A stretch of DNA of 64,000 nt from Promicromonospora sp. MEB111 (GTDB lineage: Bacteria > Actinomycetota > Actinomycetes > Actinomycetales > Cellulomonadaceae). Position 1 is the first letter of the stretch; each line of letters begins with the position of its first letter. Below, piece after piece: positions 1 through 64,000 of this stretch. The stretch covers positions 1 through 64,000 of the forward strand of contig NZ_JARVSD010000022.1 of the NCBI RefSeq assembly GCF_030209445.1, written 5' to 3'. The position numbers and the translations under genes were made by a program. Below the pieces are notes generated by a model. The model was not told the DNA's origin, did no database searches, and saw only the letters and a program-made list of their open reading frames with translations.

Positions 1-150
1 GGGCAGCGCGGGGCCGCGCGTCCGGCGTCGGGCGGCGGGCGTACCGCGGCCGACCACTTCCCGCGGCCGGACGGCGCCGCCCCCCGCCGTCGTCGGCGGG
101 GCGGCCGTGGCCGCGGCGCGGGCAACGCGAACGCGTCCGCCGCGAGCTGA
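1..150 (+). CDS. possible C-terminal tail of a gene cut by the window edge
   Basis: Frame 1 is open from the first base to a TGA at 148-150 and reads as a low-complexity, strongly basic tail with an RRRRRGGRGRG run. Such RG-rich tails are typical of DEAD-box RNA helicases and other RNA-binding proteins, but no folded domain is visible, so the identity is a guess. A strong hairpin follows at 174-205, which fits a gene ending here. In this GC range a chance open frame of 50 codons is common, so the call is weak. Confidence 0.3.
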   Translation, partial: GQRGAARPASGGGRTAADHFPRPDGAAPRRRRRGGRGRGAGNANASAAS

Positions 151-173
151 CGCGGCCACAGCAGGACTCGTGG

Positions 174-205
174 GGCCTTCCGACCGGTCGACCGGTCGGG
201 AGGCC
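174..205 (+). terminator. terminator-like hairpin upstream of msrB
   Basis: Arms 174-188 and 191-205 pair over 15 bp with one G-T wobble and a 2-nt loop, followed by TTACGTGTT. The core GACCGGTC motif occurs twice, once per arm. It sits between the possible end of an upstream gene and msrB, so it probably ends the upstream transcript. An operator role is the alternative, because the centre is fully palindromic. Confidence 0.45.
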
Positions 206-271
206 TTACGTGTTCGTCACCGCTGGAACACCGGCGGCGAGCGGGAAGTTGCTCTGTGCGGAGGTGTTGAG

Positions 272-670
272 ATGACGTACAAGATTTCGAAGTCCGACCA
301 GGAGTGGCGCGAGCAGCTCTCGTCCCAGGAGTACGCGGTGCTGCGCCAGGCGGGCACGGAGCGGGCCTGGACGGGCGAGCTGCTGGACGAGAAGCGCACC
401 GGCGTCTACCGGTGTCGCGCGTGTGACGCCGAGCTGTTCCGCTCGGACACCAAGTTCGACTCGCACTGCGGCTGGCCGTCGTTCTACAGCCCGCTCGCCG
501 GCGACTCCGTCGAGCTGATCGAGGACCGCTCGCTGGGCATGGTGCGCACCGAGGTGCGCTGCGCCACCTGCGGCTCCCACCTGGGGCACGTGTTCGACGA
601 CGCGCCGCAGACCCCGACGGGCGACCGGTTCTGCATGAACTCGGTGAGCCTCACGTTCGAGGAGAGCTGA
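272..670 (+). CDS. msrB: peptide-methionine (R)-S-oxide reductase MsrB
   Basis: The protein (132 aa) reduces methionine-R-sulfoxide in oxidised proteins, a cytosolic repair step that uses thioredoxin- or mycothiol-linked reductants. The SelR domain fills the whole length. Two CxxC pairs (C48/C51 and C97/C100) form the structural zinc site, and the catalytic cysteine lies in RFCMNS near residue 121. CGWPSFY near residue 66 is a family hallmark. ATG at 272 follows a GAGG-like ribosome site and begins the conserved domain; the open frame continues upstream but without homologous sequence. It is a single gene flanked by hairpins on both sides. Confidence 0.95.
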   Translation: MTYKISKSDQEWREQLSSQEYAVLRQAGTERAWTGELLDEKRTGVYRCRACDAELFRSDTKFDSHCGWPSFYSPLAGDSVELIEDRSLGMVRTEVRCATCGSHLGHVFDDAPQTPTGDRFCMNSVSLTFEES

Positions 671-677
671 TCCCGGA

Positions 678-709
678 GTGCGCTGACGCCGGAGAGCGCG
701 TCAGCGCAC
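678..709. terminator. bidirectional terminator between msrB and a MarR gene
   Basis: A perfect 12-bp stem (678-689 with 698-709, GTGCGCTGACGC and its complement) has an 8-nt loop. It lies directly after the msrB stop and overlaps the stop codon of the convergent MarR gene, so it can terminate both transcripts. Confidence 0.65.
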
Positions 710-1249
710 GCTCGCCTTCCACGCCACGATGTCCGCCGAGTAGCGGTTGAGGAGCCGGGCGAGCTGGGCGACGTCGTCGGTCTCCCAGGTCGTGAGCGCG
801 CCCTCCAGCATGGCGACCCGGCTGGTACGCGCCTGCTCGAAGCGGGCGCTGCCGTCGGGGGTCAGGGTGATGCGCTGGCCGCGGCTGTCGTCGGGGTCGA
901 CGGTGCGTTCCACGAGGCCGAGCTCGACCAGGCGGCTGAGCTGCCGCGAGACCGTGGCCCGCCCGACGCCGAAGTAGGCGGCCAGGTCCGAGCCCCGGGT
1001 GCCGGGCCGCTCGGCGATGTGCGCCAGGAGCGGGTACGCGCTGGCGTCGAGCTCGGGGTGCACCCGCTGGGCGATGGACGCCCCGTTGGACTGCGCCCGG
1101 CGGATCAGCAGCCGGATCTCGCGTTCCAGGCTCTCGTACGGCCCCGGCCCGGTCCCCGTGTCGTCGACGGTGCCGCCGCCGGCCCCCCTGCCGGTGGCGG
1201 CACCGTCTTCGGACGTGTCCGTGCTGGACCTGCCGTTACTCGAGAGCAT
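701..1249 (-). CDS. MarR-family transcriptional regulator
   Basis: A 182-aa winged-helix regulator. After a disordered Ser/Gly-rich N-terminus of about 45 residues come the MarR dimerisation helices and a winged HTH, visible as GTRGSDLAAYFGVGRATVSRQLSRL and the wing VERTVDPDDSRGQRITLT (quoted in parts). Proteins of this family repress efflux or stress genes and release DNA on binding phenolic ligands. I took ATG at 1249; a TTG 21 bp upstream is also in frame. It points away from the neighbouring efflux operon, which has its own MarR, so its target is not evident from context. Confidence 0.8.
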   Translation of the reverse strand: MLSSNGRSSTDTSEDGAATGRGAGGGTVDDTGTGPGPYESLEREIRLLIRRAQSNGASIAQRVHPELDASAYPLLAHIAERPGTRGSDLAAYFGVGRATVSRQLSRLVELGLVERTVDPDDSRGQRITLTPDGSARFEQARTSRVAMLEGALTTWETDDVAQLARLLNRYSADIVAWKASVR

Positions 1250-1317
1250 GCGCCCATGATGACGGGTCAAGCGCTCGGATCACAGCCCAGGGGTACGAAA
1301 TCCCCCACTTGATCGCC

Positions 1318-2934
1318 CTACGCCTCGACGGGGTCGAGGTCCTTGAGCTGGTCGATGCCCGACCGGTGACCCAGCGGCACCTCCTTGATGAGGGAGACGC
1401 AGAGCAGCGCGACCAGGGCGAGCGGGACGGCGGCGAGGAAGATGTCCGCGATGCCGTTCGCGTAGGCCTTCTCGACGACCTCGACCAGCAGGGCCGGGAG
1501 CGTCGAGAGATCGGGCAGCGTGCCGCCGCCGGAGGACAGCGCCGACGGGTCGATCCCCTGCTTGGCGAGCTCGGGTGCGATCGCGGTGACGCCCTCCTTC
1601 AGGTTCTCCTTCACGCTGTGCCCCAGGATCGCGCCGAGCGCGGAGACGCCGATGGCGCCGCCGAGCGAGCGGAAGAACGTCACTGTGGACGTGCCCGAGC
1701 CCGAGTCCTTGATGTGCAGCGTGTTCTGCGTGGCCAGCACCATGTTCTGCATGAGCATGCCGACGCCCGCGCCGAGCACGAACAGGTAGATCGACACCAG
1801 CACGAACGAGGTGTGGTAGTCGAGCGTCGACAGGAGCAGCAGGCCGCCCGTCAGGAGCACGCCGCCGGCGACCATGAACGGCTTGTACCGGCCGGTCTTG
1901 GAGATGAGCTGCCCGCTGATCGTGGACGACAGGAACAGGCCGACCACCATCGGGATCGTGTAGAGGCCGGACTCGGTGGGCGTCTTGCCGCGCGAGAGCT
2001 GCATGTACTGGCTCAGGAACACCGACGAGCCGAACATCGCGACGCCCACGGCGACCGATCCGATGACGGCGAGCACCAGCGTGCGGTTCTTGAAGAGGTA
2101 CATGGGGATGAGCGGGTTCTTGACCCGCAGCTCCACGAGCACCGCGATCGCGAGGATCACCAGGGAGCCGCCGACCATCGCCACGGTCTGCCACGACATC
2201 CAGTCGAACTTGCTGCCCGCGAAGGTGATCCACAGCAGCAGGGTGGCGATGCCGACCGAGATGAGCGTGGCGCCGATGACGTCGATCCGGGCCGAGCCAC
2301 GGGGGCGCTTGGGGAGCTTGAGCGTCATCTGCAGCACGATGATCGAGGCGATCGCGAACGGCAGGCCCACGAAGAAGTTCCAGCGCCAGCTGATGGCGTC
2401 GGTGAGGAAGCCGCCGAGGATCGGGCCGCCGACCATGCCGACACCCATGATCGAGCCCATGAGGCCCATGTACCGGCCGCGCTGGCGCGGGCTGATGATG
2501 TCCGCGATGAGCACGGCGGCCAGGGACTGCAGGCCGCCCGCGCCGATGCCCTGGAAGGCACGGAACGTGATGAGCTGGCCGACGTCCTGCGAGAAGCCGG
2601 CGGCGGCCGCCGACAGCACCGAGATGACCAGTGCGATCTGGATCAGGGTCTTGCGGTTGGTGAGGTCGGCGAGCTTGCCCCAGATCGGGGTCGAGATCGT
2701 CGAGGTCAGCAGGGTCGCCGTCACGACCCAGGTGAAGGCCGACTGGCCGCCCTCGAGGTCGGTGATGATCTTTGGCAGGGACGACGAGACGACGGACATC
2801 GCGAGGACCGACACGAACATGCCGAGGAGGATCCCGGACAGCGCCCGGAGAACCTCGGTGTGCGTCATGGCGGGTGGTTCGCCCTGGAGGTGGTCGGGCT
2901 CGGCCACCGTGGTCGTGGTGTTGGGGCTGGTCAT
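1318..2934 (-). CDS. DHA2-family MFS drug efflux transporter (EmrB/QacA type)
   Basis: A 538-aa proton-driven multidrug exporter of the cytoplasmic membrane. It has about 14 hydrophobic segments; the start of TM1 (LSGILLGMFVSVLAMSVVSS) and the TM5 region (GGPILGGFLTDAISWRWNFF, antiporter motif C) are characteristic of DHA2 transporters. The ATG at 2934 overlaps the TGA of the upstream MarR gene by 4 bp, so both are translated from one mRNA and expression is probably controlled by that regulator. A longer open frame runs through the MarR gene in another phase and is only a shadow. Confidence 0.93.
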   Translation of the reverse strand: MTSPNTTTTVAEPDHLQGEPPAMTHTEVLRALSGILLGMFVSVLAMSVVSSSLPKIITDLEGGQSAFTWVVTATLLTSTISTPIWGKLADLTNRKTLIQIALVISVLSAAAAGFSQDVGQLITFRAFQGIGAGGLQSLAAVLIADIISPRQRGRYMGLMGSIMGVGMVGGPILGGFLTDAISWRWNFFVGLPFAIASIIVLQMTLKLPKRPRGSARIDVIGATLISVGIATLLLWITFAGSKFDWMSWQTVAMVGGSLVILAIAVLVELRVKNPLIPMYLFKNRTLVLAVIGSVAVGVAMFGSSVFLSQYMQLSRGKTPTESGLYTIPMVVGLFLSSTISGQLISKTGRYKPFMVAGGVLLTGGLLLLSTLDYHTSFVLVSIYLFVLGAGVGMLMQNMVLATQNTLHIKDSGSGTSTVTFFRSLGGAIGVSALGAILGHSVKENLKEGVTAIAPELAKQGIDPSALSSGGGTLPDLSTLPALLVEVVEKAYANGIADIFLAAVPLALVALLCVSLIKEVPLGHRSGIDQLKDLDPVEA

Positions 2935-3434
2935 GCACACTCCTGCTGGTTCTGGGGCGTCTTTCGGTCCGGGATGTCCGCACTGATGGTGTCGACGAGG
3001 CGGTCCAGCGTGCGGGTCGCCTGGTCGAGGTCCTCGGGCGACCAGGCGGCGAACGCCCGGTCGATGAGCTTCTTGTACTGCTCCGTGGCCTCGGCTGCGA
3101 GAGCCCGGCCCGCATCGGTCAGCTCGACGGTGCGGACCCGGCGGTCCTCGTCGTCGACGGTCCGGACGACGTATCCGGCGTCGGCCAGGGTGCTGACCTG
3201 GCGGCTCGCGACCGACAGGTCGACGCGCTGGCGCGCGGCGATGTCGGACAGGGAGACCGGGCCGCACTTGGCGAGCAGGTGCAGCACGGCGACGCCGGCC
3301 CTGGGCCAGTCGAGCTCGTGGGCGATACGTGCCGCCGCCTCCCGCTGGGCGCGGGACAGGCTCTGGAGCGCGGTGATCAGGGCGACGGCGGGGGCTTCGG
3401 TGCCGGACGGCGTCCGGCTGCTGTGGGAAGTCAT
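2931..3434 (-). CDS. MarR-family repressor of the adjacent MFS efflux operon
   Basis: A 167-aa MarR protein with a winged HTH (LSDIAARQRVDLSVASRQVS at about residues 60-80) and a basic wing containing DDEDRRVRTVELT. It is the first gene of a two-gene operon with the DHA2 exporter, with ATGA overlap at 2931-2934. Its own promoter carries a TTGCTT-A-AAGCAA palindrome at 3452-3464, a typical MarR operator. Autorepression relieved by an effluxed compound is the likely logic, by analogy with characterised MarR-efflux pairs. Confidence 0.88.
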   Translation of the reverse strand: MTSHSSRTPSGTEAPAVALITALQSLSRAQREAAARIAHELDWPRAGVAVLHLLAKCGPVSLSDIAARQRVDLSVASRQVSTLADAGYVVRTVDDEDRRVRTVELTDAGRALAAEATEQYKKLIDRAFAAWSPEDLDQATRTLDRLVDTISADIPDRKTPQNQQECA

Positions 3435-3451
3435 GGGTGCCTCGCGTTTGA

Positions 3452-3491
3452 TTGCTTAAAGCAACTATATCCGGATGGTTGCCGAATGCAA
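3452..3491 (-). promoter_or_regulatory. promoter and MarR operator of the efflux operon
   Basis: On the minus strand TTGCAT (3486-3491) and TATAGT (3464-3469) are separated by 16 bp, a good housekeeping sigma promoter. A perfect inverted repeat TTGCTT-A-AAGCAA at 3452-3464 abuts the -10 box, where a bound repressor would block transcription. The repeat lies 17 bp upstream of the marR ATG. Confidence 0.65.
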
Positions 3492-3570
3492 GGGTCTCCG
3501 GGCCGGGGGGTCGACGGCGGCGGTGTGACCTGCGCGACACAGCCCGTCCACCGCCCGCGCACATGGAAAC

Positions 3571-3600
3571 GGCGCCGCTCCCCGGGTGGGGAGCGGCGCC
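3571..3600 (-). terminator. terminator of the sugar porter gene
   Basis: A perfect 13-bp GC-rich stem (3571-3583 with 3588-3600) with a 4-nt loop is followed on the minus strand by GTTTCC. It lies 40 bp past the stop of the sugar porter and before the marR promoter, so it insulates the two units. Confidence 0.7.
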
Positions 3601-3640
3601 GTGGCCGCGGCTGGTGCGCGGCTGGTGCGGTGTGCCGGGG

Positions 3641-5083
3641 TCAGGCCCCGGCGCGGGACTCGTCGCCCATGTCCTCGAGCTCCATGCCCTTGGTCTCGGG
3701 CACCTTGCTGAACACGAAGAAGAAGCTCAGCGCCGCGAAGGCCGCGTACATCAGGTACGGCACGCTGGCGCCGAACGCGGACAGCAGCGGCGGGAACGTC
3801 AGGGTGATGGCGAAGTTGGCGATCCACTGCATGGCCGCCGCGACTCCGAGGGCGGCGGCGCGGATGCGGTTGGGGAACATCTCGCCGAGCAGCACCCACA
3901 CGAGCGGGCCCCACGAGGCGCCGAAGAAGACGACGAACGCGTTGGCGCAGATCAGGGCGATGACGCCCCACGGGCCGCTCAGCGAGATGTCCTCGCCCGA
4001 GCCGGTCGCCTGCGTGAACGCGAGGGCCATCAGGCCGAGCGAGACGGTCATGCCGGCCGAGCCGATGAGCAGCAGGGGACGGCGGCCCACCTTGTCGATG
4101 AGCGCGATGGCGATGAACGTGACGGCGACGTTCGTGATCGAGGTGATGGTGGAGACCAGGAACGCCTGGCTCTCGTCGAAACCGACGGCCTGCCAGAGCG
4201 TGCTCGAGTAGTAGAAGATCACGTTGATGCCGACGAACTGCTGGAACACCGACAGCAGGATGCCCACCCAGACGATCGGCTTGAGGCCCAGCGCGCTGCC
4301 CCGGAGCGAGCCCTCGGCGGCGTTGGTCTCGTCGATCACGATGCTGCGGTGGATCTGCGCGAGGCGGTCGTCGACGTCCTCGTCGGGCCCGAGGACGCTG
4401 GCCAGGACGGCCCGCGCCTCGTCGTCGCGCCCCTTCGCGGCGAGGTACCGCGGCGACTCGGGGATGCGCAGGGCGAGGATGCCGTAGACGGCGGCCGGGA
4501 CCACTGCGACGAGGAACATCCAGCGCCAGGCCTCCCAGCCGAGCCACAGGACGTTCGCGGCGCCGCCGGCCGACTCGGCGAGGATCTGGTCGGAGAGCAG
4601 GGCCGCGAAGATACCGACGGTGATCGCGAGCTGCTGCAGCGAGCCGAGGCGGCCCCGCATCGCGGCGGGCGCGATCTCCGCGATGTACGCGGGCGCGATC
4701 ACCGACGCGATGCCGATGCCCACGCCGGCCATGAACCGCCAGACGGCGAGGTCCCAGGCGGAGAACGCGATGGCGGAGAGGATCGACGACACGAAGAACA
4801 GGACGGCGCCGAGCACCATGACGTTGGTGCGGCCCCAGCGGTCGGCGAGGCGTCCGCCGGCCCACGCGCCGAGCGCGCAGCCGAGCAGCGCGACGGCCAC
4901 CACGAGCCCGGTGATCGTGGGGTCGAGCGAGAACTGGCCCTCGATGGCGTTCACGGCGCCGTTGATCACGGAGCTGTCGAAGCCGAACAGGAAGCCGCCC
5001 ACCGCTGCGGCGAAGGCGAGTGCCGTCGCCTTGCGGTGGGCCGATTGCGCGGAGGCGTTCGGGACGGTGTGACCAGTGCTCAT
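3641..5083 (-). CDS. sugar porter family MFS transporter
   Basis: A 480-aa, 12-TM proton symporter of the sugar porter family (XylE/GlcP/GalP relatives) that imports hexoses or pentoses. Family signatures visible are GGFLFGFDSSVINGA in TM1, GRLADRWGRTNVM between TM2 and TM3, PESPRYLAAKGR after TM6, GRRPLLLIGSAGM before TM8 and VPETKGMELE at the C-terminus. Length is standard for the family. It is a single gene; the substrate cannot be read from sequence. Confidence 0.92.
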   Translation of the reverse strand: MSTGHTVPNASAQSAHRKATALAFAAAVGGFLFGFDSSVINGAVNAIEGQFSLDPTITGLVVAVALLGCALGAWAGGRLADRWGRTNVMVLGAVLFFVSSILSAIAFSAWDLAVWRFMAGVGIGIASVIAPAYIAEIAPAAMRGRLGSLQQLAITVGIFAALLSDQILAESAGGAANVLWLGWEAWRWMFLVAVVPAAVYGILALRIPESPRYLAAKGRDDEARAVLASVLGPDEDVDDRLAQIHRSIVIDETNAAEGSLRGSALGLKPIVWVGILLSVFQQFVGINVIFYYSSTLWQAVGFDESQAFLVSTITSITNVAVTFIAIALIDKVGRRPLLLIGSAGMTVSLGLMALAFTQATGSGEDISLSGPWGVIALICANAFVVFFGASWGPLVWVLLGEMFPNRIRAAALGVAAAMQWIANFAITLTFPPLLSAFGASVPYLMYAAFAALSFFFVFSKVPETKGMELEDMGDESRAGA

Positions 5084-5101
5084 GCTGCGATGCTAAGTCG
5101 C

Positions 5102-5139
5102 CCCCCGGGCCAGTCGCGCGCGGAGAGCTCGCCCGGGGG
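5102..5139 (-). terminator. hairpin after the phosphate transporter gene
   Basis: CCCCCGGGC (5102-5110) pairs with GCCCGGGGG (5131-5139) across a 20-nt loop. It lies just after the pit stop codon and before the sugar porter start, so it probably ends the pit transcript. The long loop lowers confidence. Confidence 0.4.
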
Positions 5140-5144
5140 TCTGG

Positions 5145-6149
5145 TCAGGTCAGGAACGGCCAGAGCGCCCACGTCGCCAGCGCGGCCACGAGGGCGGCGG
5201 CGGGGATGGTGAGGACCCAGGCGATGGCGATGTTCTGGGCCACGCCCCAGCGCACGGCGGAGAGCCTGCGGGTGGCGCCCACGCCCATGATCGCGGAGGT
5301 GATCGTGTGCGTGGTGGAGACCGGGGCGTGCAGCACGAACGCGTTGACGTACAGCACGAGCGCCGAGACAGACTCGGCCACGAAGCCTCGGGCCGGGTCG
5401 AGCTCGATGATCTTGCGGCCGAGCGTGCGCATGATGCGCCAGCCGCCCGAGTACGTCCCCGCGGAGATGGCCGCTGCCGCGCACAGCTTGACCCACAGGG
5501 GAATGCCGCTGTCCGGGTTGGCCCAGCCCACGGTGAGCAGCGCCAGGTAGATGACGCCCATGGTCTTCTGCGCGTCCTGCAGGCCGTGGCCCAGTGCCAT
5601 CGCGGCGGCCGAGGCCGTCTGCGCGATGCGGAAGCGCCGGTGGGTCTTGGCCGGCGCGGCGTTGCGGAAGATCCACAGCACGGCGATCATCACGGCGAAG
5701 GCCAGGCCGAAGCCCACCAGGGGCGAGATGACCATCGGGAGCACGACCTTGTCCACGATCGCGGACCAGTAGACGCTCATGCCGCCCGCGAGCCCGGCCC
5801 CGACCAGCCCGCCGATGAGGGCGTGCGTGGACGACGACGGCAGCCCGAACCACCAGGTGATGAGGTTCCAGGTGATCGCGCCGAGCAGCGCGCACAGCAC
5901 CACGGCGAGCTCCGCGTGCGTGCTCGCCCCCGTGAGGTCGACGATCGAGGTGGCGATGGTCTCCGCGACCTCGGTGCCCAGCAGGGCGCCCGCGAAGTTC
6001 ATGGTCGCCGCCATGAGGAGGGCGACGCGCGGCGTCAGCGCCCGGGTCGAGACCGACGTGGCGATCGCGTTCGCGGCGTCGTGGAAGCCGTTCGTGTAGT
6101 CGAAGCTCAGGGCGAGCGCGACCACGAGGACGACGAGGGCGACCTCCAA
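5145..6149 (-). CDS. pit: low-affinity inorganic phosphate transporter, Pit family
   Basis: A 334-aa PiT (PHO4) permease importing metal-phosphate by proton symport. The two signature repeats are present: FDYTNGFHDAANAIATSVSTRAL near residue 15 (quoted in part, GFHDAANAIA) and a second one reading HAPVSTTHTITSAIMGVG near residue 270. About ten TM segments are visible. The start is TTG at 6149, supported by AAGGAG seven bases upstream within the end of the preceding gene. It is co-transcribed with the DUF47 gene, separated by one base, the usual pairing for this family. Confidence 0.93.
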   Translation of the reverse strand: MEVALVVLVVALALSFDYTNGFHDAANAIATSVSTRALTPRVALLMAATMNFAGALLGTEVAETIATSIVDLTGASTHAELAVVLCALLGAITWNLITWWFGLPSSSTHALIGGLVGAGLAGGMSVYWSAIVDKVVLPMVISPLVGFGLAFAVMIAVLWIFRNAAPAKTHRRFRIAQTASAAAMALGHGLQDAQKTMGVIYLALLTVGWANPDSGIPLWVKLCAAAAISAGTYSGGWRIMRTLGRKIIELDPARGFVAESVSALVLYVNAFVLHAPVSTTHTITSAIMGVGATRRLSAVRWGVAQNIAIAWVLTIPAAALVAALATWALWPFLT

Positions 6150-6150
6150 C

Positions 6151-6768
6151 TCAGGACTCCTTGAGGGCGATGGTCTCGACCATGTTCGCCACCTTCTCGA
6201 AGCTGTCCGCGGCGTTCTCGAGAACCTCCACGATCTCCTTCAGCTTCATGAGCTGGACGGGGTCGCCCGCCAGGTCGTCGAAGAGCTGGGCGATGAGCTT
6301 GCGGTGCAGCTTGTCCGCCTGGTTCTCCAGGCGGTTCACCTCGACCCAGTAGTCGGCGAGCTTGTCCATCGAGCGCAGGCGCGGCATCGCCTCGGCCGTC
6401 AGCTCCGCGCACCGCTGCAGCACCTGGACCTGGTCGGAGACGCGGTCCGGCAGGCCCTCGACCTTGTAGAGGACGATGAGGTCGGCGGCCTCGTCCATCT
6501 CGTCCATGCAGTCGTCCAGGGCCGAGGCCAGGCTGGAGATGTCCTCACGGTCGAACGGCGTCACGAAGGTCTGGTTGAGACGCCGCATGATCGAGTGCGT
6601 GGCGTCGTCGGCGAGGTGCTCGACGTCGTGCATCTCGTCGGCCAGCTTTTCGCGGCCCGCCCTGTCCGCACCGAGCAGCTCCGCCAACAGGGACGAGCCC
6701 CGGACAAGATGCTGGGCCAGGGCGGCGAGAAGGTCGAAGTACGTGGTGTCGCGCGGAGTAAGGCGCAC
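6151..6768 (-). CDS. DUF47 family Pit accessory protein
   Basis: A 205-aa all-helical DUF47/PhoU-like cytosolic protein. Members are encoded beside Pit transporters and are thought to modulate phosphate uptake. Acidic helical repeats such as DEMHDVEHLADDATHSIMRR and DDCMDEMDEAADLIVLYK, rich in Asp/Glu, resemble the metal-binding faces of PhoU. It is the first gene of the phosphate-uptake operon and its stop is one base from the transporter start. Confidence 0.9.
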   Translation of the reverse strand: MRLTPRDTTYFDLLAALAQHLVRGSSLLAELLGADRAGREKLADEMHDVEHLADDATHSIMRRLNQTFVTPFDREDISSLASALDDCMDEMDEAADLIVLYKVEGLPDRVSDQVQVLQRCAELTAEAMPRLRSMDKLADYWVEVNRLENQADKLHRKLIAQLFDDLAGDPVQLMKLKEIVEVLENAADSFEKVANMVETIALKES

Positions 6769-7108
6769 GAGGGCTCCCGTTCTGAGGGCTCTGGAACCTG
6801 CTCAGCGTAGGGCTGTTGCCGACTATCGCCAATTTGCAAGGTCATGCTTTGGCAACTCGTGACACACGGCACAGCGCCGGTGCCGGGGCGCCACGGAGGG
6901 CGCGGGAGGCCGGGATGTGGGGGAAGAGTTGGGCGACGCCGAACCGGGAGCGCCTCTCGGCGCGGGGCCGCTCGTAGCGGCTTGAGGTGGAGCCCGGGGC
7001 TACCGCAGCCCGGCGTCGCATGGACCATCGTAGTCCCGTACGCGGATCTGCCAAGGGGGTCGGACGTCACAGGGCGCGCCCGCGCGGAGGGCTTGACAGC
7101 GTGCGGGC
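6769..7108. other. intergenic region upstream of the DUF47-pit operon
   Basis: This 340-bp gap must hold the promoter of the minus-strand DUF47-pit operon. The stretch 6815-6870 is distinctly less GC-rich than its surroundings and carries TTGCC/GGCAA half-sites, but I could not identify a convincing -35/-10 pair or a known PhoP box. No gene is seen in it. Confidence 0.4.
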
Positions 7109-7744
7109 CTACTCCAGGGAGCCGGTTCTCCACAGGTCACCGGCTCTTTCCAGCTCTTCCGCGGTGCGCAGCAGCGAGCTGGCGCCCCGGGTCATCCGGG
7201 TGGCGCCGGTGGGGTCGGCGACCTCGCGGGAGTCCGCGTCGAAGGCCGCGCCGGTCGAGAGGATCCGGCAGAACGCGCCCGCCCGTTCGAGCGCGACGGC
7301 GAGGTCTCCGGTGAACACGCCGGACAGCACGGCGTCGGCGAGTATCTGCAGGTCACCGGGTTCCGGCGGGCTCGGCACGCCCGCGACGGCCTCCTGGACC
7401 GGGGCGGCGTCCACACCGAGTCGATACCTGAGCATGACGGTAGGCATGTCCCGCCGCACCCACTCGCGCAGCACGTACAGGCGCCAGAGCGCGCCCGGCA
7501 GGGAGACGGGGGCGGCGTCGGCCCACAGGCCCGCGACGGTGTCCAGGCCCTCGTTCTCGACGAGGTGGATGAGCCGCTCCACCACGGCAGGGTCCTCGGT
7601 GGTGCGGGCGCGGTCCACCAGGGCCCTGGCCGTCGCGTGGGCGATCTCGTCACGCAGGGCAGGGTCCGTCTCGCCGGGTAGCGCGTCGGCGTCCCGGGGA
7701 TCCAGCATGGCCGGCCGTCTCGGCGGTCGTTGGTCGCTGCTCAT
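7109..7744 (-). CDS. conserved actinobacterial protein of unknown function
   Basis: The protein has 211 aa and no signal peptide or membrane segment. It is rich in Ala, Arg, Glu and Leu helices, with phrases such as VERLIHLVENEGLDTVAGLWADA and GALWRLYVLREWVRRD (quoted in part), and ends with SSLLRTAEELERAGDLWRTG. I do not recognise a named domain; the helical, charge-rich composition suggests a small cytosolic adaptor. The ATG at 7744 starts the hydrophilic conserved part. It follows the mutT1-ppk unit in the same direction after 58 bp and may be read with it. Confidence 0.7.
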   Translation of the reverse strand: MSSDQRPPRRPAMLDPRDADALPGETDPALRDEIAHATARALVDRARTTEDPAVVERLIHLVENEGLDTVAGLWADAAPVSLPGALWRLYVLREWVRRDMPTVMLRYRLGVDAAPVQEAVAGVPSPPEPGDLQILADAVLSGVFTGDLAVALERAGAFCRILSTGAAFDADSREVADPTGATRMTRGASSLLRTAEELERAGDLWRTGSLE

Positions 7745-7802
7745 GGAGACCGATAGTGCGCCGAAATGAAACGTGTGTCCACCACGATCCTGGTCGATCT
7801 GG

Positions 7803-8816
7803 TCACCAGACCTGCGGACTTGCCTTCTCCGTGGCCACGACGCGCGGTCCCGAGGGCGTGTCGGCGACGTGCGCGACGAGCACCTCGCCGGGTTCGAGGA
7901 ACGGGTCCTGCCGGGGCAGGCCGTCCGCCACGGCACCCTCCGCATGCTGGGTGAGCACGTCCAGCACGGTGGGCAGCACGGGCCGGTGGGTGCAGATCAG
8001 CGACGACTCGGTGGCCTCCTCGAGCAGCTCGCCCACGGTCGCCGCGACGCGCGACGGCGACCGCTCGTGCTGCGCCTCCGTGAGGTACTCGCTGTAGCTC
8101 GGGCGCAGGCCGGCGGCCCGCACGTACGGGTCGATGGTCGTGGCGCAGCGCTCCCAGCGGGAGCTGATCACGTGCTCGACGCCGTAGGCGGCCAGCACGG
8201 GTACCAGCGCGGCGGCCTGCCCGTGCCCGAGCGGGGTGAGAGGACGGTCGCGCTCCCCGCCGTGCCAGGAGGTGCGCGACACCGCCCGGCCGTGCCGCGC
8301 GATCACGAGCACGCGGGTGTCCAGCGCGCCCTCGGCCTCGGCGGCGAGCAGGGCGTTCAGCGGCCCGCGGTCGGACGCGCGGGTGAGACGGCTCACGGCG
8401 TCGGCGGCGTCCAGCCACTCCACCGTGTCGACCTCCTCGCGGTCGACCGGGGCCACCGGCACACGGGCCGCGAGCCCTGCGGTGTCCCGGCCCCTGCGGG
8501 CCCGGCGGGATGCCCAGTAGTGCACCCGCTTCACGCGGCCCTCCGGCGTCAGGTACTGCAGGCCGGGCAGAGGGCGGCCGAGCACGATCTCCTTGCCCGT
8601 CTCCTCGGCGACCTCGCGGATCGCCGCGCCCTGGAAGGTCTCGCCGGTCTCCAGCTTGCCCTTGGGCCACGACCAGTCGTCGTAGCGGGGGCGGTGCACC
8701 AGCTGCACCTGTACGTTGCCGGCCCGACGACGCCAGACGATCCCGCCCGCCGTCATCACCACGGGAGTGTGCATCCCCGCCGGCGGCGAGGTCGCCGTCG
8801 TCGGCTCGGTACCCAC
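7803..8816 (-). CDS. mutT1: MutT1-like Nudix hydrolase with C-terminal histidine phosphatase domain
   Basis: A 337-aa two-domain enzyme. Residues about 15-150 form a Nudix domain with a complete Nudix box (GKLETGE then REVAEETG), and residues about 165-330 form a histidine phosphatase domain with the RHGRAV motif. In mycobacteria MutT1 of this architecture hydrolyses 8-oxo-(d)GTP and diadenosine polyphosphates. I chose GTG at 8816 because GGAGG lies six bases upstream inside the gap after ppk; another GTG overlaps the ppk stop at 8837. Adjacency to ppk matches the Rv2984-Rv2985 arrangement. Confidence 0.9.
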   Translation of the reverse strand: MGTEPTTATSPPAGMHTPVVMTAGGIVWRRRAGNVQVQLVHRPRYDDWSWPKGKLETGETFQGAAIREVAEETGKEIVLGRPLPGLQYLTPEGRVKRVHYWASRRARRGRDTAGLAARVPVAPVDREEVDTVEWLDAADAVSRLTRASDRGPLNALLAAEAEGALDTRVLVIARHGRAVSRTSWHGGERDRPLTPLGHGQAAALVPVLAAYGVEHVISSRWERCATTIDPYVRAAGLRPSYSEYLTEAQHERSPSRVAATVGELLEEATESSLICTHRPVLPTVLDVLTQHAEGAVADGLPRQDPFLEPGEVLVAHVADTPSGPRVVATEKASPQVW

Positions 8817-8833
8817 CACCGACCTCCGGCCCG

Positions 8834-11365
8834 TCACCGGACGGGCTCGAGCCGGCGCCGCTGCCGCTGGATCAGGACCGCCTGCAGGTCGCGGAGGCCG
8901 TTGCCCTCCGAACCCGACGAGGGGCGCTCCCACCGGCCGTCCGGCAGCAGGTGCCAGGACGCCGTCGTGTCCGCCATGGACTCGTCCAGCAGGCCGAGCA
9001 GCTCGCCGATGTGGGTCGGGTCGGAGATCCGGATCAGGGTCTCGACGCGCCGGTCGAGGTTGCGGTGCATCAGGTCGGCCGACCCGATGTACACCTCCGG
9101 GCCCGTCGCGGGGCCCTCGGCGAGGGCGGGGCCCACCGAGTTGGCGAACGCGAAGATGCGCGAGTGCTCCAGGAAGCGGCCCAGGATGGACCGCACCCGG
9201 ATGTTCTCGCTCAGGCCCGGCACGCCCACACGGACGGCGCAGATGCCGCGCACGACCAGGTCGACCTTCACGCCGGCCTGGGAGGCGCGGTACAGGGCGT
9301 CGATCACCGTCTCGTCGACCACCGAGTTGATCTTCATCTTGACCCACGCCTCGTGGCCCGCGCGGGCGGCGGCCGCCTCGCGCTCGATGCGCTCGACCAG
9401 GCCGGAGCGCACCGCGCGGGGCGCCACGAGCAGCCGGTGGAACGTCGACTTCGGCGCGTACCCGGAGAGCTGGTTGAACAGGCGGGTCAGGTCCTGGCCC
9501 ACGTCGGGGTCGCAGGTCAGCAGGCCGTGGTCGGTGTACAGGCGCGCCGTCTTGGGGTGGTAGTTGCCCGTACCCACGTGGCAGTAGCGCAGCAGGGAGC
9601 CGTCGGGCTCCTGGCGCACCACGAGCGACAGCTTGCAGTGCGTCTTCAGGCCCACGATCCCGTAGACCACGTGCACGCCCGCCTCTTCGAGCTTGCGCGC
9701 CCAGGAGATGTTGGCCTCCTCGTCGAACCGGGCCTTGATCTCGACCAGGGCGAGCACCTGCTTGCCGGCCTCGGCGGCGTCGATCAGCGCGTCCACGATC
9801 GGAGAGTCGCCCGACGTCCGGTACAGGGTCTGCTTGATCGCCAGCACGTTCGGGTCGGCCGCCGCCTGCTCCAGGAACGTCTGCACGCTCGTGGAGAAGC
9901 TGTCGTACGGGTGGTGCAGCAGGATGTCCCGGCGCCGGATCGCGGCGAAGACGTCGGTGGGCTTGGAGCTCTCCACCTCCGCGAGGTGCCGGTGCGTGGA
10001 CGGCACGAACGGCGGGTAGTGCAGGGAGGTCAGGTCGAGGTCCGCGATGAGGTTGAGGCCGGTGAGGTCCAGGAGCGCGGGCAGCTCGTAGACCTCCTCC
10101 TCCTTGACGCCCAGCTCCCGGACGATCAGGTCGCGGATGCGCGGGCTGATGTCCTTGGCGATCTCCAGGCGTACCGGCGGGCCGAACCGGCGCCGCAGGA
10201 GCTCCTTCTCCATCGCCTGGAGCAGGTTCTCGGCGTCGTCCTCCTCGACGTCCACGTCCTCGTTGCGGGTGACGCGGAACGTGTGGCTGTCGCGCACCTC
10301 CATCCCGGGGAACAGGTAGTCGAGGTGCTGGGCGATGACCTCCTCCAGCGGCACGAACGAGAGCGGGCCGCGCTGCGGGTCGGCCTTCTTGGTGCCGGGG
10401 CGGCGCGGCTTGCCCGACGCGTCGACCGCGATGAAGCGCGGCAGCAGCGGCGGCACCTTGACGCGGGCGAAGTGCTCCTTGCCCGTGGCCGGGTTGGCCA
10501 CCACCACGGCCAGGTTGAGCGAGAGGCCCGAGATGTAGGGGAACGGGTGCGCCGGGTCCACCGCCAGCGGGGTGAGCACCGGGAAGATCTGCTTGCGGAA
10601 GAACTTGTGCAGCCGCTCCTGCTCCTTGGTGTCCAGCTCCTCCCAGTGCACCAGCGTGATGCCCTCGGCGGCAAGCGCCGGCTGCACCTCGTCCTCGAAC
10701 ACGCGCGCGTGCCGGGCCATCAGGGTGTGCGCGCCCTCGGAGATCGCCGACAGCGCCTGGCGGGGGCTGAGCCCCGAGGCGCTCGTGACCGCGATACCCG
10801 TGGCGATGCGGCGCTGCAGGCCGGCCACGCGCACCATGAAGAACTCGTCCAGGTTGGACGCGAAGATCGCCAGGAACCGCACGCGCTCCAGCAGCGGGAT
10901 GCGCGGGTCCTCCGCGAGCTCCAGCACCCGCTGGTTGAACGCGAGCCAGCTCAGCTCCCGGTCGGCGAACCGGTCGACCGGCAGCGGCTCGCCGAGCAGC
11001 GGGTCGAGCAGGCTCGTCCCGCCGGGGTTCTCCGCGATGTGCTCCGCGATGTGCGCGGCCAGGCTCGGGTCCAGGGAGTGCGGCGCCAGGATGTCCTCCG
11101 GCTCGCCCGGCTTCGGCGGGGCCGGCCTCGGCGCGGCCGGCTTCTGCGCAGGCTTCTCGACGAGGGCGGACCTCAGCGCGGTCGGCCGCGCGGCCCCGGC
11201 GGCGACGGCGGGCACGCCGTCGGTCACCTTGGCGGCCGGAACCGGGACGGACTCGCCGTCGGTCGGCTCCACGCTTGCGGTACGGGGGCTCTGCTTCATG
11301 AATCGACCGTTCTTGTCCCGGGTCCTGGCGGAGCTGCTCGCGACGCTGTCCTTCATGTCGTTCAT
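8834..11365 (-). CDS. ppk1: polyphosphate kinase 1
   Basis: PPK1 (843 aa) reversibly transfers the gamma phosphate of ATP to polyphosphate. After a disordered N-terminus of about 110 residues come the N, head, C1 and C2 domains. The phosphorylated histidine lies in [11 protein letters not shown] at about residue 576, and [19 protein letters not shown] follows. [21 protein letters not shown] near residue 130 is the family's N-domain start. The N-terminal extension has no homology value, so the exact start (11365 or a later in-frame ATG) is uncertain. It is encoded upstream of the MutT1-like gene, whose product cleans up nucleotides. Confidence 0.96.
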
Positions 11366-11413
11366 GGTGTCACCGTTCGGTACACAGTGGGTGACGCTCC
11401 CGGAGAGCGTCCG

Positions 11414-12379
11414 TCACGGGCGGGCATACTGCACGTGTACAGCGGCCCGCGCGAAGCCTGCGCGCTCGTACGTGGCGAGGGCGGGCGTGTTGTCGCCCTC
11501 GACGTAGAGCACGGCGCGCGTGGCCCCGGATCGTGCGAGGTGGGCCAGCCCCACCTCGGTCATCAGCCGGCCGAACCCCTTGCCCTGCTGGTCCGGGTCG
11601 ACGCCCAGCGCGTAGATCTCGCCGTCGCGCGCGCCGTCCGGCTGGCCCGGCTCCGTCTTGGTCCACTGGAACGCGACCGGGTCGGCGTCGTCCACGCCGG
11701 GCGCCTCGTCGGGCACCAGGAGGAAGAAGCCCTCCGGGTCGAACCACGGCTCGGCCTGCCGGGCGCGCAGGTCGTCGAGCGACATCCGGCCCTGCTCCGG
11801 GTGGGTGGCGAAGGCGCGCGCGTTGACGCGGAGCCAGGCGGCGTCGTCGGCCCCGGGGCGGAAGGTGCGCAGGCGGTAGCCGGCAGGGGCGGCGGGCACC
11901 TCCGGGGCGCCGTCCGCCCCGGCGAGCGGGCGGGCCAGGAAGAGCAGCTCACGCACCGGCCGCAGCCCCGCCGCCCGCGCGAACTCGCGGGCGGGCTCCA
12001 GGTCGCCGTGCGCCCACACGCGCAGCTGCTTGCCGTGCTGGCCGGGCTCGCCCGAGCGTGACGGCAGCGTGGCGTCGCGCTCCGCGGTGCGCAGCAGCAC
12101 CCGGCCGTGACCGTTCCTGCGGTGCTCCGGATGGATCACCAGCTCGGCGCTCGCGGTCTCGCCCGACCGGTCGATCTGCACGTAGCCGACCGTGCTGCCC
12201 GCCGTGGTGTGCGCCACGACGTGCGTGATCCACTCCGCGTCCGTGCCGAGGTTGAGCAGGGGCTGTTCGGACAGCGGCGCGACGCCGTCGTGCGCCTCCG
12301 CGGCCGCGGCCAGGTCTCGGACGGCCTGCTGGGCGTCGGCGTCGAGCGGGCCGATCTCGATGGGGGCGGCGATTCGCAT
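11414..12379 (-). CDS. mshD: mycothiol synthase (acetyl-CoA:Cys-GlcN-Ins acetyltransferase)
   Basis: MshD (321 aa) performs the last step of mycothiol synthesis, acetylating Cys-GlcN-Ins with acetyl-CoA. Two GNAT domains are visible: residues about 1-150, with [18 protein letters not shown], and about 165-321, with [22 protein letters not shown] and the closing [13 protein letters not shown]. Tandem GNAT folds of this length are diagnostic. Start ATG at 12379 begins the first domain. Mycothiol is restricted to Actinomycetota, which supports the assignment of the organism. Confidence 0.93.
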
Positions 12380-12469
12380 GGACCCATCTTGCTCCACGGG
12401 GCGGGGTGACGTTTCACACGGCCGCGCCGCACCGGACACGCGGCGGAAACAGGCCGCCTCTAGCGTTCC

Positions 12470-12492
12470 GAATGTTCCTCTGATCAACATTC
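12470..12492. promoter_or_regulatory. operator-like palindrome before the catabolic operon
   Basis: GAATGTT (12470-12476) and AACATTC (12486-12492) form a perfect inverted repeat with 9 bp between. The core ATGTT-N9-AACAT, including the right half ATCAACAT, recurs at 21024-21044 before the flavin reductase. It lies 33 bp upstream of the first operon gene, a position suited to repression. Confidence 0.6.
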
Positions 12493-12524
12493 TTGTCCGG
12501 CCGGGCCGGCGGAGAGGAGATGCC

Positions 12525-13874
12525 GTGCACGACGGCACCACGAGGTCGGCGCCTCTCCCCGTCGGTGGTCCCGACGGTGCCGCGCTGCTCGCCGGCGCCC
12601 ACGTCACCGCCCTGCGCGGTGTGCGCACCGTCGACGGCGAGCTCGTCGACGTCGAGATCGACGCCGGCCGGGTCACCTCCGTGGCGCCCGCCGGCCGGTT
12701 GCCGCACCTGGGCGACGACGCGGGGCGGCTGGACGCGACGGGCTGGCTCGCGCTCCCCGCGGCGTGCGAGCCGCACGCGCACCTCGACAAGGCGCTGACC
12801 GCCGCGCGCATCCCCGCCGGGACGGGGGAGGACCTGGTGGGCGCGATCGAGCGCTGGCGGGAGATCGCCCCGCACATCGACGGCGCCGACGTGCTCGACC
12901 GCGCCCGGGCCGCCGTGGGGCGCTACGTCAGCCGGGGCATCACGACGGTCCGGACCCACGTGGACGCCCCCGCGGAGGGCGACCCGCTGCGCATGCTCGA
13001 CGCGCTGCTCACCCTCCGCGAGGAGCTCGCGGGGTCGGTGACGCTCCAGGTCTGCCTCCTCGGCGGGTGGCACACCCCCACCGAGGTCTTCGCCGAGGCG
13101 GCCGCCCGCGGGGTGGACGTGCTCGGCGGGTGCCCGCACCTGGCTCCCGACCCGCGCGCGGAGATCACCCGGGTGCTCGACCTGGCCGAGCGCACCGGTC
13201 TGCCCGTGGACCTGCACGCCGACGAGCAGACGGCGCTGCCGGACGACGGCGTGCTCGACGTCGAGGCGCTCGCCCGCGAGGTGATCGCGCGCGGCCTGAC
13301 CCAGCGCGTGACCGCGAGCCACGTCGTGCGGCTCGGGTCGCTGCCGCCGGACCGCCTCGGCCCCGTCGTCGACCTCGTCGCCCGGGCCGGCCTGGGCGTG
13401 GTGACGCTGCCGATCACCAACCTCTACCTCCAGGGCCGCGACAGCACGCACCTCGCGCCCCGGGGACTGACCGCCGTGCGTGCCCTCCTGGACGCGGGGG
13501 TCCCCCTGGCCGCGGGGGCCGACAACCTGCGCGACCCCTTCAACCCCGCGGGCAGCGCCGACCCCTTCGAGACGACGTCGCTGCTCATGACCGCGGCGCA
13601 CCTGTCCGCGCGGGAGGCGCTCGACGCCGTGACGTCGGGCGCCCGCACCGTGCTCGGCCTCCCGGCCGCGGGACTGTCTGTCGGCGACCGTGCCGACCTC
13701 GTGCTGGTGCCCGACGTGCCGCTCGGCGACGTGCTGGCCGGCGCGACCCTCGCGCGCGTGGTCGTCGCCGGCGGCCGCGTCGTGGCCGACACCCGCGTGC
13801 AGACCGCCCTCGCCCTCGGACCGGCCGCCATCCCGGCGGCCGAGGCCCCGCAACCCGACCAGCTCGTGAGGTGA
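12525..13874 (+). CDS. cytosine-deaminase-like metal-dependent amidohydrolase
   Basis: A 449-aa amidohydrolase most like cytosine deaminase (CodA) and its relatives, which deaminate cytosine, isoguanine, creatinine or similar heterocycles. Metal and catalytic residues are in place: HAHLDK at 84-89, HADEQ with His231, SHV with His266 and GADNLRDPF with Asp333, the usual CodA-like spacing. GTG at 12525 is preceded by GGAGAGGAGA at the right distance. It is the first gene of a six-gene operon; its TGA overlaps or abuts the next start. Substrate is unknown and the binding-pocket residues cannot settle it. Confidence 0.82.
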
Positions 13875-13879
13875 CCCCA

Positions 13880-14650
13880 GTGAGCACAGTGAGCACGACG
13901 ACCCCGCGACCCCGGTCCATGACGCGCACCCTCGTGCTCGACGACGTGGCCAAGGCGTTCCCGACCGGCACCGTGGCGCTCGAGGGGGTGAGCCTGACGG
14001 TCGCCGCCGGGGAGTTCGTCTCCGTCGTCGGGCCCTCCGGCTGCGGCAAGTCCACCCTGCTGCGCCTCGCCTCGGGGCTCGACGAGGTGACCGGCGGCGA
14101 CATCGAGGTGAACGCCACCTCGACGTCGTACGTGTTCCAGGAGCCCACGCTCCTGGAGTGGCGCAGTGCGCTGCGCAACGTCGAGCTCGCGGGCGAGCTG
14201 CGGGGCGCCGCGAAGGCGGACCGCCGCAAGCGGGCGCAGGAGGCGCTCGACCTCGTGGGCCTGACCGGCTTCGAGAAGCAGCACCCCCGGCAGCTCTCCG
14301 GCGGCATGCGGATGCGCGTGTCGATCGCCCGGGCGCTCGTCGCCGAACCCGACCTCGCGCTGTTCGACGAGCCGTTCGGGGCACTCGACGAGATCACCCG
14401 CCTGCGGATGCAGACCGAGCTGCAGAGCCTGTTCGCGCTCAAGGGCTTCGCCGGGCTGTTCATCACGCACTCCGTCTCGGAGGCGGTCTACCTCTCCACC
14501 CGGGTGGTCGTGATGAGCGGCCGCCCCGGCCGCGTGGTGGCCGACATCCCCGTCCCCTGGTCCTACCCGCGCCCGCCCCGGCTCCGGTACGAGCCCGAGT
14601 TCGCGGCGCTCACCGGCGAGGTCTCGGCGGCCCTCGAGGAGCACTCATGA
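13880..14650 (+). CDS. ABC importer ATPase, SsuB/NMT1-transporter type
   Basis: A 256-aa ATPase of the nitrate/sulfonate/taurine/thiamine-precursor importer class. Walker A GPSGCGKST is at residues 51-59, the Q-loop in SYVFQEPTLLEWRSAL, the signature LSGGMRMRVSIARAL near 139 and Walker B LALFDEPFGALDE near 157. GTG at 13880 has GAGGTGA five bases upstream; an alternative GTG at 13871 overlaps the previous stop. The stop overlaps the permease ATG (ATGA), so the two are translationally coupled. Confidence 0.92.
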   Translation: MSTVSTTTPRPRSMTRTLVLDDVAKAFPTGTVALEGVSLTVAAGEFVSVVGPSGCGKSTLLRLASGLDEVTGGDIEVNATSTSYVFQEPTLLEWRSALRNVELAGELRGAAKADRRKRAQEALDLVGLTGFEKQHPRQLSGGMRMRVSIARALVAEPDLALFDEPFGALDEITRLRMQTELQSLFALKGFAGLFITHSVSEAVYLSTRVVVMSGRPGRVVADIPVPWSYPRPPRLRYEPEFAALTGEVSAALEEHS

Positions 14651-15483
14651 GCACCGCCCGACCGATCGCCGCCCGCCCGACGACCGCCCGACGCAGGCTG
14701 TTCTCCGCCGGGGCCGCCGCTTGGCCGCTGCTCGCGGCCGTGCTCGGCATCGTCGCCGTCTGGTACGGCGTCACCTACCTCGTGCTCGCACCCGAGCGGC
14801 GCTTCCTGCTGCCGCCGCTGCACGAGGTGCTCGGAAACACGCTCGGCAACCCGAACGTCATGAACCCCATGTTCGACGCCCTCTGGCAGACCGTCGGGGT
14901 GGCGCTGTGCGGGCTGGCGATCGCGGTGGTGCTGGGCATCGGGTACGCCGTGGTCATGGCGCAGGCCGGCTGGGCGGAGAAGATCCTCTACCCGTACGCC
15001 GTGATCCTGCAGACCATCCCGATCCTGGCCCTCACGCCCCTGATCGGGATCTGGCTGGGCTACGGCTTCAGCGCCCGCATCGTCGTGTGCGTGATCATCG
15101 CGCTCTTCCCGATGATCGCGAACACGCTGTTCGGGCTGCAGTCCGCCGGTCCCGCCGCGCACGACCTGTTCACGCTGAACCGCGCCACCCGCGTGCAGCG
15201 GCTCCTCAAGCTCCAGTTCCCCGCGGCGCTCCCGTCGATCTTCACCGGCCTGCGCAACGCGGCGGGCCTGAGCGTCATCGGTGCCATCGTCGGCGACTTC
15301 TTCTTCCAGCAGGGCTCGCCGGGGATCGGCGGCCTGCTGCGCACCTACACGCTGCGCCTGAACATGGACGCCCTGTTCATGGCCATCATCCTCACCGCGC
15401 TGTTCGGGGTCGCGATGTTCTCCGTCTTCGCAGCGCTGGACCGGGCCGTCATCGGCCGCTGGTACGGCCGCGGCGCCGCCTGA
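14647..15483 (+). CDS. ABC importer permease, SsuC/NMT1-transporter type
   Basis: A 278-aa membrane permease with about six TM segments, BPD_transp_1 fold. The coupling EAA-like loop is visible around HDLFTLNRATRVQRLLKLQFPAALPSIFTGLR (quoted in part), where it docks on the ATPase. It forms a homodimer in the membrane with the ATPase encoded just upstream. The start overlaps the ATPase stop by 4 bp. The family takes up small heterocyclic or sulfonated substrates. Confidence 0.92.
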   Translation: MSTARPIAARPTTARRRLFSAGAAAWPLLAAVLGIVAVWYGVTYLVLAPERRFLLPPLHEVLGNTLGNPNVMNPMFDALWQTVGVALCGLAIAVVLGIGYAVVMAQAGWAEKILYPYAVILQTIPILALTPLIGIWLGYGFSARIVVCVIIALFPMIANTLFGLQSAGPAAHDLFTLNRATRVQRLLKLQFPAALPSIFTGLRNAAGLSVIGAIVGDFFFQQGSPGIGGLLRTYTLRLNMDALFMAIILTALFGVAMFSVFAALDRAVIGRWYGRGAA

Positions 15484-15527
15484 GCGCCGCGCGTCCCCCT
15501 CGCCCCCCTCCCCCCTCAGGAGTCCTC

Positions 15528-16733
15528 ATGCCCTTGTCCCTCATGCCCTTGTCCCGACCGCGACGCCTCGCGTTCGCCGCGCTGTCCGTCCTCCCGCTCC
15601 TCGCCCTGACCGCCTGCGGCACCGGCACCGCCGACGCGCAGGCGGGCGGCACCGGCCAGGTCGACGCGCCGGCGGCGGAGGCCGGCGGACCCCTCGACCT
15701 CGCCGACGTGTGTCCCGCGACCGTCGTCATGCAGCAGGACTGGCAGCCCGAGGCGGAGCACGGGGCGATGTACTCGCTCGTCGGCTCGGACCTCACGGTG
15801 GACACCGACGCCAAGTCGGTCACCGGCTCCCTGGTGGCCCAGGGCGTCGACACCGGGGTGGACATCGAGGTGCGTCCCGGCGGGCCGAACGTGAACTTCC
15901 AGCCCGTCCCGTCGCTCATGTACCTCGACGACTCGATCCTGCTCGGCGCGGTGACCACCGACGCCCAGATCACCGCGCTGGCCGACAACCCGGTGGTCAC
16001 CGTCGCCTCGATGCTCACCACCAGCCCGCAGATCGTGATGTGGGACCCGGAGAGCCACGACGGCGCCGAGACGATCGAGGAGGCCGCCGCGGACGGCGAC
16101 CCCGTGGTGTCCTCCGGCGACGTCTTCCCCCGCCTGCTCGCCGCCCAGGGCATCATCGACGACGCGCAGATCGACCTCAGCTACGAGGGCACGCCGCAGC
16201 GCTTCGTCTCCGACCCGGCCGTGCTGCAGCAGGGGTTCGCCACGGCCGAGCCGTACATCTACGAGAACGAGATCCCGCAGTGGGGCAAGCCGGTCGGGTA
16301 CCAGCTCCTCGCCGACGTCGGCTACTCGGTCTACCCGGAGGCGCTCGCCGTGCGCGCCGACAAGGTCGAGGAGAACGCCGACTGCCTCGCCAAGCTCGTG
16401 CCGATCATGCAGCAGGCCCAGATCGACTACCTCGACGACCCGCAGGCCACCAACGAGCTGATCGTCGACCTCGTCGACCAGTACCAGACCGGGTGGACCT
16501 ACTCGCTCGGCGTGGCCGACTTCTCCGTGCAGGCCCAGAAGGACCTCGACCTCGTGGTGGACGACCCGGCCTCCGGGGTGTTCGGCAGGATCGACCCCGA
16601 CCGCATGACCGAGATCGTCGACACCTTCGCGCCGATCCTCGTGGACGCAGGCCAGATCGAGTCCCCGGACATCGAGCCCGAGTCGCTGTACACCAACGAG
16701 TTCACCGACGACACCATCTCGATGGGGAGCTGA
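15528..16733 (+). CDS. ABC importer substrate-binding lipoprotein, NMT1/THI5-like
   Basis: A 401-aa extracytoplasmic lipoprotein. The signal peptide has an Arg-rich start (RPRR), hydrophobic core and lipobox LTAC with Cys30 as the lipid-modified residue, followed by a Gly/Ala linker. The mature part resembles NMT1/THI5-like binding proteins for pyrimidines and other small heterocycles, with GTPQRFVSDPAVLQQGF and EIPQWGKPVGYQLLADVGYS (in part). ATG at 15528 has AGGAG five bases upstream. It delivers the substrate to the permease encoded just before it. Confidence 0.85.
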   Translation: MPLSLMPLSRPRRLAFAALSVLPLLALTACGTGTADAQAGGTGQVDAPAAEAGGPLDLADVCPATVVMQQDWQPEAEHGAMYSLVGSDLTVDTDAKSVTGSLVAQGVDTGVDIEVRPGGPNVNFQPVPSLMYLDDSILLGAVTTDAQITALADNPVVTVASMLTTSPQIVMWDPESHDGAETIEEAAADGDPVVSSGDVFPRLLAAQGIIDDAQIDLSYEGTPQRFVSDPAVLQQGFATAEPYIYENEIPQWGKPVGYQLLADVGYSVYPEALAVRADKVEENADCLAKLVPIMQQAQIDYLDDPQATNELIVDLVDQYQTGWTYSLGVADFSVQAQKDLDLVVDDPASGVFGRIDPDRMTEIVDTFAPILVDAGQIESPDIEPESLYTNEFTDDTISMGS

Positions 16734-16742
16734 CGAGCACCG

Positions 16743-18101
16743 ATGACCGACCACACTCCGAACACCGCAGAGCGGTCCGGTCTGGCCGCGGCCGAGATCG
16801 CCCGCACGCTCGGGCCCGGGCTCGTCTCCGTCGAGGCGGAGCTGCTGCTCAAGGCGTCGTCCGACTGGTCGCGCATGTCGCCGATCCTGCGGGAGAAGGT
16901 CCCCGCGGGCCGGTACCTGCCCGACGCCGTGGTGCGCCCGACCACCGCGGACGAGGTGGCGCAGGTGCTGCGCATCGCCTACGAGCACGACGTACCGGTG
17001 ACCCCGCGCGGGTCGGGGACGGGCAACTACGGGCAGGCGACGCCGTTCGACGGCGGGCTCGTGCTCGACCTGCGCGGCCTCGACACGATCCGGGTCAACG
17101 ACTCGGGCACGGTGACGGCGGGCGCGGGCGCGAAGATCAGCGCGATCGACGTGGCGGCCCGGGCCGCCGGACGGGACATCTGGATCTACCCGTCCACCAA
17201 GGGGACGACGATCGGCGGCTTCGTGGGCGGCGGCTCGGCCGGCACAGGGACGATCGAGCACGGGTCCACCTCCGACGGGTTCGTGCTCTCGCTCACCGTC
17301 GCCCCGATGGACGGCAGCGGCACCACGTTCACCGTGACCGGCCCCGACGTCATGCCGTACGTGCACGTCTACGGCGTCACCGGCGTGATCGTGGAGCTGG
17401 AGATCGCCACCGACCCCGCCCGCGACTGGGTCGCCGTCTACGCGGCCTTCGCCGACTGGGCGTCGCTCACGGGCGTGCACCGCTCGCTGCTCGACCTGCC
17501 GGTGCTGCCGCGGCTCGCGTCCGCGGACCCACCCGCGCTGGTGCCGAGCCTGCCCGCCACCGTGCCGCTCGACCCCGAGCGGTACAGCCTGCGCGTCATC
17601 GCAGAGGCCTCGACCGTGGCCGAGGTCGAGGCGCGGATCGTGGCGGCGGGCGGCGCGGTGGTCGCGAGCCTCGCGGACTACGCGGAGACCGACAAGCTGT
17701 CGTCGATGTCGTACAACCACCCGGTCTACCACCTGCAGCAGGCGCACCCCGAGCGCACGTGGTTCCACATGGAGACCGGCGGCCGGGCGCACTGGGAGCG
17801 TGAGGACGAGGTCCGGGCCGTCTACGACGGCGACGTCCACCTGCACCTGGAGCTCATGGGCACCGCCCCGCTCGCCATGGTGGTCGCCGACTACGTCTCG
17901 GAGGCCGAGGCGCTCGCCGGGATCGAGCGCCTGGAGGCGCTCGGCCTGGGCGTGCACTCCCCGCACCAGTGGTACGTGGACCGGCACGTCGACCTCGCCC
18001 GCGAGACGGCCCGCACCACCGACCCGAAGGGTCTGCTCAACCCGGGCAAGCTCGTGGACGCTCCGCCGGTCGACACCCGCGTGAACATCGGGGTGCGCTG
18101 A
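16743..18101 (+). CDS. FAD-linked oxidase (VAO/PCMH family)
   Basis: A 452-aa flavoenzyme. A PCMH FAD-binding domain spans residues about 50-230, with VTPRGSGTGNYGQATPFDGG near 85 and GGFVGGGSAGTGTIEHGSTS near 160, followed by a cap domain and the C-terminal DPKGLLNPGKLV seen in glycolate and lactate oxidases of this family. No covalent-flavin histidine motif is obvious. The start lies nine bases after the binding-protein stop. Within this operon it probably oxidises the imported compound or an intermediate, but substrate and electron acceptor are unknown. Confidence 0.82.
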   Translation: MTDHTPNTAERSGLAAAEIARTLGPGLVSVEAELLLKASSDWSRMSPILREKVPAGRYLPDAVVRPTTADEVAQVLRIAYEHDVPVTPRGSGTGNYGQATPFDGGLVLDLRGLDTIRVNDSGTVTAGAGAKISAIDVAARAAGRDIWIYPSTKGTTIGGFVGGGSAGTGTIEHGSTSDGFVLSLTVAPMDGSGTTFTVTGPDVMPYVHVYGVTGVIVELEIATDPARDWVAVYAAFADWASLTGVHRSLLDLPVLPRLASADPPALVPSLPATVPLDPERYSLRVIAEASTVAEVEARIVAAGGAVVASLADYAETDKLSSMSYNHPVYHLQQAHPERTWFHMETGGRAHWEREDEVRAVYDGDVHLHLELMGTAPLAMVVADYVSEAEALAGIERLEALGLGVHSPHQWYVDRHVDLARETARTTDPKGLLNPGKLVDAPPVDTRVNIGVR

Positions 18102-18925
18102 TGGGCGCGGCCCGGGCCCCGCGGTTCGCCGACTTGACCTGGCCGGAGATCGAGGCGCTGCCCGACGACACGGTGGCGGTGCTGCCCCTCGGCGCGATCG
18201 AGCAGCACGGCCCGCACCTCCCGGTGTCCACCGACCTGGTCACGGCGACGGAGGCCGCGGCGGCCGCCGCCGCGGCGGTGACGGCGTCCGGTACGGCGTC
18301 CGTCGTGCTGCTCGAACCGCTCGCCTACACCAAGTCGGACGAGCACGCCGGGTTCCCCGGCACGATCTGGCTGTCGTGGGACACGCTCATGCGCGTGCTG
18401 GTGGACGTCGGACGGTCCGTGGCGGCCTCGGGCATCACCCGGCTGCTGTTCGTCAACGGGCACGGCGGCAACTCCGCGCTCGGCCAGGTCGCGAACCGTG
18501 AGCTGCGCCGCCGGTTCGGGCTGCGCACCTTCTTCGCGCACGTCGCGACGCCGCGCGACCAGGGCGGCGCCCCGGCGTCCGGCGCCGAGCACGGGCTGGG
18601 CGTGCACGGCGGCCACGGCGAGACCTCGCTCATGCTGCACCTGCGCCCGGAGCTGGTCCGGATGGACCGCGCCGAGCGGCGCGTGCCGGAGGACCTGCTC
18701 GCGTACGAGCAGATCGGGTTCGGCCGGTCGACGTCGTTCGGCTGGCTGTCGAGCGACTTCGGCCCGGACGGCCACATCGGCGACCCGACGACCGCCACCG
18801 CCGAGGCGGGCAAGGAGCTCTTCGAGCACGCGGTCGAGCACCTCGCACGCACCTTCGTCGAGGCGTCCAGGTTCACCACCCCGGCCGACGGGGCCGCGGG
18901 GCTGACGCCGCGGGACCGCGGGTGA
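18101..18925 (+). CDS. creatininase-family amidohydrolase
   Basis: A 274-aa hydrolase of the creatininase fold, a metal-dependent amidase or lactamase family. Metal ligands are visible in LPLGAIEQHGPHLPVSTD (E34, H36, D45), NGHGGN (H121) and HGGHGETS (E174). Known members open creatinine, formamidopyrimidines or peptides. Its ATG shares one base with the stop of the FAD oxidase, and its own stop overlaps the next GTG, so it is tightly coupled. In context it likely opens a cyclic amide produced by the neighbouring enzymes. Confidence 0.87.
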   Translation: MGAARAPRFADLTWPEIEALPDDTVAVLPLGAIEQHGPHLPVSTDLVTATEAAAAAAAAVTASGTASVVLLEPLAYTKSDEHAGFPGTIWLSWDTLMRVLVDVGRSVAASGITRLLFVNGHGGNSALGQVANRELRRRFGLRTFFAHVATPRDQGGAPASGAEHGLGVHGGHGETSLMLHLRPELVRMDRAERRVPEDLLAYEQIGFGRSTSFGWLSSDFGPDGHIGDPTTATAEAGKELFEHAVEHLARTFVEASRFTTPADGAAGLTPRDRG

Positions 18926-20325
18926 GCGCTGCGGGGGCGGGCGGCGAGGTCGGCGGCCGGCCGCGGACGGCGCCGGGGCTGGTCGTGCGGGGTGCGCTCG
19001 CGGTGCGCACCGGGCCGGGCGCCGTCGAGGGCGAGCCGGGCGGCGACGTCGTGGTGGGCGCGGACGGCCGGGTGGTGCGTGTGGGTCCGTCCGCTGGGCC
19101 CGTGGCCGGCGGGCTCGCGGGCGGCGTCGAGGAGCTCGACGCCACCGGGTGCGTCGTCACGCCCGGGCTCGTGAACGCGCACCACCATCTGTTCCAGACG
19201 GCCTTCCGGACGCTGCCCGGCACCCGCGGCGTCCTGATGCGCGAGTGGCTCGGCCTGATGGCCGCCGCCTACGCGCGTGCCCGGGTGGACGCGGAGCTGG
19301 TGGGTCTCGCCGCACGCGCGGGGCTCGCCGAGGCGCTGCTCAGCGGCGTCACGACCGTCGCCGACCATCATCTGACCTGGCCCGCGGTGCTCTCCACCGC
19401 CGAGACGGTGGACCTCGCCCGGGCGGCGGCCGGGGCGGCCGACGAGCTCGGGGCGCGCCTCGTGCTGGTCCGCGGCTCCGCGGGCGACGACGCCGAGGCG
19501 GCGGCGTCGAGCGCCGACGCGATCGCCGCGGCGCTGGTGGGCGACGCGCCCGGTGGCGTGCGGGCCGACGGCCGCGTCCAGGTGGCGGTCGGCCCGGCCG
19601 GCGTGCACAGCGACGGCGAGCAGACGTTCCGGCTGCTGGGCGAGGTGGCGGCGCGGCGCGGGCTGCGCCGTCGCACCCAGGCCAACGAGCAGGTGGACGT
19701 GGTCGCGGCGCTGGAGCGCTACGGCCGGCGCCCGCTGGACCTGCTGGACGAGTGGGGCTGGCTGGCCCCCGACGTCACGGTCGCGCACCTGTGCGACGTC
19801 ACCGACGACGAGATCGCCCGCCTCGCCGCCTCCGGCGCGTCCGCGACGCACGCGCCGGGGTGCGACGTGCCGATGGGCTGGGGCGTCGCGCCGGTGGCGC
19901 GGCTGCTCGCCGCCGGCATCACCGTGGGCCTCGGCACGAGCGGCGGCGGGTCCAACGACGCCGGCCACCTGCTCGCGGACGCGCGGCTGGCCATGCAGGT
20001 CTCCGCCCTGGTCGGCCGCCAGCTCACGGCGCGCGAGCTGTTGGACGCCGCCGGCGCGGGGTCGGCGGACGGGCTCGGCAGGCCCGAGCTCGGCCGGCTG
20101 GAACCCGGCTCGGCGGGGGACCTGTGCGTCTGGGACGTGAGCGGAGTCGCCGACGCCGGGGTGGCCGACCCGGTCGCCGGCCTGCTCTGGGCCGCGCCCG
20201 GGCGCAGGCCGCGCCACGTCGTGGTCGGCGGGCGGGTGGTCGTCCGCGACGGCCGCCTCGTGACGGCGGACGAGAGCGACATCGCGCGTGGGCTCAGCCG
20301 GCGTCTCGCGGGAGTCGCTGCTTGA
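18922..20325 (+). CDS. 8-oxoguanine-deaminase-like amidohydrolase (Atz/Trz family)
   Basis: A 467-aa amidohydrolase of the ATZ/TRZ class. VNAHHHLFQT at residues 85-94 is the hallmark of 8-oxoguanine deaminases and hydroxydechloroatrazine-type enzymes, which have three histidines where most members have HxH. Further motifs are GVTTVADHHLTW near 135, TQANEQVD near 252 and THAPGCDVPMGWGVAP near 310. It starts with GTG overlapping the creatininase stop. It ends the operon and overlaps the 3' end of the convergent regulator by 32 bp. 8-oxoguanine to urate is the nearest known reaction; a pterin or triazine is possible. Confidence 0.83.
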   Translation: MSAAGAGGEVGGRPRTAPGLVVRGALAVRTGPGAVEGEPGGDVVVGADGRVVRVGPSAGPVAGGLAGGVEELDATGCVVTPGLVNAHHHLFQTAFRTLPGTRGVLMREWLGLMAAAYARARVDAELVGLAARAGLAEALLSGVTTVADHHLTWPAVLSTAETVDLARAAAGAADELGARLVLVRGSAGDDAEAAASSADAIAAALVGDAPGGVRADGRVQVAVGPAGVHSDGEQTFRLLGEVAARRGLRRRTQANEQVDVVAALERYGRRPLDLLDEWGWLAPDVTVAHLCDVTDDEIARLAASGASATHAPGCDVPMGWGVAPVARLLAAGITVGLGTSGGGSNDAGHLLADARLAMQVSALVGRQLTARELLDAAGAGSADGLGRPELGRLEPGSAGDLCVWDVSGVADAGVADPVAGLLWAAPGRRPRHVVVGGRVVVRDGRLVTADESDIARGLSRRLAGVAA

Positions 20326-20893
20326 CGACCAGCAGGCGGTAGGGCTCGCCGTCGGCGCTGGCCCAGCGGTGGCGGGTGCCGCCGCGGTAGAAGGCGGAGT
20401 CGCCCGGTCCGGCACTCTCCAGCGTCCCGTCGAGGTCGAGCAGCACGTGCCCCTCCACGACGTAGGCGAACTCGTCCTCGTCGTGCGCCCAGTACGGACC
20501 CGGCTCGCGGGACGTCCCGGTGTACTCCATCGGGTCGAACGGGCGGTCGCCGGCCGGAGCGAGGGCCCGGACGGTGCCGCCGCCCGCCGAGGCGGCCGAA
20601 GCGTCGTCGGTCCGGCGCACCACGGGGGTGCCGCCCGCGGCGGGCGCCGTGCCCTCGGTGAGCAGGAGCTGCTGGGTGGTGCCCAGCCGGTCCGCGACGC
20701 GGAACAGCGACGACATGCTCAGCCGTGCCCGGCCGCGTTCGACCTGGCTGAGGAACGAGTGCGAGAGGCCCGTCGCCTCGGCGAGCTGGACGAGGGTCAG
20801 GCCCTGGGCATGGCGCAGCCCGCGGATCTTCTGCCCCAGGCGGGTGACCGATCGATCGAGAGGGTCGGTGGCCTCGTCGATACGCACGTCCAT
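20294..20893 (-). CDS. XRE-family regulator with C-terminal cupin sensor
   Basis: A 199-aa regulator: HTH_3 domain at residues about 18-72 (IRGLRHAQGLTLVQLAEATG, then LSHSFLSQVERGRARLSM) and a cupin domain at about 120-195 (HDEDEFAYVVEGHVLLDLDG). Such proteins (PuuR-like) sense small metabolites and repress catabolic operons. It is convergent with the operon and divergent from the flavin reductase, and is the best candidate to bind the ATGTT-N9-AACAT palindromes. A TAGCAT -10-like box ends seven bases before its ATG, which suggests a leaderless transcript. Confidence 0.9.
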   Translation of the reverse strand: MDVRIDEATDPLDRSVTRLGQKIRGLRHAQGLTLVQLAEATGLSHSFLSQVERGRARLSMSSLFRVADRLGTTQQLLLTEGTAPAAGGTPVVRRTDDASAASAGGGTVRALAPAGDRPFDPMEYTGTSREPGPYWAHDEDEFAYVVEGHVLLDLDGTLESAGPGDSAFYRGGTRHRWASADGEPYRLLVVKQRLPRDAG

Positions 20894-21023
20894 GCCTCGA
20901 ATGCTAGGGGAGGCGGGCCCTCGGACGGTGGCGTTGCGGCGCGTTTCGGGGCTCGTCCGCAGCCGTAACAGAACCCGCGCGCCGGAGTGATCCCGGCGAA
21001 ACATCGAGCGCGGAGGATGGAGA

Positions 21024-21044
21024 GATGTTGATGTCATCAACATC
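21024..21044. promoter_or_regulatory. 21-bp perfect palindrome over the flavin reductase start
   Basis: GATGTTGATG-T-CATCAACATC is a perfect inverted repeat with 10-bp arms around a single central base. It covers the start codon of the flavin reductase. Its ATGTT-N9-AACAT frame matches 12470-12492, including the whole right half ATCAACAT. A bound repressor would block both transcription and initiation. Confidence 0.65.
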
Positions 21045-21549
21045 GCCTCTCGATCCCGTCGCCGACGGTTTCCGGGACGCGATGGCCGGGCTGGCGAGCG
21101 GCGTGTGCGTGGTGACGACGGCGGCGGGCGGAGTGCCCGCGGGCCTGACGACCACGGCGGTGATGAGCGTGAGCTTGGACCCGCCGCTGGTCGCCGTCGG
21201 GGTCGCGCACTCCAGCCGCACGCTCGGACCGCTGCGGGCGGCGCGACGGTTCGCCGTCCACGTGCTCGCGCACGACGCGCGGGACGTGGCTGCGGTCTTC
21301 GCCTCCAAGGCGCCGGACAAGTTCGCCGGCCTCGCCGTCCGACCGGGTGAGGGCGGTGTACCGGTCCTCGTCGAGGACGCGCGGCACGTGCTGGAGTGCG
21401 AGACCTGGACCGAGGTCGAGGCCGGCGACCACCTGCTGCTCCTGGGGCGGGTGGTCCGGGTGCACGCCTCCGGGTCCGTCGAGGGGCGCGCTCTGGTGCA
21501 CTTCGACCGCACGTTCCACGAGGTCGGGCCGGAGCGCACCGAGGGCTGA
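21025..21549 (+). CDS. flavin reductase-like FMN-binding protein
   Basis: A 174-aa flavin reductase domain protein (HpaC/DIM6 fold), which reduces FMN or FAD with NAD(P)H for a partner oxygenase. The FMN-binding motif is GVCVVTTAAGGVPAGLTTTA near residue 30, with VSLDPPLVAVGV following; HFDRTFHEVG closes the domain. ATG at 21025 has GGAGG eight bases upstream; ATG at 21031 has GGAGAG six upstream and is equally possible. No oxygenase partner is encoded nearby. The shared operator ties it to the operon at 12.5-20.3 kb. Confidence 0.85.
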   Translation: MLMSSTSPLDPVADGFRDAMAGLASGVCVVTTAAGGVPAGLTTTAVMSVSLDPPLVAVGVAHSSRTLGPLRAARRFAVHVLAHDARDVAAVFASKAPDKFAGLAVRPGEGGVPVLVEDARHVLECETWTEVEAGDHLLLLGRVVRVHASGSVEGRALVHFDRTFHEVGPERTEG

Positions 21550-21552
21550 CGG

Positions 21553-21593
21553 CGGCGGCCGCCGAGGTGGTCGTCCCACCTCGGCGGCCGCCG
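21553..21593. terminator. bidirectional terminator between flavin reductase and acs
   Basis: A perfect 18-bp stem (21553-21570 with 21576-21593) has a 5-nt loop. It lies between two convergent stop codons, four bases past the flavin reductase and 35 bases before the acs stop, and can end both transcripts. Confidence 0.8.
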
Positions 21594-21627
21594 GTCCGGT
21601 CCGCCTGGGACTCGGCCCTCCGGTAGC

Positions 21628-23658
<2,031 letters not shown>

Positions 23659-23712
23659 GGTGACCTCCGGTGCGCGTCTTCGCGTTCGTTCGGGCAGGTG
23701 CTTGGGGCTGCC

Positions 23713-23742
23713 TTGACGTTGTCTCTGGTCGGTGAGTGTAGT
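23713..23742 (+). promoter_or_regulatory. putative promoter of the old-yellow-enzyme gene
   Basis: TTGACG (23713-23718) and TGTAGT (23737-23742) are 18 bp apart on the plus strand, about 100 bp before the GTG start of the downstream reductase. The match is fair; spacing is one base longer than ideal. Confidence 0.4.
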
Positions 23743-23839
23743 CCCGGACGGTGACCCCCCTCACAAACCGGTGTCACTTCCTGAGACGTCGTGCCGATGC
23801 CCCGGAATTGCCCGGAGACCGGCCACGTTAGGGGCTGGC

Positions 23840-24931
23840 GTGAGCCTCCTCCTCGAACCGATCGCCCTGCGCGACCTCGCCCTGCCGAACCGCGCCTGGC
23901 TGGCGCCGATGTGCGAGTACTCGGCGGACGACGGGCTCCCGAACGACTGGCACCTCGTGCACCTCGGCGCCCGGGCCGCCGGCGGGTTCGGGCTCGTCAT
24001 GACCGAGGCGACCGCCGTCGTGCCGGAGGGGCGCATCTCGCCGCAGGACACCGGCATCTGGAACGACGTGCAGACCGCCGGGTGGAAGCGGATCGTCGAC
24101 TTCGTGCACGCGCGCGGGGCGCGGATCGGCATCCAGCTCGCGCACGCGGGGCGCAAGGCGTCGACCTTCCGTCCGTGGGCACCGGAGCAGGGCAGCGTCC
24201 CGGCGGCCGACGGCGGCTGGCCGACCGTCGGGCCGTCCGCCACGCCCTACCCGGGGTTCGCGACGCCCGAGGAGATGACCCCCGAGCAGGTCGCAGACGT
24301 CCCTGAGCACTTCGCGGCGGCCGCGCGCCGGGCCCGCGAGGCCGGCTTCGACACGGTCGAGGTGCACGCCGCGCACGGGTACCTGTTGCACCAGTTCCTG
24401 TCGCCTGTCGCCAACTCGCGGACCGACGAGTACGGCGGGTCGGCCGAGGCGCGCTCGCGGCTCGTCGAGGAGACGGTGGGCGCGGTGCGGTCCTCGTGGC
24501 CCGAGGACCTGCCCGTGCTGGTCCGGCTCTCCGCGACCGACTGGCTGGAGGGCGGGCTCGAGGTGGACGACGTCGCCGCCGTCGCGGGCCGGCTCGGCAC
24601 GCTCGGTGCCGACCTCGTGGACGTCTCGACCGGGGGTGTGGCGCCGGCGCACATCACCGTGGGGCCGGGCTACCAGGTGCCGCACGCCCGCCGTGTGCGT
24701 GAGGTGTCGGGCCTGCCGGTCAGCGCGGTGGGGCTGATCAGCGACCCGGTCCAGGCCGAGCAGATCCTCGTGGAGGGCTCGGCGGACGCCGTCATGATCG
24801 GCCGCGAGGCGCTGCGCGACCCCTCCTGGCCGCTGCGGGCGGCGCACACGCTGCGCGACAAGATCGGGACGGTTCCCGTGGACGCCGGCGTGGGGGTGCA
24901 GCCGCAGTACTCGCGGGCGCAGTGGCGGTGA
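23840..24931 (+). CDS. NADH:flavin oxidoreductase, old yellow enzyme (YqjM-like)
   Basis: A 363-aa FMN-dependent ene-reductase that reduces activated C=C bonds with NAD(P)H. APMCEYSADDG holds Cys25, the redox-tuning cysteine of thermophilic-like YqjM enzymes. QLAHAGRKAS, EVHAAHGYLLHQFLSP and NSRTDEYGG are the FMN- and substrate-binding segments, and DAVMIGREALRDPSWP closes the barrel. I chose GTG at 23840 because the conserved barrel starts there; upstream codons show no homology. It is a single gene and its physiological substrate is unknown. Confidence 0.92.
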   Translation: MSLLLEPIALRDLALPNRAWLAPMCEYSADDGLPNDWHLVHLGARAAGGFGLVMTEATAVVPEGRISPQDTGIWNDVQTAGWKRIVDFVHARGARIGIQLAHAGRKASTFRPWAPEQGSVPAADGGWPTVGPSATPYPGFATPEEMTPEQVADVPEHFAAAARRAREAGFDTVEVHAAHGYLLHQFLSPVANSRTDEYGGSAEARSRLVEETVGAVRSSWPEDLPVLVRLSATDWLEGGLEVDDVAAVAGRLGTLGADLVDVSTGGVAPAHITVGPGYQVPHARRVREVSGLPVSAVGLISDPVQAEQILVEGSADAVMIGREALRDPSWPLRAAHTLRDKIGTVPVDAGVGVQPQYSRAQWR

Positions 24932-25611
24932 GGGCTGCTGTGCAAACGGCGGGAATCGCGGCTGACGGCGTTTCAACGCCTGGAGAATGCCGGGTGTGGT
25001 GATTCTTTTCCGGCCGGCGTGCATTCCGCGAAACGATTCGCCGTGCGGCCGGGCTCCTCGCAATTTCCGTTCGCGATCCGGAAGTGCGAGGGCCCGGCCA
25101 CTGCGGTGGCGAGATCTCGGCCTATCGAGTACGGAATCCGGGAGCATCCTCAAGCCGGGTTCCGCTCTCACCAGCTGGACGGGGTTGACCGTGCACGTCG
25201 CTCGCCGTCGATCAGGCTTGCGCCTTTTCGACCCCCAGGGCACGGTCCCTGCCGCCCTGAATACTTGCTGTGAACACAATCACACTGCCTGTCGCTTACA
25301 AAAGCAACCTGAACGCAGTGATCTTCACAATTGCCAATTCCTGTCATGTGCGCAATTGCCTGGGAAAATCTTCGGCCTTACCGATCCTTGACCTTTTGCG
25401 GCGGCCAGGATGAGGTGGGGTGCGCCCGTCGGATCGGCAGCTGGCCCGCCCTGGTTCGGCAGTGCGCCCGTTGGTTCGGCAGTTGGCATCGAGATCGGCA
25501 CAGGCCTGTGCCGATCTCGATGCCAACTGCCGACCTCACTGGGCGGTCTGCCGACCTGGGGGCAGTCTCAGAGGCAGCCAGGTGCCGACGGCTGACGTGT
25601 ACAGGGGTGGC
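24932..25611. other. 680-bp intergenic region, lower GC, with palindromic element
   Basis: No convincing gene is present: the open frames here lack homology-like features and ribosome sites. Base composition drops well below the window average between about 25000 and 25400, with AT-rich words such as CACAATTGCC repeated. Several imperfect hairpins occur, for example CGGAATCCGG (25132) with CCGGGTTCCG (25154). The last 180 bp hold repeated TCGGCAG words and the perfect palindrome at 25476-25533. It may be a decayed gene or a landing site for repeats. Confidence 0.5.
25476..25533. repeat. 58-bp perfect palindrome, REP-like element
   Basis: Two 29-bp arms meet with no spacer (25476-25504 and 25505-25533), starting TCGGCAGTTGGCATCGAG and centred on AGGCCT. 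TCGGCAG half-motifs are repeated just upstream near 25434, 25456 and 25476. A clearly related copy lies in frame inside the helicase gene at 37056-37117. It also lies 79 bp past the stop of the minus-strand HAD gene, where it could act as a terminator. Confidence 0.75.
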
Positions 25612-26442
25612 TCAGCGGCGGCGTGCGCGGCGTCGGGCGGCGCGCCAGACCAGCCAGACCGTGACCCCGACCGCCACGGTGCCCACGACCGCGAGGAGCG
25701 GGAGGGGTTCGATGCGGGGGCGCAGCGCGATCGGGCGGGTGAACGCCAGTACGCCCCAGCCGGACTGCGTGGCCCGGCGCCTGAGGACCCGGTCCGGGTT
25801 GACCACGAAGGCGTGGCCGACCGCGGCCAGCATGGGGGCGTCCGTGATGGAGTCGGAGTAGGCGAAGCTCCGCGCGAGGTCGTAGTCCTCGCTCGCGGCG
25901 AGGCGGCGGACGCCCACCGCCTTGTTGTCGCCGTAGTTGTAGAAGTCGATCTCGCCGGTGAAGCGGCCGTCCCGCACCGTCATCTGCGTGGAGAGCACGT
26001 GGTCCGCGCCGAGCACCGCCGCGATGGGCCCCACCAGCACGGCGGCCGACGCCGACACCACCACCACGTCGCGGCCGGCCGCGTGGTGCTCCTCGATCAG
26101 CTCGACGGCCTCCGCGTAGACGTAGGGGTCGATGAGCTCGTGCACCGTCTCGGTGACGATCTGCCGGACCTTCTCCACGTCCCAGCCGGTCACCAGTGAC
26201 GAGAGGTGTGCGCGCATCCGCTCGGTCTGGTCGGCGTCGGCGTTGCCGATCATGAAGATGAAGTGGGCATAGGCGCTCCGCAGCACGTCGGCACGCGACA
26301 GCAGCCCGCCCGCGAGGAGCGGTCTGGAGAACGCCGCCGACGAGCTGGTGGCGATGATCGTCTTGTCGAGATCGAAGAACGCGGCGGTGCGCTGTGCGCG
26401 CGACTGCGGTCGAGAAGCGATCTGGGGCACCTGCTCGGTCAC
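25612..26442 (-). CDS. HAD-IB family phosphatase with C-terminal membrane helix
   Basis: A 276-aa HAD hydrolase of subfamily IB (SerB-like). The nucleophile motif FFDLDKTI holds Asp24 and Asp26; VVVVSASAAVLVGPI is motif II and YNYGDNKAVGVRR with YSDSITDAPML gives motif III/IV. The last 40 residues contain one hydrophobic helix (LLAVVGTVAVGVTVWLVW) and an Arg-rich end, so it is probably anchored in the membrane facing the cytosol. It corresponds to Rv3661, which lies beside ssd in mycobacteria. GTG start at 26442. Confidence 0.9.
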   Translation of the reverse strand: MTEQVPQIASRPQSRAQRTAAFFDLDKTIIATSSSAAFSRPLLAGGLLSRADVLRSAYAHFIFMIGNADADQTERMRAHLSSLVTGWDVEKVRQIVTETVHELIDPYVYAEAVELIEEHHAAGRDVVVVSASAAVLVGPIAAVLGADHVLSTQMTVRDGRFTGEIDFYNYGDNKAVGVRRLAASEDYDLARSFAYSDSITDAPMLAAVGHAFVVNPDRVLRRRATQSGWGVLAFTRPIALRPRIEPLPLLAVVGTVAVGVTVWLVWRAARRRARRR

Positions 26443-26716
26443 GCGACGAGCCTAGCGGGGCCGTCCGTCGGAGCGGGTGTCCGCGCCGTGATTTCTTCCA
26501 CCTGGATGAACTCGTCCGCCCGTTCGACAGACCGCCCGCACGGCGGGACGGGCGTCCGAGCCCGACCACAGGGGTCACTTCTCGCCGTTCGTGCACAGCC
26601 GCGCCGATGCGGGCCGCACGGGGTGCGGCCCTACGACCAACCTGGTCGCAGAGCCCGGGCGACGTGCCCGGGACGGCCGCCGGACCGGCTGCCGGGCCTG
26701 TGTCGGAGGAGGCGTG
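26443..26716. other. leader region of the tad operon
   Basis: The gap between the divergent HAD and ssd genes holds several short GC-rich hairpins, the clearest GGGCCGCAC (26611-26619) with GTGCGGCCC (26623-26631). The strip around 26490-26520 is relatively AT-rich and may contain promoters in both directions, but no clear -35/-10 pair is seen. Confidence 0.35.
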
Positions 26717-27559
26717 ATGGTCAGCACGACGGGTGGTGCCCGGCCGGAGCCGGGTCGCGTGATCGGGGTGGTCGGGGCGTGCGGTGGAGCGGGCACGTCG
26801 GTGGTGGCCGCGTGCGTCGCGCACGGCCTGCGCCGTGGCGGCGAGCGCGCCACGCTCGTCGACCTCGACGCGCACGGGCCGGGTACGGACCTGCTCCTCG
26901 GGGCCGACGGCGGACGCGGCGCGCGCTGGCCGGACCTCGTCGAGGCGCGCGGCGAGGTCGACGGGCTGGGCGTGGTGGCGGCGCTGCCCCGCTGGGGCGC
27001 GGTACCCGTGCTGAGCGGCACGGCATCGGGGCCGCCGCCGGACGACGACGTGGTGCTCGGCGTCTGCCGCGGCCTCGTGCGCGCCGGCGAGATGCTCGTG
27101 CTCGACCTGCCGCGGCCCGGCGCGTGGGAGTCCGCTACCCGTCGGGACGGCGGTGGATCCTCGACCGCGCCGTCGGGCGGCGCCGGAGCCGTGGCCGCGC
27201 AGGGTCGTGAGCCTGCGGATGTGCGGAGCGGCGGTGGGCGTGCCGTCCGGGCACTCCTCGCGGCCTGCGAGACGGTGCTGCTCGTCGTCCCGCTGACCCT
27301 GCCCGGCGCCGTCGCCGCGCAGCGGGTGCGGGACGCGCTCCGCGCGGCGGACGTGTCCGACGTGCGCGTGGTGGCGCGCGGCCCCGCGCCCGGAGCGGTC
27401 GACCCCGACGACATCGCCGCCGCACTTGGGCTGCCCGTGATCGGCGTCCTGGACCGGGACGCGGGACTGGCCCGGGCGATCGAGCGGGGCGAGGGCCCCG
27501 CCGTGACGCACCGGACGGTGCTCGGGCGCTTCGCTGCCGATGTGGCGGCCGCCCTGTGA
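26717..27559 (+). CDS. ssd: Ssd/TadZ-like septum-site/pilus localisation ATPase homologue
   Basis: A 280-aa MinD/ParA-superfamily protein of the CpaE/TadZ/Ssd group that places the Tad machinery or affects septation in mycobacteria. The deviant Walker A reads GACGGAGTS near residue 22 and lacks the usual lysine, as in Ssd, so ATPase activity may be weak or lost. VDLDAHGPGTDLLLG near residue 52 is the A'-like motif. A low-complexity insert lies at about residues 140-170. ATG at 26717 follows GGAGGAGG. Its stop overlaps the tadA GTG. Confidence 0.85.
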   Translation: MVSTTGGARPEPGRVIGVVGACGGAGTSVVAACVAHGLRRGGERATLVDLDAHGPGTDLLLGADGGRGARWPDLVEARGEVDGLGVVAALPRWGAVPVLSGTASGPPPDDDVVLGVCRGLVRAGEMLVLDLPRPGAWESATRRDGGGSSTAPSGGAGAVAAQGREPADVRSGGGRAVRALLAACETVLLVVPLTLPGAVAAQRVRDALRAADVSDVRVVARGPAPGAVDPDDIAAALGLPVIGVLDRDAGLARAIERGEGPAVTHRTVLGRFAADVAAAL

Positions 27560-28716
27560 CCGCGCTGTCGGTCGAGCCGTCCCTGCTCGACGACGTCCGC
27601 GCGCGGCTCGCGACGGGCCGTGCCGGCGCGGGCGCCGCCGTGCGTGCCGCGGTACGGGACTCCGGGCGGGTGCTCGGGTCCGACGCCCTGCGGGAACTGG
27701 AGCGGGCGGCCCGGGCCGAGCTCACGGGCGCCGGTCCGCTGCAGCCGCTGCTCGACGCACCCGACGTGACCGACGTGCTGGTCAACAGCCCGCGCGACGT
27801 ATGGATCGAGCGGGGTGCCGGGCTGGAGCGGGCCGTGGTCGACCTGGGCTCGGCCGCGGACGTGCGGGCGCTCGCCGTCCGCCTGGCGGCGCTCGGGGGC
27901 CAGCGCCTCGACGACGCCTGCCCCACCGTCGACGCGCGCCTGCCCGACGGCACCCGGCTGCACGCCGTGCTCGAACCCCTGGCCGAGACGGGCGCCCTGA
28001 TCTCGCTGCGCGTGCTGCGCACCCGCGCGTTCACGCTCGACGAGCTCGTGGCCGGCCGCGCCCTGCCGCGGCAGTGGGCGGGCCTCCTGCGATCCCTCGT
28101 GCGGTGCCGGGCGAACGTGCTGATCAGCGGGGGTACGGGCACAGGCAAGACGACGTTGCTCGCCGCCCTGCTCTCCCTGGTGCCGGACGGCGAACGCGTC
28201 GTGACCGTTGAGGAGGCCCGCGAGCTGCGACCCGTCCACCCGCACGTGGTGCACCTGACCGCGCGGCGCCCCAACGTCGAGGGCGCCGGCGCCGTGGACC
28301 TCGCCGACCTGGTACGGAACGCACTGCGCATGCGGCCCGACCGGATCGTGCTCGGCGAGTGCCGGGGCGCCGAGGTGCGCGAGGTCCTCATGGCCATGAA
28401 CACCGGGCACGACGGCGGCTTCGCGACGCTGCACGCCAACGCCGTCGGGGTGGTGCCCGCTCGGCTGGAGGCGCTCGCGGGCCTCGCCGGGATGACCCGG
28501 GAGGCGGTGGCCGCGCAGGCGGTGGGTGCGCTGGACGTGGTGCTGCACCTGCGGCGCGGGCAGGGCACGCGGTACCTGGCGGAGATCGGGCTCGTGGGAC
28601 GCGGCCCGGGCGGCGACCTGGAGGTGCGCACCGCCGGGCGCTGGGACGGCGGCGGCGAGTGGACGACTGACCCGGGCGCGTGGAGCGACCTGGTGGGGAG
28701 GTACGGGCCGTGGTGA
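27556..28716 (+). CDS. tadA: Tad secretion ATPase TadA (CpaF family)
   Basis: A 386-aa type II/IV secretion ATPase that powers assembly of Flp-type pili at the inner membrane. Walker A GGTGTGKTT is at residues 192-200. LGECRGAEVREVLMAMNTG near 270 is the Walker B region, and DGGFATLHAN the His box. The N-terminal domain has TDVLVNSPRDVWIERG, typical of CpaF. The GTG start overlaps the ssd stop and the stop falls inside the start region of the next gene. Confidence 0.95.
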   Translation: MTALSVEPSLLDDVRARLATGRAGAGAAVRAAVRDSGRVLGSDALRELERAARAELTGAGPLQPLLDAPDVTDVLVNSPRDVWIERGAGLERAVVDLGSAADVRALAVRLAALGGQRLDDACPTVDARLPDGTRLHAVLEPLAETGALISLRVLRTRAFTLDELVAGRALPRQWAGLLRSLVRCRANVLISGGTGTGKTTLLAALLSLVPDGERVVTVEEARELRPVHPHVVHLTARRPNVEGAGAVDLADLVRNALRMRPDRIVLGECRGAEVREVLMAMNTGHDGGFATLHANAVGVVPARLEALAGLAGMTREAVAAQAVGALDVVLHLRRGQGTRYLAEIGLVGRGPGGDLEVRTAGRWDGGGEWTTDPGAWSDLVGRYGPW

Positions 28717-29852
28717 GGGTCGTGGAGTCGCTCGGCGTGGGCCTGCTCGTCGCGGTCGGCGTCTGGCTGGTGCTGGCGCGCGGCGGCCGGCGGCTGCGTA
28801 AGGTGCTCGTCGGACCTGGCCTTGGGGCTGGTTCGGGTCCTGTGCCGCGCGTGGCCGTGGCACCCGATGCCAGTGCGGCCGGCGCGGCGACTGGCCGGTC
28901 AGGGCGCGGGGGCACGGGCGGGCGGGCGCCCGGCGGCGACGTCCGGGTGGTCGTGCTGCAGGTGGTCGCGCTGCTCAAGGCGGGCGCGCCGCCCGGCGCG
29001 GCGTGGTCGCGTGCCGCAGGGGTGGGCGTCGACCTTGCAGGTGTACCCGACGTCGACGCGCTGTCCCGGGTGCTCGGCTCCCGGCATGCGGCGGCGGTGG
29101 TCGCGGCAACCAGGCTCGCGCTCGACGTCGGGGCGCCGCTCGGCCGGGTCCTGGAGCAGGTCGCGGCGACCCTGGTCGCGGAGGCCGAGGCACAGGCCGA
29201 GCGAGACACGGCACTCGCCGGGCCGCGGACCACGGGTCGCCTGCTCATGTGGCTGCCGGTCGCGGGTGGGTTTCTCGGGTGGGTGCTCGGCGCCGACCCG
29301 GTGGGTACGGCCACGGACGGTGGCGTCGGAACGGCGGCCCTGGTGGCTGGTGCGGTGCTGCTCGTGGCCGGGCGGATCTGGTCGGACCGGCTGGTGGTCG
29401 CGGCCGGTGGCGCGGAGCGGTCCGGAGTTGACGTCCAGGTGGTGCTGGAGCTGGTGGCGGCCGCGATGCGGTCTGGAGCAGGTGTGCCGCGCGCGCTCCA
29501 GGCGGTGGGGGCAGCAGTTGACGGTCCCGATGGTGAGGTGCTCACCCGCGCGGCTCACGCGCTCGTGCTCGGCGCCGCCTGGGAGCGCGCGTGGGCCCAC
29601 ACCCCGAACGCCCTCTGCCCGGTGGTGCACGCGCTGCGCGGTGCGTGGCTGGACGGCGCCCCGGCGGGCGAGGCGTTGCGGGCTGCCGGGGCAGAGGTGC
29701 GGCACGTGCGGACCGCGGCGAGCCGGACCGCCGCGGCACGGCTCGGGGTGCGGCTGGTGCTGCCGTTGGGCGTCTGCTACCTGCCGGCGTTCGTGCTGGT
29801 GGGCCTGGTCCCGGTGCTTCTGGCCCTGGGTATCGACCTGCTCACCGGCTGA
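28710..29852 (+). CDS. fused TadB-TadC type inner-membrane platform protein
   Basis: A 380-aa membrane protein with two T2SSF modules. The first, residues about 75-200, runs from VVLQVVALLKAGAPPGAAW to two TM helices; the second, about 240-370, runs from VQVVLELVAAAMRSGAGVPR to a C-terminal TM pair ending LLALGIDLLTG. Actinobacteria usually encode these as separate tadB and tadC genes (Rv3658c and Rv3657c in M. tuberculosis). I chose GTG at 28710 because GGGGAGG lies eight bases upstream; GTG at 28713 is also possible. Confidence 0.85.
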   Translation: MVRVVESLGVGLLVAVGVWLVLARGGRRLRKVLVGPGLGAGSGPVPRVAVAPDASAAGAATGRSGRGGTGGRAPGGDVRVVVLQVVALLKAGAPPGAAWSRAAGVGVDLAGVPDVDALSRVLGSRHAAAVVAATRLALDVGAPLGRVLEQVAATLVAEAEAQAERDTALAGPRTTGRLLMWLPVAGGFLGWVLGADPVGTATDGGVGTAALVAGAVLLVAGRIWSDRLVVAAGGAERSGVDVQVVLELVAAAMRSGAGVPRALQAVGAAVDGPDGEVLTRAAHALVLGAAWERAWAHTPNALCPVVHALRGAWLDGAPAGEALRAAGAEVRHVRTAASRTAAARLGVRLVLPLGVCYLPAFVLVGLVPVLLALGIDLLTG

Positions 29853-29902
29853 GGCGGGACAGGGGCGGGCCGGGGTACCGGGCGGCCGGCACCCGACGAG
29901 AG

Positions 29903-30004
29903 ATGGAGGACTTCGGCGTGCTCACGCGCGCCGGTGCCGTCCGCCGTACGGCGGACGGGGCCCGTCGAGACGGGCCGTACAGGGTGCCCGCGGGCAGGCC
30001 GTGA
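29903..30004 (+). CDS. possible 33-residue ORF before the pilin gene
   Basis: An ATG at 29903 directly after CGAGAG opens a 33-codon frame rich in Arg and Ala ending at 30004. No homology-like motif is seen, and the coding strand folds into hairpins at 29939-29980, so this may be non-coding leader sequence. Listed only because it fills the gap between the TadBC gene and the pilin. Confidence 0.2.
   Translation: MEDFGVLTRAGAVRRTADGARRDGPYRVPAGRP
29939..29980 (+). promoter_or_regulatory. hairpins in the pilin leader
   Basis: An 18-bp perfect palindrome GTCCGCCGTACGGCGGAC (29939-29956) overlaps an alternative bulged hairpin made of GTACGGC (29947) with GCCGTAC (29974) and GGCCCGT (29959) with ACGGGCC (29970). 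The two folds are mutually exclusive. They may terminate the tadA-BC message, protect the downstream pilin mRNA, or act as a processing site. Confidence 0.4.
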
Positions 30005-30037
30005 GGTTCGCGCGCGGGCGGAGCAGGAGGAGAAGAC

Positions 30038-30256
30038 ATGACGATCACGACAGCGGTGGCCTGTCCCGAGCCGGACGACCGGTCGCGGACGGATGCCGAC
30101 GGGCGCGAGTCGGAGAGGGGGCTGGCCACGGCCGAGTACGCGATCGCGACGCTCGCCGCGGCCGCCTTCGCGGGTGCGCTGATGGCAGTCCTCAAGGGCG
30201 GTGACGTGAAGTCGATGCTCACGTCGCTCATCCAGTCGGCGCTGACGGCCGGCTGA
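30038..30256 (+). CDS. DUF4244 protein, Flp-pilin-like
   Basis: A 72-aa small membrane protein. After a hydrophilic leader of about 34 residues comes ERGLATAEYAIATLAAAAF, with a Gly-Leu-Ala processing-like site before a single hydrophobic helix and Glu in the mature N-terminus, as in class III pilins. DUF4244 members (Rv3656c) sit at this position in actinobacterial tad loci and are the likely pilin. AGGAGGAG precedes the ATG, a stronger ribosome site than in the neighbours, as expected for a structural subunit. Confidence 0.9.
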   Translation: MTITTAVACPEPDDRSRTDADGRESERGLATAEYAIATLAAAAFAGALMAVLKGGDVKSMLTSLIQSALTAG

Positions 30257-30259
30257 CCC

Positions 30260-30604
30260 ATGGCGGAGCGTGAGTCGGAACGCGGCACGGTGACGGCCGA
30301 GCTGGCCCTCGGGCTGCCGGTCGTCGTCCTCGTGCTCGTCGCCGTGCTCACCCTCGTGGCCGCGTCCACGGCGCAGATGCGCGCCCTGGACGCGGCCCGC
30401 GCGGGGGCGCGGGCGGTGGCGATCGGGGAGCAGAGCGATGCCGTGGCGGCGGTTGTCGCGCGGGTGGGCGGGCCCGAGGCCGAGATGTCGATCGCGCGGG
30501 AGGGCGAGTGGGTGCGGGTGACCGTCACACGCCCGGTCTCGGGTGGCTGGGTGTCCGGTCCGCTGCGGGCCACCGGGACGGCGGCGGCGTGGGTGGAGCC
30601 GTGA
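30260..30604 (+). CDS. tadE: TadE-family minor pilin
   Basis: A 114-aa TadE-like protein (Rv3655c position). SERGTVTAELALGLPVVVLV shows the conserved Glu five residues into the helix after the Gly cleavage site, then one TM segment and a small extracellular domain (MRALDAARAGARAVAIGE). It starts three bases after the pilin stop, and its stop overlaps the next GTG. Confidence 0.88.
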   Translation: MAERESERGTVTAELALGLPVVVLVLVAVLTLVAASTAQMRALDAARAGARAVAIGEQSDAVAAVVARVGGPEAEMSIAREGEWVRVTVTRPVSGGWVSGPLRATGTAAAWVEP

Positions 30605-31083
30605 GGTGCTCGGCGGGTGCCTCGGCCGGCCCCGGGCGGGACGGGGCCGGGCGGTGGGATCCATGGCCGCGTCGTGCGGGACGGTGTCGCCTCGGGAGCG
30701 ATCCCGAGCGCGGTGCCGGCACCGTCCTGGTGCTCGGGATCGTCGCCGGGGCCCTGCTTCTCGCGGTGGGGATCGCGGCGCTCGGCGCGGCCCAGAACGC
30801 GCGTGGCACCGCGCAGGCGGCGGCCGACCTCGGAGCGATCGCCGGTGCGACCGCGCTCCGCGACGGGTTCGACCCGTGCGGTACGGCGGGCGCGGCCGTC
30901 GTGCGCAACGGCGCGACGGTCGCGTCGTGCGAGGTGCTCGGCGGAGGAGTGGTGCGGGTCGTCGCGACGCGCGCGGCCGCCGGGCCGGTGGGGGAGTTCG
31001 GCGGTGCTCTGGGGCAAGCGCGGGCAACGGCGAGGGCCGGCCCACGGGAAAAGGGGATGACGTGGAACCCCGACGGATCGTAG
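30601..31083 (+). CDS. TadG-like/Rv3654c-type minor pilin
   Basis: A 160-aa protein. A basic leader of about 35 residues precedes DPERGAGTVLVLGIVAGALL, a prepilin-like Gly-Ala-Gly junction and TM helix, then AAQNARGTAQAAADLGAIAG, which matches the TadE-like domain known from Rv3654c proteins. The GTG at 30601 overlaps the tadE stop; a start closer to the ERGAG motif is possible since the leader is poorly conserved in composition. It ends the pilus operon. Confidence 0.8.
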   Translation: MRCSAGASAGPGRDGAGRWDPWPRRAGRCRLGSDPERGAGTVLVLGIVAGALLLAVGIAALGAAQNARGTAQAAADLGAIAGATALRDGFDPCGTAGAAVVRNGATVASCEVLGGGVVRVVATRAAAGPVGEFGGALGQARATARAGPREKGMTWNPDGS

Positions 31084-31114
31084 TATCACTGCTATGGATG
31101 GTATGGAGAGTGCG

Positions 31115-32152
31115 ATGACTGCACAGGACCGACCTCCGCCGTCGGGCGACATGGCGCTCGACGTGCGTGACCTACGGATGAGGTACGGGACGAAGGACGT
31201 GCTCAAGGGCGTGTCCTTCACGGCGCAGCGCGGCGAGGTCGTCGCCCTGCTCGGGCCCAACGGCGCCGGCAAGACCACCACGATCGAGATCCTCGAGGGC
31301 TTCCGCATGCGGTCGGCCGGAGAGGTCTCGGTGCTCGGGCAGGACCCGGCGCACGGCGACGAGGCATGGCGCGCACGGCTGGGCGTCGTGCTCCAGTCGT
31401 GGCGCGACCACGGCCGGTGGCGGGTGCGGGACCTGCTCGGATACCTCGCACGGTTCTACGTCCCCTACTCGACCGCCGAGGTGTCGCGGCCGTGGGACGT
31501 GGACGAGCTGATCAAGGTGGTCGGCCTCGCCGAGCAGACCAAGGCCAAGGTCCAGACCCTCTCGGGCGGTCAGCGGCGCCGCCTCGACGTGGCCATCGGG
31601 ATCGTCGGCCGTCCGGAGCTCGTGTTCCTCGACGAGCCGACGGCGGGCTTCGACCCGCACGCCCGGCGCGAGTTCCACGACCTGGTGCACCGCCTGGCCG
31701 ACTTCGAGAACACGACGGTCCTGCTCACGACGCACGACCTCGACGAGGCCGAGAAGCTGGCCGACCGGATCCTGGTGCTCGACGGGGGTGTGGTCGTCGC
31801 CAACGGGTCGGCGGAAAAGCTGGCACGAGAGCTGACCACGCAGGCGGAAGTGCGCTGGACGTCCGAGGGACGCCGGAACATCCACGCGGTGACCGAGGGC
31901 GATCCCACCGCGTTCGTCCGCCGGCTGTTGGCAGGCGACCCCGATGTCAGCGAGCTCGAGGTCAAGCGGGCCAGCCTCGAGGACACCTACATGGCACTCG
32001 TGCACCGGGCCGAGACCTATCGGCCGGAGTCGGACGGCGCGGTGTCGGACGGCGCAGTGTCGGACGGCGCCGGGCCGGACCACTCCGAGCCGGATCTGGC
32101 GGGGGAGGGCCCGACCGACCGGGCCGAGCAGAGCGAGGGAGTGCAGTCATGA
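31115..32152 (+). CDS. ABC-2 exporter ATPase (DrrA type)
   Basis: A 345-aa ATPase of drug- or lipid-exporting ABC transporters. Walker A GPNGAGKTTT near residue 52, Q-loop VVLQSWRD, signature LSGGQRRRLDVAIG near 152 and Walker B LVFLDEPTAGFDP are intact. The C-terminus carries in-frame copies of a 15-bp unit giving VSDGA repeats, an expandable linker. ATG at 31115 has GGAG six bases upstream; in-frame ATGs at 31094 and 31103 lack this. A TAGTAT box at 31081-31086 may be the -10. The stop overlaps the permease start. Confidence 0.93.
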   Translation: MTAQDRPPPSGDMALDVRDLRMRYGTKDVLKGVSFTAQRGEVVALLGPNGAGKTTTIEILEGFRMRSAGEVSVLGQDPAHGDEAWRARLGVVLQSWRDHGRWRVRDLLGYLARFYVPYSTAEVSRPWDVDELIKVVGLAEQTKAKVQTLSGGQRRRLDVAIGIVGRPELVFLDEPTAGFDPHARREFHDLVHRLADFENTTVLLTTHDLDEAEKLADRILVLDGGVVVANGSAEKLARELTTQAEVRWTSEGRRNIHAVTEGDPTAFVRRLLAGDPDVSELEVKRASLEDTYMALVHRAETYRPESDGAVSDGAVSDGAGPDHSEPDLAGEGPTDRAEQSEGVQS

Positions 32153-33033
32153 CCGCGACCGCGACCACCGACAGGCGCACTCAGAACGACGCGCGCTGGG
32201 CTGCGGTCCGCGCCGGGCTCACCCGCGGCTGGCTCGAGACCAAGTACTCGATCCTGAGCCCGAGCGATCTCATCTGGATCCTCGCGTTCCCCGTCATCTA
32301 CGCGGTGGTCCTGCTGTTCATGCGGGGCAGCACCGTCCCCGGCACCGACTTCGCACTGGGTGCGATGGTGCTGCCGAGCCTCGTCGGCATGAGCATCGCG
32401 TTCGGCGGGCTCACCGGGCCTGCCAGCACGATCGCCGTCGACCGGGAGGACGGGACGCTGCTCCGGGCCAAGGCGACGCCCAACGGGATGCTGGGCTACC
32501 TGGTCGGCAAGATCCTGATGTTCGCGCTGACCACTCTGGTGGGCCTGATCGTCCTGGTCATCCCCGCCGTCACGGTCGCGGGAGAGCTGCGGCTGGACGG
32601 CCGCACCTTCCTCCTGCTGGCCCTGATCTTCCTGGTCGGGATGGTCGCCACGGTGCCGATCAGCGTGGCGCTCGGCTCGCTGTTCAAGAGTGCCTCGCAG
32701 ACGGGGCTGCTGTTCCTGGGGTCGATGCTCCTGATCGTGCCGTCCGGGATCTTCTACCCGATCACGGCGCTGCCCGAGTGGCTGCAGTGGGTGGGGCAGG
32801 CGTTCCCCTACTACTGGCTCGGGCTGGGCGCCCGGTCGGCGATGCTGCCCGAGAGCATGGTCACGGCGGAGATCGGCGAGTCGTGGCGCACGTTCGAGAT
32901 GTTCGCGGTGCTCGGTCTCTGGGCGGTTGTGGGTATGGTGCTCGCGCCGATCGTGCTTCGCAGGATGGCCCGGCGGGAGTCGGGTTCCACGGTGGCGGCG
33001 GCGCGGGAGCGTTACATGGCCAAGGGGTACTGA
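32149..33033 (+). CDS. ABC-2 exporter permease (DrrB type)
   Basis: A 294-aa membrane protein with six TM segments of the ABC-2 type, partner of the ATPase just upstream (ATGA overlap at 32149-32152). FREDG-like signature appears as TIAVDREDGTLLRAKATP, the cytosolic coupling element. GIFYPITALPEWLQWVGQAFPYYW (quoted in part) is the conserved region before TM6. Substrate unknown; similar pairs export antibiotics or surfactants. Confidence 0.92.
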   Translation: MTATATTDRRTQNDARWAAVRAGLTRGWLETKYSILSPSDLIWILAFPVIYAVVLLFMRGSTVPGTDFALGAMVLPSLVGMSIAFGGLTGPASTIAVDREDGTLLRAKATPNGMLGYLVGKILMFALTTLVGLIVLVIPAVTVAGELRLDGRTFLLLALIFLVGMVATVPISVALGSLFKSASQTGLLFLGSMLLIVPSGIFYPITALPEWLQWVGQAFPYYWLGLGARSAMLPESMVTAEIGESWRTFEMFAVLGLWAVVGMVLAPIVLRRMARRESGSTVAAARERYMAKGY

Positions 33034-33037
33034 GCTG

Positions 33038-33271
33038 GTGGGGGAGCAGTCCGACGTCGTCCACAACCGCATAGCGATGCTGCGTGCCGAACGCGGCATC
33101 TCGCGGCGGGAGCTCGCCGACGCGCTCGGCGTGCACTACCAGACCGTGGGCTACCTCGAACGGGGCGAGTACAGCCCGTCGCTGTTCCTCGCGCTGCGCA
33201 TCGCGGAGTACTTCGGCGTGGCGGTCGAGGTCGTCTTCTCGACGACGCCGTTCAAGCGACTGGGCGAGTAG
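33038..33271 (+). CDS. small XRE-family regulator
   Basis: A 77-aa protein that is almost entirely an HTH_3 domain: NRIAMLRAERGISRRELADA followed by LGVHYQTVGYLERGEYSPSL and LRIAEYFGVAVEVVFS. Regulators of this compact type often follow ABC-2 exporters in Actinobacteria and Firmicutes. GTG at 33038 is four bases after the permease stop, so it belongs to the same operon and probably autoregulates it. Confidence 0.87.
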   Translation: MGEQSDVVHNRIAMLRAERGISRRELADALGVHYQTVGYLERGEYSPSLFLALRIAEYFGVAVEVVFSTTPFKRLGE

Positions 33272-33273
33272 CA

Positions 33274-33303
33274 CCGCGGCGGCGAGAGCCCTCGCCGCCG
33301 CGG
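33274..33303. terminator. bidirectional terminator after the ABC exporter operon
   Basis: A perfect 13-bp stem (CCGCGGCGGCGAG at 33274-33286 with 33291-33303) and 4-nt loop separate the XRE stop from the convergent peptidase stop at 33311. Confidence 0.78.
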
Positions 33304-33310
33304 GCGCGCC

Positions 33311-35332
33311 TCACCGCGGCACGACCACCCTGGCCTCGGGCAGGAGCGCCGACCGGGTGACGTCGGCAGCGTCCGGCACCAGGCTGTGGCCGGGCGTGAA
33401 GCTCGTCATCGGACCGGACACGGGCAGGTTCAGCGCCGTGGAGCCGAGGTCGATCGAGTACTGCGTCGCCGCCCGGTCCACGGTCACGGTGGCGCCCCGG
33501 TCGGTGCCCATGACCACGAGCCCGAGCTGGTGCCCGGCGGGGACGACCAGGTCGTTCGTCTGCATCTCGACGGTCACGGTGTGCGTGCCTGCGCCGTCCA
33601 GCCGGGCCCAGCCGCGGCCCAGCACCTGGAGCTCCGTGGACCCGATGTTCCGGACCACGTCGCGGTAGCAGGCGTCGTCGACCCCGGCGGACTCGCCGTA
33701 GCAGGACTCGGTGCCGAGGGTCGTCGCGCCCTCGCCCCCGGTGAGCACCCGGTCCATCACGCCGTAGTCGACGAGACCCACCGTGATCTGGCCGGTCGAC
33801 GCCCCGTGGGTGACGGTCGTCGTCACCGACGCCGCGCCCGACAGCCGCAGGTCGTCCGTCAGCGTGCCGGTGCGGAACAGCAGGCGGTTCGGGTTGGCGC
33901 CCGCGGTCAGGGCGGTGTTGAAGGTCTGGTTGGGGGCGTTCACCCAGCCGGCGTCGGCCGGCCGGCCGCGTGCGCCGAGCGCGAGGTTGCCGTCCGCGCG
34001 CGGCCGCAGCCGGGCGGTGCGGTCCGTGACCGGCCAGGTGTCCGAGGTGACCACCTCGTTCGGCGCTACCTCGACCCGTACCGCGGGCTCGTCGGTGATC
34101 CCGTTGTCGACGCCGAGCAGCTCGTGGTCGAACCAGCGGTGCAGGGTGTCGACCCACTCGACCCGGTCCGAGTCGAACGGGTCGACGTGGCCCAGACGGG
34201 TGAGCCACAGCTTGCGCTGCACGCCGTGCTCACCGAGCGCCGTCCACCAGCGGGAGAAGTTGGGGGTGTCCACGTTGGTGTCCTGCGCGCCGTGCACCAC
34301 GAAGACGCTGGCTGTGACCCGCGAGGCGTCGAAGAGGGAGCCGGAGCGGTAGTCGCGCTCGTCCCAGAAGGCGTTGTGCGCGCCGGACGCGTCGTCGCCC
34401 GCCGTGTTGAGCGCCTCGGTGATCGCCGAGCAGTCCGTCGCGACGTGCCGGCCCCCGGCCACGTAGCCCATGAGGAACCGCGGATAGTTGGCCGAGAACG
34501 GGAGCCCCTGCGCCCGGTCGTAGTCGTACCAGGAGCTGATCGCGCCGATCGGCACGATCGTCTCCAGCCCCTCGACGCCGGTCGCCGCCACGCCGTTGGC
34601 GAGCGTGCCGTCGTAGGACTTGCCGATCATGCCGGTCTTTCCCGTCGTCCAGTCGGCGACCACGGGATCCCCGGTGCGTGGGTCCACCGCCATCGCGTTC
34701 CCGTTCAGCCAGTCCACGACGGCCTTCACCGAGAGCACGTCGGAGGGCCCGCCGTGGTCGGTGCAGCCCGTGGACCAGCCGGTTCCGGCCATGTCGACCG
34801 CGACGTACGCGTACCCCCGCGGCACGAACCAGTTGTCGTAGTACAGCGGGAACAGCGCCGGGTCCCCGGCGGCGTCGTACTGCTTGAGCTCGCTCTCGTT
34901 GCCACGGCCGCAGCACGCGTAGTACGGGCTGGCGTCCATCACGACGGGTACCTCGGCGACGCCGTCGAGCTCGGCCGGGCGGATGATGTCGGCGCGGATC
35001 TCCTCGGCGTCGCCGTCGCCGTCCAGGTCCGGCGCGATCACGTTCACCGACTCGCGGATCGCGCCGGCGTAGTCGTAGACGGGGGCCGTGACGCCGTCGT
35101 CGAGGACGTACGGGGCGTCGGCCGACCCTGCCGACAGCGCCCCGGCGGCGTCGGGAGACGTTCCGGCGGGAACCGCGGCGGCCGGTGCCTCGGTCGCGGC
35201 GACGACCCCGCCCGGAACCTCACCGGCGGGATCCGCTGCCGCGGGAACCGTGCCGGCCGCAAGGGCCAGTCCCGTGAGTGCGGCGACGGCGGCTGCGGCG
35301 ACCTGCTTCGCCCGGACGTGGTGGACTCGCAT
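33311..35332 (-). CDS. secreted X-Pro dipeptidyl-peptidase (S15 family)
   Basis: A 673-aa secreted serine peptidase of the CocE/X-Pro dipeptidyl-peptidase family, removing X-Pro dipeptides outside the cell. The signal peptide is residues 1-33 (hydrophobic AAAAVAALTGLALAAGTVPA), followed by an Ala/Pro-rich linker. The nucleophile is Ser239 in IGKSYDGTLANG; the acid and base are likely in VHGAQDTNVDT and LTRLGHVDPFD. A C-terminal jelly-roll domain starts near residue 460. ATG at 35332 has GGGAG upstream. No other degradative genes are adjacent. Confidence 0.92.
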   Translation of the reverse strand: MRVHHVRAKQVAAAAVAALTGLALAAGTVPAAADPAGEVPGGVVAATEAPAAAVPAGTSPDAAGALSAGSADAPYVLDDGVTAPVYDYAGAIRESVNVIAPDLDGDGDAEEIRADIIRPAELDGVAEVPVVMDASPYYACCGRGNESELKQYDAAGDPALFPLYYDNWFVPRGYAYVAVDMAGTGWSTGCTDHGGPSDVLSVKAVVDWLNGNAMAVDPRTGDPVVADWTTGKTGMIGKSYDGTLANGVAATGVEGLETIVPIGAISSWYDYDRAQGLPFSANYPRFLMGYVAGGRHVATDCSAITEALNTAGDDASGAHNAFWDERDYRSGSLFDASRVTASVFVVHGAQDTNVDTPNFSRWWTALGEHGVQRKLWLTRLGHVDPFDSDRVEWVDTLHRWFDHELLGVDNGITDEPAVRVEVAPNEVVTSDTWPVTDRTARLRPRADGNLALGARGRPADAGWVNAPNQTFNTALTAGANPNRLLFRTGTLTDDLRLSGAASVTTTVTHGASTGQITVGLVDYGVMDRVLTGGEGATTLGTESCYGESAGVDDACYRDVVRNIGSTELQVLGRGWARLDGAGTHTVTVEMQTNDLVVPAGHQLGLVVMGTDRGATVTVDRAATQYSIDLGSTALNLPVSGPMTSFTPGHSLVPDAADVTRSALLPEARVVVPR

Positions 35333-35409
35333 CGGCGTGCTCCCTCGCGACGAACGGCCTGGTCCCGGGGAACATATCGGGTGAATGTCGCATACGGAAG
35401 ACTCCTCCG

Positions 35410-38016
35410 TTACGACCCGGTAAGCGCCGCCCGCGGGTCGTGGGAGAGCACTGCGTCCAGCAGCCGCACCGCGGCGTCCTTGTCGAGCGGCGCGTTGTAG
35501 TTGCCGCACTTGGGCGACTGCACGCACGCCGGGCAGCCGTCCGCGCAGGGGCAGGCGGCGATCGCGTCGCGGGTGGCGCGCAGCCAGGTCGCGCCCAGGT
35601 CGTAGGCCCGCTCGGCGAAGCCCGCGCCGCCGGGATAGGCGTCGTAGACGAACACCGTGGCCTCGCCGGTGTCGGGGTGCAGCTCGGTCGAGACCCCGCC
35701 GAGGTCCCAGCGGTCGCATGTCGCCAGCAGCGGCAGCAGTCCGATCGACGCGTGCTCCGCGGCATGCAGCGCGCCCGGCGCCTGCTCGGGCGAGATGTCT
35801 GCCGCCCGCAGCACGAACTCCGGCACCGACCACCAGACCGCGACCGTCCCGAGGGTGTGCTCCGGCAGCTCGAGCTGCTCCGTGCCCAGCACCTGCATGT
35901 CCGGGACGCGGCGGCGCTGGAAGCTCACCACCTGCGACGTCACCTCCACCGGGCCGAGGCCCCACGTCACGGGTCCCCACTCGCGGGTGACCAGGTCGCG
36001 GCCCGGCCCGTCGTCCTCCTGTGCCGTGGCGGCACCGTCACCAGGAGACTGGTCCCACCCCTCGATCGCCACCGACATGACCGAGCGCGACCACGTCCCG
36101 TAGTCGAGCCGCCGCCGCTGCACGACGGCGGTGTGGTCGGTCAGGTCCAGGTGCGTCACCACGTAGGTGGTGCCCTGGTGCACGTAGACGGCGCCGTCGT
36201 GCACCTGACCGTCCGCCGAGGCCGCGTCGACCGTGCCGAGCATCCGGCCGGTCCCCTGCTCCACCACGCGCACGGGCGTGCCGCCCGCGCCGCGCAGGTC
36301 GGTCAGGCCCGCTGCGGGCTGGTGGTGGGTCCAGTACCACCCGGAGGTCCGACGCCGGAGCGCGCCGCGGGCGACGAGCACGTCCAGGATCCCGCGCACG
36401 TGGCCGGCGTCGCCGAATGCCGCGAGGTCCTCGGACCGCAACGGGGCCTCCTGGGCCGCCGCGCACAGGTGCGGGGCCAGGACGTGCGGGTTCGCGGGAT
36501 CGAACACCGTCGCCTCGAGCGGGGCGTCGAACACTGCCTCCGGATGGGTCACGAGGTAGGTGTCGAGCGGGTCCTCGCGCGCCACGAAGGCGACCAGGCC
36601 GTCCGCCCCGGCCCGCCCCGCGCGGCCCGCCTGCTGCCACAGCGACATGCGGGTGCCGGGCCAGCCTGCGATGAGCACCGCGTCGAGGCCGGAGATGTCC
36701 ACGCCCAGCTCCAGCGCGTTGGTGGTCGCCAGGCCGAGCAGCTTCCCCGTGCGCAGGTCCTGCTCCAGCTCGCGGCGCTCCTCCGGAAGGTAGCCGCCGC
36801 GGTAGGCGGCGATCCGGCGGGCAGCCTCGGGCGCGGCGTGGCGCAGATGGTCGCGGGCCTGCTGGGCCACGGACTCCGCCCCGCGCCGCGACCGGGTGAA
36901 CGCGAGGCTGCGGGCGCCGGCCTCGGCGAGGTCGGCCAGCAGGTCGGCGACCTCCGCGGTGGCCGACCGGCGCGGGTGCTCCGGCGGTGCTTCGGTCGCG
37001 ACGGGCTCGGCCTCCTGGTCGTCGCCGGGCAGCGCCCAGGGGTCGGGCTCCTGGGGGTCGGCACGTCGCATCGAGGTCGGCTCGTCCCTGGACCGATCTC
37101 GGTGCGAGCTGCCGACCTCGGCGTCGTCACCGTCCACAGGCGGGCGCCAGGAGGCGATCTCCGGCGGCTGCCACAGGAGCACGGTCCGGCGGCCCGAGGG
37201 CGAGGCGTCCTCGGTGACGGCCGCGACGTCGTCGGGCGACACCCCGATGAGGCGGGCCGCGCTGACGGCGGGCGCCGCCGTCGTCGCCGAGGCGACCACG
37301 AACGTGGGCGAGCCCTCGCCGTACCGCGCCGCGAGGCGCGCGAGCCGGCGCAGCACCAGCGAGACGTGCGCGCCGAAGACGCCGCGGTAGGCGTGCCCCT
37401 CGTCGACGACGACGTACCGCAGCCCCTTGAGCAACCGTGACCAGCGACGATGGTTGGGCAGCAGGGCGTAGTGCAGGAAGTCGGGGTTGGTGAGCACGAC
37501 GTCGGCGTGGTCCTGGACCCAGGACCGCTCCTCGCGCGAGGTGTCGCCGTCGCAGGTGGCGACGCGGACGTCGCGCGTGCCCGCCGCGTCGAGCACGCGT
37601 TCCAGCGCGCTGAGCTGGTCGGCGGCCAGCGCCTTGGTGGGGCTCAGGTAGATGGTCGTGGGCCGCACGTGCGCCGACGCGATGTTCCCCGGGTCGAGGA
37701 TCGCGGTCGCCGCCGCGGTCCGCACCGCCGACAGCGCGGGCAGCCAGAAGGCGAGCGACTTGCCCGACCCCGTGGACGTGGCCAGGGCGGTGTGCCGACC
37801 CCGGTGGACCAGGTCGGCGGCCACGGCCTGGTGCGTCCACGGCCGGTCGACACCGAGCTTCCGGTACCCCTGCACCACGGTCGCGTCCGCCCAGTCGGGC
37901 CAGTCCACGTGCTCGGCCGTGCGCTCCGGGAAGGTGCGCGACGCCGTCAGCCGCTCGGCGCGCGCGCCACCGGCGAGGAGCACGTCGAGGAGGGGGTGGG
38001 TGGGGACGTCGGGCAC
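35410..38016 (-). CDS. MrfA/YprA-type DEAD/DEAH helicase with DUF1998 zinc domain
   Basis: An 868-aa superfamily 2 helicase. Walker A TSTGSGKSLAF near residue 75 and VVVDEGHAYRGVFGAHVS (DEGH box) near 205 lie in RecA domain 1; LATTNALELGVDISGLDAVL and QQAGRAGRAG lie in domain 2. The C-terminal DUF1998 module ends with CPCADGCPACVQSPKCG, the four-cysteine site of MrfA, which repairs mitomycin damage in Bacillus. Residues about 300-321 are encoded by a palindromic repeat. GTG at 38016 begins the conserved part; an ATG at 38106 is also in frame. It matches Rv3649 in the mycobacterial locus. Confidence 0.9.
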   Translation of the reverse strand: MPDVPTHPLLDVLLAGGARAERLTASRTFPERTAEHVDWPDWADATVVQGYRKLGVDRPWTHQAVAADLVHRGRHTALATSTGSGKSLAFWLPALSAVRTAAATAILDPGNIASAHVRPTTIYLSPTKALAADQLSALERVLDAAGTRDVRVATCDGDTSREERSWVQDHADVVLTNPDFLHYALLPNHRRWSRLLKGLRYVVVDEGHAYRGVFGAHVSLVLRRLARLAARYGEGSPTFVVASATTAAPAVSAARLIGVSPDDVAAVTEDASPSGRRTVLLWQPPEIASWRPPVDGDDAEVGSSHRDRSRDEPTSMRRADPQEPDPWALPGDDQEAEPVATEAPPEHPRRSATAEVADLLADLAEAGARSLAFTRSRRGAESVAQQARDHLRHAAPEAARRIAAYRGGYLPEERRELEQDLRTGKLLGLATTNALELGVDISGLDAVLIAGWPGTRMSLWQQAGRAGRAGADGLVAFVAREDPLDTYLVTHPEAVFDAPLEATVFDPANPHVLAPHLCAAAQEAPLRSEDLAAFGDAGHVRGILDVLVARGALRRRTSGWYWTHHQPAAGLTDLRGAGGTPVRVVEQGTGRMLGTVDAASADGQVHDGAVYVHQGTTYVVTHLDLTDHTAVVQRRRLDYGTWSRSVMSVAIEGWDQSPGDGAATAQEDDGPGRDLVTREWGPVTWGLGPVEVTSQVVSFQRRRVPDMQVLGTEQLELPEHTLGTVAVWWSVPEFVLRAADISPEQAPGALHAAEHASIGLLPLLATCDRWDLGGVSTELHPDTGEATVFVYDAYPGGAGFAERAYDLGATWLRATRDAIAACPCADGCPACVQSPKCGNYNAPLDKDAAVRLLDAVLSHDPRAALTGS
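37056..37117. repeat. palindromic REP-like element inside the helicase gene
   Basis: A 62-bp imperfect palindrome begins GGTCGGCACGTCGCATCGAG and ends with its near complement. It matches the intergenic element 25476-25533 at TCGGCA, GCATCGAG, TCGGC, CCGATCTCG and CTGCCGACC. On the helicase strand it is read in frame as part of a hydrophilic linker (SSHRDRSRDEPTSMRR) between the two RecA domains. Confidence 0.7.
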
Positions 38017-38228
38017 GGAGGACAGTGTCGCATCGGGTGGCGGGCGGCGAGGAGACCGGTCTTGGTTCCTCGCTGTCCAAGGAACGTGTGCGCTCTGGTC
38101 ATGCATCGGTGCTGTTCTTTGCGTGGGACGCATTTCACCCGGGGATTCACCTGTTGAATGACGGTTTTGTGGCTTCTCAGGCGATACATTCCGAACGCCA
38201 TCCTCTCCACTCCACCCGGAGCGCAGCC

Positions 38229-41200
38229 ATGTCATGGTCGTTCGGAGATCGCTCCCAGTTGCGACGAGCGTTCTCATCACTCCTTGCTTTCGGCGCTGCG
38301 GGTGCCCTCGTCGTCGGGCTGGCAGTAGAGCCTGCCGCCGCAACAGCTGTTGCAGATGCATCCGTGGAGACGCCCCGCTTCATTCAGGAGGGCACCCGGG
38401 CAGACAACGGCGGCCAGGCAGTGCCATGGGGCGCCGGTCTGGGCCTCAGGGCCGACGACGACACTACTTACGCATGGGAACTGCCTCCCGGTGTGACGCA
38501 CACAGCGGTCTCGACCGGCGGCACGGGAAGTGCTGGGATCACAATGTTCTTGCGCAGCGACGGCCGAGTCGTCGGGTTGGTGGACGACGATCGACAGTCG
38601 CAACCCGTGGTTCCCGAGCTTCCCGACGGCCTTGAGTACACGGCGGTGTCCGCAGGACAGAACGGGGCGAGCTTCCTCCTTCGGTCAGACGGTGCGCTCG
38701 TCACGGTGCTCCGGCCAAGCGTGCCGACGCCCCAGGTGCCGGCTCTGCCTGCCGGAATGTCCTACAGCGCGGTCGACGTCGGGCTGGCTGGTGCCTATGC
38801 AGTCAGGTCGGACGGGCAGATTGTCGGCATCAAAGCCGGGTGGTCCAGTTCACTCCCCTTGACGTGCACCGATGCGTTCATTCCGCCGGCGGGACTCAAG
38901 TACACGGCTGTCAATGCCGACCATCTCAGCTGGGCCGCGGTTCGTTCAGACGGCGCTGTCGTGTACTGCCGCTACGGCAACAGCAGCGCCCAGGTTGTCA
39001 CGCCGGCCGCGGGCACTCGTTTCGTGGGCGTTGACGTTGCGCGCGGCCCGGATGGCAACGCTCAGGGGTTCGGGTACGCCCTGCGCGACGACAACGTCAT
39101 CGTTGGTTTCGGGTCCGCTCCCGAGCCCGCTGCTGTCCCGGTCGGACGAGCTGTGGTAGGCCTTTCCGCACACGTCACGTACCCCAGCGCGGAGCATGGT
39201 TCTGGCGGCGCTGCGGTTCTCGACGACGGGACGCTCCTGACGTGGGGTGGAGCCGAGGCCGCTCCGCCGCCCGACCTTCCCGGCCCGCTCGGTGCGGTCG
39301 CTGTCTCCGAGTACGGATCGGCGAAGTGGCTCATCCGAGCTGGCAACGCGGCAGCGGTCGAGCTGGAGGTCACGTCACCCACCACCGTCGACTACAACCA
39401 GTTGACCGACGTCGAGGTGGCTGTCAGGACAGCGGACGGGACTTCGCCATCCGGCTGGGTGCGATTCGGAGACGTGCGCGATGACGGCACCACGTCGTGG
39501 GGAGCTCCCAAGAAGGTCGTGGATGGTCGCGTGGCGTTCACATTTCGGGCTTCGCCGGCGGGCACCTACCACCGCGCGTTGAGGTTTGACGGCCCGCCCT
39601 TCACGACCGCCGTGCTTCCGGTCGATTTCGTCGTGCGGTCGCAAAGCCCCTCGACGCTGACTGTCGACATGCCCGAGTCCTGGAGCGTGGGTGAGTCCGG
39701 CGTTTACGTGCAGACCCACGTGACGGCCGAAGGCGGGGCCTCGACCGAGGGCGGCTCGCTCAGGGTGATCGCTGAGGCCACCGGCGAGGCACTGAGCACA
39801 AGCCCCTATCAGGGGAGCCTGAGGATCGATACGAGCGTGCTCCCCGTCGGTGGCAGGCAGCGGGTCCGTGTCGACTATCGGTCCGAGGGACCGGCTGCTT
39901 CGACATCATGGGTGGGCACGGTGACGGTCCTGCCCACGCCAGAGACAGTGACGACCGCACAGTCCGAACTGGTCGTCGACTATGCGGACTACAGCGCACT
40001 GCTCGGCATCGGCGTGTCGGTCAGGACCCGCGACGGCTCACGTCTGGGGGTTGGCAGCTTTGAGATCCTTGCTGCGGACGACACGGTGCTGGGTTCGTCC
40101 GGTCAGCTCCGGGACGACGACTCCGGTGTTCTGACCGACTTGGTGTATGTGCATCTCGACGAGATGCCGCCTGGCGAGCACCCGGTCACGGTTCGCTGGG
40201 TTCCGACGCCCGACTGGGACCTCGCTCATCCCACGGGCGAGACGCTGCCTTCCCAGTGGTCCGGGACACTGACCATCCGCAAGGCCCCTACCTCGACACG
40301 TGTTGCCACCTCGAACAGGTTCGAGTACGGCCGGGACACCTCCGTCGGCGTCACGGTCGTTCCCAGCACCATCACGGATGTCGAAGGCGAGCTCGTGGCC
40401 AAGATCGATGGTGTGGAGGTCGGTCGCGCCGACCGTACTGGTACCTCGGGCGCCAGCGTGTCCGTTCCGGTGCTGCTGAGTGGTGTGTCGGCGGGTACTC
40501 ATCAACTTGAGATCTCGTACCTCGGATCGGATCGCCTGAAGCCGTCCGCTGTTTCCCAGCAGATCGAGGTGGTTCGAGCAGCTTTCTCGGCTCCTGCCGT
40601 CACGATCGTCGGGACAGCCCAGGTCGGCGCAACGCTCACCGCGAACCGAGGAACGTGGACACCGGTCCCTTCCTCGACGACTTATCTGTGGATGGCCGAT
40701 GGTGCACCGATCGCCGGCGCCGCGACGTCGAGTCTCACTGTTCCTGAGTCAGCGCTGGGCAAGCGAATCAGCGTGGCCGTGACCGGGGCTCGCGCGAACT
40801 ATACGAACCTGACGCGAACGAGCACCCCGACGGAGCCGGTCCTTGGGGTGTTCACCCCGTCCAGGCTGCCCTCCGTCGCCGGCACCGTCCAGGTTGGCAA
40901 GACCCTGACCGCGAACCGGTGGACCTGGACCCCGACGCCGACGACGGTGAAGTACCAGTGGCGTGTTGACGGCAAGGCGGTCTCGGGTGCGACCTCGAAG
41001 ACCTGGACGGTCCCGGCGTCGGCCAAGGGCAAGAAGGTGTCCGTGGCGATCACGGGCTCGACGACGGGTTACACCTCCAAGACCCTCGTGAGTCCCACGA
41101 CGGCGGCCGTGAAGGCAGGTGCGTTCGTCGCGCCGGCGACCAAGATCACGGGCACGACCAAGGTCGGCTCCACGCTCAAGGCCGTGCGCGGGACCTGGAC

Positions 41201-41387
41201 CCCGCAGCCGTCCACGGTGAAGTACCAGTGGAAGGTCGGCGGTGTCGCGGTCAAGGGCGCGACGAACTATTTCTTCAAGGTACCGGCATCGGCGAAGGGC
41301 AAGCGTGTCGCCGTCGTGGTCACCGGTTCCAGGACGGGCTACGTGACCAAGACCGTCACCAGCGCGCTGACGAGTGTGATCCGTTGA
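38229..41387 (+). CDS. secreted surface protein with RCC1-like propeller and Ig-like repeats
   Basis: A 1052-aa exported protein. Residues 1-38 form a signal peptide ending AVEPAAATA. Residues about 45-375 contain RCC1-like propeller blades, seen as repeated phrases such as FLRSDGRVVGL, AVRSDGQIVGI, AVRSDGAVVYC and AVLDDGTLLTWGG. Several Ig-like domains follow (about 380-775), then three C-terminal modules of about 90 residues each containing GTxxVGxTLTA and YQWxxDG (residues about 780-1052). No sortase signal or SH3 anchor is visible. GC is lower than the window average. It is the first of two tandem paralogues; function probably adhesion or cell-envelope binding. Confidence 0.8.
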   Translation: MSWSFGDRSQLRRAFSSLLAFGAAGALVVGLAVEPAAATAVADASVETPRFIQEGTRADNGGQAVPWGAGLGLRADDDTTYAWELPPGVTHTAVSTGGTGSAGITMFLRSDGRVVGLVDDDRQSQPVVPELPDGLEYTAVSAGQNGASFLLRSDGALVTVLRPSVPTPQVPALPAGMSYSAVDVGLAGAYAVRSDGQIVGIKAGWSSSLPLTCTDAFIPPAGLKYTAVNADHLSWAAVRSDGAVVYCRYGNSSAQVVTPAAGTRFVGVDVARGPDGNAQGFGYALRDDNVIVGFGSAPEPAAVPVGRAVVGLSAHVTYPSAEHGSGGAAVLDDGTLLTWGGAEAAPPPDLPGPLGAVAVSEYGSAKWLIRAGNAAAVELEVTSPTTVDYNQLTDVEVAVRTADGTSPSGWVRFGDVRDDGTTSWGAPKKVVDGRVAFTFRASPAGTYHRALRFDGPPFTTAVLPVDFVVRSQSPSTLTVDMPESWSVGESGVYVQTHVTAEGGASTEGGSLRVIAEATGEALSTSPYQGSLRIDTSVLPVGGRQRVRVDYRSEGPAASTSWVGTVTVLPTPETVTTAQSELVVDYADYSALLGIGVSVRTRDGSRLGVGSFEILAADDTVLGSSGQLRDDDSGVLTDLVYVHLDEMPPGEHPVTVRWVPTPDWDLAHPTGETLPSQWSGTLTIRKAPTSTRVATSNRFEYGRDTSVGVTVVPSTITDVEGELVAKIDGVEVGRADRTGTSGASVSVPVLLSGVSAGTHQLEISYLGSDRLKPSAVSQQIEVVRAAFSAPAVTIVGTAQVGATLTANRGTWTPVPSSTTYLWMADGAPIAGAATSSLTVPESALGKRISVAVTGARANYTNLTRTSTPTEPVLGVFTPSRLPSVAGTVQVGKTLTANRWTWTPTPTTVKYQWRVDGKAVSGATSKTWTVPASAKGKKVSVAITGSTTGYTSKTLVSPTTAAVKAGAFVAPATKITGTTKVGSTLKAVRGTWTPQPSTVKYQWKVGGVAVKGATNYFFKVPASAKGKRVAVVVTGSRTGYVTKTVTSALTSVIR
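40878..41387 (+). repeat. C-terminal module pair, copy 1
   Basis: This 510-bp segment aligns without gaps to 43232-43741 at about 88% by hand count, while the upstream parts of the two genes are clearly diverged. It encodes two Ig-like modules ending at the stop codon. The pattern indicates duplication followed by gene conversion or selection on this domain. Confidence 0.8.
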
Positions 41388-41434
41388 TGCGGTTCGCAGG
41401 GCCTTCAGGTAACCCCACGAGCGAGGAGACATCC

Positions 41435-43741
41435 ATGCGCCAAACGGACAAGGGCACGTCACATCGCGCGCCGATGCCGGCATTCATCGCAGGAGCGGTG
41501 ACCACCGCGCTGATCGCTGCGGCGTTCCCGGTCACGGCGTCGGCGCAGGAAGCGCCCCGCACCGAGCCCGCCGGGAACCAGGAGGCCGAGAGCACCTACA
41601 TCGACGGTTTCGTGCAGGAGGGAACGCCCGCGCCGGTCGGCGGGCGCTTCATCCAGCTCGATCCGTTCTCCATCGAAGGCCCGTCGTACTCGATGACCAA
41701 GGGCGGCGGATATCCGTTCGCCGGCGAGATGCGCGTCGAGGACGGCGTGCTGGACACGGCGTTCGTCTCGTCGGCCCGGTACGCGGCGGTCTACCGGAGC
41801 GATGGCTCGATCGAACAGTTCGACGAGTCCGGCTACTGGATGCCGGACGTGCCGGCAGAGAGCGGCGTCCTCAGCATGGCGGGCAGCTCGAGCTTCGGGT
41901 CCGCCTTCGTCGTGACGGGTGACGGCGAGCTCACGACCAACTACTGGGAGTGGCAGCAGATCCTTCCGGAGGATCCGCAGGGTCTCGGCTACTCCGCCGT
42001 CGCCGCGGGCGACGACCTGTTCTATGCGATTCGCGGCAACGGCGAGGTCGTCGGATTCGCCAAGCCTGTCGACGAGTCGCGACTCAGGTGTCAGGACCAC
42101 TGGGTCCCGGCCGAGGGGACGCACTACACGGCAATCAGCGCGGCGGGCGGGAGCTGGATGGCGCTGCGGTCCGACGGCGCCGTCGTGACCTGTGGTTATG
42201 CGGAGGGGGCAGATCCCTACGTCGGCGAGGTCCACGCCGCGCCGGCCGGTTCCACGTACGTGGGAGTCGACGCCGGCCGGATCTACGGACTGGCGACGTC
42301 CAGCGCCGGCGCTGTTTCTGTGATCGGTACCACCGACCTGGTCCCGCCGCAGCCGCCGGCCGGGACCCAGGTGGTGGGGCTATCCGCGGGAGCTAGGACT
42401 GGGGCATACATCCTGAGTGACGGCTCCCTCACGACGTGGGGCGAGCCACTACGACTGCCGGACTTTCCCACCGGCACCGATCGGTTCATCGCCATCAGCG
42501 AGACCGCAACCGGTGACACGTACGCGATCTGGGCGCACGAGGTTTTGGACCTGGACATCGAGGTGACGGTCCCCGCCAGCGTGCGGATCGGGCAGCGGGT
42601 CGATGCCGAGGTCGAGGTCACGTTCGACGGCACGTACCGCCCGGAAGGGCGGCTCTGCCTGGTGGACCTCGGCGAGTCGACCGATGCGCAGTGCGCCTTT
42701 CCGCTGACTGACGGGACGGCCACCATCCCGATCGAGACCGATGTGAGCATGTCGAGCACGGTGCAGCAGCCGGGCACCAGGGAGTTCGGCTTCGGCTTCA
42801 TCAATCCGCTCGGACGGTTCACATACACGACCGCCACCTTCGAGGTGCTCCCGCCCGCAGCCACTGAGCTGACGGCTACGGTTCCTTCGACCTACCGGCC
42901 GGGCTCCGCGGTCACGGCCACCTTCGAGCTCGACGTCGAGGACGACACGGTCCCTGCCGGGTCGGTTGTTCTTCGGGCGATCATCGGCGAGGACGACGAC
43001 GACCTGGGATACACCGACGACGACGTGAACCTTGGTTACACGCGCATCGAGTCGACCGATCCAGCAGTGATGACGATCGACTCGAATGCCTTGCCGGACG
43101 GCCAGTACGCGCTGAAGGCGAAGTACGGGCCTGACATGGGTTCGGGCTGGTACGCCCCGACCGCTCCCGCGCAGTGGCGAGGAACGCTGACCGTCGGGTC
43201 GAACTTCGTGCCCTCCCGGTCCCCCTCCATCGCCGGCACCGTTCAGGTCGGCAAGACCCTCACCGCCAACCGGTGGACCTGGACCCCCACGCCCACGACG
43301 GTGAAGTACCAGTGGCGCCTCGACGGCAAGGCGGTCTCCGGCGCGACCTCGAAGACCTGGACGGTCCCGGCGTCGGCCAAGGGCAAGAAGGTGTCGGTCG
43401 CGATCACGGGCTCGAAGACGGGCTACACGACCAAGACCCTGGCGAGCCCCGCGACGGCGGCCGTCAAGGCCGGTGTCTTCGTGGCGCCGGCGACCACGAT
43501 CACGGGCACCGTCAAGGTCGGTTCCACGCTCAAGGCGGTGCGGGGCACGTGGTCCCCGCAGCCGTCGACGGTGAAGTACCAGTGGAAGGTCGGCGGCGTC
43601 GCGGTCAAGGGCGCGACGAACTACTTCTTCAAGGTGCCGGCCTCCGCCAAGGGCAAGCGGGTCGCCGTCGTGGTCACCGGCTCACGCACCGGCTACACGA
43701 CGAAGACCGTCACCAGCGCACAGACCAGCGTGGTCCGCTGA
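41435..43741 (+). CDS. second RCC1-like/Ig-like secreted surface protein
   Basis: A 768-aa paralogue of the preceding gene product. Residues 1-38 are a signal peptide ending VTASAQEA. RCC1-like blades run to about residue 365, with AVYRSDGSIEQF, AIRGNGEVVGF, ALRSDGAVVTC and ILSDGSLTTWGE. One or two Ig-like domains follow, then two C-terminal modules nearly identical to those of its neighbour. It lacks one of the three C-terminal modules and several middle domains. ATG at 41435 has GAGGAG upstream; the 47-bp gap suggests co-transcription. Confidence 0.8.
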   Translation: MRQTDKGTSHRAPMPAFIAGAVTTALIAAAFPVTASAQEAPRTEPAGNQEAESTYIDGFVQEGTPAPVGGRFIQLDPFSIEGPSYSMTKGGGYPFAGEMRVEDGVLDTAFVSSARYAAVYRSDGSIEQFDESGYWMPDVPAESGVLSMAGSSSFGSAFVVTGDGELTTNYWEWQQILPEDPQGLGYSAVAAGDDLFYAIRGNGEVVGFAKPVDESRLRCQDHWVPAEGTHYTAISAAGGSWMALRSDGAVVTCGYAEGADPYVGEVHAAPAGSTYVGVDAGRIYGLATSSAGAVSVIGTTDLVPPQPPAGTQVVGLSAGARTGAYILSDGSLTTWGEPLRLPDFPTGTDRFIAISETATGDTYAIWAHEVLDLDIEVTVPASVRIGQRVDAEVEVTFDGTYRPEGRLCLVDLGESTDAQCAFPLTDGTATIPIETDVSMSSTVQQPGTREFGFGFINPLGRFTYTTATFEVLPPAATELTATVPSTYRPGSAVTATFELDVEDDTVPAGSVVLRAIIGEDDDDLGYTDDDVNLGYTRIESTDPAVMTIDSNALPDGQYALKAKYGPDMGSGWYAPTAPAQWRGTLTVGSNFVPSRSPSIAGTVQVGKTLTANRWTWTPTPTTVKYQWRLDGKAVSGATSKTWTVPASAKGKKVSVAITGSKTGYTTKTLASPATAAVKAGVFVAPATTITGTVKVGSTLKAVRGTWSPQPSTVKYQWKVGGVAVKGATNYFFKVPASAKGKRVAVVVTGSRTGYTTKTVTSAQTSVVR
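43232..43741 (+). repeat. C-terminal module pair, copy 2
   Basis: Second copy of the 510-bp segment at 40878-41387, same length and phase, most differences at third codon positions. Confidence 0.8.
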
Positions 43742-43757
43742 GCGCGCCTGGGGCAGC

Positions 43758-44306
43758 TCACAGGTCGAAGAGCGTGGGCTGCTCCAGGTAGACGCCCTCC
43801 TTCTCCAGCATGCGCAGCTTGGTGCGCGGGCCGCCGCGGGCCGAGAAGCCGCCGATGCGGCGGCCCGCGGCCAGCACGCGGTGGCACGGCACGATGGGCG
43901 GGAACGGGTTGCGGCCCATCGCCTGGCCCACGGCCTGGGCGGCGCCCGGCGCGCCGAGCTCCGTGGCCACCTCGCCGTACGTCCGGGTCTCGCCCGGCGG
44001 GATGGCGCGCACGATCTCGTAGACGCGGCGGTCGAAGTCGGGCACGGCGCTCATGTTCAGGGGGACCTCCGCGAGGTCCCCCTCGCCGTCCTCGAGCAGG
44101 TGCTTCAGCGCCTCGACGGTCGGCGCGACCGGGGCGGGCGAGGCCTCGACGGCACCCGGGTACCAGCCGCGTACGGCACCCCGTACCTGGTCGGCGCTGC
44201 CGTGGGGCAACGTCGAGCCGACGATCTCCGCGTCCTCGTTCCAGACGAGCGCGCACTCGCCGATCGCGGTGGGGACCACCGCGAACTCGAGCCTGTTCCG
44301 GTCCAT
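43758..44306 (-). CDS. ogt: methylated-DNA-[protein]-cysteine S-methyltransferase
   Basis: A 182-aa suicide repair protein that removes methyl groups from O6-methylguanine. The acceptor Cys141 lies in IVPCHRVLAAGRRIGGFS, and the helix-turn-helix with GETRTYGEVATELGAP at about 105-120 inserts the flipped base. The N-terminal domain is the usual Ogt ribonuclease-like fold. Single gene, convergent with the surface protein gene. Confidence 0.95.
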   Translation of the reverse strand: MDRNRLEFAVVPTAIGECALVWNEDAEIVGSTLPHGSADQVRGAVRGWYPGAVEASPAPVAPTVEALKHLLEDGEGDLAEVPLNMSAVPDFDRRVYEIVRAIPPGETRTYGEVATELGAPGAAQAVGQAMGRNPFPPIVPCHRVLAAGRRIGGFSARGGPRTKLRMLEKEGVYLEQPTLFDL

Positions 44307-44358
44307 GCGTCACACGATAGGCCGCGCCACTGACACTGCCGCGACCGCGTCGGAGAGG

Positions 44359-44607
44359 TCAGTCGGTGGTCCAGCGGGCCGCCAGGTCGGTCGCCTTCTG
44401 CGTGGGATCCGGTTCGGCGACGAGCGCGCCGGCCGCTGCCAGGCCGTCCGCGTAGCCGACGGCGTAGGTGGTCAGCGGGGCCGCCGGACGCTCGACGGCA
44501 TGCGCGGCGTCCCGGGCGAGGTCCAGCACCTTCTTCATGTCGATGGTGCCGGTGGGGAGGCCGAGCTCCGACTCCAGGTCGGAGATCCACTGCTTGAGGT
44601 CTGTCAT
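44359..44607 (-). CDS. DUF6457 protein linked to molybdenum cofactor genes
   Basis: An 82-aa small helical protein (MTDLKQWISDLESELGL at the start; AAHAVERPAAPLTTYAVGYA in the middle). DUF6457 domains are found alone or fused to MobA-like transferases in Actinobacteria, so a role in molybdenum cofactor maturation is inferred. Its ATG overlaps the mobA stop by 4 bp. Confidence 0.82.
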   Translation of the reverse strand: MTDLKQWISDLESELGLPTGTIDMKKVLDLARDAAHAVERPAAPLTTYAVGYADGLAAAGALVAEPDPTQKATDLAARWTTD

Positions 44608-45230
44608 CTCACGTCTTTCCGGTAGCGGGCCACGTCGGCGGGGGTGTCGATGTCGTCGCTCCAGCCTGCCGGGTCCGGCACCTCGGTGCACCGGAGCGCG
44701 CCGACCAGCCGCTTCATCGGCGCCCCGTCCGTCTCGATCCCGTCCAACGCCTCGTCGAGCGCCGCGCGGCGGTACAGGCCGACCAGCCACTGCGCCCGAC
44801 CCCCGCGCACCAGGTAGGCGCCGTCCGCCGGTTCACGTGAAACGGCCTCCTCCAGGTGGGCGATCGCCCGCGCGGCGCGCGGCACGTCCACCGCCAGGAG
44901 CAGCACCCACGGCGCACCCGGGTCGGGCAGGGCGCGCAGCCCGGCGGCGAAGCCCGCCACGGGCCCGCCGAACGGCGGGTCCTCCCTGGTCAGGAGGGGG
45001 GTGGGCCCGGCATAGCCCGACGCCGGATCGCGTGCCGGGAGCGCACGCGCCAGCTCCGGCGGTCCTACGACCACGACACGGCGAGCCCGCGCGCTCGCCG
45101 CGAGCGCACGGTCGAGCAGCCGGGTCCCGCCCACGACCAGGCCCGCCTTGGAGGTGCCGTCCAGCCGGGAGGCCCGGCCGCCGGCCAGCACGACGGCGTC
45201 GTACCCGACCCGGGGAGCGGCCCTGGTCAT
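44604..45230 (-). CDS. mobA: molybdenum cofactor guanylyltransferase MobA-like
   Basis: A 208-aa nucleotidyltransferase that attaches GMP to molybdopterin, giving the bis-MGD form used by NarG and NasA. VVLAGGRASRLDGTSKAGL at residues 13-31 is the GTP-binding signature, LLAVDVPR near 97 provides the metal-binding aspartate, and WSDDIDTPADVARY closes the domain. Both ends overlap neighbouring genes by 4 bp (moeA and the DUF6457 gene), giving one operon. Confidence 0.9.
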   Translation of the reverse strand: MTRAAPRVGYDAVVLAGGRASRLDGTSKAGLVVGGTRLLDRALAASARARRVVVVGPPELARALPARDPASGYAGPTPLLTREDPPFGGPVAGFAAGLRALPDPGAPWVLLLAVDVPRAARAIAHLEEAVSREPADGAYLVRGGRAQWLVGLYRRAALDEALDGIETDGAPMKRLVGALRCTEVPDPAGWSDDIDTPADVARYRKDVR

Positions 45231-46531
45231 CGCAGCATCAGCACCTGGACGACGTCGCCGGCCCGCACCTTCTCGACGTCCGGCGGCACGAGGGCGAGGG
45301 CGTCGGCGGCGGCGAGCGCGGACAGGGAGTGGTGCGATCCGGCGGGCTCGACCCCGCCGTCGACCCACCGCACCGGCAGCACCTGGAGCCGGCCCGCGGG
45401 GCTGGACCAGGCCGTGGCGGCGCGGAGGGAACGGTGGGCGTGGCCGAGGGGGTAACGGAGAGGTAGCAGTGCTCGCTCAGCGTTACGTGCCTGGCCGGGT
45501 AAGCCTTCCGCCGCGCCCCCGAGGCCCCGGAGCCGGTCGATCGCCGGCCGCGCGAACAGCTCGAACGACGCGTAGGCGCCCACCGGGTTGCCGGGCAGGG
45601 CCAGCCACGGGACGCCCCGCCAGCGGGCGAGCGCCTGCGGCTTGCCGGGCGACATCGCGACGCTCGCGACGTCGGCGTCCGACACCCCGCCCGCCTCCGG
45701 ACCCGATGCCGCCAGCACCTCGCGCACCACGTCCGCCGCGCCGGCCGAGACGCCGCCGGCGGTCACGATCAGGTCGGTGCCACCGACGGACGCCGCGTCG
45801 AGCGCGGCGCGCAGCGCCGCGGCATCATCGGACACCGGCCCGAGCCGGACGACGTCGGCCCCTGCCGTCCTGGCCGCCGCCGCGAGCATCGGGCCGTTGG
45901 AGTCCGTGATCTGACCCGGGCCGAGCACCCCGCCGACCGGCACCAGCTCCGAACCCGTGGAGATCACGGCGACCAGCGGCCGCCGTCGGACGGCGACACG
46001 CATCGTGCCTGACGCCGTCAGTGCACCCACCGCCGCCGCCGTCACCTCGCTCCCGGCCCGCGCCAGGAGCTCGCCCCGGCCGACATCCTCGCCCGCGGCG
46101 CGGACGTGCGGTCGTGGCCTGCGGGCCAGCGTGACCGAACCCTCTTCCCGGGCCGCCCCGGCGACGAACCGGCCCGTCGAGGTGTGCTCCACGGGGATCA
46201 CGGCGTCCGCCCCGGGTGGGAGCGGGGCGCCGGTCATGATCCGCACGGCCTGTCCCGGCCCGATCCCGGCCCCGGAACCGGAGCCCGCGGCGACGTCGCC
46301 CGTCACCTGGAGCGTCACCGGTGCGCCGTCGGCCGGGAGGTCCGCCAGCCGCACGGCGTACCCGTCCATCGCGGCGCTGTCGAAGGGCGGCACGGCCACT
46401 CTGGCGTGCAGGTCCTCGGCGAGGACCGCGCCGTCGGCATCCGTGAGGTCCAGCGAGACGACCGGCAGTGGCCCGACGAGCGCGAGCACGCGCTGGACGT
46501 GCTCCGTGACGCTCCGCAACCCGGACTCCAT
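45227..46531 (-). CDS. moeA: molybdopterin molybdenumtransferase MoeA
   Basis: MoeA (434 aa) inserts molybdate into adenylylated molybdopterin. FDSAAMDGYAVR near residue 50, RIMTGAPLPPGADAVIPVE near 97 and VAVISTGSELV near 190 are the classical motifs. TAGGVSAGAADVVREVL near 265 and PGKPQALARW with LPGNPVGAYASFELF near 305 belong to the MoaB-like domain. It opens the operon that supplies cofactor to the nitrate reductases encoded a few kilobases away. Confidence 0.95.
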   Translation of the reverse strand: MESGLRSVTEHVQRVLALVGPLPVVSLDLTDADGAVLAEDLHARVAVPPFDSAAMDGYAVRLADLPADGAPVTLQVTGDVAAGSGSGAGIGPGQAVRIMTGAPLPPGADAVIPVEHTSTGRFVAGAAREEGSVTLARRPRPHVRAAGEDVGRGELLARAGSEVTAAAVGALTASGTMRVAVRRRPLVAVISTGSELVPVGGVLGPGQITDSNGPMLAAAARTAGADVVRLGPVSDDAAALRAALDAASVGGTDLIVTAGGVSAGAADVVREVLAASGPEAGGVSDADVASVAMSPGKPQALARWRGVPWLALPGNPVGAYASFELFARPAIDRLRGLGGAAEGLPGQARNAERALLPLRYPLGHAHRSLRAATAWSSPAGRLQVLPVRWVDGGVEPAGSHHSLSALAAADALALVPPDVEKVRAGDVVQVLMLR

Positions 46532-46610
46532 GGGACGACGCTAGACGAAGGGCGTTCGGACGGGGTTACCTGTGCCTCACAACACGGCACCGTTTCCTGT
46601 GAGCACGGAA

Positions 46611-47209
46611 TCATTCGGCGTCGTTCGTGATGCGATCGAACAGTTTGCGCAGGGGATCGAGGTCGCGGTTCTCGTCGGCCGCGCGGCAGGCGGAGTCGTT
46701 CTCCTCGCCCTGGACAGCGCGCCAGTCGAGGTCGTATCCCGCGGCGCTCACCACCCTGCTCCAGAAAAGACGCTGCGTACGCCCGTTCCCTCGCGGAACG
46801 GGTGCAGATAGTTGAACTGGTCGTAGTGGAAGGCAAGCCGCTCGACCAGTCGCTCACGCGGCATGCCGCGGAGGAATCCGTCTTCCCGGAGTGCCTCCGC
46901 TGCGTAACCGGCAGCCCGCTCGATCATTCCGACGGGCACGAAGAACTCCGCGCCGGCGACGTTCTTGCGGATATCGACGGTGCGGATCCTCCCCGCCCAG
47001 TCGTAGACGTCCTGGAACAGGTGACGATGGATGGCACAGAGCTCGGCAAGATCGTTGGTGGCCTTGATCCCGCGCGTCTGTATCTGCGTCGCGCGGGCCA
47101 AGGTGAGGTCAGCTTCGGCTTCGTTCAACGCGTCCTGAGACGAGATGCCCAGGTGATTGCGCAGGATGCCGGAGTCCGGGTCGGTGTAAGGATCGCGGAA
47201 CTCACTCAA
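46611..47209 (-). pseudogene. Fic-family toxin gene with frameshift in the catalytic motif
   Basis: Fic enzymes AMPylate target proteins using HPFxxGNGRxxR. Here the intact frame reads to HPFREG and then leaves phase (TGVRSVF) because one G appears missing in the GGG at 46788-46790. Restoring one base gives GNGRTQRLFWSRVVSAAGYD and an open frame to a TGA at 46611-46613 ending FDRITNDAE, the normal length of about 199 residues. The start is TTG at 47209, overlapping the antitoxin end. Loss of the toxin or a sequencing error are the two explanations; as read, the product is a truncated 153-aa protein ending at 46748. Confidence 0.85.
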
Positions 47210-47732
47210 GGCCGTACCGGGCCCGCGTGATCCTGACGAGCTCGTCCTCGTCGATCTTGCCGCTCACATAAGCGACGGCGTCTGCGCGTGCGGCCGCCGT
47301 GACCTGAAGGCCTTCCATCTCGTTGCTGTGTATTGCCTCCTCGACGATCCGCTGCCTCTCGGCGCGGCGCAGGGTCCGGTAGGCGATCACGTCGACCATC
47401 GCAACGCGGCGATAGGTGTTGACCTTGGTGAACGGGATCTGCCCGGACTCCAGAAGCTTGACCAACGTTGGCCGCGAGACACCAAGGATGTCGGCGGCTT
47501 CCTGGGTGGTGAGCATGCGCGCGCGGTCCACGATCGTGACGGAGCTGCCCGTTCGCAGCGACTTCGCTGCGCTGTCGAGAAGGCGCCGAAGCTGGTCGGG
47601 CAGGTCCACGGCGACACCGCTCTCCGTCTGGAGCGTTACGTGACCGGGGCGCGCGAGAAGGTCACCGACCTGTTCCAGGACATCCAGGCTCTCCACGGTC
47701 GGCAGGACCGTGTTCTCGTCGATCATCGACAT
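47202..47732 (-). CDS. HTH-fused Fic antitoxin (VbhA/excisionase-like)
   Basis: A 176-aa protein with two parts. Residues about 75-115 form an excisionase-type HTH (LTTQEAADILGVSRPTLVKL), suitable for DNA binding. Residues about 130-176 resemble VbhA-type Fic antitoxins: SNEMEG, with Ser136, Glu140 and Gly141, fits the inhibitory (S/T)xxxE(G/N) motif that blocks ATP in the Fic pocket. It precedes and overlaps the fic gene by 8 bp. The start is uncertain among GTG 47741, ATG 47732 and ATG 47726. Confidence 0.82.
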   Translation of the reverse strand: MSMIDENTVLPTVESLDVLEQVGDLLARPGHVTLQTESGVAVDLPDQLRRLLDSAAKSLRTGSSVTIVDRARMLTTQEAADILGVSRPTLVKLLESGQIPFTKVNTYRRVAMVDVIAYRTLRRAERQRIVEEAIHSNEMEGLQVTAAARADAVAYVSGKIDEDELVRITRARYGLE

Positions 47733-47744
47733 GACAACCACGGT

Positions 47745-47762
47745 AAGTCGAAAAAGTCGAAA
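47745..47762. promoter_or_regulatory. tandem 9-bp direct repeat, likely operator of the fic operon
   Basis: AAGTCGAAA occurs twice back to back at 47745-47753 and 47754-47762, immediately upstream of the antitoxin start. It is unusually AT-rich for this window. Because the antitoxin carries an HTH, autoregulation through this repeat is the natural reading. Confidence 0.55.
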
Positions 47763-47792
47763 CGGCTAGGCCGATCGATCTCGGACCAGCAT

Positions 47793-49010
47793 TCAGGCCC
47801 GCGCCCCCCGGCGCACCGGCCCGAGCGTGAACAGCAGCGTCGCCAGGCCCGTGGCCGCGAGCAGCGCGAACCCCATGCCGTAGTCGCCGTTGAGCTGGTA
47901 GACCGCGCCCATGATCAGGGGTGGCACGAACCCGCCGAGCCCGCCGGCCGCGCCGACGATGCCGGTCACCGCACCGACCTTGTCGGCGGGGGCGACCTTG
48001 GCGACCAGGGCGAACGTGGCGCCCGAGGACGCGCCCAGCGCCGCGGCGAGCCCGAGGAACGCGATGGTGCCCACCGGGACGAGCCCGGGCTTGAACGCCA
48101 CGACAGCGGCCAGCACGGTCACGGCGGCGAAGCACCAGACCGACACGTTCACGGGTCCTAGCCGGTCGGACAGCATCCCGCCGACCGGGCGCATCACCAC
48201 GGCGAGCACCACGAACCCGGCGGTGCGGGTCGCGGCGTCGGTGGCGGTGAGGTCGTAGGCGTTGGCGAGGAACGTCGGCAGGTACACGCTGAACGCGACG
48301 AACCCGCCGAACCCGACCGCGTACAGCCAGGCGAGCTCCAGGGTCGCGGGCAGCTTGAGCAGGGACCAGGTGCGCGCCAGCATGCCGCCGGTGGCGCCGG
48401 CGGTGCGCCCCGGGGCGTCGCGGAGCAGGAACCATGAGGCGATCGCGAAGACCGCCAGGATCGCGGCGACCAGCACGAACGGCGCCCAGCGCCCGTAGGC
48501 TTCGGCCAGCGGCACGGTGGTGAACGACGAGACGGCCGTACCGCCCATCCCGACCCCGAAGATCCCCAGGGCGGTGCCCCGCCGCTCGGGAGCGAACCAC
48601 GCGTTGACGAACGGGACGCCGATCGCGAAGGTCGTGCCGCCGAGGCCCAGGAGGAACCCGCCGACGATCAGCGCGGCGTACGAGTCGGCGACGAGCCCCA
48701 CGAACAGCACCGGGACGATCGTCAGCGCGCTCACGAGCGGGAACATCGTCCGGGCCCCGAACCGGTCGGTCAGGGCGCCCACGGGGATCCGGCCCACGGA
48801 CCCGACGAGCACGGGGACGGCCACGAGCACCGACTGCTGGATCTCCGACAGGGTGTACTCGACCCCGTACGCCTTGCCGAGCGGGCTGATCAGGGCCCAG
48901 GCCCAGAAGTTCACCGCGAAGCCCACGGTGGCCAGAGCGAGCTGCACGCTCGACGACGTGCCGCTGGTCTCGGCCCGGCGGCTCGCCCGGGTCGGTGGTG
49001 CCTGCGCCAT
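47793..49010 (-). CDS. narK: NarK-type nitrate/nitrite MFS transporter
   Basis: A 405-aa, 12-TM transporter of the nitrate/nitrite porter family. NFWAWALISPLGKAYG in TM1, RIPVGALTDRFGARTMFP after TM2 with the substrate-binding arginine, and GLGGTTFAIGVPFVNAWF with FGVGMGGTA (the Gly-rich nitrate signature) are visible. It lies one base after narI in the same direction, so it is the last gene of the narGHJI-K operon and probably exchanges nitrate for nitrite during respiration. Confidence 0.9.
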   Translation of the reverse strand: MAQAPPTRASRRAETSGTSSSVQLALATVGFAVNFWAWALISPLGKAYGVEYTLSEIQQSVLVAVPVLVGSVGRIPVGALTDRFGARTMFPLVSALTIVPVLFVGLVADSYAALIVGGFLLGLGGTTFAIGVPFVNAWFAPERRGTALGIFGVGMGGTAVSSFTTVPLAEAYGRWAPFVLVAAILAVFAIASWFLLRDAPGRTAGATGGMLARTWSLLKLPATLELAWLYAVGFGGFVAFSVYLPTFLANAYDLTATDAATRTAGFVVLAVVMRPVGGMLSDRLGPVNVSVWCFAAVTVLAAVVAFKPGLVPVGTIAFLGLAAALGASSGATFALVAKVAPADKVGAVTGIVGAAGGLGGFVPPLIMGAVYQLNGDYGMGFALLAATGLATLLFTLGPVRRGARA

Positions 49011-49011
49011 G

Positions 49012-49773
49012 TCAGCTCCTCGGGCGGGGTCCGGGTCCGGTGGGCGGCTCCCAGCCGGGACGGGTGCGGTGCGCGCCGGACCCGCCGGGGGCGGCGCCGG
49101 TGCCGGTGGCGTCGCGCGACCGGTAGACGACGTAGGGCCGGAACAGGTACGGCACCGGGGCGGAGAACGCGTGCACGAGGCGGGTGAACGGCCACAGCGC
49201 GAACAGCAGGAAGGCGGCGAGGATGTGCACCTGGAAGGCGACCGGCACGCCGCCCATCAGCTCGGGCTGCGGCTGGAGGTACCAGAGCGAGCGGAACCAG
49301 GGCGAGATGGTCTGCCGGTAGTCGTAGCCGTGCTCGGTCACGAGCTGCGTGGTGGCGGTCGCCCACGCGCCGGACAGCACCGACAGGGCGAGCATCGCGT
49401 ACATGACCTTGTCCATCACGGTCGTCGCGAGGAACACGGCGCTGGTGGTGCGGCGGCGGTAGATCAGGATGAGCAGCCCGAGCACCAGCACGGCGGACGC
49501 GGCCGACCCCGCCAGCGCCGCGACCAGGTGGTAGACGTCCTCCGGGATGCCGACCGCCTCGGTCCACGACGCCGGGATCACGAGCCCCGCGACGTGCCCG
49601 AGGATCACCACGAGCAGGCCGAGGTGGAACAGCGGGGACCCGATGCGCAGCAGCCGCTTCTCGTACAGCTCGGACGAACGGGTGGTCCACCCGAACCGGT
49701 CGTACCGGTAGCGCCACACCGACCCGACGACCAGCACGGCGAAGGTCACGTACGGCAGCACCACCCAGAGCAT
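49012..49773 (-). CDS. narI: respiratory nitrate reductase gamma subunit (cytochrome b)
   Basis: NarI (253 aa) is the membrane cytochrome that takes electrons from menaquinol to NarH through two b hemes. Five TM segments are present; heme-ligand histidines are likely in GSPLFHLGLLVVILGHVAGL and in FQVHILAAFLLFALWPFTRLVHAF (quoted in parts). The C-terminus is Gly/Pro-rich and longer than in E. coli. ATG at 49773 shares one base with the narJ stop. Confidence 0.94.
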   Translation of the reverse strand: MLWVVLPYVTFAVLVVGSVWRYRYDRFGWTTRSSELYEKRLLRIGSPLFHLGLLVVILGHVAGLVIPASWTEAVGIPEDVYHLVAALAGSAASAVLVLGLLILIYRRRTTSAVFLATTVMDKVMYAMLALSVLSGAWATATTQLVTEHGYDYRQTISPWFRSLWYLQPQPELMGGVPVAFQVHILAAFLLFALWPFTRLVHAFSAPVPYLFRPYVVYRSRDATGTGAAPGGSGAHRTRPGWEPPTGPGPRPRS

Positions 49774-50516
49774 CACGTCCACGGCGGCACACCCCCTCGG
49801 GCTCCGGGTCCGTCGTCCGTCCCGAAGCCCGGCAGCCCAGACAGGCCGACCAGCTCCGCGGGCGGCCCCTCCGCCACGAGCGACGCCACGCGGTCGAGCG
49901 TCCGCGCGTCGACGGGCGGGAGAGTCAGGCAGACGGCCTCGACCGCCGCGACCCACGGCGAGCCCTCGGCGGCGAGCGCCTGCCGGAGCACCTCGATGCC
50001 GTCGCGGTGGGCGGTCAGGAGCGCCCCGACGATGCGGGCGCCGTCGCCGTCGGCCCGGGCGGAGAGCTCGAGGACGCTGCCGAGGTGGTCGGGCAGCTCG
50101 CCCCGGGTGACCTCCCAGCCCACGGCGCGGTACGCCTCGGCGAACCGGAGCAGTGCGGCCCCGCGCCGCCGGGTGTCGCCGGCGGCGTAGTAGGAGAGGT
50201 AGAGCGTGCAGCGGCGCTTGAGGTCGAAGGTGGCCACGTAGGCGGCCTGGAGCGCGCCGAGGTCGCCGTCGGTCAGGGCGGTGGCCAGGCCGGTCAGCCG
50301 TTCGGCCACGGGCGGCGGCAGGTGGCCGACGGCGGAGCGCACCTCGTGTGCGGCGCGCACCGCCGCGTCGTCCGGGTAGGCGAGCAGGAGGGAGGCGGCC
50401 ATGTGGGCGAGGCGGCGGTCGCCGTCGGACAGGGGGACGGGGGCCAGCGGCGCGCCCGACCCGGCGGAGCGGGCACCGCGGCGCAGCGTGGGGCGGGGCA
50501 GGAACGACAGGCTCAC
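49773..50516 (-). CDS. narJ: nitrate reductase molybdenum cofactor assembly chaperone
   Basis: NarJ (247 aa) is a cytosolic TorD-family chaperone that holds apo-NarGH until the cofactor is inserted. The all-helical core shows HMAASLLLAYPDDAAVRAAH, YVATFDLKRRCTLYLSYYAAGD (quoted in part) and GELPDHLGSVLEL, the conserved ELPDHLP-like motif. It begins with GTG overlapping the narH stop. Confidence 0.93.
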   Translation of the reverse strand: MSLSFLPRPTLRRGARSAGSGAPLAPVPLSDGDRRLAHMAASLLLAYPDDAAVRAAHEVRSAVGHLPPPVAERLTGLATALTDGDLGALQAAYVATFDLKRRCTLYLSYYAAGDTRRRGAALLRFAEAYRAVGWEVTRGELPDHLGSVLELSARADGDGARIVGALLTAHRDGIEVLRQALAAEGSPWVAAVEAVCLTLPPVDARTLDRVASLVAEGPPAELVGLSGLPGFGTDDGPGARGGVPPWT

Positions 50517-52165
50517 GACGGCCTCCCCTCGTCCGGCGGGAAGAGGCCGTCCGGCCGCCCGTTGCCGTCCCAGTTCAGGAGGTTGACCCGGCCGGGGGTG
50601 GACGGGCCGTTCGGGGAGTCGGCGGTCTGCCGGGAGGAGAGCGCGTGGAAGTTCTCCACGGCGACCGGGACGGGCGGGCCCGACGACTCCCCGAGGGGTC
50701 CGGCGCCGCCCATGCCCGGGCCGCCCTCGTAGTCCAGCGAGCAGGCGATCTCCTCCAGGTCGCGGGCCTGCTCGGCGTGCGCCGTCGGGATCACGTACCG
50801 GTCCTGGTACTTGGCGATCGCGAGCAGCCGGTACATCTCCTCGACCTGCGCGCCCGTCATGCCGACGGCGCTCGCGGTCTCCTCGGACGGGGTGTTGCCC
50901 AGGTTCACGTCGCGCATGTAGGAGCGCATGGCGGCGAGGCGGCGCAGCACCCGCTCGACGGGCCGGGTGTCGCCGGCGGTGAACAGGCCCGCGAGGTACT
51001 CCAGCGGGATGCGCAGCTTCGAGATGGCCGCGAACAGGGTGCGGGGGTCCTCGCCGTCGTTCCCTGAGCTCGCGACGACATCGACGACGGGGGACAGCGG
51101 CGGGATGTACCAGACCATGGGCAGCGTCCGGTACTCGGGGTGCAGCGGGAGCGCCACCTCGTAGTCGTTGATCAGCTTCCAGATCGGGGACGCCTGCGCG
51201 GCCTCGATCCAGTCCTCGGGGATGCCCTCGCGGCGTGCGGCGGCGACCACCTCGGGGTCGTCCGGGTCGAGGAACACCGACCGCTGGGCTGCTAGGAGCT
51301 CGTGCTCGTCCTCGACGGACGCGGCCTCGGTGACCCGGTCGGCGTCGTACAGCACGAGGCCCAGGTAGCGCAGGCGGCCCACGCACGTCTCCGAGCAGAC
51401 CGTGGGCAGGCCCACCTCGATGCGCGGGTAGCAGAGCGTGCACTTCTCTGCCTTGCCGGTCTTGTGGTTGAAGTAGACCTTCTTGTACGGGCAGCCGGTG
51501 ACGCACTGCCGCCAGCCGCGGCAGGCCTCCTGGTCCACGAGCACGATGCCGTCCTCGGCGCGCTTGTACATGGCGCCCGAAGGGCAGGACGCGACGCACG
51601 CGGGGTTGAGGCAGTGCTCGCAGATGCGGGGCAGGTAGAACATGAACGTCTGCTCGAGCTCCTCGGCGACGTGCTCGCTCATGTGCTTCAGCACCGGGTC
51701 GTCCTGCATCGTCGCGGTGGACCCGGCGAGGTCGTCGTCCCAGTTGGCCGACCACTCGATCTTCATGTCCTTGCCCGTGAGCAATGACTTCGGTCGTGCC
51801 ACCGGGGTGTGCGCACCCTGCGGCGCGGACAGGAGCATGTCGTACTCGTAGGTCCAGGGCTCGTAGTAGTCGTGGATGGACGGCATCTTGGGGCTGGCGA
51901 AGATGGTCGCGAGCTTCTTGAGCCGGCCGCCCGCGCGGAGCTTGAGCCGGCCCCGCCTGGTCCGGACCCAGCCGCCGTGCCACTCGTCCTGGTCCTGGTA
52001 GGTGCGTGGATAGCCCAGCCCGGGGCGGGTCTCCACGTTGTTGAACCAGACGTACTCCATGCCGGACCGGTTGGTCCAGGCCTGCTTGCACGTCACCGAG
52101 CACGTGTGGCACCCGATGCACTTGTCGAGGTTCATCACCATCGACATCTGGGCCATGACCTTCAT
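50513..52165 (-). CDS. narH: respiratory nitrate reductase beta subunit
   Basis: NarH (550 aa) wires electrons from NarI to NarG through one [3Fe-4S] and three [4Fe-4S] clusters. Four cysteine groups are seen: CIGCHTCSVTCK (C16-C26), CEHCLNPACVASCPSG, CRGWRQCVTGCPYKK, where Trp replaces a Cys and marks the [3Fe-4S] cluster, and CTLCYPRIEVGLPTVCSETC. A C-terminal tail of about 50 residues is Pro/Gly-rich and atypical. ATG overlaps the narG stop by 4 bp. Confidence 0.96.
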   Translation of the reverse strand: MKVMAQMSMVMNLDKCIGCHTCSVTCKQAWTNRSGMEYVWFNNVETRPGLGYPRTYQDQDEWHGGWVRTRRGRLKLRAGGRLKKLATIFASPKMPSIHDYYEPWTYEYDMLLSAPQGAHTPVARPKSLLTGKDMKIEWSANWDDDLAGSTATMQDDPVLKHMSEHVAEELEQTFMFYLPRICEHCLNPACVASCPSGAMYKRAEDGIVLVDQEACRGWRQCVTGCPYKKVYFNHKTGKAEKCTLCYPRIEVGLPTVCSETCVGRLRYLGLVLYDADRVTEAASVEDEHELLAAQRSVFLDPDDPEVVAAARREGIPEDWIEAAQASPIWKLINDYEVALPLHPEYRTLPMVWYIPPLSPVVDVVASSGNDGEDPRTLFAAISKLRIPLEYLAGLFTAGDTRPVERVLRRLAAMRSYMRDVNLGNTPSEETASAVGMTGAQVEEMYRLLAIAKYQDRYVIPTAHAEQARDLEEIACSLDYEGGPGMGGAGPLGESSGPPVPVAVENFHALSSRQTADSPNGPSTPGRVNLLNWDGNGRPDGLFPPDEGRPS

Positions 52166-55100
52166 GAGTAGCGCACCTCCTGTGAGCGACGCCGGACCAC
52201 GGTCACCTCGTCGCGCTGGTTGCCCGTGGGCCCCAGGTAGTTGAAGGCGTAGGAGAGCTGGGCGTACCCGCCGGCCAGGTGCGACGGCTTGAGCAGGATC
52301 CGCGTCAGCGAGTTGTGGATGCCGCCGCGCAGGCCGGACGCCTCCGCGATGGGCACGTCCACCGTGCGGTCGGTGGCGTGGTGCATGTAGACGGTGCCCT
52401 CCGGCATGCGGTGGCTCACCACGGCCCGCGCGACCACCACGCCGTTGCGGTTGACGGCCTCGACCCACTCGTTGTCCGCGACGCCGATCCGCTCGGCGTC
52501 GCCCGGCGACATCCAGATGTTCGGCCCGCCGCGCGAGAGCGACAGCATGAACAGGTTGTCCTGGTACTCGGAGTGGATGGACCACTTGGAGTGGGGCGTG
52601 AGGTAGCGGACGACGACCTCGGCCTCGCCCGCAGCCTGACCTGCGCCCCGCTCCGTGCCGCCCCGCGACCCGGACAGCTCGGGGGAGTCCGGGAACAGCC
52701 GGTGCATGTCCAGCGGCGGGCGGAACACCGGGAGCTGCTCGCCCAGCTCCACGAGCCAGTCGTGGTCCAGGTAGAAGTGCTGCCGCCCGGTCAGGGTGTG
52801 CCAGGGCTTGAGCCGCTCGACGTTCACCACGAACGCGCTGTACCGGCGTCCGCCGTGCTCGCTGCCCGACCACTCGGGCGAGGTGATCACGGGCGTGGGC
52901 CGGGCCTGCACGTCGGCGAACGTGATCCGCCGGCCCTCGTCCTCGCGGGCCAGGTCGGCCAGCGGGCGGCCGGTGCGGCGCTCCACGCGCTCGAACCCCT
53001 GGACCGCCAGGCGGCCGTTCGTGGTCCCGCTCAGCGCCAGGATCGCCTCGCAGGCGTGCGTGTCTCGGTCCAGCCGCGGCCGCCCGGCCACGGGCCCGTC
53101 GGGGACCAGCCCGTTGATCTCGCCGAGCCGGCGGACCTCGGCGTCGGGCGTGAACGACACGCCCTTGGTGACCATGCCGACGCCGTCCGTCAGCGGACCC
53201 AGCGCCGCCATCCGGGCCGCGAAGGCCGGGTAGTCCCGCTCGACCTCGACGATCTTGGGCATGTTCATGCCCGGCACCAGGTGCCGCTCGCGAAAGGGGA
53301 CGTCGGCGTCGGTCAGCGTGCCGTGCGCCACCGCCATCTCGTCGGGGGTGTCGTGCGCCAGGGGCGAGGCGACGACGTCCTGCCGAACGCCCAGATGGTG
53401 CACCGCCATGGCCGAGACCTTGCGCGCGATCGCGTGGAACGCGGCGAAGTCGGTCTTGGTCTGCCAGGGCGGGTCGATGGCCGGGCTGAACGCGTGCACG
53501 AACGGGTGCATGTCCGTGGAGGACAGGTCGTGCTTCTCGTACCAGGTCGCGGCGGGCAGCACGACGTCGGAGAACAGCGTGGTGCTGGTCATCCGGAAGT
53601 CCAGCGTGACCAGCAGGTCGAGCTTGCCCTGCGGGGCCTCGTCCCGCCAGGTCATGGTGGCCGGACGCCGGTCCGGCGCGGACTCCTGCGCGAACACCGC
53701 CGAGTCCGTGCCCAGCAGGTGCTTGAGGAAGTACTCGTTCCCCTTTCCGCTCGACCCCAGGATGTTGGCCCGCCACACGGTCAGCACGCGCGGGAAGTTC
53801 GCGGGGTCGTCCGGGTCCTCGACGGCGAACCGCAGTCGCCCGGCCTTCAGCTCGTCCACCACGTGCTCTGCGGGCGGCTTGCCCGCGATCCGGGCCTCGT
53901 CGGCGAGGTCCAGCGGGTTGCGGTCGAACGTGGGGTAGCTCGGCATCCAGCCGCGCTGCGCCGACTCCACGAGGGTGTCCGCGGTGGTGCGTCCCGCGAA
54001 CAGGCCGGGCGCCAGCGGCGAGGCCAGGGTGTCGGCCGGCAGGCCGTCGTACCGCCACTGGTCGGTCGCCAGGTACCAGAACGCCGTGCCGATCATCTGG
54101 CGCGGCGGGCGCACCCAGTCCAGCCCGCCCGCGTACTGGGCCCAGCCGGTGACGGGGCGGCACTTCTCCTGGCCCACGTAGTGCGCCCAGCCGCCGCCGT
54201 TCACGCCCTGGCAGCCGGTCATCGTGGTCAGCGCGAGAAAGGCCCGGTAGATCGTGTCCGAGTGGAACCAGTGGTTGGTCCCGGCGCCCATGATGATCAT
54301 CGACCGGCCGTCGGAGTCCACGGCGTTCTGCGCGAACTCCCGCCCGATCCGGGCTGCCGCGGCCGCGGGGACGCCCGTGATCTCCTCCTGCCAGGCCGGG
54401 GTGCCGGGCGCGGGGTCGTCGTAGTCCGCGGGCCAGTCGCCCGGCAGGCCGGGCCGGCCCACGCCGTACCGGGCGAGCATCAGGTCGAACACGGTGGTCA
54501 CCAGGTGCCCGCCGACGCGCCGCACGGGCACGCCCCGCACGACGACGCCCTTGCCGCCGGTGTGGGCGTCGTCGTCCGGCCCGGGCACGACGTCGAAGCG
54601 CGGGAGCGCGACGGCGACGGGCTCGGCCGGGCCGTCCGACCCGGGGCCCGCCGCGGGGGCGTGCGCCCCGGCCGGGAGGTCCGCGATGCTCAGGGCCGGG
54701 TCGACGTCGCCCAGGTCCAGGTTCCAGCGCCCCTCGTCGGCCTCGCCGTAGCGGTGGCCCAGGGTGCCGTTCGGCACCACGGGCCGGCCGTCGGCGTCGA
54801 GCAGCACGGGCTTGAAGTGCGAGTTCGCCTCGGTGGTGACGCCGGGCAGGACGTCGTCCGACAGGTCGGCCGCCGTCAGGAACTTGCCCGGGACGTAGGC
54901 GGTCTCGGCGTCGCCGGCCGCGTGCTGCCCCGCGCCGGACGACGGCACGAGGTCCAGCCGCACCAGGAACGGCGAGTCGCTGTACTGCTTGAGGTACCGC
55001 TCGAAGCGCTCCGTGCGCCGGTCCACGAGGTACTCGCGCAGGATCACGTGGCCCATCGCCAGGGCGAGCGCGCCGTCCGTCCCGGGGTGCGGGGCGAGCC

Positions 55101-55989
55101 ACGCGTCGGCGAACTTCGTGTTGTCCGCGTAGTCGGGGGAGACCGCCACGACCTTCTGGCCCCGGTACCGGGCCTCGGTCATGAAGTGCGCGTCCGGCGT
55201 GCGCGTCACAGGGATGTTCGAGCCCCACATGATCAGGTAGGCGGCGTTCCACCAGTCCGCCGACTCCGGCACGTCGGTCTGGTCGCCGAACACCTGCGGG
55301 GAGGCCACCGGGAGGTCGGCGTACCAGTCGTAGAAGCTGAGCATCGTGCCGCCGAGCATCTGCACGAACCGGGCGCCCACCCCGTGGGAGACCATCGACA
55401 TCGCGGGGATCGGCGAGAACCCGGCGATGCGGTCCGGCCCGTGCTCCTTGATCGTGTGCACGTGGGCCGCCGCGACGATCTCCGCGGCCTCCTCCCACGT
55501 GGCCCGGACCAGCCCGCCCTTGCCGCGCGCCCGCTTGTAGGCCGCGGCCGTGGCGGGATCGCCCGTGACCTCGGCCCAGGCGCGGACCGGGTCCCCGGTG
55601 CGGGCCTTCGCCGCCCGGTAGGCCTCCAGCAGCACGCCCCGCACGTACGGGTAGCGCACCCGCGTGGGCGAGTAGGTGTACCAGGAGAACGCGGCGCCGC
55701 GCGGGCAGCCGCGCGGCTCGTACTCGGGGGAGTCGGGACCCACCGACGGGTAGTCCGTCTGCTGGGTCTCCCACGTGATGATGCCGTCCTTGACGTACAC
55801 CTTCCACGAGCACGACCCCGTGCAGTTCACGCCGTGCGTCGAGCGGACCACCTTGTCGTGCGACCACCGGTCCCGGTAGAACGAGTCGCCGCCCCGGCCG
55901 CCCTCCAGGTAGAGCCTGCGCAGGTCCTCCGACACCTCCCCTCGGCGGAGGTGCCGACCCAGCCTGACGAGCGTGTCCTCGGTGGCCAT
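52162..55989 (-). CDS. narG: respiratory nitrate reductase alpha subunit
   Basis: NarG (1275 aa) reduces nitrate at a Mo-bis-MGD centre. HGVNCTGSCSWKVYVKDG near residue 50 binds the FS0 [4Fe-4S] cluster with its His ligand. SFYDWYADLPVASPQVFGDQ near 220 contains Asp221, the molybdenum ligand. WGSNIPVTRTPDAHFMTEAR follows. No twin-arginine signal is seen, so the complex faces the cytosol, as in E. coli NarGHI. ATG at 55989 begins the conserved part; a GTG at 56004 is in frame. It opens the narGHJI-narK operon. Confidence 0.97.
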   Translation of the reverse strand: MATEDTLVRLGRHLRRGEVSEDLRRLYLEGGRGGDSFYRDRWSHDKVVRSTHGVNCTGSCSWKVYVKDGIITWETQQTDYPSVGPDSPEYEPRGCPRGAAFSWYTYSPTRVRYPYVRGVLLEAYRAAKARTGDPVRAWAEVTGDPATAAAYKRARGKGGLVRATWEEAAEIVAAAHVHTIKEHGPDRIAGFSPIPAMSMVSHGVGARFVQMLGGTMLSFYDWYADLPVASPQVFGDQTDVPESADWWNAAYLIMWGSNIPVTRTPDAHFMTEARYRGQKVVAVSPDYADNTKFADAWLAPHPGTDGALALAMGHVILREYLVDRRTERFERYLKQYSDSPFLVRLDLVPSSGAGQHAAGDAETAYVPGKFLTAADLSDDVLPGVTTEANSHFKPVLLDADGRPVVPNGTLGHRYGEADEGRWNLDLGDVDPALSIADLPAGAHAPAAGPGSDGPAEPVAVALPRFDVVPGPDDDAHTGGKGVVVRGVPVRRVGGHLVTTVFDLMLARYGVGRPGLPGDWPADYDDPAPGTPAWQEEITGVPAAAAARIGREFAQNAVDSDGRSMIIMGAGTNHWFHSDTIYRAFLALTTMTGCQGVNGGGWAHYVGQEKCRPVTGWAQYAGGLDWVRPPRQMIGTAFWYLATDQWRYDGLPADTLASPLAPGLFAGRTTADTLVESAQRGWMPSYPTFDRNPLDLADEARIAGKPPAEHVVDELKAGRLRFAVEDPDDPANFPRVLTVWRANILGSSGKGNEYFLKHLLGTDSAVFAQESAPDRRPATMTWRDEAPQGKLDLLVTLDFRMTSTTLFSDVVLPAATWYEKHDLSSTDMHPFVHAFSPAIDPPWQTKTDFAAFHAIARKVSAMAVHHLGVRQDVVASPLAHDTPDEMAVAHGTLTDADVPFRERHLVPGMNMPKIVEVERDYPAFAARMAALGPLTDGVGMVTKGVSFTPDAEVRRLGEINGLVPDGPVAGRPRLDRDTHACEAILALSGTTNGRLAVQGFERVERRTGRPLADLAREDEGRRITFADVQARPTPVITSPEWSGSEHGGRRYSAFVVNVERLKPWHTLTGRQHFYLDHDWLVELGEQLPVFRPPLDMHRLFPDSPELSGSRGGTERGAGQAAGEAEVVVRYLTPHSKWSIHSEYQDNLFMLSLSRGGPNIWMSPGDAERIGVADNEWVEAVNRNGVVVARAVVSHRMPEGTVYMHHATDRTVDVPIAEASGLRGGIHNSLTRILLKPSHLAGGYAQLSYAFNYLGPTGNQRDEVTVVRRRSQEVRYS

Positions 55990-56123
55990 ATTTTTCAGTT
56001 TCACCTGGGGCTGGTGAATGCGCGACCGGGCCGGGGCCCGGATGCCGCGGGCAACCCCTCACACCCCGGACAGGCCGCCTGTGCGTTCTTCCTTACGGTC
56101 GATTAACTGCTCTTGGACGGGCG

Positions 56124-56149
56124 ATGAAACACCGCCTCCCTAGTTTCAT
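56124..56149. promoter_or_regulatory. inverted repeat in the nar/nas divergent promoter region
   Basis: ATGAAAC (56124-56130) and GTTTCAT (56143-56149) form a perfect 7-bp inverted repeat with a 12-bp spacer, midway between narG and the second NarK gene. A third GTTTCA word occurs at 55998-56003. The region 55990-56246 must contain promoters for both operons; the repeat could serve a nitrate- or nitrogen-responsive regulator, but it does not match the GlnR or FNR consensus. Confidence 0.45.
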
Positions 56150-56246
56150 AGCCGTCGGTCCGACGTCGGGCCGGCCCCGGACACGGCACCTGTCGGTCCG
56201 GGCGCGCCCGGCGTCGTCGGGCATACGCCCATGCAGGGAGGACGAC

Positions 56247-57575
56247 GTGTCCACTCCGACCACACGCGACCAGGCACCCACACCCAGCGAGTCCGCCGTC
56301 CGGCGCCGCACCGGACGCTGGATCGAGCACTGGGACCCCGAGGACAAGACGCTCTGGGAGGACGGCGGACGCCGCACCGCCCGGCGCAACCTCGTGCTGT
56401 CGATCTTCGCCGAGTTCCTCGGGTTCGGGGTCTGGGCCGTATGGTCGATCGTCGTGCCCCAGCTCCCCGCCGCGGGCTTCGACCTCACCGTCGACCAGAT
56501 GTTCTGGCTCATCTCCGTCCCGAGCCTCGTCGGCGCCACGCTCCGCATCCCCTACACCTTCGCCGTCCCCGTGTTCGGCGGCCGCAACTGGACCATCGTC
56601 TCCGCGCTGCTCCTGCTGCTGCCAACGACCGCGCTGATTCTCACGGTCGGCGACCCGACCACACCGTTCCCCGTGCTGCTCGGCGCCGCGGCGCTCGCGG
56701 GCCTCGGCGGCGGCAACTTCGCGTCGTCGATGGCGAACATCTCGTTCTTCTTCCCCGAGAAGGAGAAGGGCGCCGCCCTGGGCTGGAACGCCGCCGGCGG
56801 CAACATCGGCACGGCGGCCGTGCAGCTCGCGGTGCCGCTGGTCATCGTCGCCGGGGCGGGCGTGGCGCTCGACCGGGCCGGGCTGATCTTCATCCCGTTC
56901 ATCCTGCTGGCCGCGTTCCTGGCCTGGCGCTGGATGGACAACCTGTCCTCGGCCAAGGCGGACCCGCGCTCGTTCGCCGTGGCGGTGCACCACAAGCACA
57001 CGTGGGTCATCAGCTTCATCTACATCGGCACGTTCGGGTCGTTCATCGGTTACGCGGGCGCCTTCCCGACGCTCCTGGCCGCGCAGTTCCCGGAGGTCGC
57101 GATCCCGCTCGCCTTCCTGGGGGCGCTCGTGGGGTCGGTCGCCCGTCCGCTCGGCGGGATCCTCGCCGACCGCGTCGGCGGCGCGGTCGTGACCATCGGC
57201 GCCTTCGCCGTGATGGCGCTCGGGGCCGTGGGCGCGATCCTGGCGCTGGGGTCCGGGAGCTTCCCGCTCTTCTTCGGCTCGTTCCTCGGGCTCTTCGTGG
57301 CCACCGGCGTGGGCAACGGCTCCGTCTACCGGATGATCCCGGCGGTGTTCCGGGCCAGCGGCGGGACGGCGAAGGCCGCGGCCGGCTGCATCGGCATCGC
57401 CGGGGCGATCGGCGCGTTCGGTGGGTTCCTCATCCCCCGCGGGTTCGCCCTGTCCACCACGGTGGCCGGGTCGATCGTGCCAGCGCTGTGGCTGTTCATC
57501 GGCGTGTACGTCGTGATGGCCACGGTCTGCTGGCTGGTCTACGGGCGCGGTGCCATGGCCGCGGCACGGGTCTGA
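56247..57575 (+). CDS. NarK2-type nitrate/nitrite MFS transporter
   Basis: A 442-aa transporter with a hydrophilic N-terminus containing RRRTGRWIEHWDPEDKTLWE, the W-x-PED motif typical of NarK2/NarT proteins, and 12 TM segments. LAGLGGGNFASSMANISFFF and GWNAAGGNIGTA are the two nitrate-signature glycine motifs. GTG at 56247 has GGGAGGA upstream. It is divergent from narG and directly precedes the assimilatory reductase, so it probably supplies nitrate for assimilation. Confidence 0.93.
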   Translation: MSTPTTRDQAPTPSESAVRRRTGRWIEHWDPEDKTLWEDGGRRTARRNLVLSIFAEFLGFGVWAVWSIVVPQLPAAGFDLTVDQMFWLISVPSLVGATLRIPYTFAVPVFGGRNWTIVSALLLLLPTTALILTVGDPTTPFPVLLGAAALAGLGGGNFASSMANISFFFPEKEKGAALGWNAAGGNIGTAAVQLAVPLVIVAGAGVALDRAGLIFIPFILLAAFLAWRWMDNLSSAKADPRSFAVAVHHKHTWVISFIYIGTFGSFIGYAGAFPTLLAAQFPEVAIPLAFLGALVGSVARPLGGILADRVGGAVVTIGAFAVMALGAVGAILALGSGSFPLFFGSFLGLFVATGVGNGSVYRMIPAVFRASGGTAKAAAGCIGIAGAIGAFGGFLIPRGFALSTTVAGSIVPALWLFIGVYVVMATVCWLVYGRGAMAAARV

Positions 57576-57577
57576 CC

Positions 57578-60181
57578 ATGCTCGCCTCCCCCGGGACCGC
57601 GGTCGAGTCCCACTGCCCCTACTGCGCGCTGCAGTGCGGCATGTCGCTGACGCCGCGCGCGGCGGTGCCCGACGCCGGTGCGCCGGGTGCCGTGGCGCCC
57701 GGTGGCGCGGGTGCGCCGGGTGCCGTGGCGGTGCTCGGCATGCCCGAGGTGCAGCCCCGCGACTTCCCGACCAACCGGGGCGGGCTGTGCCAGAAGGGGT
57801 GGACGTCGGCGGCGGTGCTCGGGGCGGCCGACCGGATCACCGTGCCGCTGGTCCGGCAGTCCCTGCTGACGGGTGCGGACCAGCCGACTGACTCGGCCGA
57901 TCGGCCTGGCGAGTCAGCTGGTTGGTCCGACCAGCCGACTGACTCGGCCGATCAGCTTGGCGAGTCAGCTGGTTGGTCCGACCAGCCGACTGACTCGGCC
58001 GATCGGCTTGGCGAGTCAGTTGGTTGGTCGGACCAGCCGACTGACTCGGCCGACGACAGCCGGCGAGTCAGTCCGCTGGTGCCGGTCTCCTGGGACGTGG
58101 CACTCGATCTGGTGGCCGGCCGGCTGGCGCGCATCCAGGCGGAGCACGGCCCGCAGGCGGTCGCCGTCTTCGGCGGCGGCGGGCTGACCAACGAGAAGGC
58201 GTACGTGCTCGGCAAGTTCGCGCGCACCGTGCTGCGCACGCCGAACATCGACTACAACGGGCGGTTCTGCATGGCGTCCGCGGCGGCCGGCATGAACCGG
58301 TCGTTCGGCGTCGACCGCGGCCTGCCCTTCCCGCTGTCCGACCTCGGCGGCGCCCAGGCGGTGCTGCTCCTCGGCTCGAACATCGCCGAGACCATGCCGC
58401 CCGCCGTCCAGCACCTCGCCGGGGCGCGCGCGGCGGGCGGGCTCGTCGTCGTGGACCCGCGGCGGTCCGCGACGGCCCGGCTCGCCGAGGACCCGGCGTC
58501 GGGCGGGCAGGCGGGCGGCGCAGGGACCGCGGCGGCCCAGGGCGTGCACCTCGCCCCCGTGCCCGGCACGGACCTGGCGGTGCTGCTCGGCCTGCTGCAC
58601 GTGGTGCTCGCCGAGGGGCTCGCCGATCGGGAGTACCTGGCGGAGCGCACCACGGGGTTCGACGACGTCGCCCGCTCGGTCGCCGGCTGGTGGCCCGAGC
58701 GGGTCGAGACGGTCTCGGGTGTGCCCGCCGACGACCTGCGCCGGGTGGCCCGCCTGCTGGCCGCCGCCGCCCCGGCGCACGGCGGCGCGGGCGCATACGT
58801 GCTGACGGGGCGCGGCGTCGAGCAGTCCACGCAGGGCACCGCCACGGTCACCGCCGCGATCAACCTGGCGCTGGCGCTCGGCCTGCCGGGCCGTGTCGGC
58901 TCGGGCTATGGCGCGATCACGGGGCAGGGCAACGGGCAGGGCGGCCGGGAGCACGGCCAGAAGGCCGACCAGCTCCCCGGCTACCGCAAGATCGACGATC
59001 CGGCAGCGCGCGAGCACGTCGCGGCCGTCTGGGGCGTGGACCCCGACTCCCTGCCCGGCCCCGGCCTGCCGGCGGTGCAGCTCCTCCGGTCCCTCGGGGC
59101 CGTGGACCCTGACGGCGCGACCACGCCGGGCCGGCCCCGCGCCCTGCTGGTGCACGGGTCCAACCTCGTCGTCAGCGCCCCGAACGCGGGCAGCGTGATC
59201 GAAAGGCTGCGCAGCCTCGACCTCCTGGTGGTCTGCGACTTCGTCCCGAGCGAGACGGCGCTGCTCGCCGACGTGGTGCTCCCCGTGACCCAGTGGGCCG
59301 AGGAGGAGGGCACCATGACGTCGCTCGAGGGGCGCGTCATCCGCCGTCGGGCCGCCGTCCGGGCGCCGGGCGAGGCGCGCTCCGAGCTGTGGATCCTCGC
59401 GGAGCTGGCGCGCCGGCTCGGCGCGGACGAGAAGCTCGCCTTCCCGACCGACCCCGCCGTGGTGTTCGACGAGCTCGCCCGCGCGTCCGCGGGTGGCCCC
59501 GCCGACTACTCCGGGCTGTCCCACGCACGGCTCGACGCCGACGAGGCGGCCGGCGGCCCGGGCCTGTTCTGGCCGGTCCCGGCCGGCACCGCGGACGTGT
59601 CAGACCCACAGTTCCCTGGGGTGACCCGTAGGTCTGACACGTCGCCGCACCCCGGGACGCCCCGGCTCTTCCTCGACCGGTTCGCGACACCCGACGGGCG
59701 GGCGCGCATGGTGCCCGTCGACCATGTGGGCCCGAGCGACGACGTGCGGCCCGACGCTCCGTTCTACCTGGTCACCGGCCGGGTGCTGCAGCACTACCAG
59801 TCGGGCGCGCAGACGCACCGCGTGGCCGAGCTGGAGAAGCTGGTGGCCGAGCCGTACGTGGAGCTGCACCCGGTGCTCGGCTTCCGGATCGGCGTGCCCG
59901 ACGGCGCCCGCGTGCGCCTCACCAGCGCCCGTGGCCGGGTCGAGGCGACGGCGCGCTGGACCGATGCCGTACGTCCCGACACCGTGTTCATGCCGTTCCA
60001 TTGGAGCGGCGTCGGGTCGGTCAACCAGGTGACGACGGATGCCACGGACCCGATCTCCGGGATGCCGGAGTTCAAGGTCTGCGCGGTGGACGTCGCGGTG
60101 GTGGATGCCGCAGTGGTGGACGCTCCGGCGGTCGACGCGCTCGACCGGCCGGGCACCCTACAGAAGGAGCTCTCGACATGA
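57578..60181 (+). CDS. nasA: assimilatory nitrate reductase catalytic subunit
   Basis: A cytosolic molybdopterin oxidoreductase (867 aa) reducing nitrate to nitrite for assimilation. CPYCALQCG (C13, C16, C20) and GGLCQKG (C71) bind a [4Fe-4S] cluster. YNGRFCMASAAAGMNRSFG near residue 225 and YGAITGQGNGQGGREHGQKA near 445 are Mo-cofactor segments. Residues 101-167 are a 17-residue tandem repeat (DQPTDSADRxGESAGWS) inserted after the cluster domain, and a palindrome-encoded stretch lies near 673-690. Neither insertion occurs in typical family members. ATG starts two bases after the narK2 stop; the stop overlaps the next ATG. Confidence 0.93.
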   Translation: MLASPGTAVESHCPYCALQCGMSLTPRAAVPDAGAPGAVAPGGAGAPGAVAVLGMPEVQPRDFPTNRGGLCQKGWTSAAVLGAADRITVPLVRQSLLTGADQPTDSADRPGESAGWSDQPTDSADQLGESAGWSDQPTDSADRLGESVGWSDQPTDSADDSRRVSPLVPVSWDVALDLVAGRLARIQAEHGPQAVAVFGGGGLTNEKAYVLGKFARTVLRTPNIDYNGRFCMASAAAGMNRSFGVDRGLPFPLSDLGGAQAVLLLGSNIAETMPPAVQHLAGARAAGGLVVVDPRRSATARLAEDPASGGQAGGAGTAAAQGVHLAPVPGTDLAVLLGLLHVVLAEGLADREYLAERTTGFDDVARSVAGWWPERVETVSGVPADDLRRVARLLAAAAPAHGGAGAYVLTGRGVEQSTQGTATVTAAINLALALGLPGRVGSGYGAITGQGNGQGGREHGQKADQLPGYRKIDDPAAREHVAAVWGVDPDSLPGPGLPAVQLLRSLGAVDPDGATTPGRPRALLVHGSNLVVSAPNAGSVIERLRSLDLLVVCDFVPSETALLADVVLPVTQWAEEEGTMTSLEGRVIRRRAAVRAPGEARSELWILAELARRLGADEKLAFPTDPAVVFDELARASAGGPADYSGLSHARLDADEAAGGPGLFWPVPAGTADVSDPQFPGVTRRSDTSPHPGTPRLFLDRFATPDGRARMVPVDHVGPSDDVRPDAPFYLVTGRVLQHYQSGAQTHRVAELEKLVAEPYVELHPVLGFRIGVPDGARVRLTSARGRVEATARWTDAVRPDTVFMPFHWSGVGSVNQVTTDATDPISGMPEFKVCAVDVAVVDAAVVDAPAVDALDRPGTLQKELST
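57878..58071 (+). repeat. in-frame 51-bp tandem repeat inside nasA
   Basis: Three complete 51-bp units start at 57878, 57929 and 57980, followed by a diverged fourth from 58031. Unit boundaries begin GACCAGCCGACTGACTCGGC. Each unit contains an inverted repeat CTGACTCG...CGAGTCAG. Because 51 is divisible by three, the frame is kept and each unit adds 17 residues. Confidence 0.9.
59594..59643. repeat. palindromic element inside nasA
   Basis: GACGTGTCAGACC (59594-59606) and its perfect complement (59631-59643) flank 24 bp. It is translated in frame as VSDPQFPGVTRRSDTS, between the catalytic domain and the C-terminal MGD-binding domain. The 50-bp element looks inserted by comparison with the expected inter-domain linker. 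Confidence 0.6.
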
Positions 60182-61920
60182 ACCTGCGTGTCCCTGTGAA
60201 GGTCGTCGTGGTCGGTTTCGGGATGGTCGGTTCCCGGCTCGTCGACGAGCTGCTGCGCCGCGAGCCCGAGGCCTTCGACATCACGGTGCTCGGCAGCGAG
60301 CCCTACGAGCCGTACAACCGCGTGCTGCTCAGCGACGTGGTGGCCGGCCGGACCGACGTCGCGGCCATCACGATGCCCCTGCCCGACGGCGCCCGCGTCA
60401 CCGTGCGCCGAGGCGTCACCGCGACGTCGATCGACCGGGAGTCGCGCGTGGTGCACGCCGACGACGGCACCGCGCACCCCTACGACCACGTGGTGCTGGC
60501 GACCGGCGCGGCGGCCCGGATCCCGCCGATCCCGGGCCTGCGCACGCCCGACGGCGGCCTGCCCGCCGGGGTGCACGCGCTGCGCAACCTCGACGACGCC
60601 CGCGAGATCGTGGCCGCCACGGTCAACTCGCCGCGCGCCGTGGTGGTCGGCGGCGGCGTGCTGGGCCTGGAGGCCGCCGTCGGTCTCGCCGGCCGCGGCC
60701 TGAACGTGACGCTCGTCCACAACGTCCAGGCCATCATGGAGCGCCAGCTCGTCCCGGAGGCCGCCGACGTCGTCCGGGCCGGGCTGGAGGGTCAGGGCGT
60801 CACCGTGCGGCCGAACAGCATCTCCAGCGAGGTGCTCGTGGCGGGCGGCCGCGCCGTCGGCATCCGGGTCCGGGACAACGCGGGTGCGGCGTCGGCGGGT
60901 GCTGCATCGGCGGGCGGCTCGGCGGGCGCCGCCGTGCGCGACGAAGTGGTCGCCGCGCGGCTGATCGTGTTCTCCGTCGGCACCATCCCCGAGACAGGGC
61001 TTGCCGCGGCGGCGGGGCTGACGACGGACCGCGGCGTCGTCGTCGGGTACGACCTCGCCAGCCCGGACGACCCGCGCGTGCACGCGATCGGCGACTGCGC
61101 GCAGCCCCCGAGCGGCTCGCGGGGGCTCGTCGCGGAGGGGTGGGACCAAGCACGCCGCCTGGCGGAGCACCTGGTCTCGCTGGTGGAGCCGGTCGCACCG
61201 GCCGTCGCGTCGGCCGTTGCGCCGGCCGTCGTGACGCCGGCGGGTGTCGCGGGTGGTGCGCCGGGCGATCCCGCCGGGGCCCGGCCGACGGCGCACCTCC
61301 GGCTACCGCACGACGGCGCCCAGCCCAGCATGGCGGTGCGGCTCGGAGCCCTGCTGACCAGCGGTGCGACGACAAGCCGCGCCCAGACGGACCGGGGGAT
61401 CGACACGCGCGGGACCGACGTCGTGAAGGTCAAGGCCGGCCCGCTCAGCGTCACCACGATGGGGGTCTGCGGCCCGTCGCGCCCGGACGAGCTGACGCAG
61501 CGCGCGATCCGCCTCGCCGATCCCAGAGCGGGCCGGTTCATCGAGGTGGTGGTCTCCGACGGCATCCTCGTGGGGGCCACGTGCGTGGGCGACCCGCGCG
61601 TCGCCGCCGACCTCACCGCCGCCTACACCCGCCGCACCCCCGCGCCGCTGGACCCCGCGTTCCTGCTGCTCACCCCGGTGATGGCGGCGGCGGCCCCGGC
61701 GTCGTCCCCCGAACACATGCCCGAGGACGCCGTGGTGTGCCGCTGCAACGGTGTGACCAAGGGCGACATCGCGGGCGCGTGCCCGCCGGGTGCGCACTCG
61801 GTCGAGGAGGTCGTGCGCGAGACCCGCGCGACGACGGGCTGCGGCTCGTGCAAGGACGCCGTCTGCGGCCTGGTTGACTGGCTCCGGTCGACGGCGGAGG
61901 CGGTCCCGGAACCGGCATGA
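60178..61920 (+). CDS. nasB: FAD-dependent electron-transfer subunit with BFD-like [2Fe-2S] domain (nitrate assimilation)
   Basis: A 580-aa flavoprotein. Residues about 1-300 form a pyridine-nucleotide disulfide oxidoreductase domain with VVVGFGMVGSRLVDELL (FAD) and VVVGGGVLGLEAAVGLAGRG (NAD). A BFD-like [2Fe-2S] domain near the end has C521, C523, C555 and C558 (VCRCNGVTKGD and TGCGSCKDA). The siroheme domain of full NirB is absent, so it passes electrons to NasA rather than reducing nitrite. Two Ala/Val-rich low-complexity inserts lie near 238-252 and 338-362. ATG overlaps the nasA stop. Confidence 0.88.
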   Translation: MNLRVPVKVVVVGFGMVGSRLVDELLRREPEAFDITVLGSEPYEPYNRVLLSDVVAGRTDVAAITMPLPDGARVTVRRGVTATSIDRESRVVHADDGTAHPYDHVVLATGAAARIPPIPGLRTPDGGLPAGVHALRNLDDAREIVAATVNSPRAVVVGGGVLGLEAAVGLAGRGLNVTLVHNVQAIMERQLVPEAADVVRAGLEGQGVTVRPNSISSEVLVAGGRAVGIRVRDNAGAASAGAASAGGSAGAAVRDEVVAARLIVFSVGTIPETGLAAAAGLTTDRGVVVGYDLASPDDPRVHAIGDCAQPPSGSRGLVAEGWDQARRLAEHLVSLVEPVAPAVASAVAPAVVTPAGVAGGAPGDPAGARPTAHLRLPHDGAQPSMAVRLGALLTSGATTSRAQTDRGIDTRGTDVVKVKAGPLSVTTMGVCGPSRPDELTQRAIRLADPRAGRFIEVVVSDGILVGATCVGDPRVAADLTAAYTRRTPAPLDPAFLLLTPVMAAAAPASSPEHMPEDAVVCRCNGVTKGDIAGACPPGAHSVEEVVRETRATTGCGSCKDAVCGLVDWLRSTAEAVPEPA

Positions 61921-61928
61921 CGTGCGGG

Positions 61929-62003
61929 AGGTGCGCTTCTACCCAGTCATCCGGCCCGGAATCACGGGGTTTCCGGGCCGGATGACTGGGTAGAAGCGCA
62001 CCT
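61929..62003. terminator. 33-bp-arm perfect palindrome between convergent genes
   Basis: Arms 61929-61961 and 61971-62003 are perfectly complementary over 33 bp with a 9-nt loop; the arm begins AGGTGCGCTTCTACCCAGTC. It exactly fills the space between the nasB stop and the methyltransferase stop, so it will terminate both transcripts. The length is far beyond a normal terminator and suggests a repetitive palindromic element. Confidence 0.8.
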
Positions 62004-62768
62004 TCAGCCCAGCGGGCGGGTCCACTCCAGCGTGTAGCGGAAGAACAGCCGACGGCGGAGCCGCGCCCCCGGCAGCACGGCGCGTGCGGTCCGGGAGATC
62101 TCCGCGAACGTCTCGGCGGGGTCGCGCACCGGCATCATGGGTTCGCCGTCCGCTCGGTCGCCGTCCGCTCGGTCGCCGTCCGCCCCGCCGTTGCCCGCGC
62201 CGGGACGGTCGCCGTCCGCGCCGCCACCGCCGTCGTCCACAGGGGCACGGACCGGCTGTGGATGCTTGATCAGCCCGACCAGCGGGTTGAGCAGGGACGA
62301 CGGGAGGTCCCACGCGAGGTCGGTCAGCGAGTCGGCCCACGCCAGGCCGACCACCAGCAGCCGCCCGCCGGGCGTGAGCAGCCCGGCAGCGTGCCGGAGC
62401 GCAGCCTCCAGCGGCAGGTGGTGCAGCACCGCGACCATCGTGACGGCGTCGAACGTGCCGTCGACCTCCTCGAACCGGGCGTGCCGCACGGTCACCGCGA
62501 GATCGCCTGCGAACCGCTCGGCGGCGATCGCGGCCATGGCGGCGTCGGCGTCCACGCCGAGCACCTCGTCGAACCGCCCGCGCAGCCGGCCCAGCAGGAG
62601 CCCGTTGCCGCAGCCGACGTCAAGCACACGGAGCCGCCGGGCCGGGAGCCGCCGCAGGATCCACCCGTGGAAGTGGTCGTTGTGGCTCCACGGGTGCCGC
62701 TGGTTGACCCGGTGCAGCCAGCGTCCGCCGGCCCGCACCAACGGGTTGGGCACGGTCCGGATGTCCAC
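62004..62768 (-). CDS. class I SAM-dependent methyltransferase
   Basis: A 254-aa methyltransferase. LRVLDVGCGNGLLLGRL near residue 48 is motif I binding S-adenosylmethionine, and DAVTMVAVLHHLPLEAAL near 106 is the motif II/post region. Residues about 180-212 are a low-complexity insert with ADGDR repeats, produced by a short tandem DNA repeat at 62150-62230. The fold beginning HPWSHNDHFHGWILRRLP resembles small-molecule or lipid methyltransferases. GTG start at 62768. Substrate unknown. Confidence 0.88.
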   Translation of the reverse strand: MDIRTVPNPLVRAGGRWLHRVNQRHPWSHNDHFHGWILRRLPARRLRVLDVGCGNGLLLGRLRGRFDEVLGVDADAAMAAIAAERFAGDLAVTVRHARFEEVDGTFDAVTMVAVLHHLPLEAALRHAAGLLTPGGRLLVVGLAWADSLTDLAWDLPSSLLNPLVGLIKHPQPVRAPVDDGGGGADGDRPGAGNGGADGDRADGDRADGEPMMPVRDPAETFAEISRTARAVLPGARLRRRLFFRYTLEWTRPLG

Positions 62769-62836
62769 GGCGCCACGCTAGCGGTGCATCTCGGCGCGCG
62801 GCCAGGCGTCCTTGTCGGTACGCTCAACCGCATGTA

Positions 62837-62867
62837 ACTATCATTGGGGATAGTATCTTTCAAGATA
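62837..62867. promoter_or_regulatory. overlapping inverted repeats upstream of the ATPase gene
   Basis: ACTATC-N6-GATAGT (62837-62854) overlaps TATC-N6-GATA (62854-62867); GATAGTA occurs as a direct repeat at 62849 and 62864. The whole stretch is AT-rich, the strongest AT island in the window, and ends just before TAGGAG and the ATG at 62883. It looks like an operator/promoter of an autoregulated or horizontally acquired gene. Confidence 0.55.
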
Positions 62868-62882
62868 GTAATAGGAGTCGAG

Positions 62883-64000
62883 ATGTCGGAGTACGTCGAG
62901 CGGAGACGGCAGACCGCGGAGCTGCAGCACCTGCTCAACCAGGTGGCGAACGGGACGGATCGACCCGGTCGGGCCGTACTCATCCGTGGTCGACGCCGGG
63001 TGGGGAAGTCGCGTCTCGTCGAGGAGTTCATTCACAAGGCGGGGCTCCCCAGTATGTTCTTCACGGCGGCTGGCCGCTCGGTGCGTGATGACCTCGCGGC
63101 CTTCGCCCAGGACGCTGTCGCCTCAACCCTGCCTGGAGCGGAGCTGTTCGCTGGTGATCCGCCGTCGAGCTGGGACAACGCCCTTCGACTCCTCGTCGCA
63201 GCGCTCCCGACCGAGGGCCCCGCAATCGTGGTGCTGGATGAACTGCCGTACGTCACGGCAGCCGACGACGGCTTCGAGGGTGTGCTCCAGAGGCATTTCG
63301 ACCGTGAGCTCAGCAGGCGTCCCGTGCTGCTCATCGGGATCGGTTCTGACCTGGCGATGATGGAGGCGCTCAACGACTACGACCGGCCCTTCCATCAGAG
63401 GGCGACCGAGATGGTTGTTCCTCCGCTCTCGCCGACCGAGGTAGGGCAAATGCTCTCGCTCTCGCCCGGGGACGCGTTCGATGCCTATCTCGTGAGTGGC
63501 GGTCTCCCTCTGATCTGCCGGGACTGGGGCAAGGGCCAGGGCCTGTGGGCCTACCTCGAGGAGGCGCTCACGCATCCGACGTCGTCGCTCCTGGTGAGTG
63601 CCGAAAGGTCGCTCGCTGCTGAGTTTCCGGGTGACGTGCAGGCTCGCCGAGTGCTCGAGGTGATCGGCCAGGGTCAACGCCGGTTCACCGAGATCGGCTC
63701 GAAGGCCGGCGACCTGAGGGCGACCTCCCTGACCCGGTCTCTCGATCTGCTCAAGACGAAGCGCGTGGTGGTGTCCGAGCGGCCGCTCTCGCTCAGGACG
63801 TCGACCGACACGAGGTACCGGATCGTCGATCCGTACCTGTTGTTCTGGCTCCACTTTCTCGGTCCTCACCTCGCCGAGATCGAACGAGGCCGAGGTGACC
63901 GCGTCCTCCACCGGGTCCGTGACGAGTGGACGCGGTGGCGAGGTCGTGCCATCGAACCGGTCGTCCGGGAGTCGATCGCCCTGATGCGACATGCGGAACT
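62883..64000 (+). CDS. archaeal-type ATPase with DUF234 domain, 3' end beyond the window
   Basis: The open frame has 372 codons and runs off the window edge. Walker A GRRRVGKS is at residues 36-43 and Walker B AIVVLDELPY near 113-122. The middle contains a winged-helix-like region (RVLEVIGQGQRRFTEIGSKA). RYRIVDPYLLFWLHFLGP near residue 315 is the start of the DUF234 nuclease-like domain common to this family. TAGGAG precedes the ATG at a good distance. GC is lower than the neighbours and codon use more relaxed, hinting at transfer. Family members are suspected of roles in conflict or mobile contexts, but function is unknown. Confidence 0.87.
   Translation, partial: MSEYVERRRQTAELQHLLNQVANGTDRPGRAVLIRGRRRVGKSRLVEEFIHKAGLPSMFFTAAGRSVRDDLAAFAQDAVASTLPGAELFAGDPPSSWDNALRLLVAALPTEGPAIVVLDELPYVTAADDGFEGVLQRHFDRELSRRPVLLIGIGSDLAMMEALNDYDRPFHQRATEMVVPPLSPTEVGQMLSLSPGDAFDAYLVSGGLPLICRDWGKGQGLWAYLEEALTHPTSSLLVSAERSLAAEFPGDVQARRVLEVIGQGQRRFTEIGSKAGDLRATSLTRSLDLLKTKRVVVSERPLSLRTSTDTRYRIVDPYLLFWLHFLGPHLAEIERGRGDRVLHRVRDEWTRWRGRAIEPVVRESIALMRHAE

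Follow-up and report, generated by a model that had tools for sequence, protein, structure and literature searches.

Several described bacterial systems resemble parts of the locus presented here. In cytosine deaminase (CodA), the glutamine after barrel strand 3, which stabilises the intermediate, is essential according to the accessible part of PMC12828455. The triazine hydrolase TrzN has three zinc histidines and a threonine at the aspartate position (accessible part of PMC4356373). Actinobacterial degradation of a nitrogen heterocycle by hydrolases is found in the lum lumichrome (riboflavin) operon of Nocardioides simplex, as given in the accessible part of PMC12746152. In M. smegmatis, urate and allantoin genes rise under nitrogen limitation (PMC4617892, accessible part). 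The consensus of the GlnR box is gTnAc-n6-GaAAc (PMC10704036); MtrA can also bind these boxes, according to a title in the reference list of that paper.

We have analyzed a locus from an actinobacterial genome which looks like a switchable module for the import and breakdown of a small nitrogen-rich compound when nitrogen is short. The first-pass annotation knew of no described pathway with this gene set, and we have found none in the open-access literature searched for it.

Composition and conservation of the module

The window (the whole stretch of 64,000 nucleotides that was analyzed) contains seven genes, A to G, on its plus strand, between positions 12525 and 20325. Their ORF positions have been checked (Table 1). 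The first-pass annotation placed these genes correctly and counted six, while naming seven. Adjacent genes overlap (B/C by 4 bases, E/F by 1, F/G by 4) or are separated by short gaps (A/B 5 bases, C/D 44, D/E 9). Profile matches bear out the broad families: Amidohydro_3, ABC_tran, BPD_transp_1, FAD_binding_4, Creatininase, Amidohydro_1, HTH with Cupin_2, and Flavin_Reduct. The start of I is at 21025 in this layout and at 21082 according to our GC-frame gene caller. Scans of the window for Rfam families (gathering scores) and tRNAs gave no match.

Table 1. Genes and regulatory sequences of the module, with positions in the window.
Feature	Position	Strand	Description
A	12525..13874	+	CodA/AtzC-like amidohydrolase, metal ligands intact, without CodA glutamine
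B	13880..14650	+	ABC transporter ATPase, TauB/SsuB type
C	14647..15483	+	ABC transporter permease, SaoP/SsuC type
D	15528..16733	+	Substrate-binding lipoprotein, divergent NMT1/THI5 type
E	16743..18101	+	FAD-dependent oxidase/dehydrogenase (FAD_binding_4)
F	18101..18925	+	Creatininase-fold hydrolase, not creatininase by cut-off or metal motif
G	18922..20325	+	TrzN/8-oxoguanine-deaminase-like amidohydrolase, altered metal site Q253, S340
H	20294..20893	-	XRE-cupin regulator which probably acts as a repressor at the two operators
I	21025..21549	+	Flavin reductase (Flavin_Reduct), shares unit and operator with A
GlnR-type box	12413..12450	+	From aligned A promoters; consensus PMC10704036
a-site of box	12413-12428		TTCACACGGCCGCGCC; 4 of 9 fixed positions mismatched
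b-site of box	12435-12450		GACACGCGGCGGAAAC; 1 mismatch
TAGCGT	12461..12466	+	Candidate -10 element, with the box on one side and the operator on the other; conserved block in aligned A promoters
Operator of A	12472..12490		ATGTTCCTCTGATCAACAT; upstream of A
GlnR-like half box	20987..21002	+	GTGATCCCGGCGAAAC; upstream of I, 1 mismatch
Operator of I	21025..21043		ATGTTGATGTCATCAACAT; upstream of I or overlapping its start

Gene order, which had been singled out for checking, is conserved: A to F keep the same order in 19/19 genomes of the family which contain E, besides the source genome. We have also fetched 99 loci, at most 97 of them different (L052 and L111 duplicate L036 and L040), with related sequences which should not be counted as independent events; many of these loci end at contig boundaries. 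All of A to F are present in 67 of the 99; in 63 of these they follow each other in order on a single strand, ten times with one or two inserted genes. Since order is kept in all 19 family genomes and the six genes are found together in 67 loci, the gene set is far beyond chance. This supports the earlier suggestion of a single conserved import-and-catabolism module with an ABC importer. For the fetched loci we relied on a GC-frame gene caller of our own, which may miss genes and misplace starts; in loci of lower GC the longest ORFs were taken as genes. The named-family scan of relatives covered the best 80 of 593.

The distribution within the genus is patchy: The operon is found in 4 of 13 genomes, and nine have no E. 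Six of these nine were checked, and in all six mshD abuts acs. The two genes are 90–120 bp apart at these empty sites vs 9.2 kb in the source genome. Because mshD lies directly beside acs in these six genomes, H and I belong to the unit, so that the sensor and the flavin reductase first described as flanking genes are in fact members of it. The nine-gene module is self-contained, present or absent as a unit. Reshuffled parts of the operon are found in Paenibacillus and on plasmids of Rhizobium and Comamonadaceae; a plasmid search with E gave three records, and none were found with G. The latter gene, so far met in actinobacterial versions of the operon, is missing from 43 of the 99 loci. Streptomyces versions carry an extra AtzH-amidase and a BiuH/RutB-like isochorismatase. 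Krasilnikoviella flava and Streptomyces canus, which are culturable and non-pathogenic, are among the actinobacteria with the module.

Operator and proposed nitrogen control

The palindrome ATGTT-n9-AACAT precedes both A and I. Two sites are found in the window vs none in 100 shuffles, and the exact palindrome occurs at these two places only in the whole 6.2-Mb genome (none for the reversed pattern, used as control). When 15 non-actinobacterial loci and those shorter than 9 kb are left out, an operator is present somewhere in 50 of 59 loci with H (nine have none) vs 1 of 15 without H. The search across relatives covered 16 of the 19 which bear the operon. In a cousin genus the operator adjoins cupin-formamidase genes in 4/4 genomes; a flavin reductase was called in three of the four, a TRZ/ATZ hydrolase lies on the opposite side in three and an MTHFR-like gene follows in two. 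H probably binds this palindrome as a repressor. The operator and its pairing with H are new in this analysis.

In 26 of the 31 distinct operator-bearing A promoters, the operator is preceded, at a distance of exactly 21 bp, by a GlnR-type b-site with at most one mismatch. The 31 promoters come from 76 examined, after dropping six non-actinobacterial loci and taking the first A of each locus; the other 45 have no exact operator or repeat another promoter. An exact half box is present in 27 of 82 regions upstream of A vs 18 of 762 other regions. The half box of the window has one mismatch, and within the window alone such matches are at chance level. The a-site of the window is poor (4 of 9 positions mismatched); over the relatives, a-sites have 2–9 mismatches. 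The genome contains no full a-b-a-b GlnR box with up to 3 mismatches, and the amtB promoter, our positive control, contains only the variant GTCAC-n6-GTAAC. These promoter sequences suggest that a GlnR-type activator may induce the operon under nitrogen limitation. The palindrome, which co-occurs with H and with a GlnR-type half box, speaks for nitrogen scavenging controlled by a repressor of the module's own.

Binding protein and enzymes

D is a divergent binding protein: It scores 13.8 bits with the Pfam family NMT1 (cut-off 20.5). In the same scan four binding proteins of non-actinobacterial operons pass (76.8–145.9 bits), while that of locus L041 gives no match.

A resembles E. coli cytosine deaminase (1k6w) over most of its length. 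It scores 192 bits, below the cut-offs of the CodA/AtzC branch (403 for the cytosine deaminase profile NF005759, 438 for NF005748); a Rhizobium relative passes NF005759 with 692.5 bits. The metal ligands of CodA (HxH, H, H and D) and its acidic Glu have their counterparts in H84, H86, H231, E234, H266 and D333, which are present in 72/72 sequences. The stretch of CodA with the strand-3 glutamine, presumably Gln156, falls in an alignment gap. Position 181 of A, which matches this residue, has no Gln in 72/72 sequences, and Gln is found one or two positions on in 8 of 72. Q175, with Gln in 34 of 72, is aligned with a different CodA glutamine.

G scores 264.5 bits with the 8-oxoguanine deaminase profile NF006055 (cut-off 532), and its nearest solved relative is TrzN (3ls9). 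It can be aligned with both enzymes over most of its length and retains HxHxxQ, the Glu and one His, but the third metal His is replaced by Gln, and Ser is found instead of Thr or Asp. Compared with subtype III, to which the His and Asp of 8-oxoguanine deaminase belong, two ligands are replaced; compared with TrzN, Ser stands at the Asp position and Gln in place of the third zinc His. A hydroxyl residue at the position of the Asp of AtzA is a feature shared with TrzN (PMC4356373, accessible part). On the strength of the alignment, G was also considered as a possible ancestor of TrzN. Q253 and S340 are present in 47/47 sequences with at least 55% identity, that of the window included. The first-pass annotation proposed that the substrate is deaminated twice. 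This is not borne out: A has no counterpart of the glutamine described as essential in the accessible part of PMC12828455, and two of the metal ligands are missing from G (47/47 sequences).

Of the named families, glycolate oxidase GlcD is the one that E matches best. The nearest solved structure is an FAD/FMN-containing dehydrogenase (6v42/6v43), which E matches over almost its entire length, at 240.7 bits when the family profile is used. An open-access literature search for 6V42 and 6V43 gave no paper. With GlcD as the best named match, a ring substrate falls short of proven.

F belongs to the Creatininase family of Pfam (247 bits), as first annotated, but creatininase activity is not supported. 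It is below all four curated cut-offs: creatininase (TIGR04448, 104 bits vs 235), the mycofactocin protein MftE (TIGR03964, 151.8 vs 172), IolN, to which it is weakly similar, and ArfB. Glu34, His36, Asp45 and His121 are conserved in 71/71 sequences. So is G122-G123, at the site of the Glu of the creatininase motif NGHxEN, a metal motif residue: F has NGHGGN instead. Creatinine was rejected as a candidate since F fails both the score and the motif; judging from these residues, it is an unlikely substrate.

Proposed function and comparison with known systems

We consider it rather likely that these genes form a discrete nitrogen-scavenging module which works as follows. H, bound to the palindrome just downstream of the A and I promoters, would block transcription until a ligand fills its cupin domain, and a GlnR-type activator would increase transcription when nitrogen is short. 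D, C and B would import a small compound rich in nitrogen, which is most likely a ring containing an amide (lactam) bond. A would hydrolyze a C-N bond of this compound, E would use FAD to oxidize a carbon next to N or O, and F would hydrolyze the amide bond thus exposed; the nitrogen would end up as ammonia. G may be an accessory enzyme with an unusual active site for the same substrate family, and I may supply reduced flavin. What the sequences themselves show is the gene set, the boundaries of the unit, its conservation, the operator and the active-site residues. The substrate may be a heterocycle, as first proposed. Thiamin pyrimidine, pterin, hydantoin/parabanate, 5-azacytosine and triuret-type compounds are each compatible with some of the genes. 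A stronger proposal is possible but rather doubtful: an undescribed nitrogen-catabolic pathway across Actinomycetota, Bacillota and Pseudomonadota, with a G metal site (two His, Gln, His, Ser; H87, H89, Q253, H289 and S340) outside the known subgroups and a substrate class without a known bacterial route.

In its purine form, the first-pass proposal would have A and G deaminate a purine which is oxidised or N-methylated, and E oxidise it, with urate or a hydantoin leading into the allantoin route. This appears unlikely, even if several observations agree with it. Uricase is found in 15 of 20 operon genomes vs 59 of the 201 others of the family; the fetched stretches of the 99 loci contain allantoinase (16), uricase (15), XdhC (15), OHCU decarboxylase (14) and HIU hydrolase (12). 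G resembles 8-oxoguanine deaminase, a Chloroflexi MAG has a xanthine phosphoribosyltransferase gene followed by E and F, and a VanB-like reductase is nearby in 46 of 99 loci, beside a Rieske oxygenase in L095. Against this, G lacks two metal ligands (47/47) and A has no CodA glutamine, while shared nitrogen control alone may explain the neighbourhood. In the source genome the urate genes are grouped separately, on contig 16, and their cluster includes a gene for a binding protein of the same broad class; 5 of the 20 operon genomes give no match to uricase (TIGR03383). A purine route through urate is not required. E was rejected as an alternative urate oxidase, since uricase and E occur together in 15 of 99 loci. 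A Rieske protein as partner of the VanB-like reductase was also rejected: Both are present in L095 only, and Rieske-motif proteins of 280–480 aa were called only in L095, L115, L117, L118 and L126.

The substrate might also not be a heterocycle. If it were an amide-linked hydroxy acid, an opine or a sugar amide, E would act as a hydroxy-acid dehydrogenase and F would be an amidase resembling IolN, an inositol enzyme from the creatininase family. The GlcD score, the weak IolN similarity and the next-best solved relatives of E after 6v42, which are called D-lactate dehydrogenases, agree with this idea. Nevertheless, we give it a low probability: The operon has two amidohydrolase-superfamily enzymes, an NMT1-type importer and GlnR-type promoters, and its cousins contain BiuH/RutB-like, AtzH-amidase and formamidase genes, all of which suggests carbonyl compounds rich in nitrogen. 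Detoxification of an antimicrobial or xenobiotic ring would suit the similarity of G to TrzN and the patchy presence in 4 of 13 genomes, but the operon has its own ABC importer and GlnR-type promoters and is spread over several phyla, which points to nutrition and makes detoxification very improbable.

A conserved module with a clear boundary, a regulon of two sites and its own binding protein offers a direct way to find out which nutrient is used: D may be screened with compounds, the H operator may serve as a reporter and sister strains with the empty site are natural controls. It would give soil and plant-associated actinobacteria one more nitrogen source and set right annotations as deaminase or creatininase which are misleading; it might also provide a new variant of the metal site, in an enzyme close to TrzN, which degrades atrazine.

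The operon and the actinobacterial urate/allantoin pathway are neighbours in a minority of loci, and the operon encodes none of the enzymes of that pathway, which the source genome has on contig 16. The lum operon, a proposed set of 25 genes, includes a P450, a xanthine oxidase and a Rieske dioxygenase, and the word "creatininase" is absent from the accessible part of the main text of PMC12746152. Riboflavin or lumichrome was rejected as a substrate because the lum gene set, as given there, differs from that of our module.

Composition and conservation of the unit

The unit includes an amidohydrolase related to CodA and AtzC (A), an ABC ATPase (B), an ABC permease (C), a substrate-binding lipoprotein (D), an FAD oxidase or dehydrogenase with a FAD_binding_4 domain (E), a creatininase-fold hydrolase (F), an amidohydrolase similar to TrzN and 8-oxoguanine deaminase (G), an XRE-cupin regulator (H) and a flavin reductase (I), in a window with 72% GC. 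At the Pfam level, the broad families named in the first-pass annotation stand for the A–I set. The specific enzyme names tested do not; their curated cut-offs are missed in the window protein scan: cytosine deaminase (192 bits, cut-off 403), 8-oxoguanine deaminase (264.5, cut-off 532), creatininase (104, cut-off 235) and MftE (151.8, cut-off 172). D matches no Pfam family at 0.001 and reaches 13.8 bits against NMT1 (cut-off 20.5).

Coordinates of the operon and of related features
Feature	Locus	Position	Strand	Remarks
Genes A–G	window	12525–20325	+	seven genes
Genes H, I	window	after A–G		H convergent, I beyond H; gene calls
Operator upstream of A	window			ATGTTCCTCTGATCAACAT; putative regulatory site
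Operator at start of I	window	21025–21043		ATGTTGATGTCATCAACAT; putative regulatory site
Methylenetetrahydrofolate reductase-like gene	L151, cousin genome	5077–6156		after TRZ/ATZ gene by operator
Methylenetetrahydrofolate reductase-like gene	L152, cousin genome	5261–6382		after TRZ/ATZ gene by operator
RidA-like gene (by eye), xanthine phosphoribosyltransferase gene, E, F	L121, Chloroflexi MAG	8859–12132		E and F after the other two
Purine cluster	L158, own genome, contig 16	3125–15174		profile scan
GlnR-like half box, exact	L158	13399		within purine cluster
Second creatininase-fold gene	L159, own genome, contig 5	8618–9385		38% identical to F

The 9.2 kb stretch spanning A to I, with mshD to its left and acs to its right, is either wholly present or wholly missing. 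E is found in 4 of the 13 genomes of the genus and absent from 9. In all six of these nine that were checked, mshD adjoins acs, 90–120 bp apart, so A–I comes and goes whole, and H and I, formerly noted as flanking genes, belong to the unit. No copy of the operator (the palindrome ATGTT-n9-AACAT) was found within the 10 kb around mshD-acs in these six genomes.

Relatives of E above 300 bits are found in 20 of 221 family genomes, including our own; the next match has 64 bits. Gene order is conserved: A-B-C-D-E-F appear in the same order and on one strand in the other 19 genomes, one of them with a short-chain dehydrogenase inserted. G follows F in 8 of the 19 and lies in the surrounding stretch in 6 more. 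We have also compared 99 loci, some truncated by contig ends: The 19 family loci and 80 from named genomes (the best 80 of 593 relatives). E is present in 96 of them, followed by A and F (81 each) and by B, C and D (80 each). H occurs in 57 loci and G in 56; 51 have a PNPOx-like protein and 46 have a VanB-like reductase. The complete set A–F is found in 67 loci, ordered without insertion in 53, with one or two inserted genes in 10 and differently ordered in 4. Outside Actinomycetota, E appears with F and without A (L121, L122, L123, L126) or with A and without F (L129, L130, L131), thus E is the most constant part of the module.

In Paenibacillus, parts of the operon are reshuffled, alongside a Rieske oxygenase and a TRZ/ATZ hydrolase. 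Plasmids of one Rhizobium and one Comamonadaceae strain carry creatininase-family, importer, amidohydrolase, FAD oxidase and NAD(P)H oxidoreductase genes, the latter plasmid also RidA. A is called as two pieces in L059, and D in L070: They may be frameshifts or caller errors. In L036–L040 a second FAD_binding_4 protein (BagK/FevA-like), absent from the window, follows I, mostly with a TRZ/ATZ-type gene adjoining.

The operator and its probable regulator

The pattern AATGTTGAT-n3-ATCAACATT, with up to 3 mismatches, is found in the window only at the two operator sites, with no match in 100 shuffles of the window. The exact palindrome occurs in the 6.23-Mb assembly only at these sites, and the reversed pattern, used as a control, is absent from the whole assembly. 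Of 19 available relatives, 16 were searched for a stricter form, which has exactly one copy in 15 of them and none in G048. In the four genomes of a cousin genus that were inspected, one side of the operator always carries cupin and formamidase genes, with a flavin reductase called there in three. On the opposite side, three have a TRZ/ATZ hydrolase, followed in two by a methylenetetrahydrofolate reductase-like gene, and G203 has an unrelated gene; in G202 the hydrolase call runs across the operator, hence its start is misplaced. The operator therefore marks genes outside the operon too. The reductase-like protein, which begins with CPKxMxFGPCGG and has relatives in 16 of the 99 loci, is a hint that the substrate may carry a one-carbon group.

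Among 74 actinobacterial loci that carry A and span 9 kb or more, which are related to one another, H and the operator are both present in 50, H only in 9, the operator only in 1 and neither in 14. This co-occurrence points to H as the likely binder of the operator, without proving it. Because the listed start codon of I is overlapped by its operator, translation may start lower down, at 21082, or the transcript may have almost no leader.

Active sites and possible substrate

All 72 A sequences keep the metal ligands and the acid. The stretch around the CodA glutamine, whose replacement inactivates CodA according to PMC12828455, falls in an alignment gap: No A sequence (0/72) has glutamine at the matching position, 8 have one close by. 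G keeps the HxHxxQ motif, Glu256 and His289; the third metal histidine is replaced by Gln253 and the metal aspartate by Ser340 in all 47 sequences with at least 55% identity. Thr325 of TrzN is called unique at its position in PMC4356373; G is a second case of a hydroxyl residue there. F keeps Glu34, His36, Asp45, His121, His169 and Glu174 in 71 of 71 sequences, but the creatininase motif NGHxEN reads NGHGGN. These changes leave the two deaminations and the creatininase activity proposed earlier unsupported; hydrolysis by A and F remains likely. The second creatininase-fold gene of this genome adjoins, as judged by eye, a GntR-type regulator and an FAD monooxygenase-like gene.

Neighbouring genes, a xanthine phosphoribosyltransferase gene and the distribution of uricase suggest a link with purines. 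In a Chloroflexi MAG the transferase gene (205.5 bits, cut-off 177) stands before E and F, and uricase is found in 15 of the 20 genomes with the operon and in 59 of the 201 other family genomes, although these are related genomes and the counts are not independent. On the other hand, no uricase match was found in five of the operon genomes, and our own genome has a separate purine-breakdown cluster on contig 16. There OHCU decarboxylase, uricase, allantoinase and allantoate amidohydrolase exceed their cut-offs; HIU hydrolase, transaminase, xanthine dehydrogenase-like, TadA-like deaminase and SsuA-type binding-protein genes fall below theirs. The cluster has a binding-protein gene of its own.

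Proposed nitrogen control and role

Among 76 A promoters examined, 31 distinct ones carry the operator. When these are aligned on it, 18 match GTnAC-n6-GAAAC exactly, 12 have one mismatch and 1 has two. Of the 30 with at most one mismatch, 26 have this half-box 21 bp upstream of the operator, 3 have it at 22 bp and 1 at 43 bp, with a TAGnnT-like block in between. A second repeat, 22 bp further upstream, is poor (2–9 of 9 positions mismatched). Exact half-boxes are found upstream of A in 27/82 cases, I in 3/15, G in 12/61 and other genes in 18/762. The window's own half-box has one mismatch, and matches that loose are at chance level there. No full double box for GlnR, the nitrogen-limitation regulator, was found across the genome with up to 3 mismatches; its amtB promoter has a GTCAC-n6-GTAAC variant. 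MtrA is a possible alternative binder of these boxes. According to PMC4617892, nitrogen limitation in M. smegmatis raises uricase, guanine deaminase, formamidases and relatives. Genes of that set neighbour the operon in a minority of loci, mostly those of Microbacteriaceae.

We read the module as a repressed, nitrogen-activated system for the import and degradation of a small nitrogen-rich compound with an amide, probably cyclic. It would enter through B-C-D, A would hydrolyze a C-N bond, E would oxidize the compound and F would hydrolyze an amide. In cousins, product breakdown would be completed by an AtzH-amidase, a BiuH/RutB-like hydrolase and a formamidase; all cluster representatives scanned were under curated NCBIfam cut-offs. 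The AtzH-amidase has a first domain that matches HpxZ, a protein of oxalurate catabolism, as well. The PNPOx-like protein and I, both split-barrel flavoproteins, are nearly mutually exclusive: Among 79 loci with A and E, 47 have the PNPOx-like protein alone, 14 have I alone, 2 have both and 16 have neither. Either may serve the flavin of E.

No published description of this gene set was found in the open-access literature searched, which agrees with the first-pass annotation. The box arrangement of the A promoters resembles that of GlnR in S. coelicolor, as described in PMC10704036. With its composition and regulon undescribed, this is a catabolic operon of a known kind.
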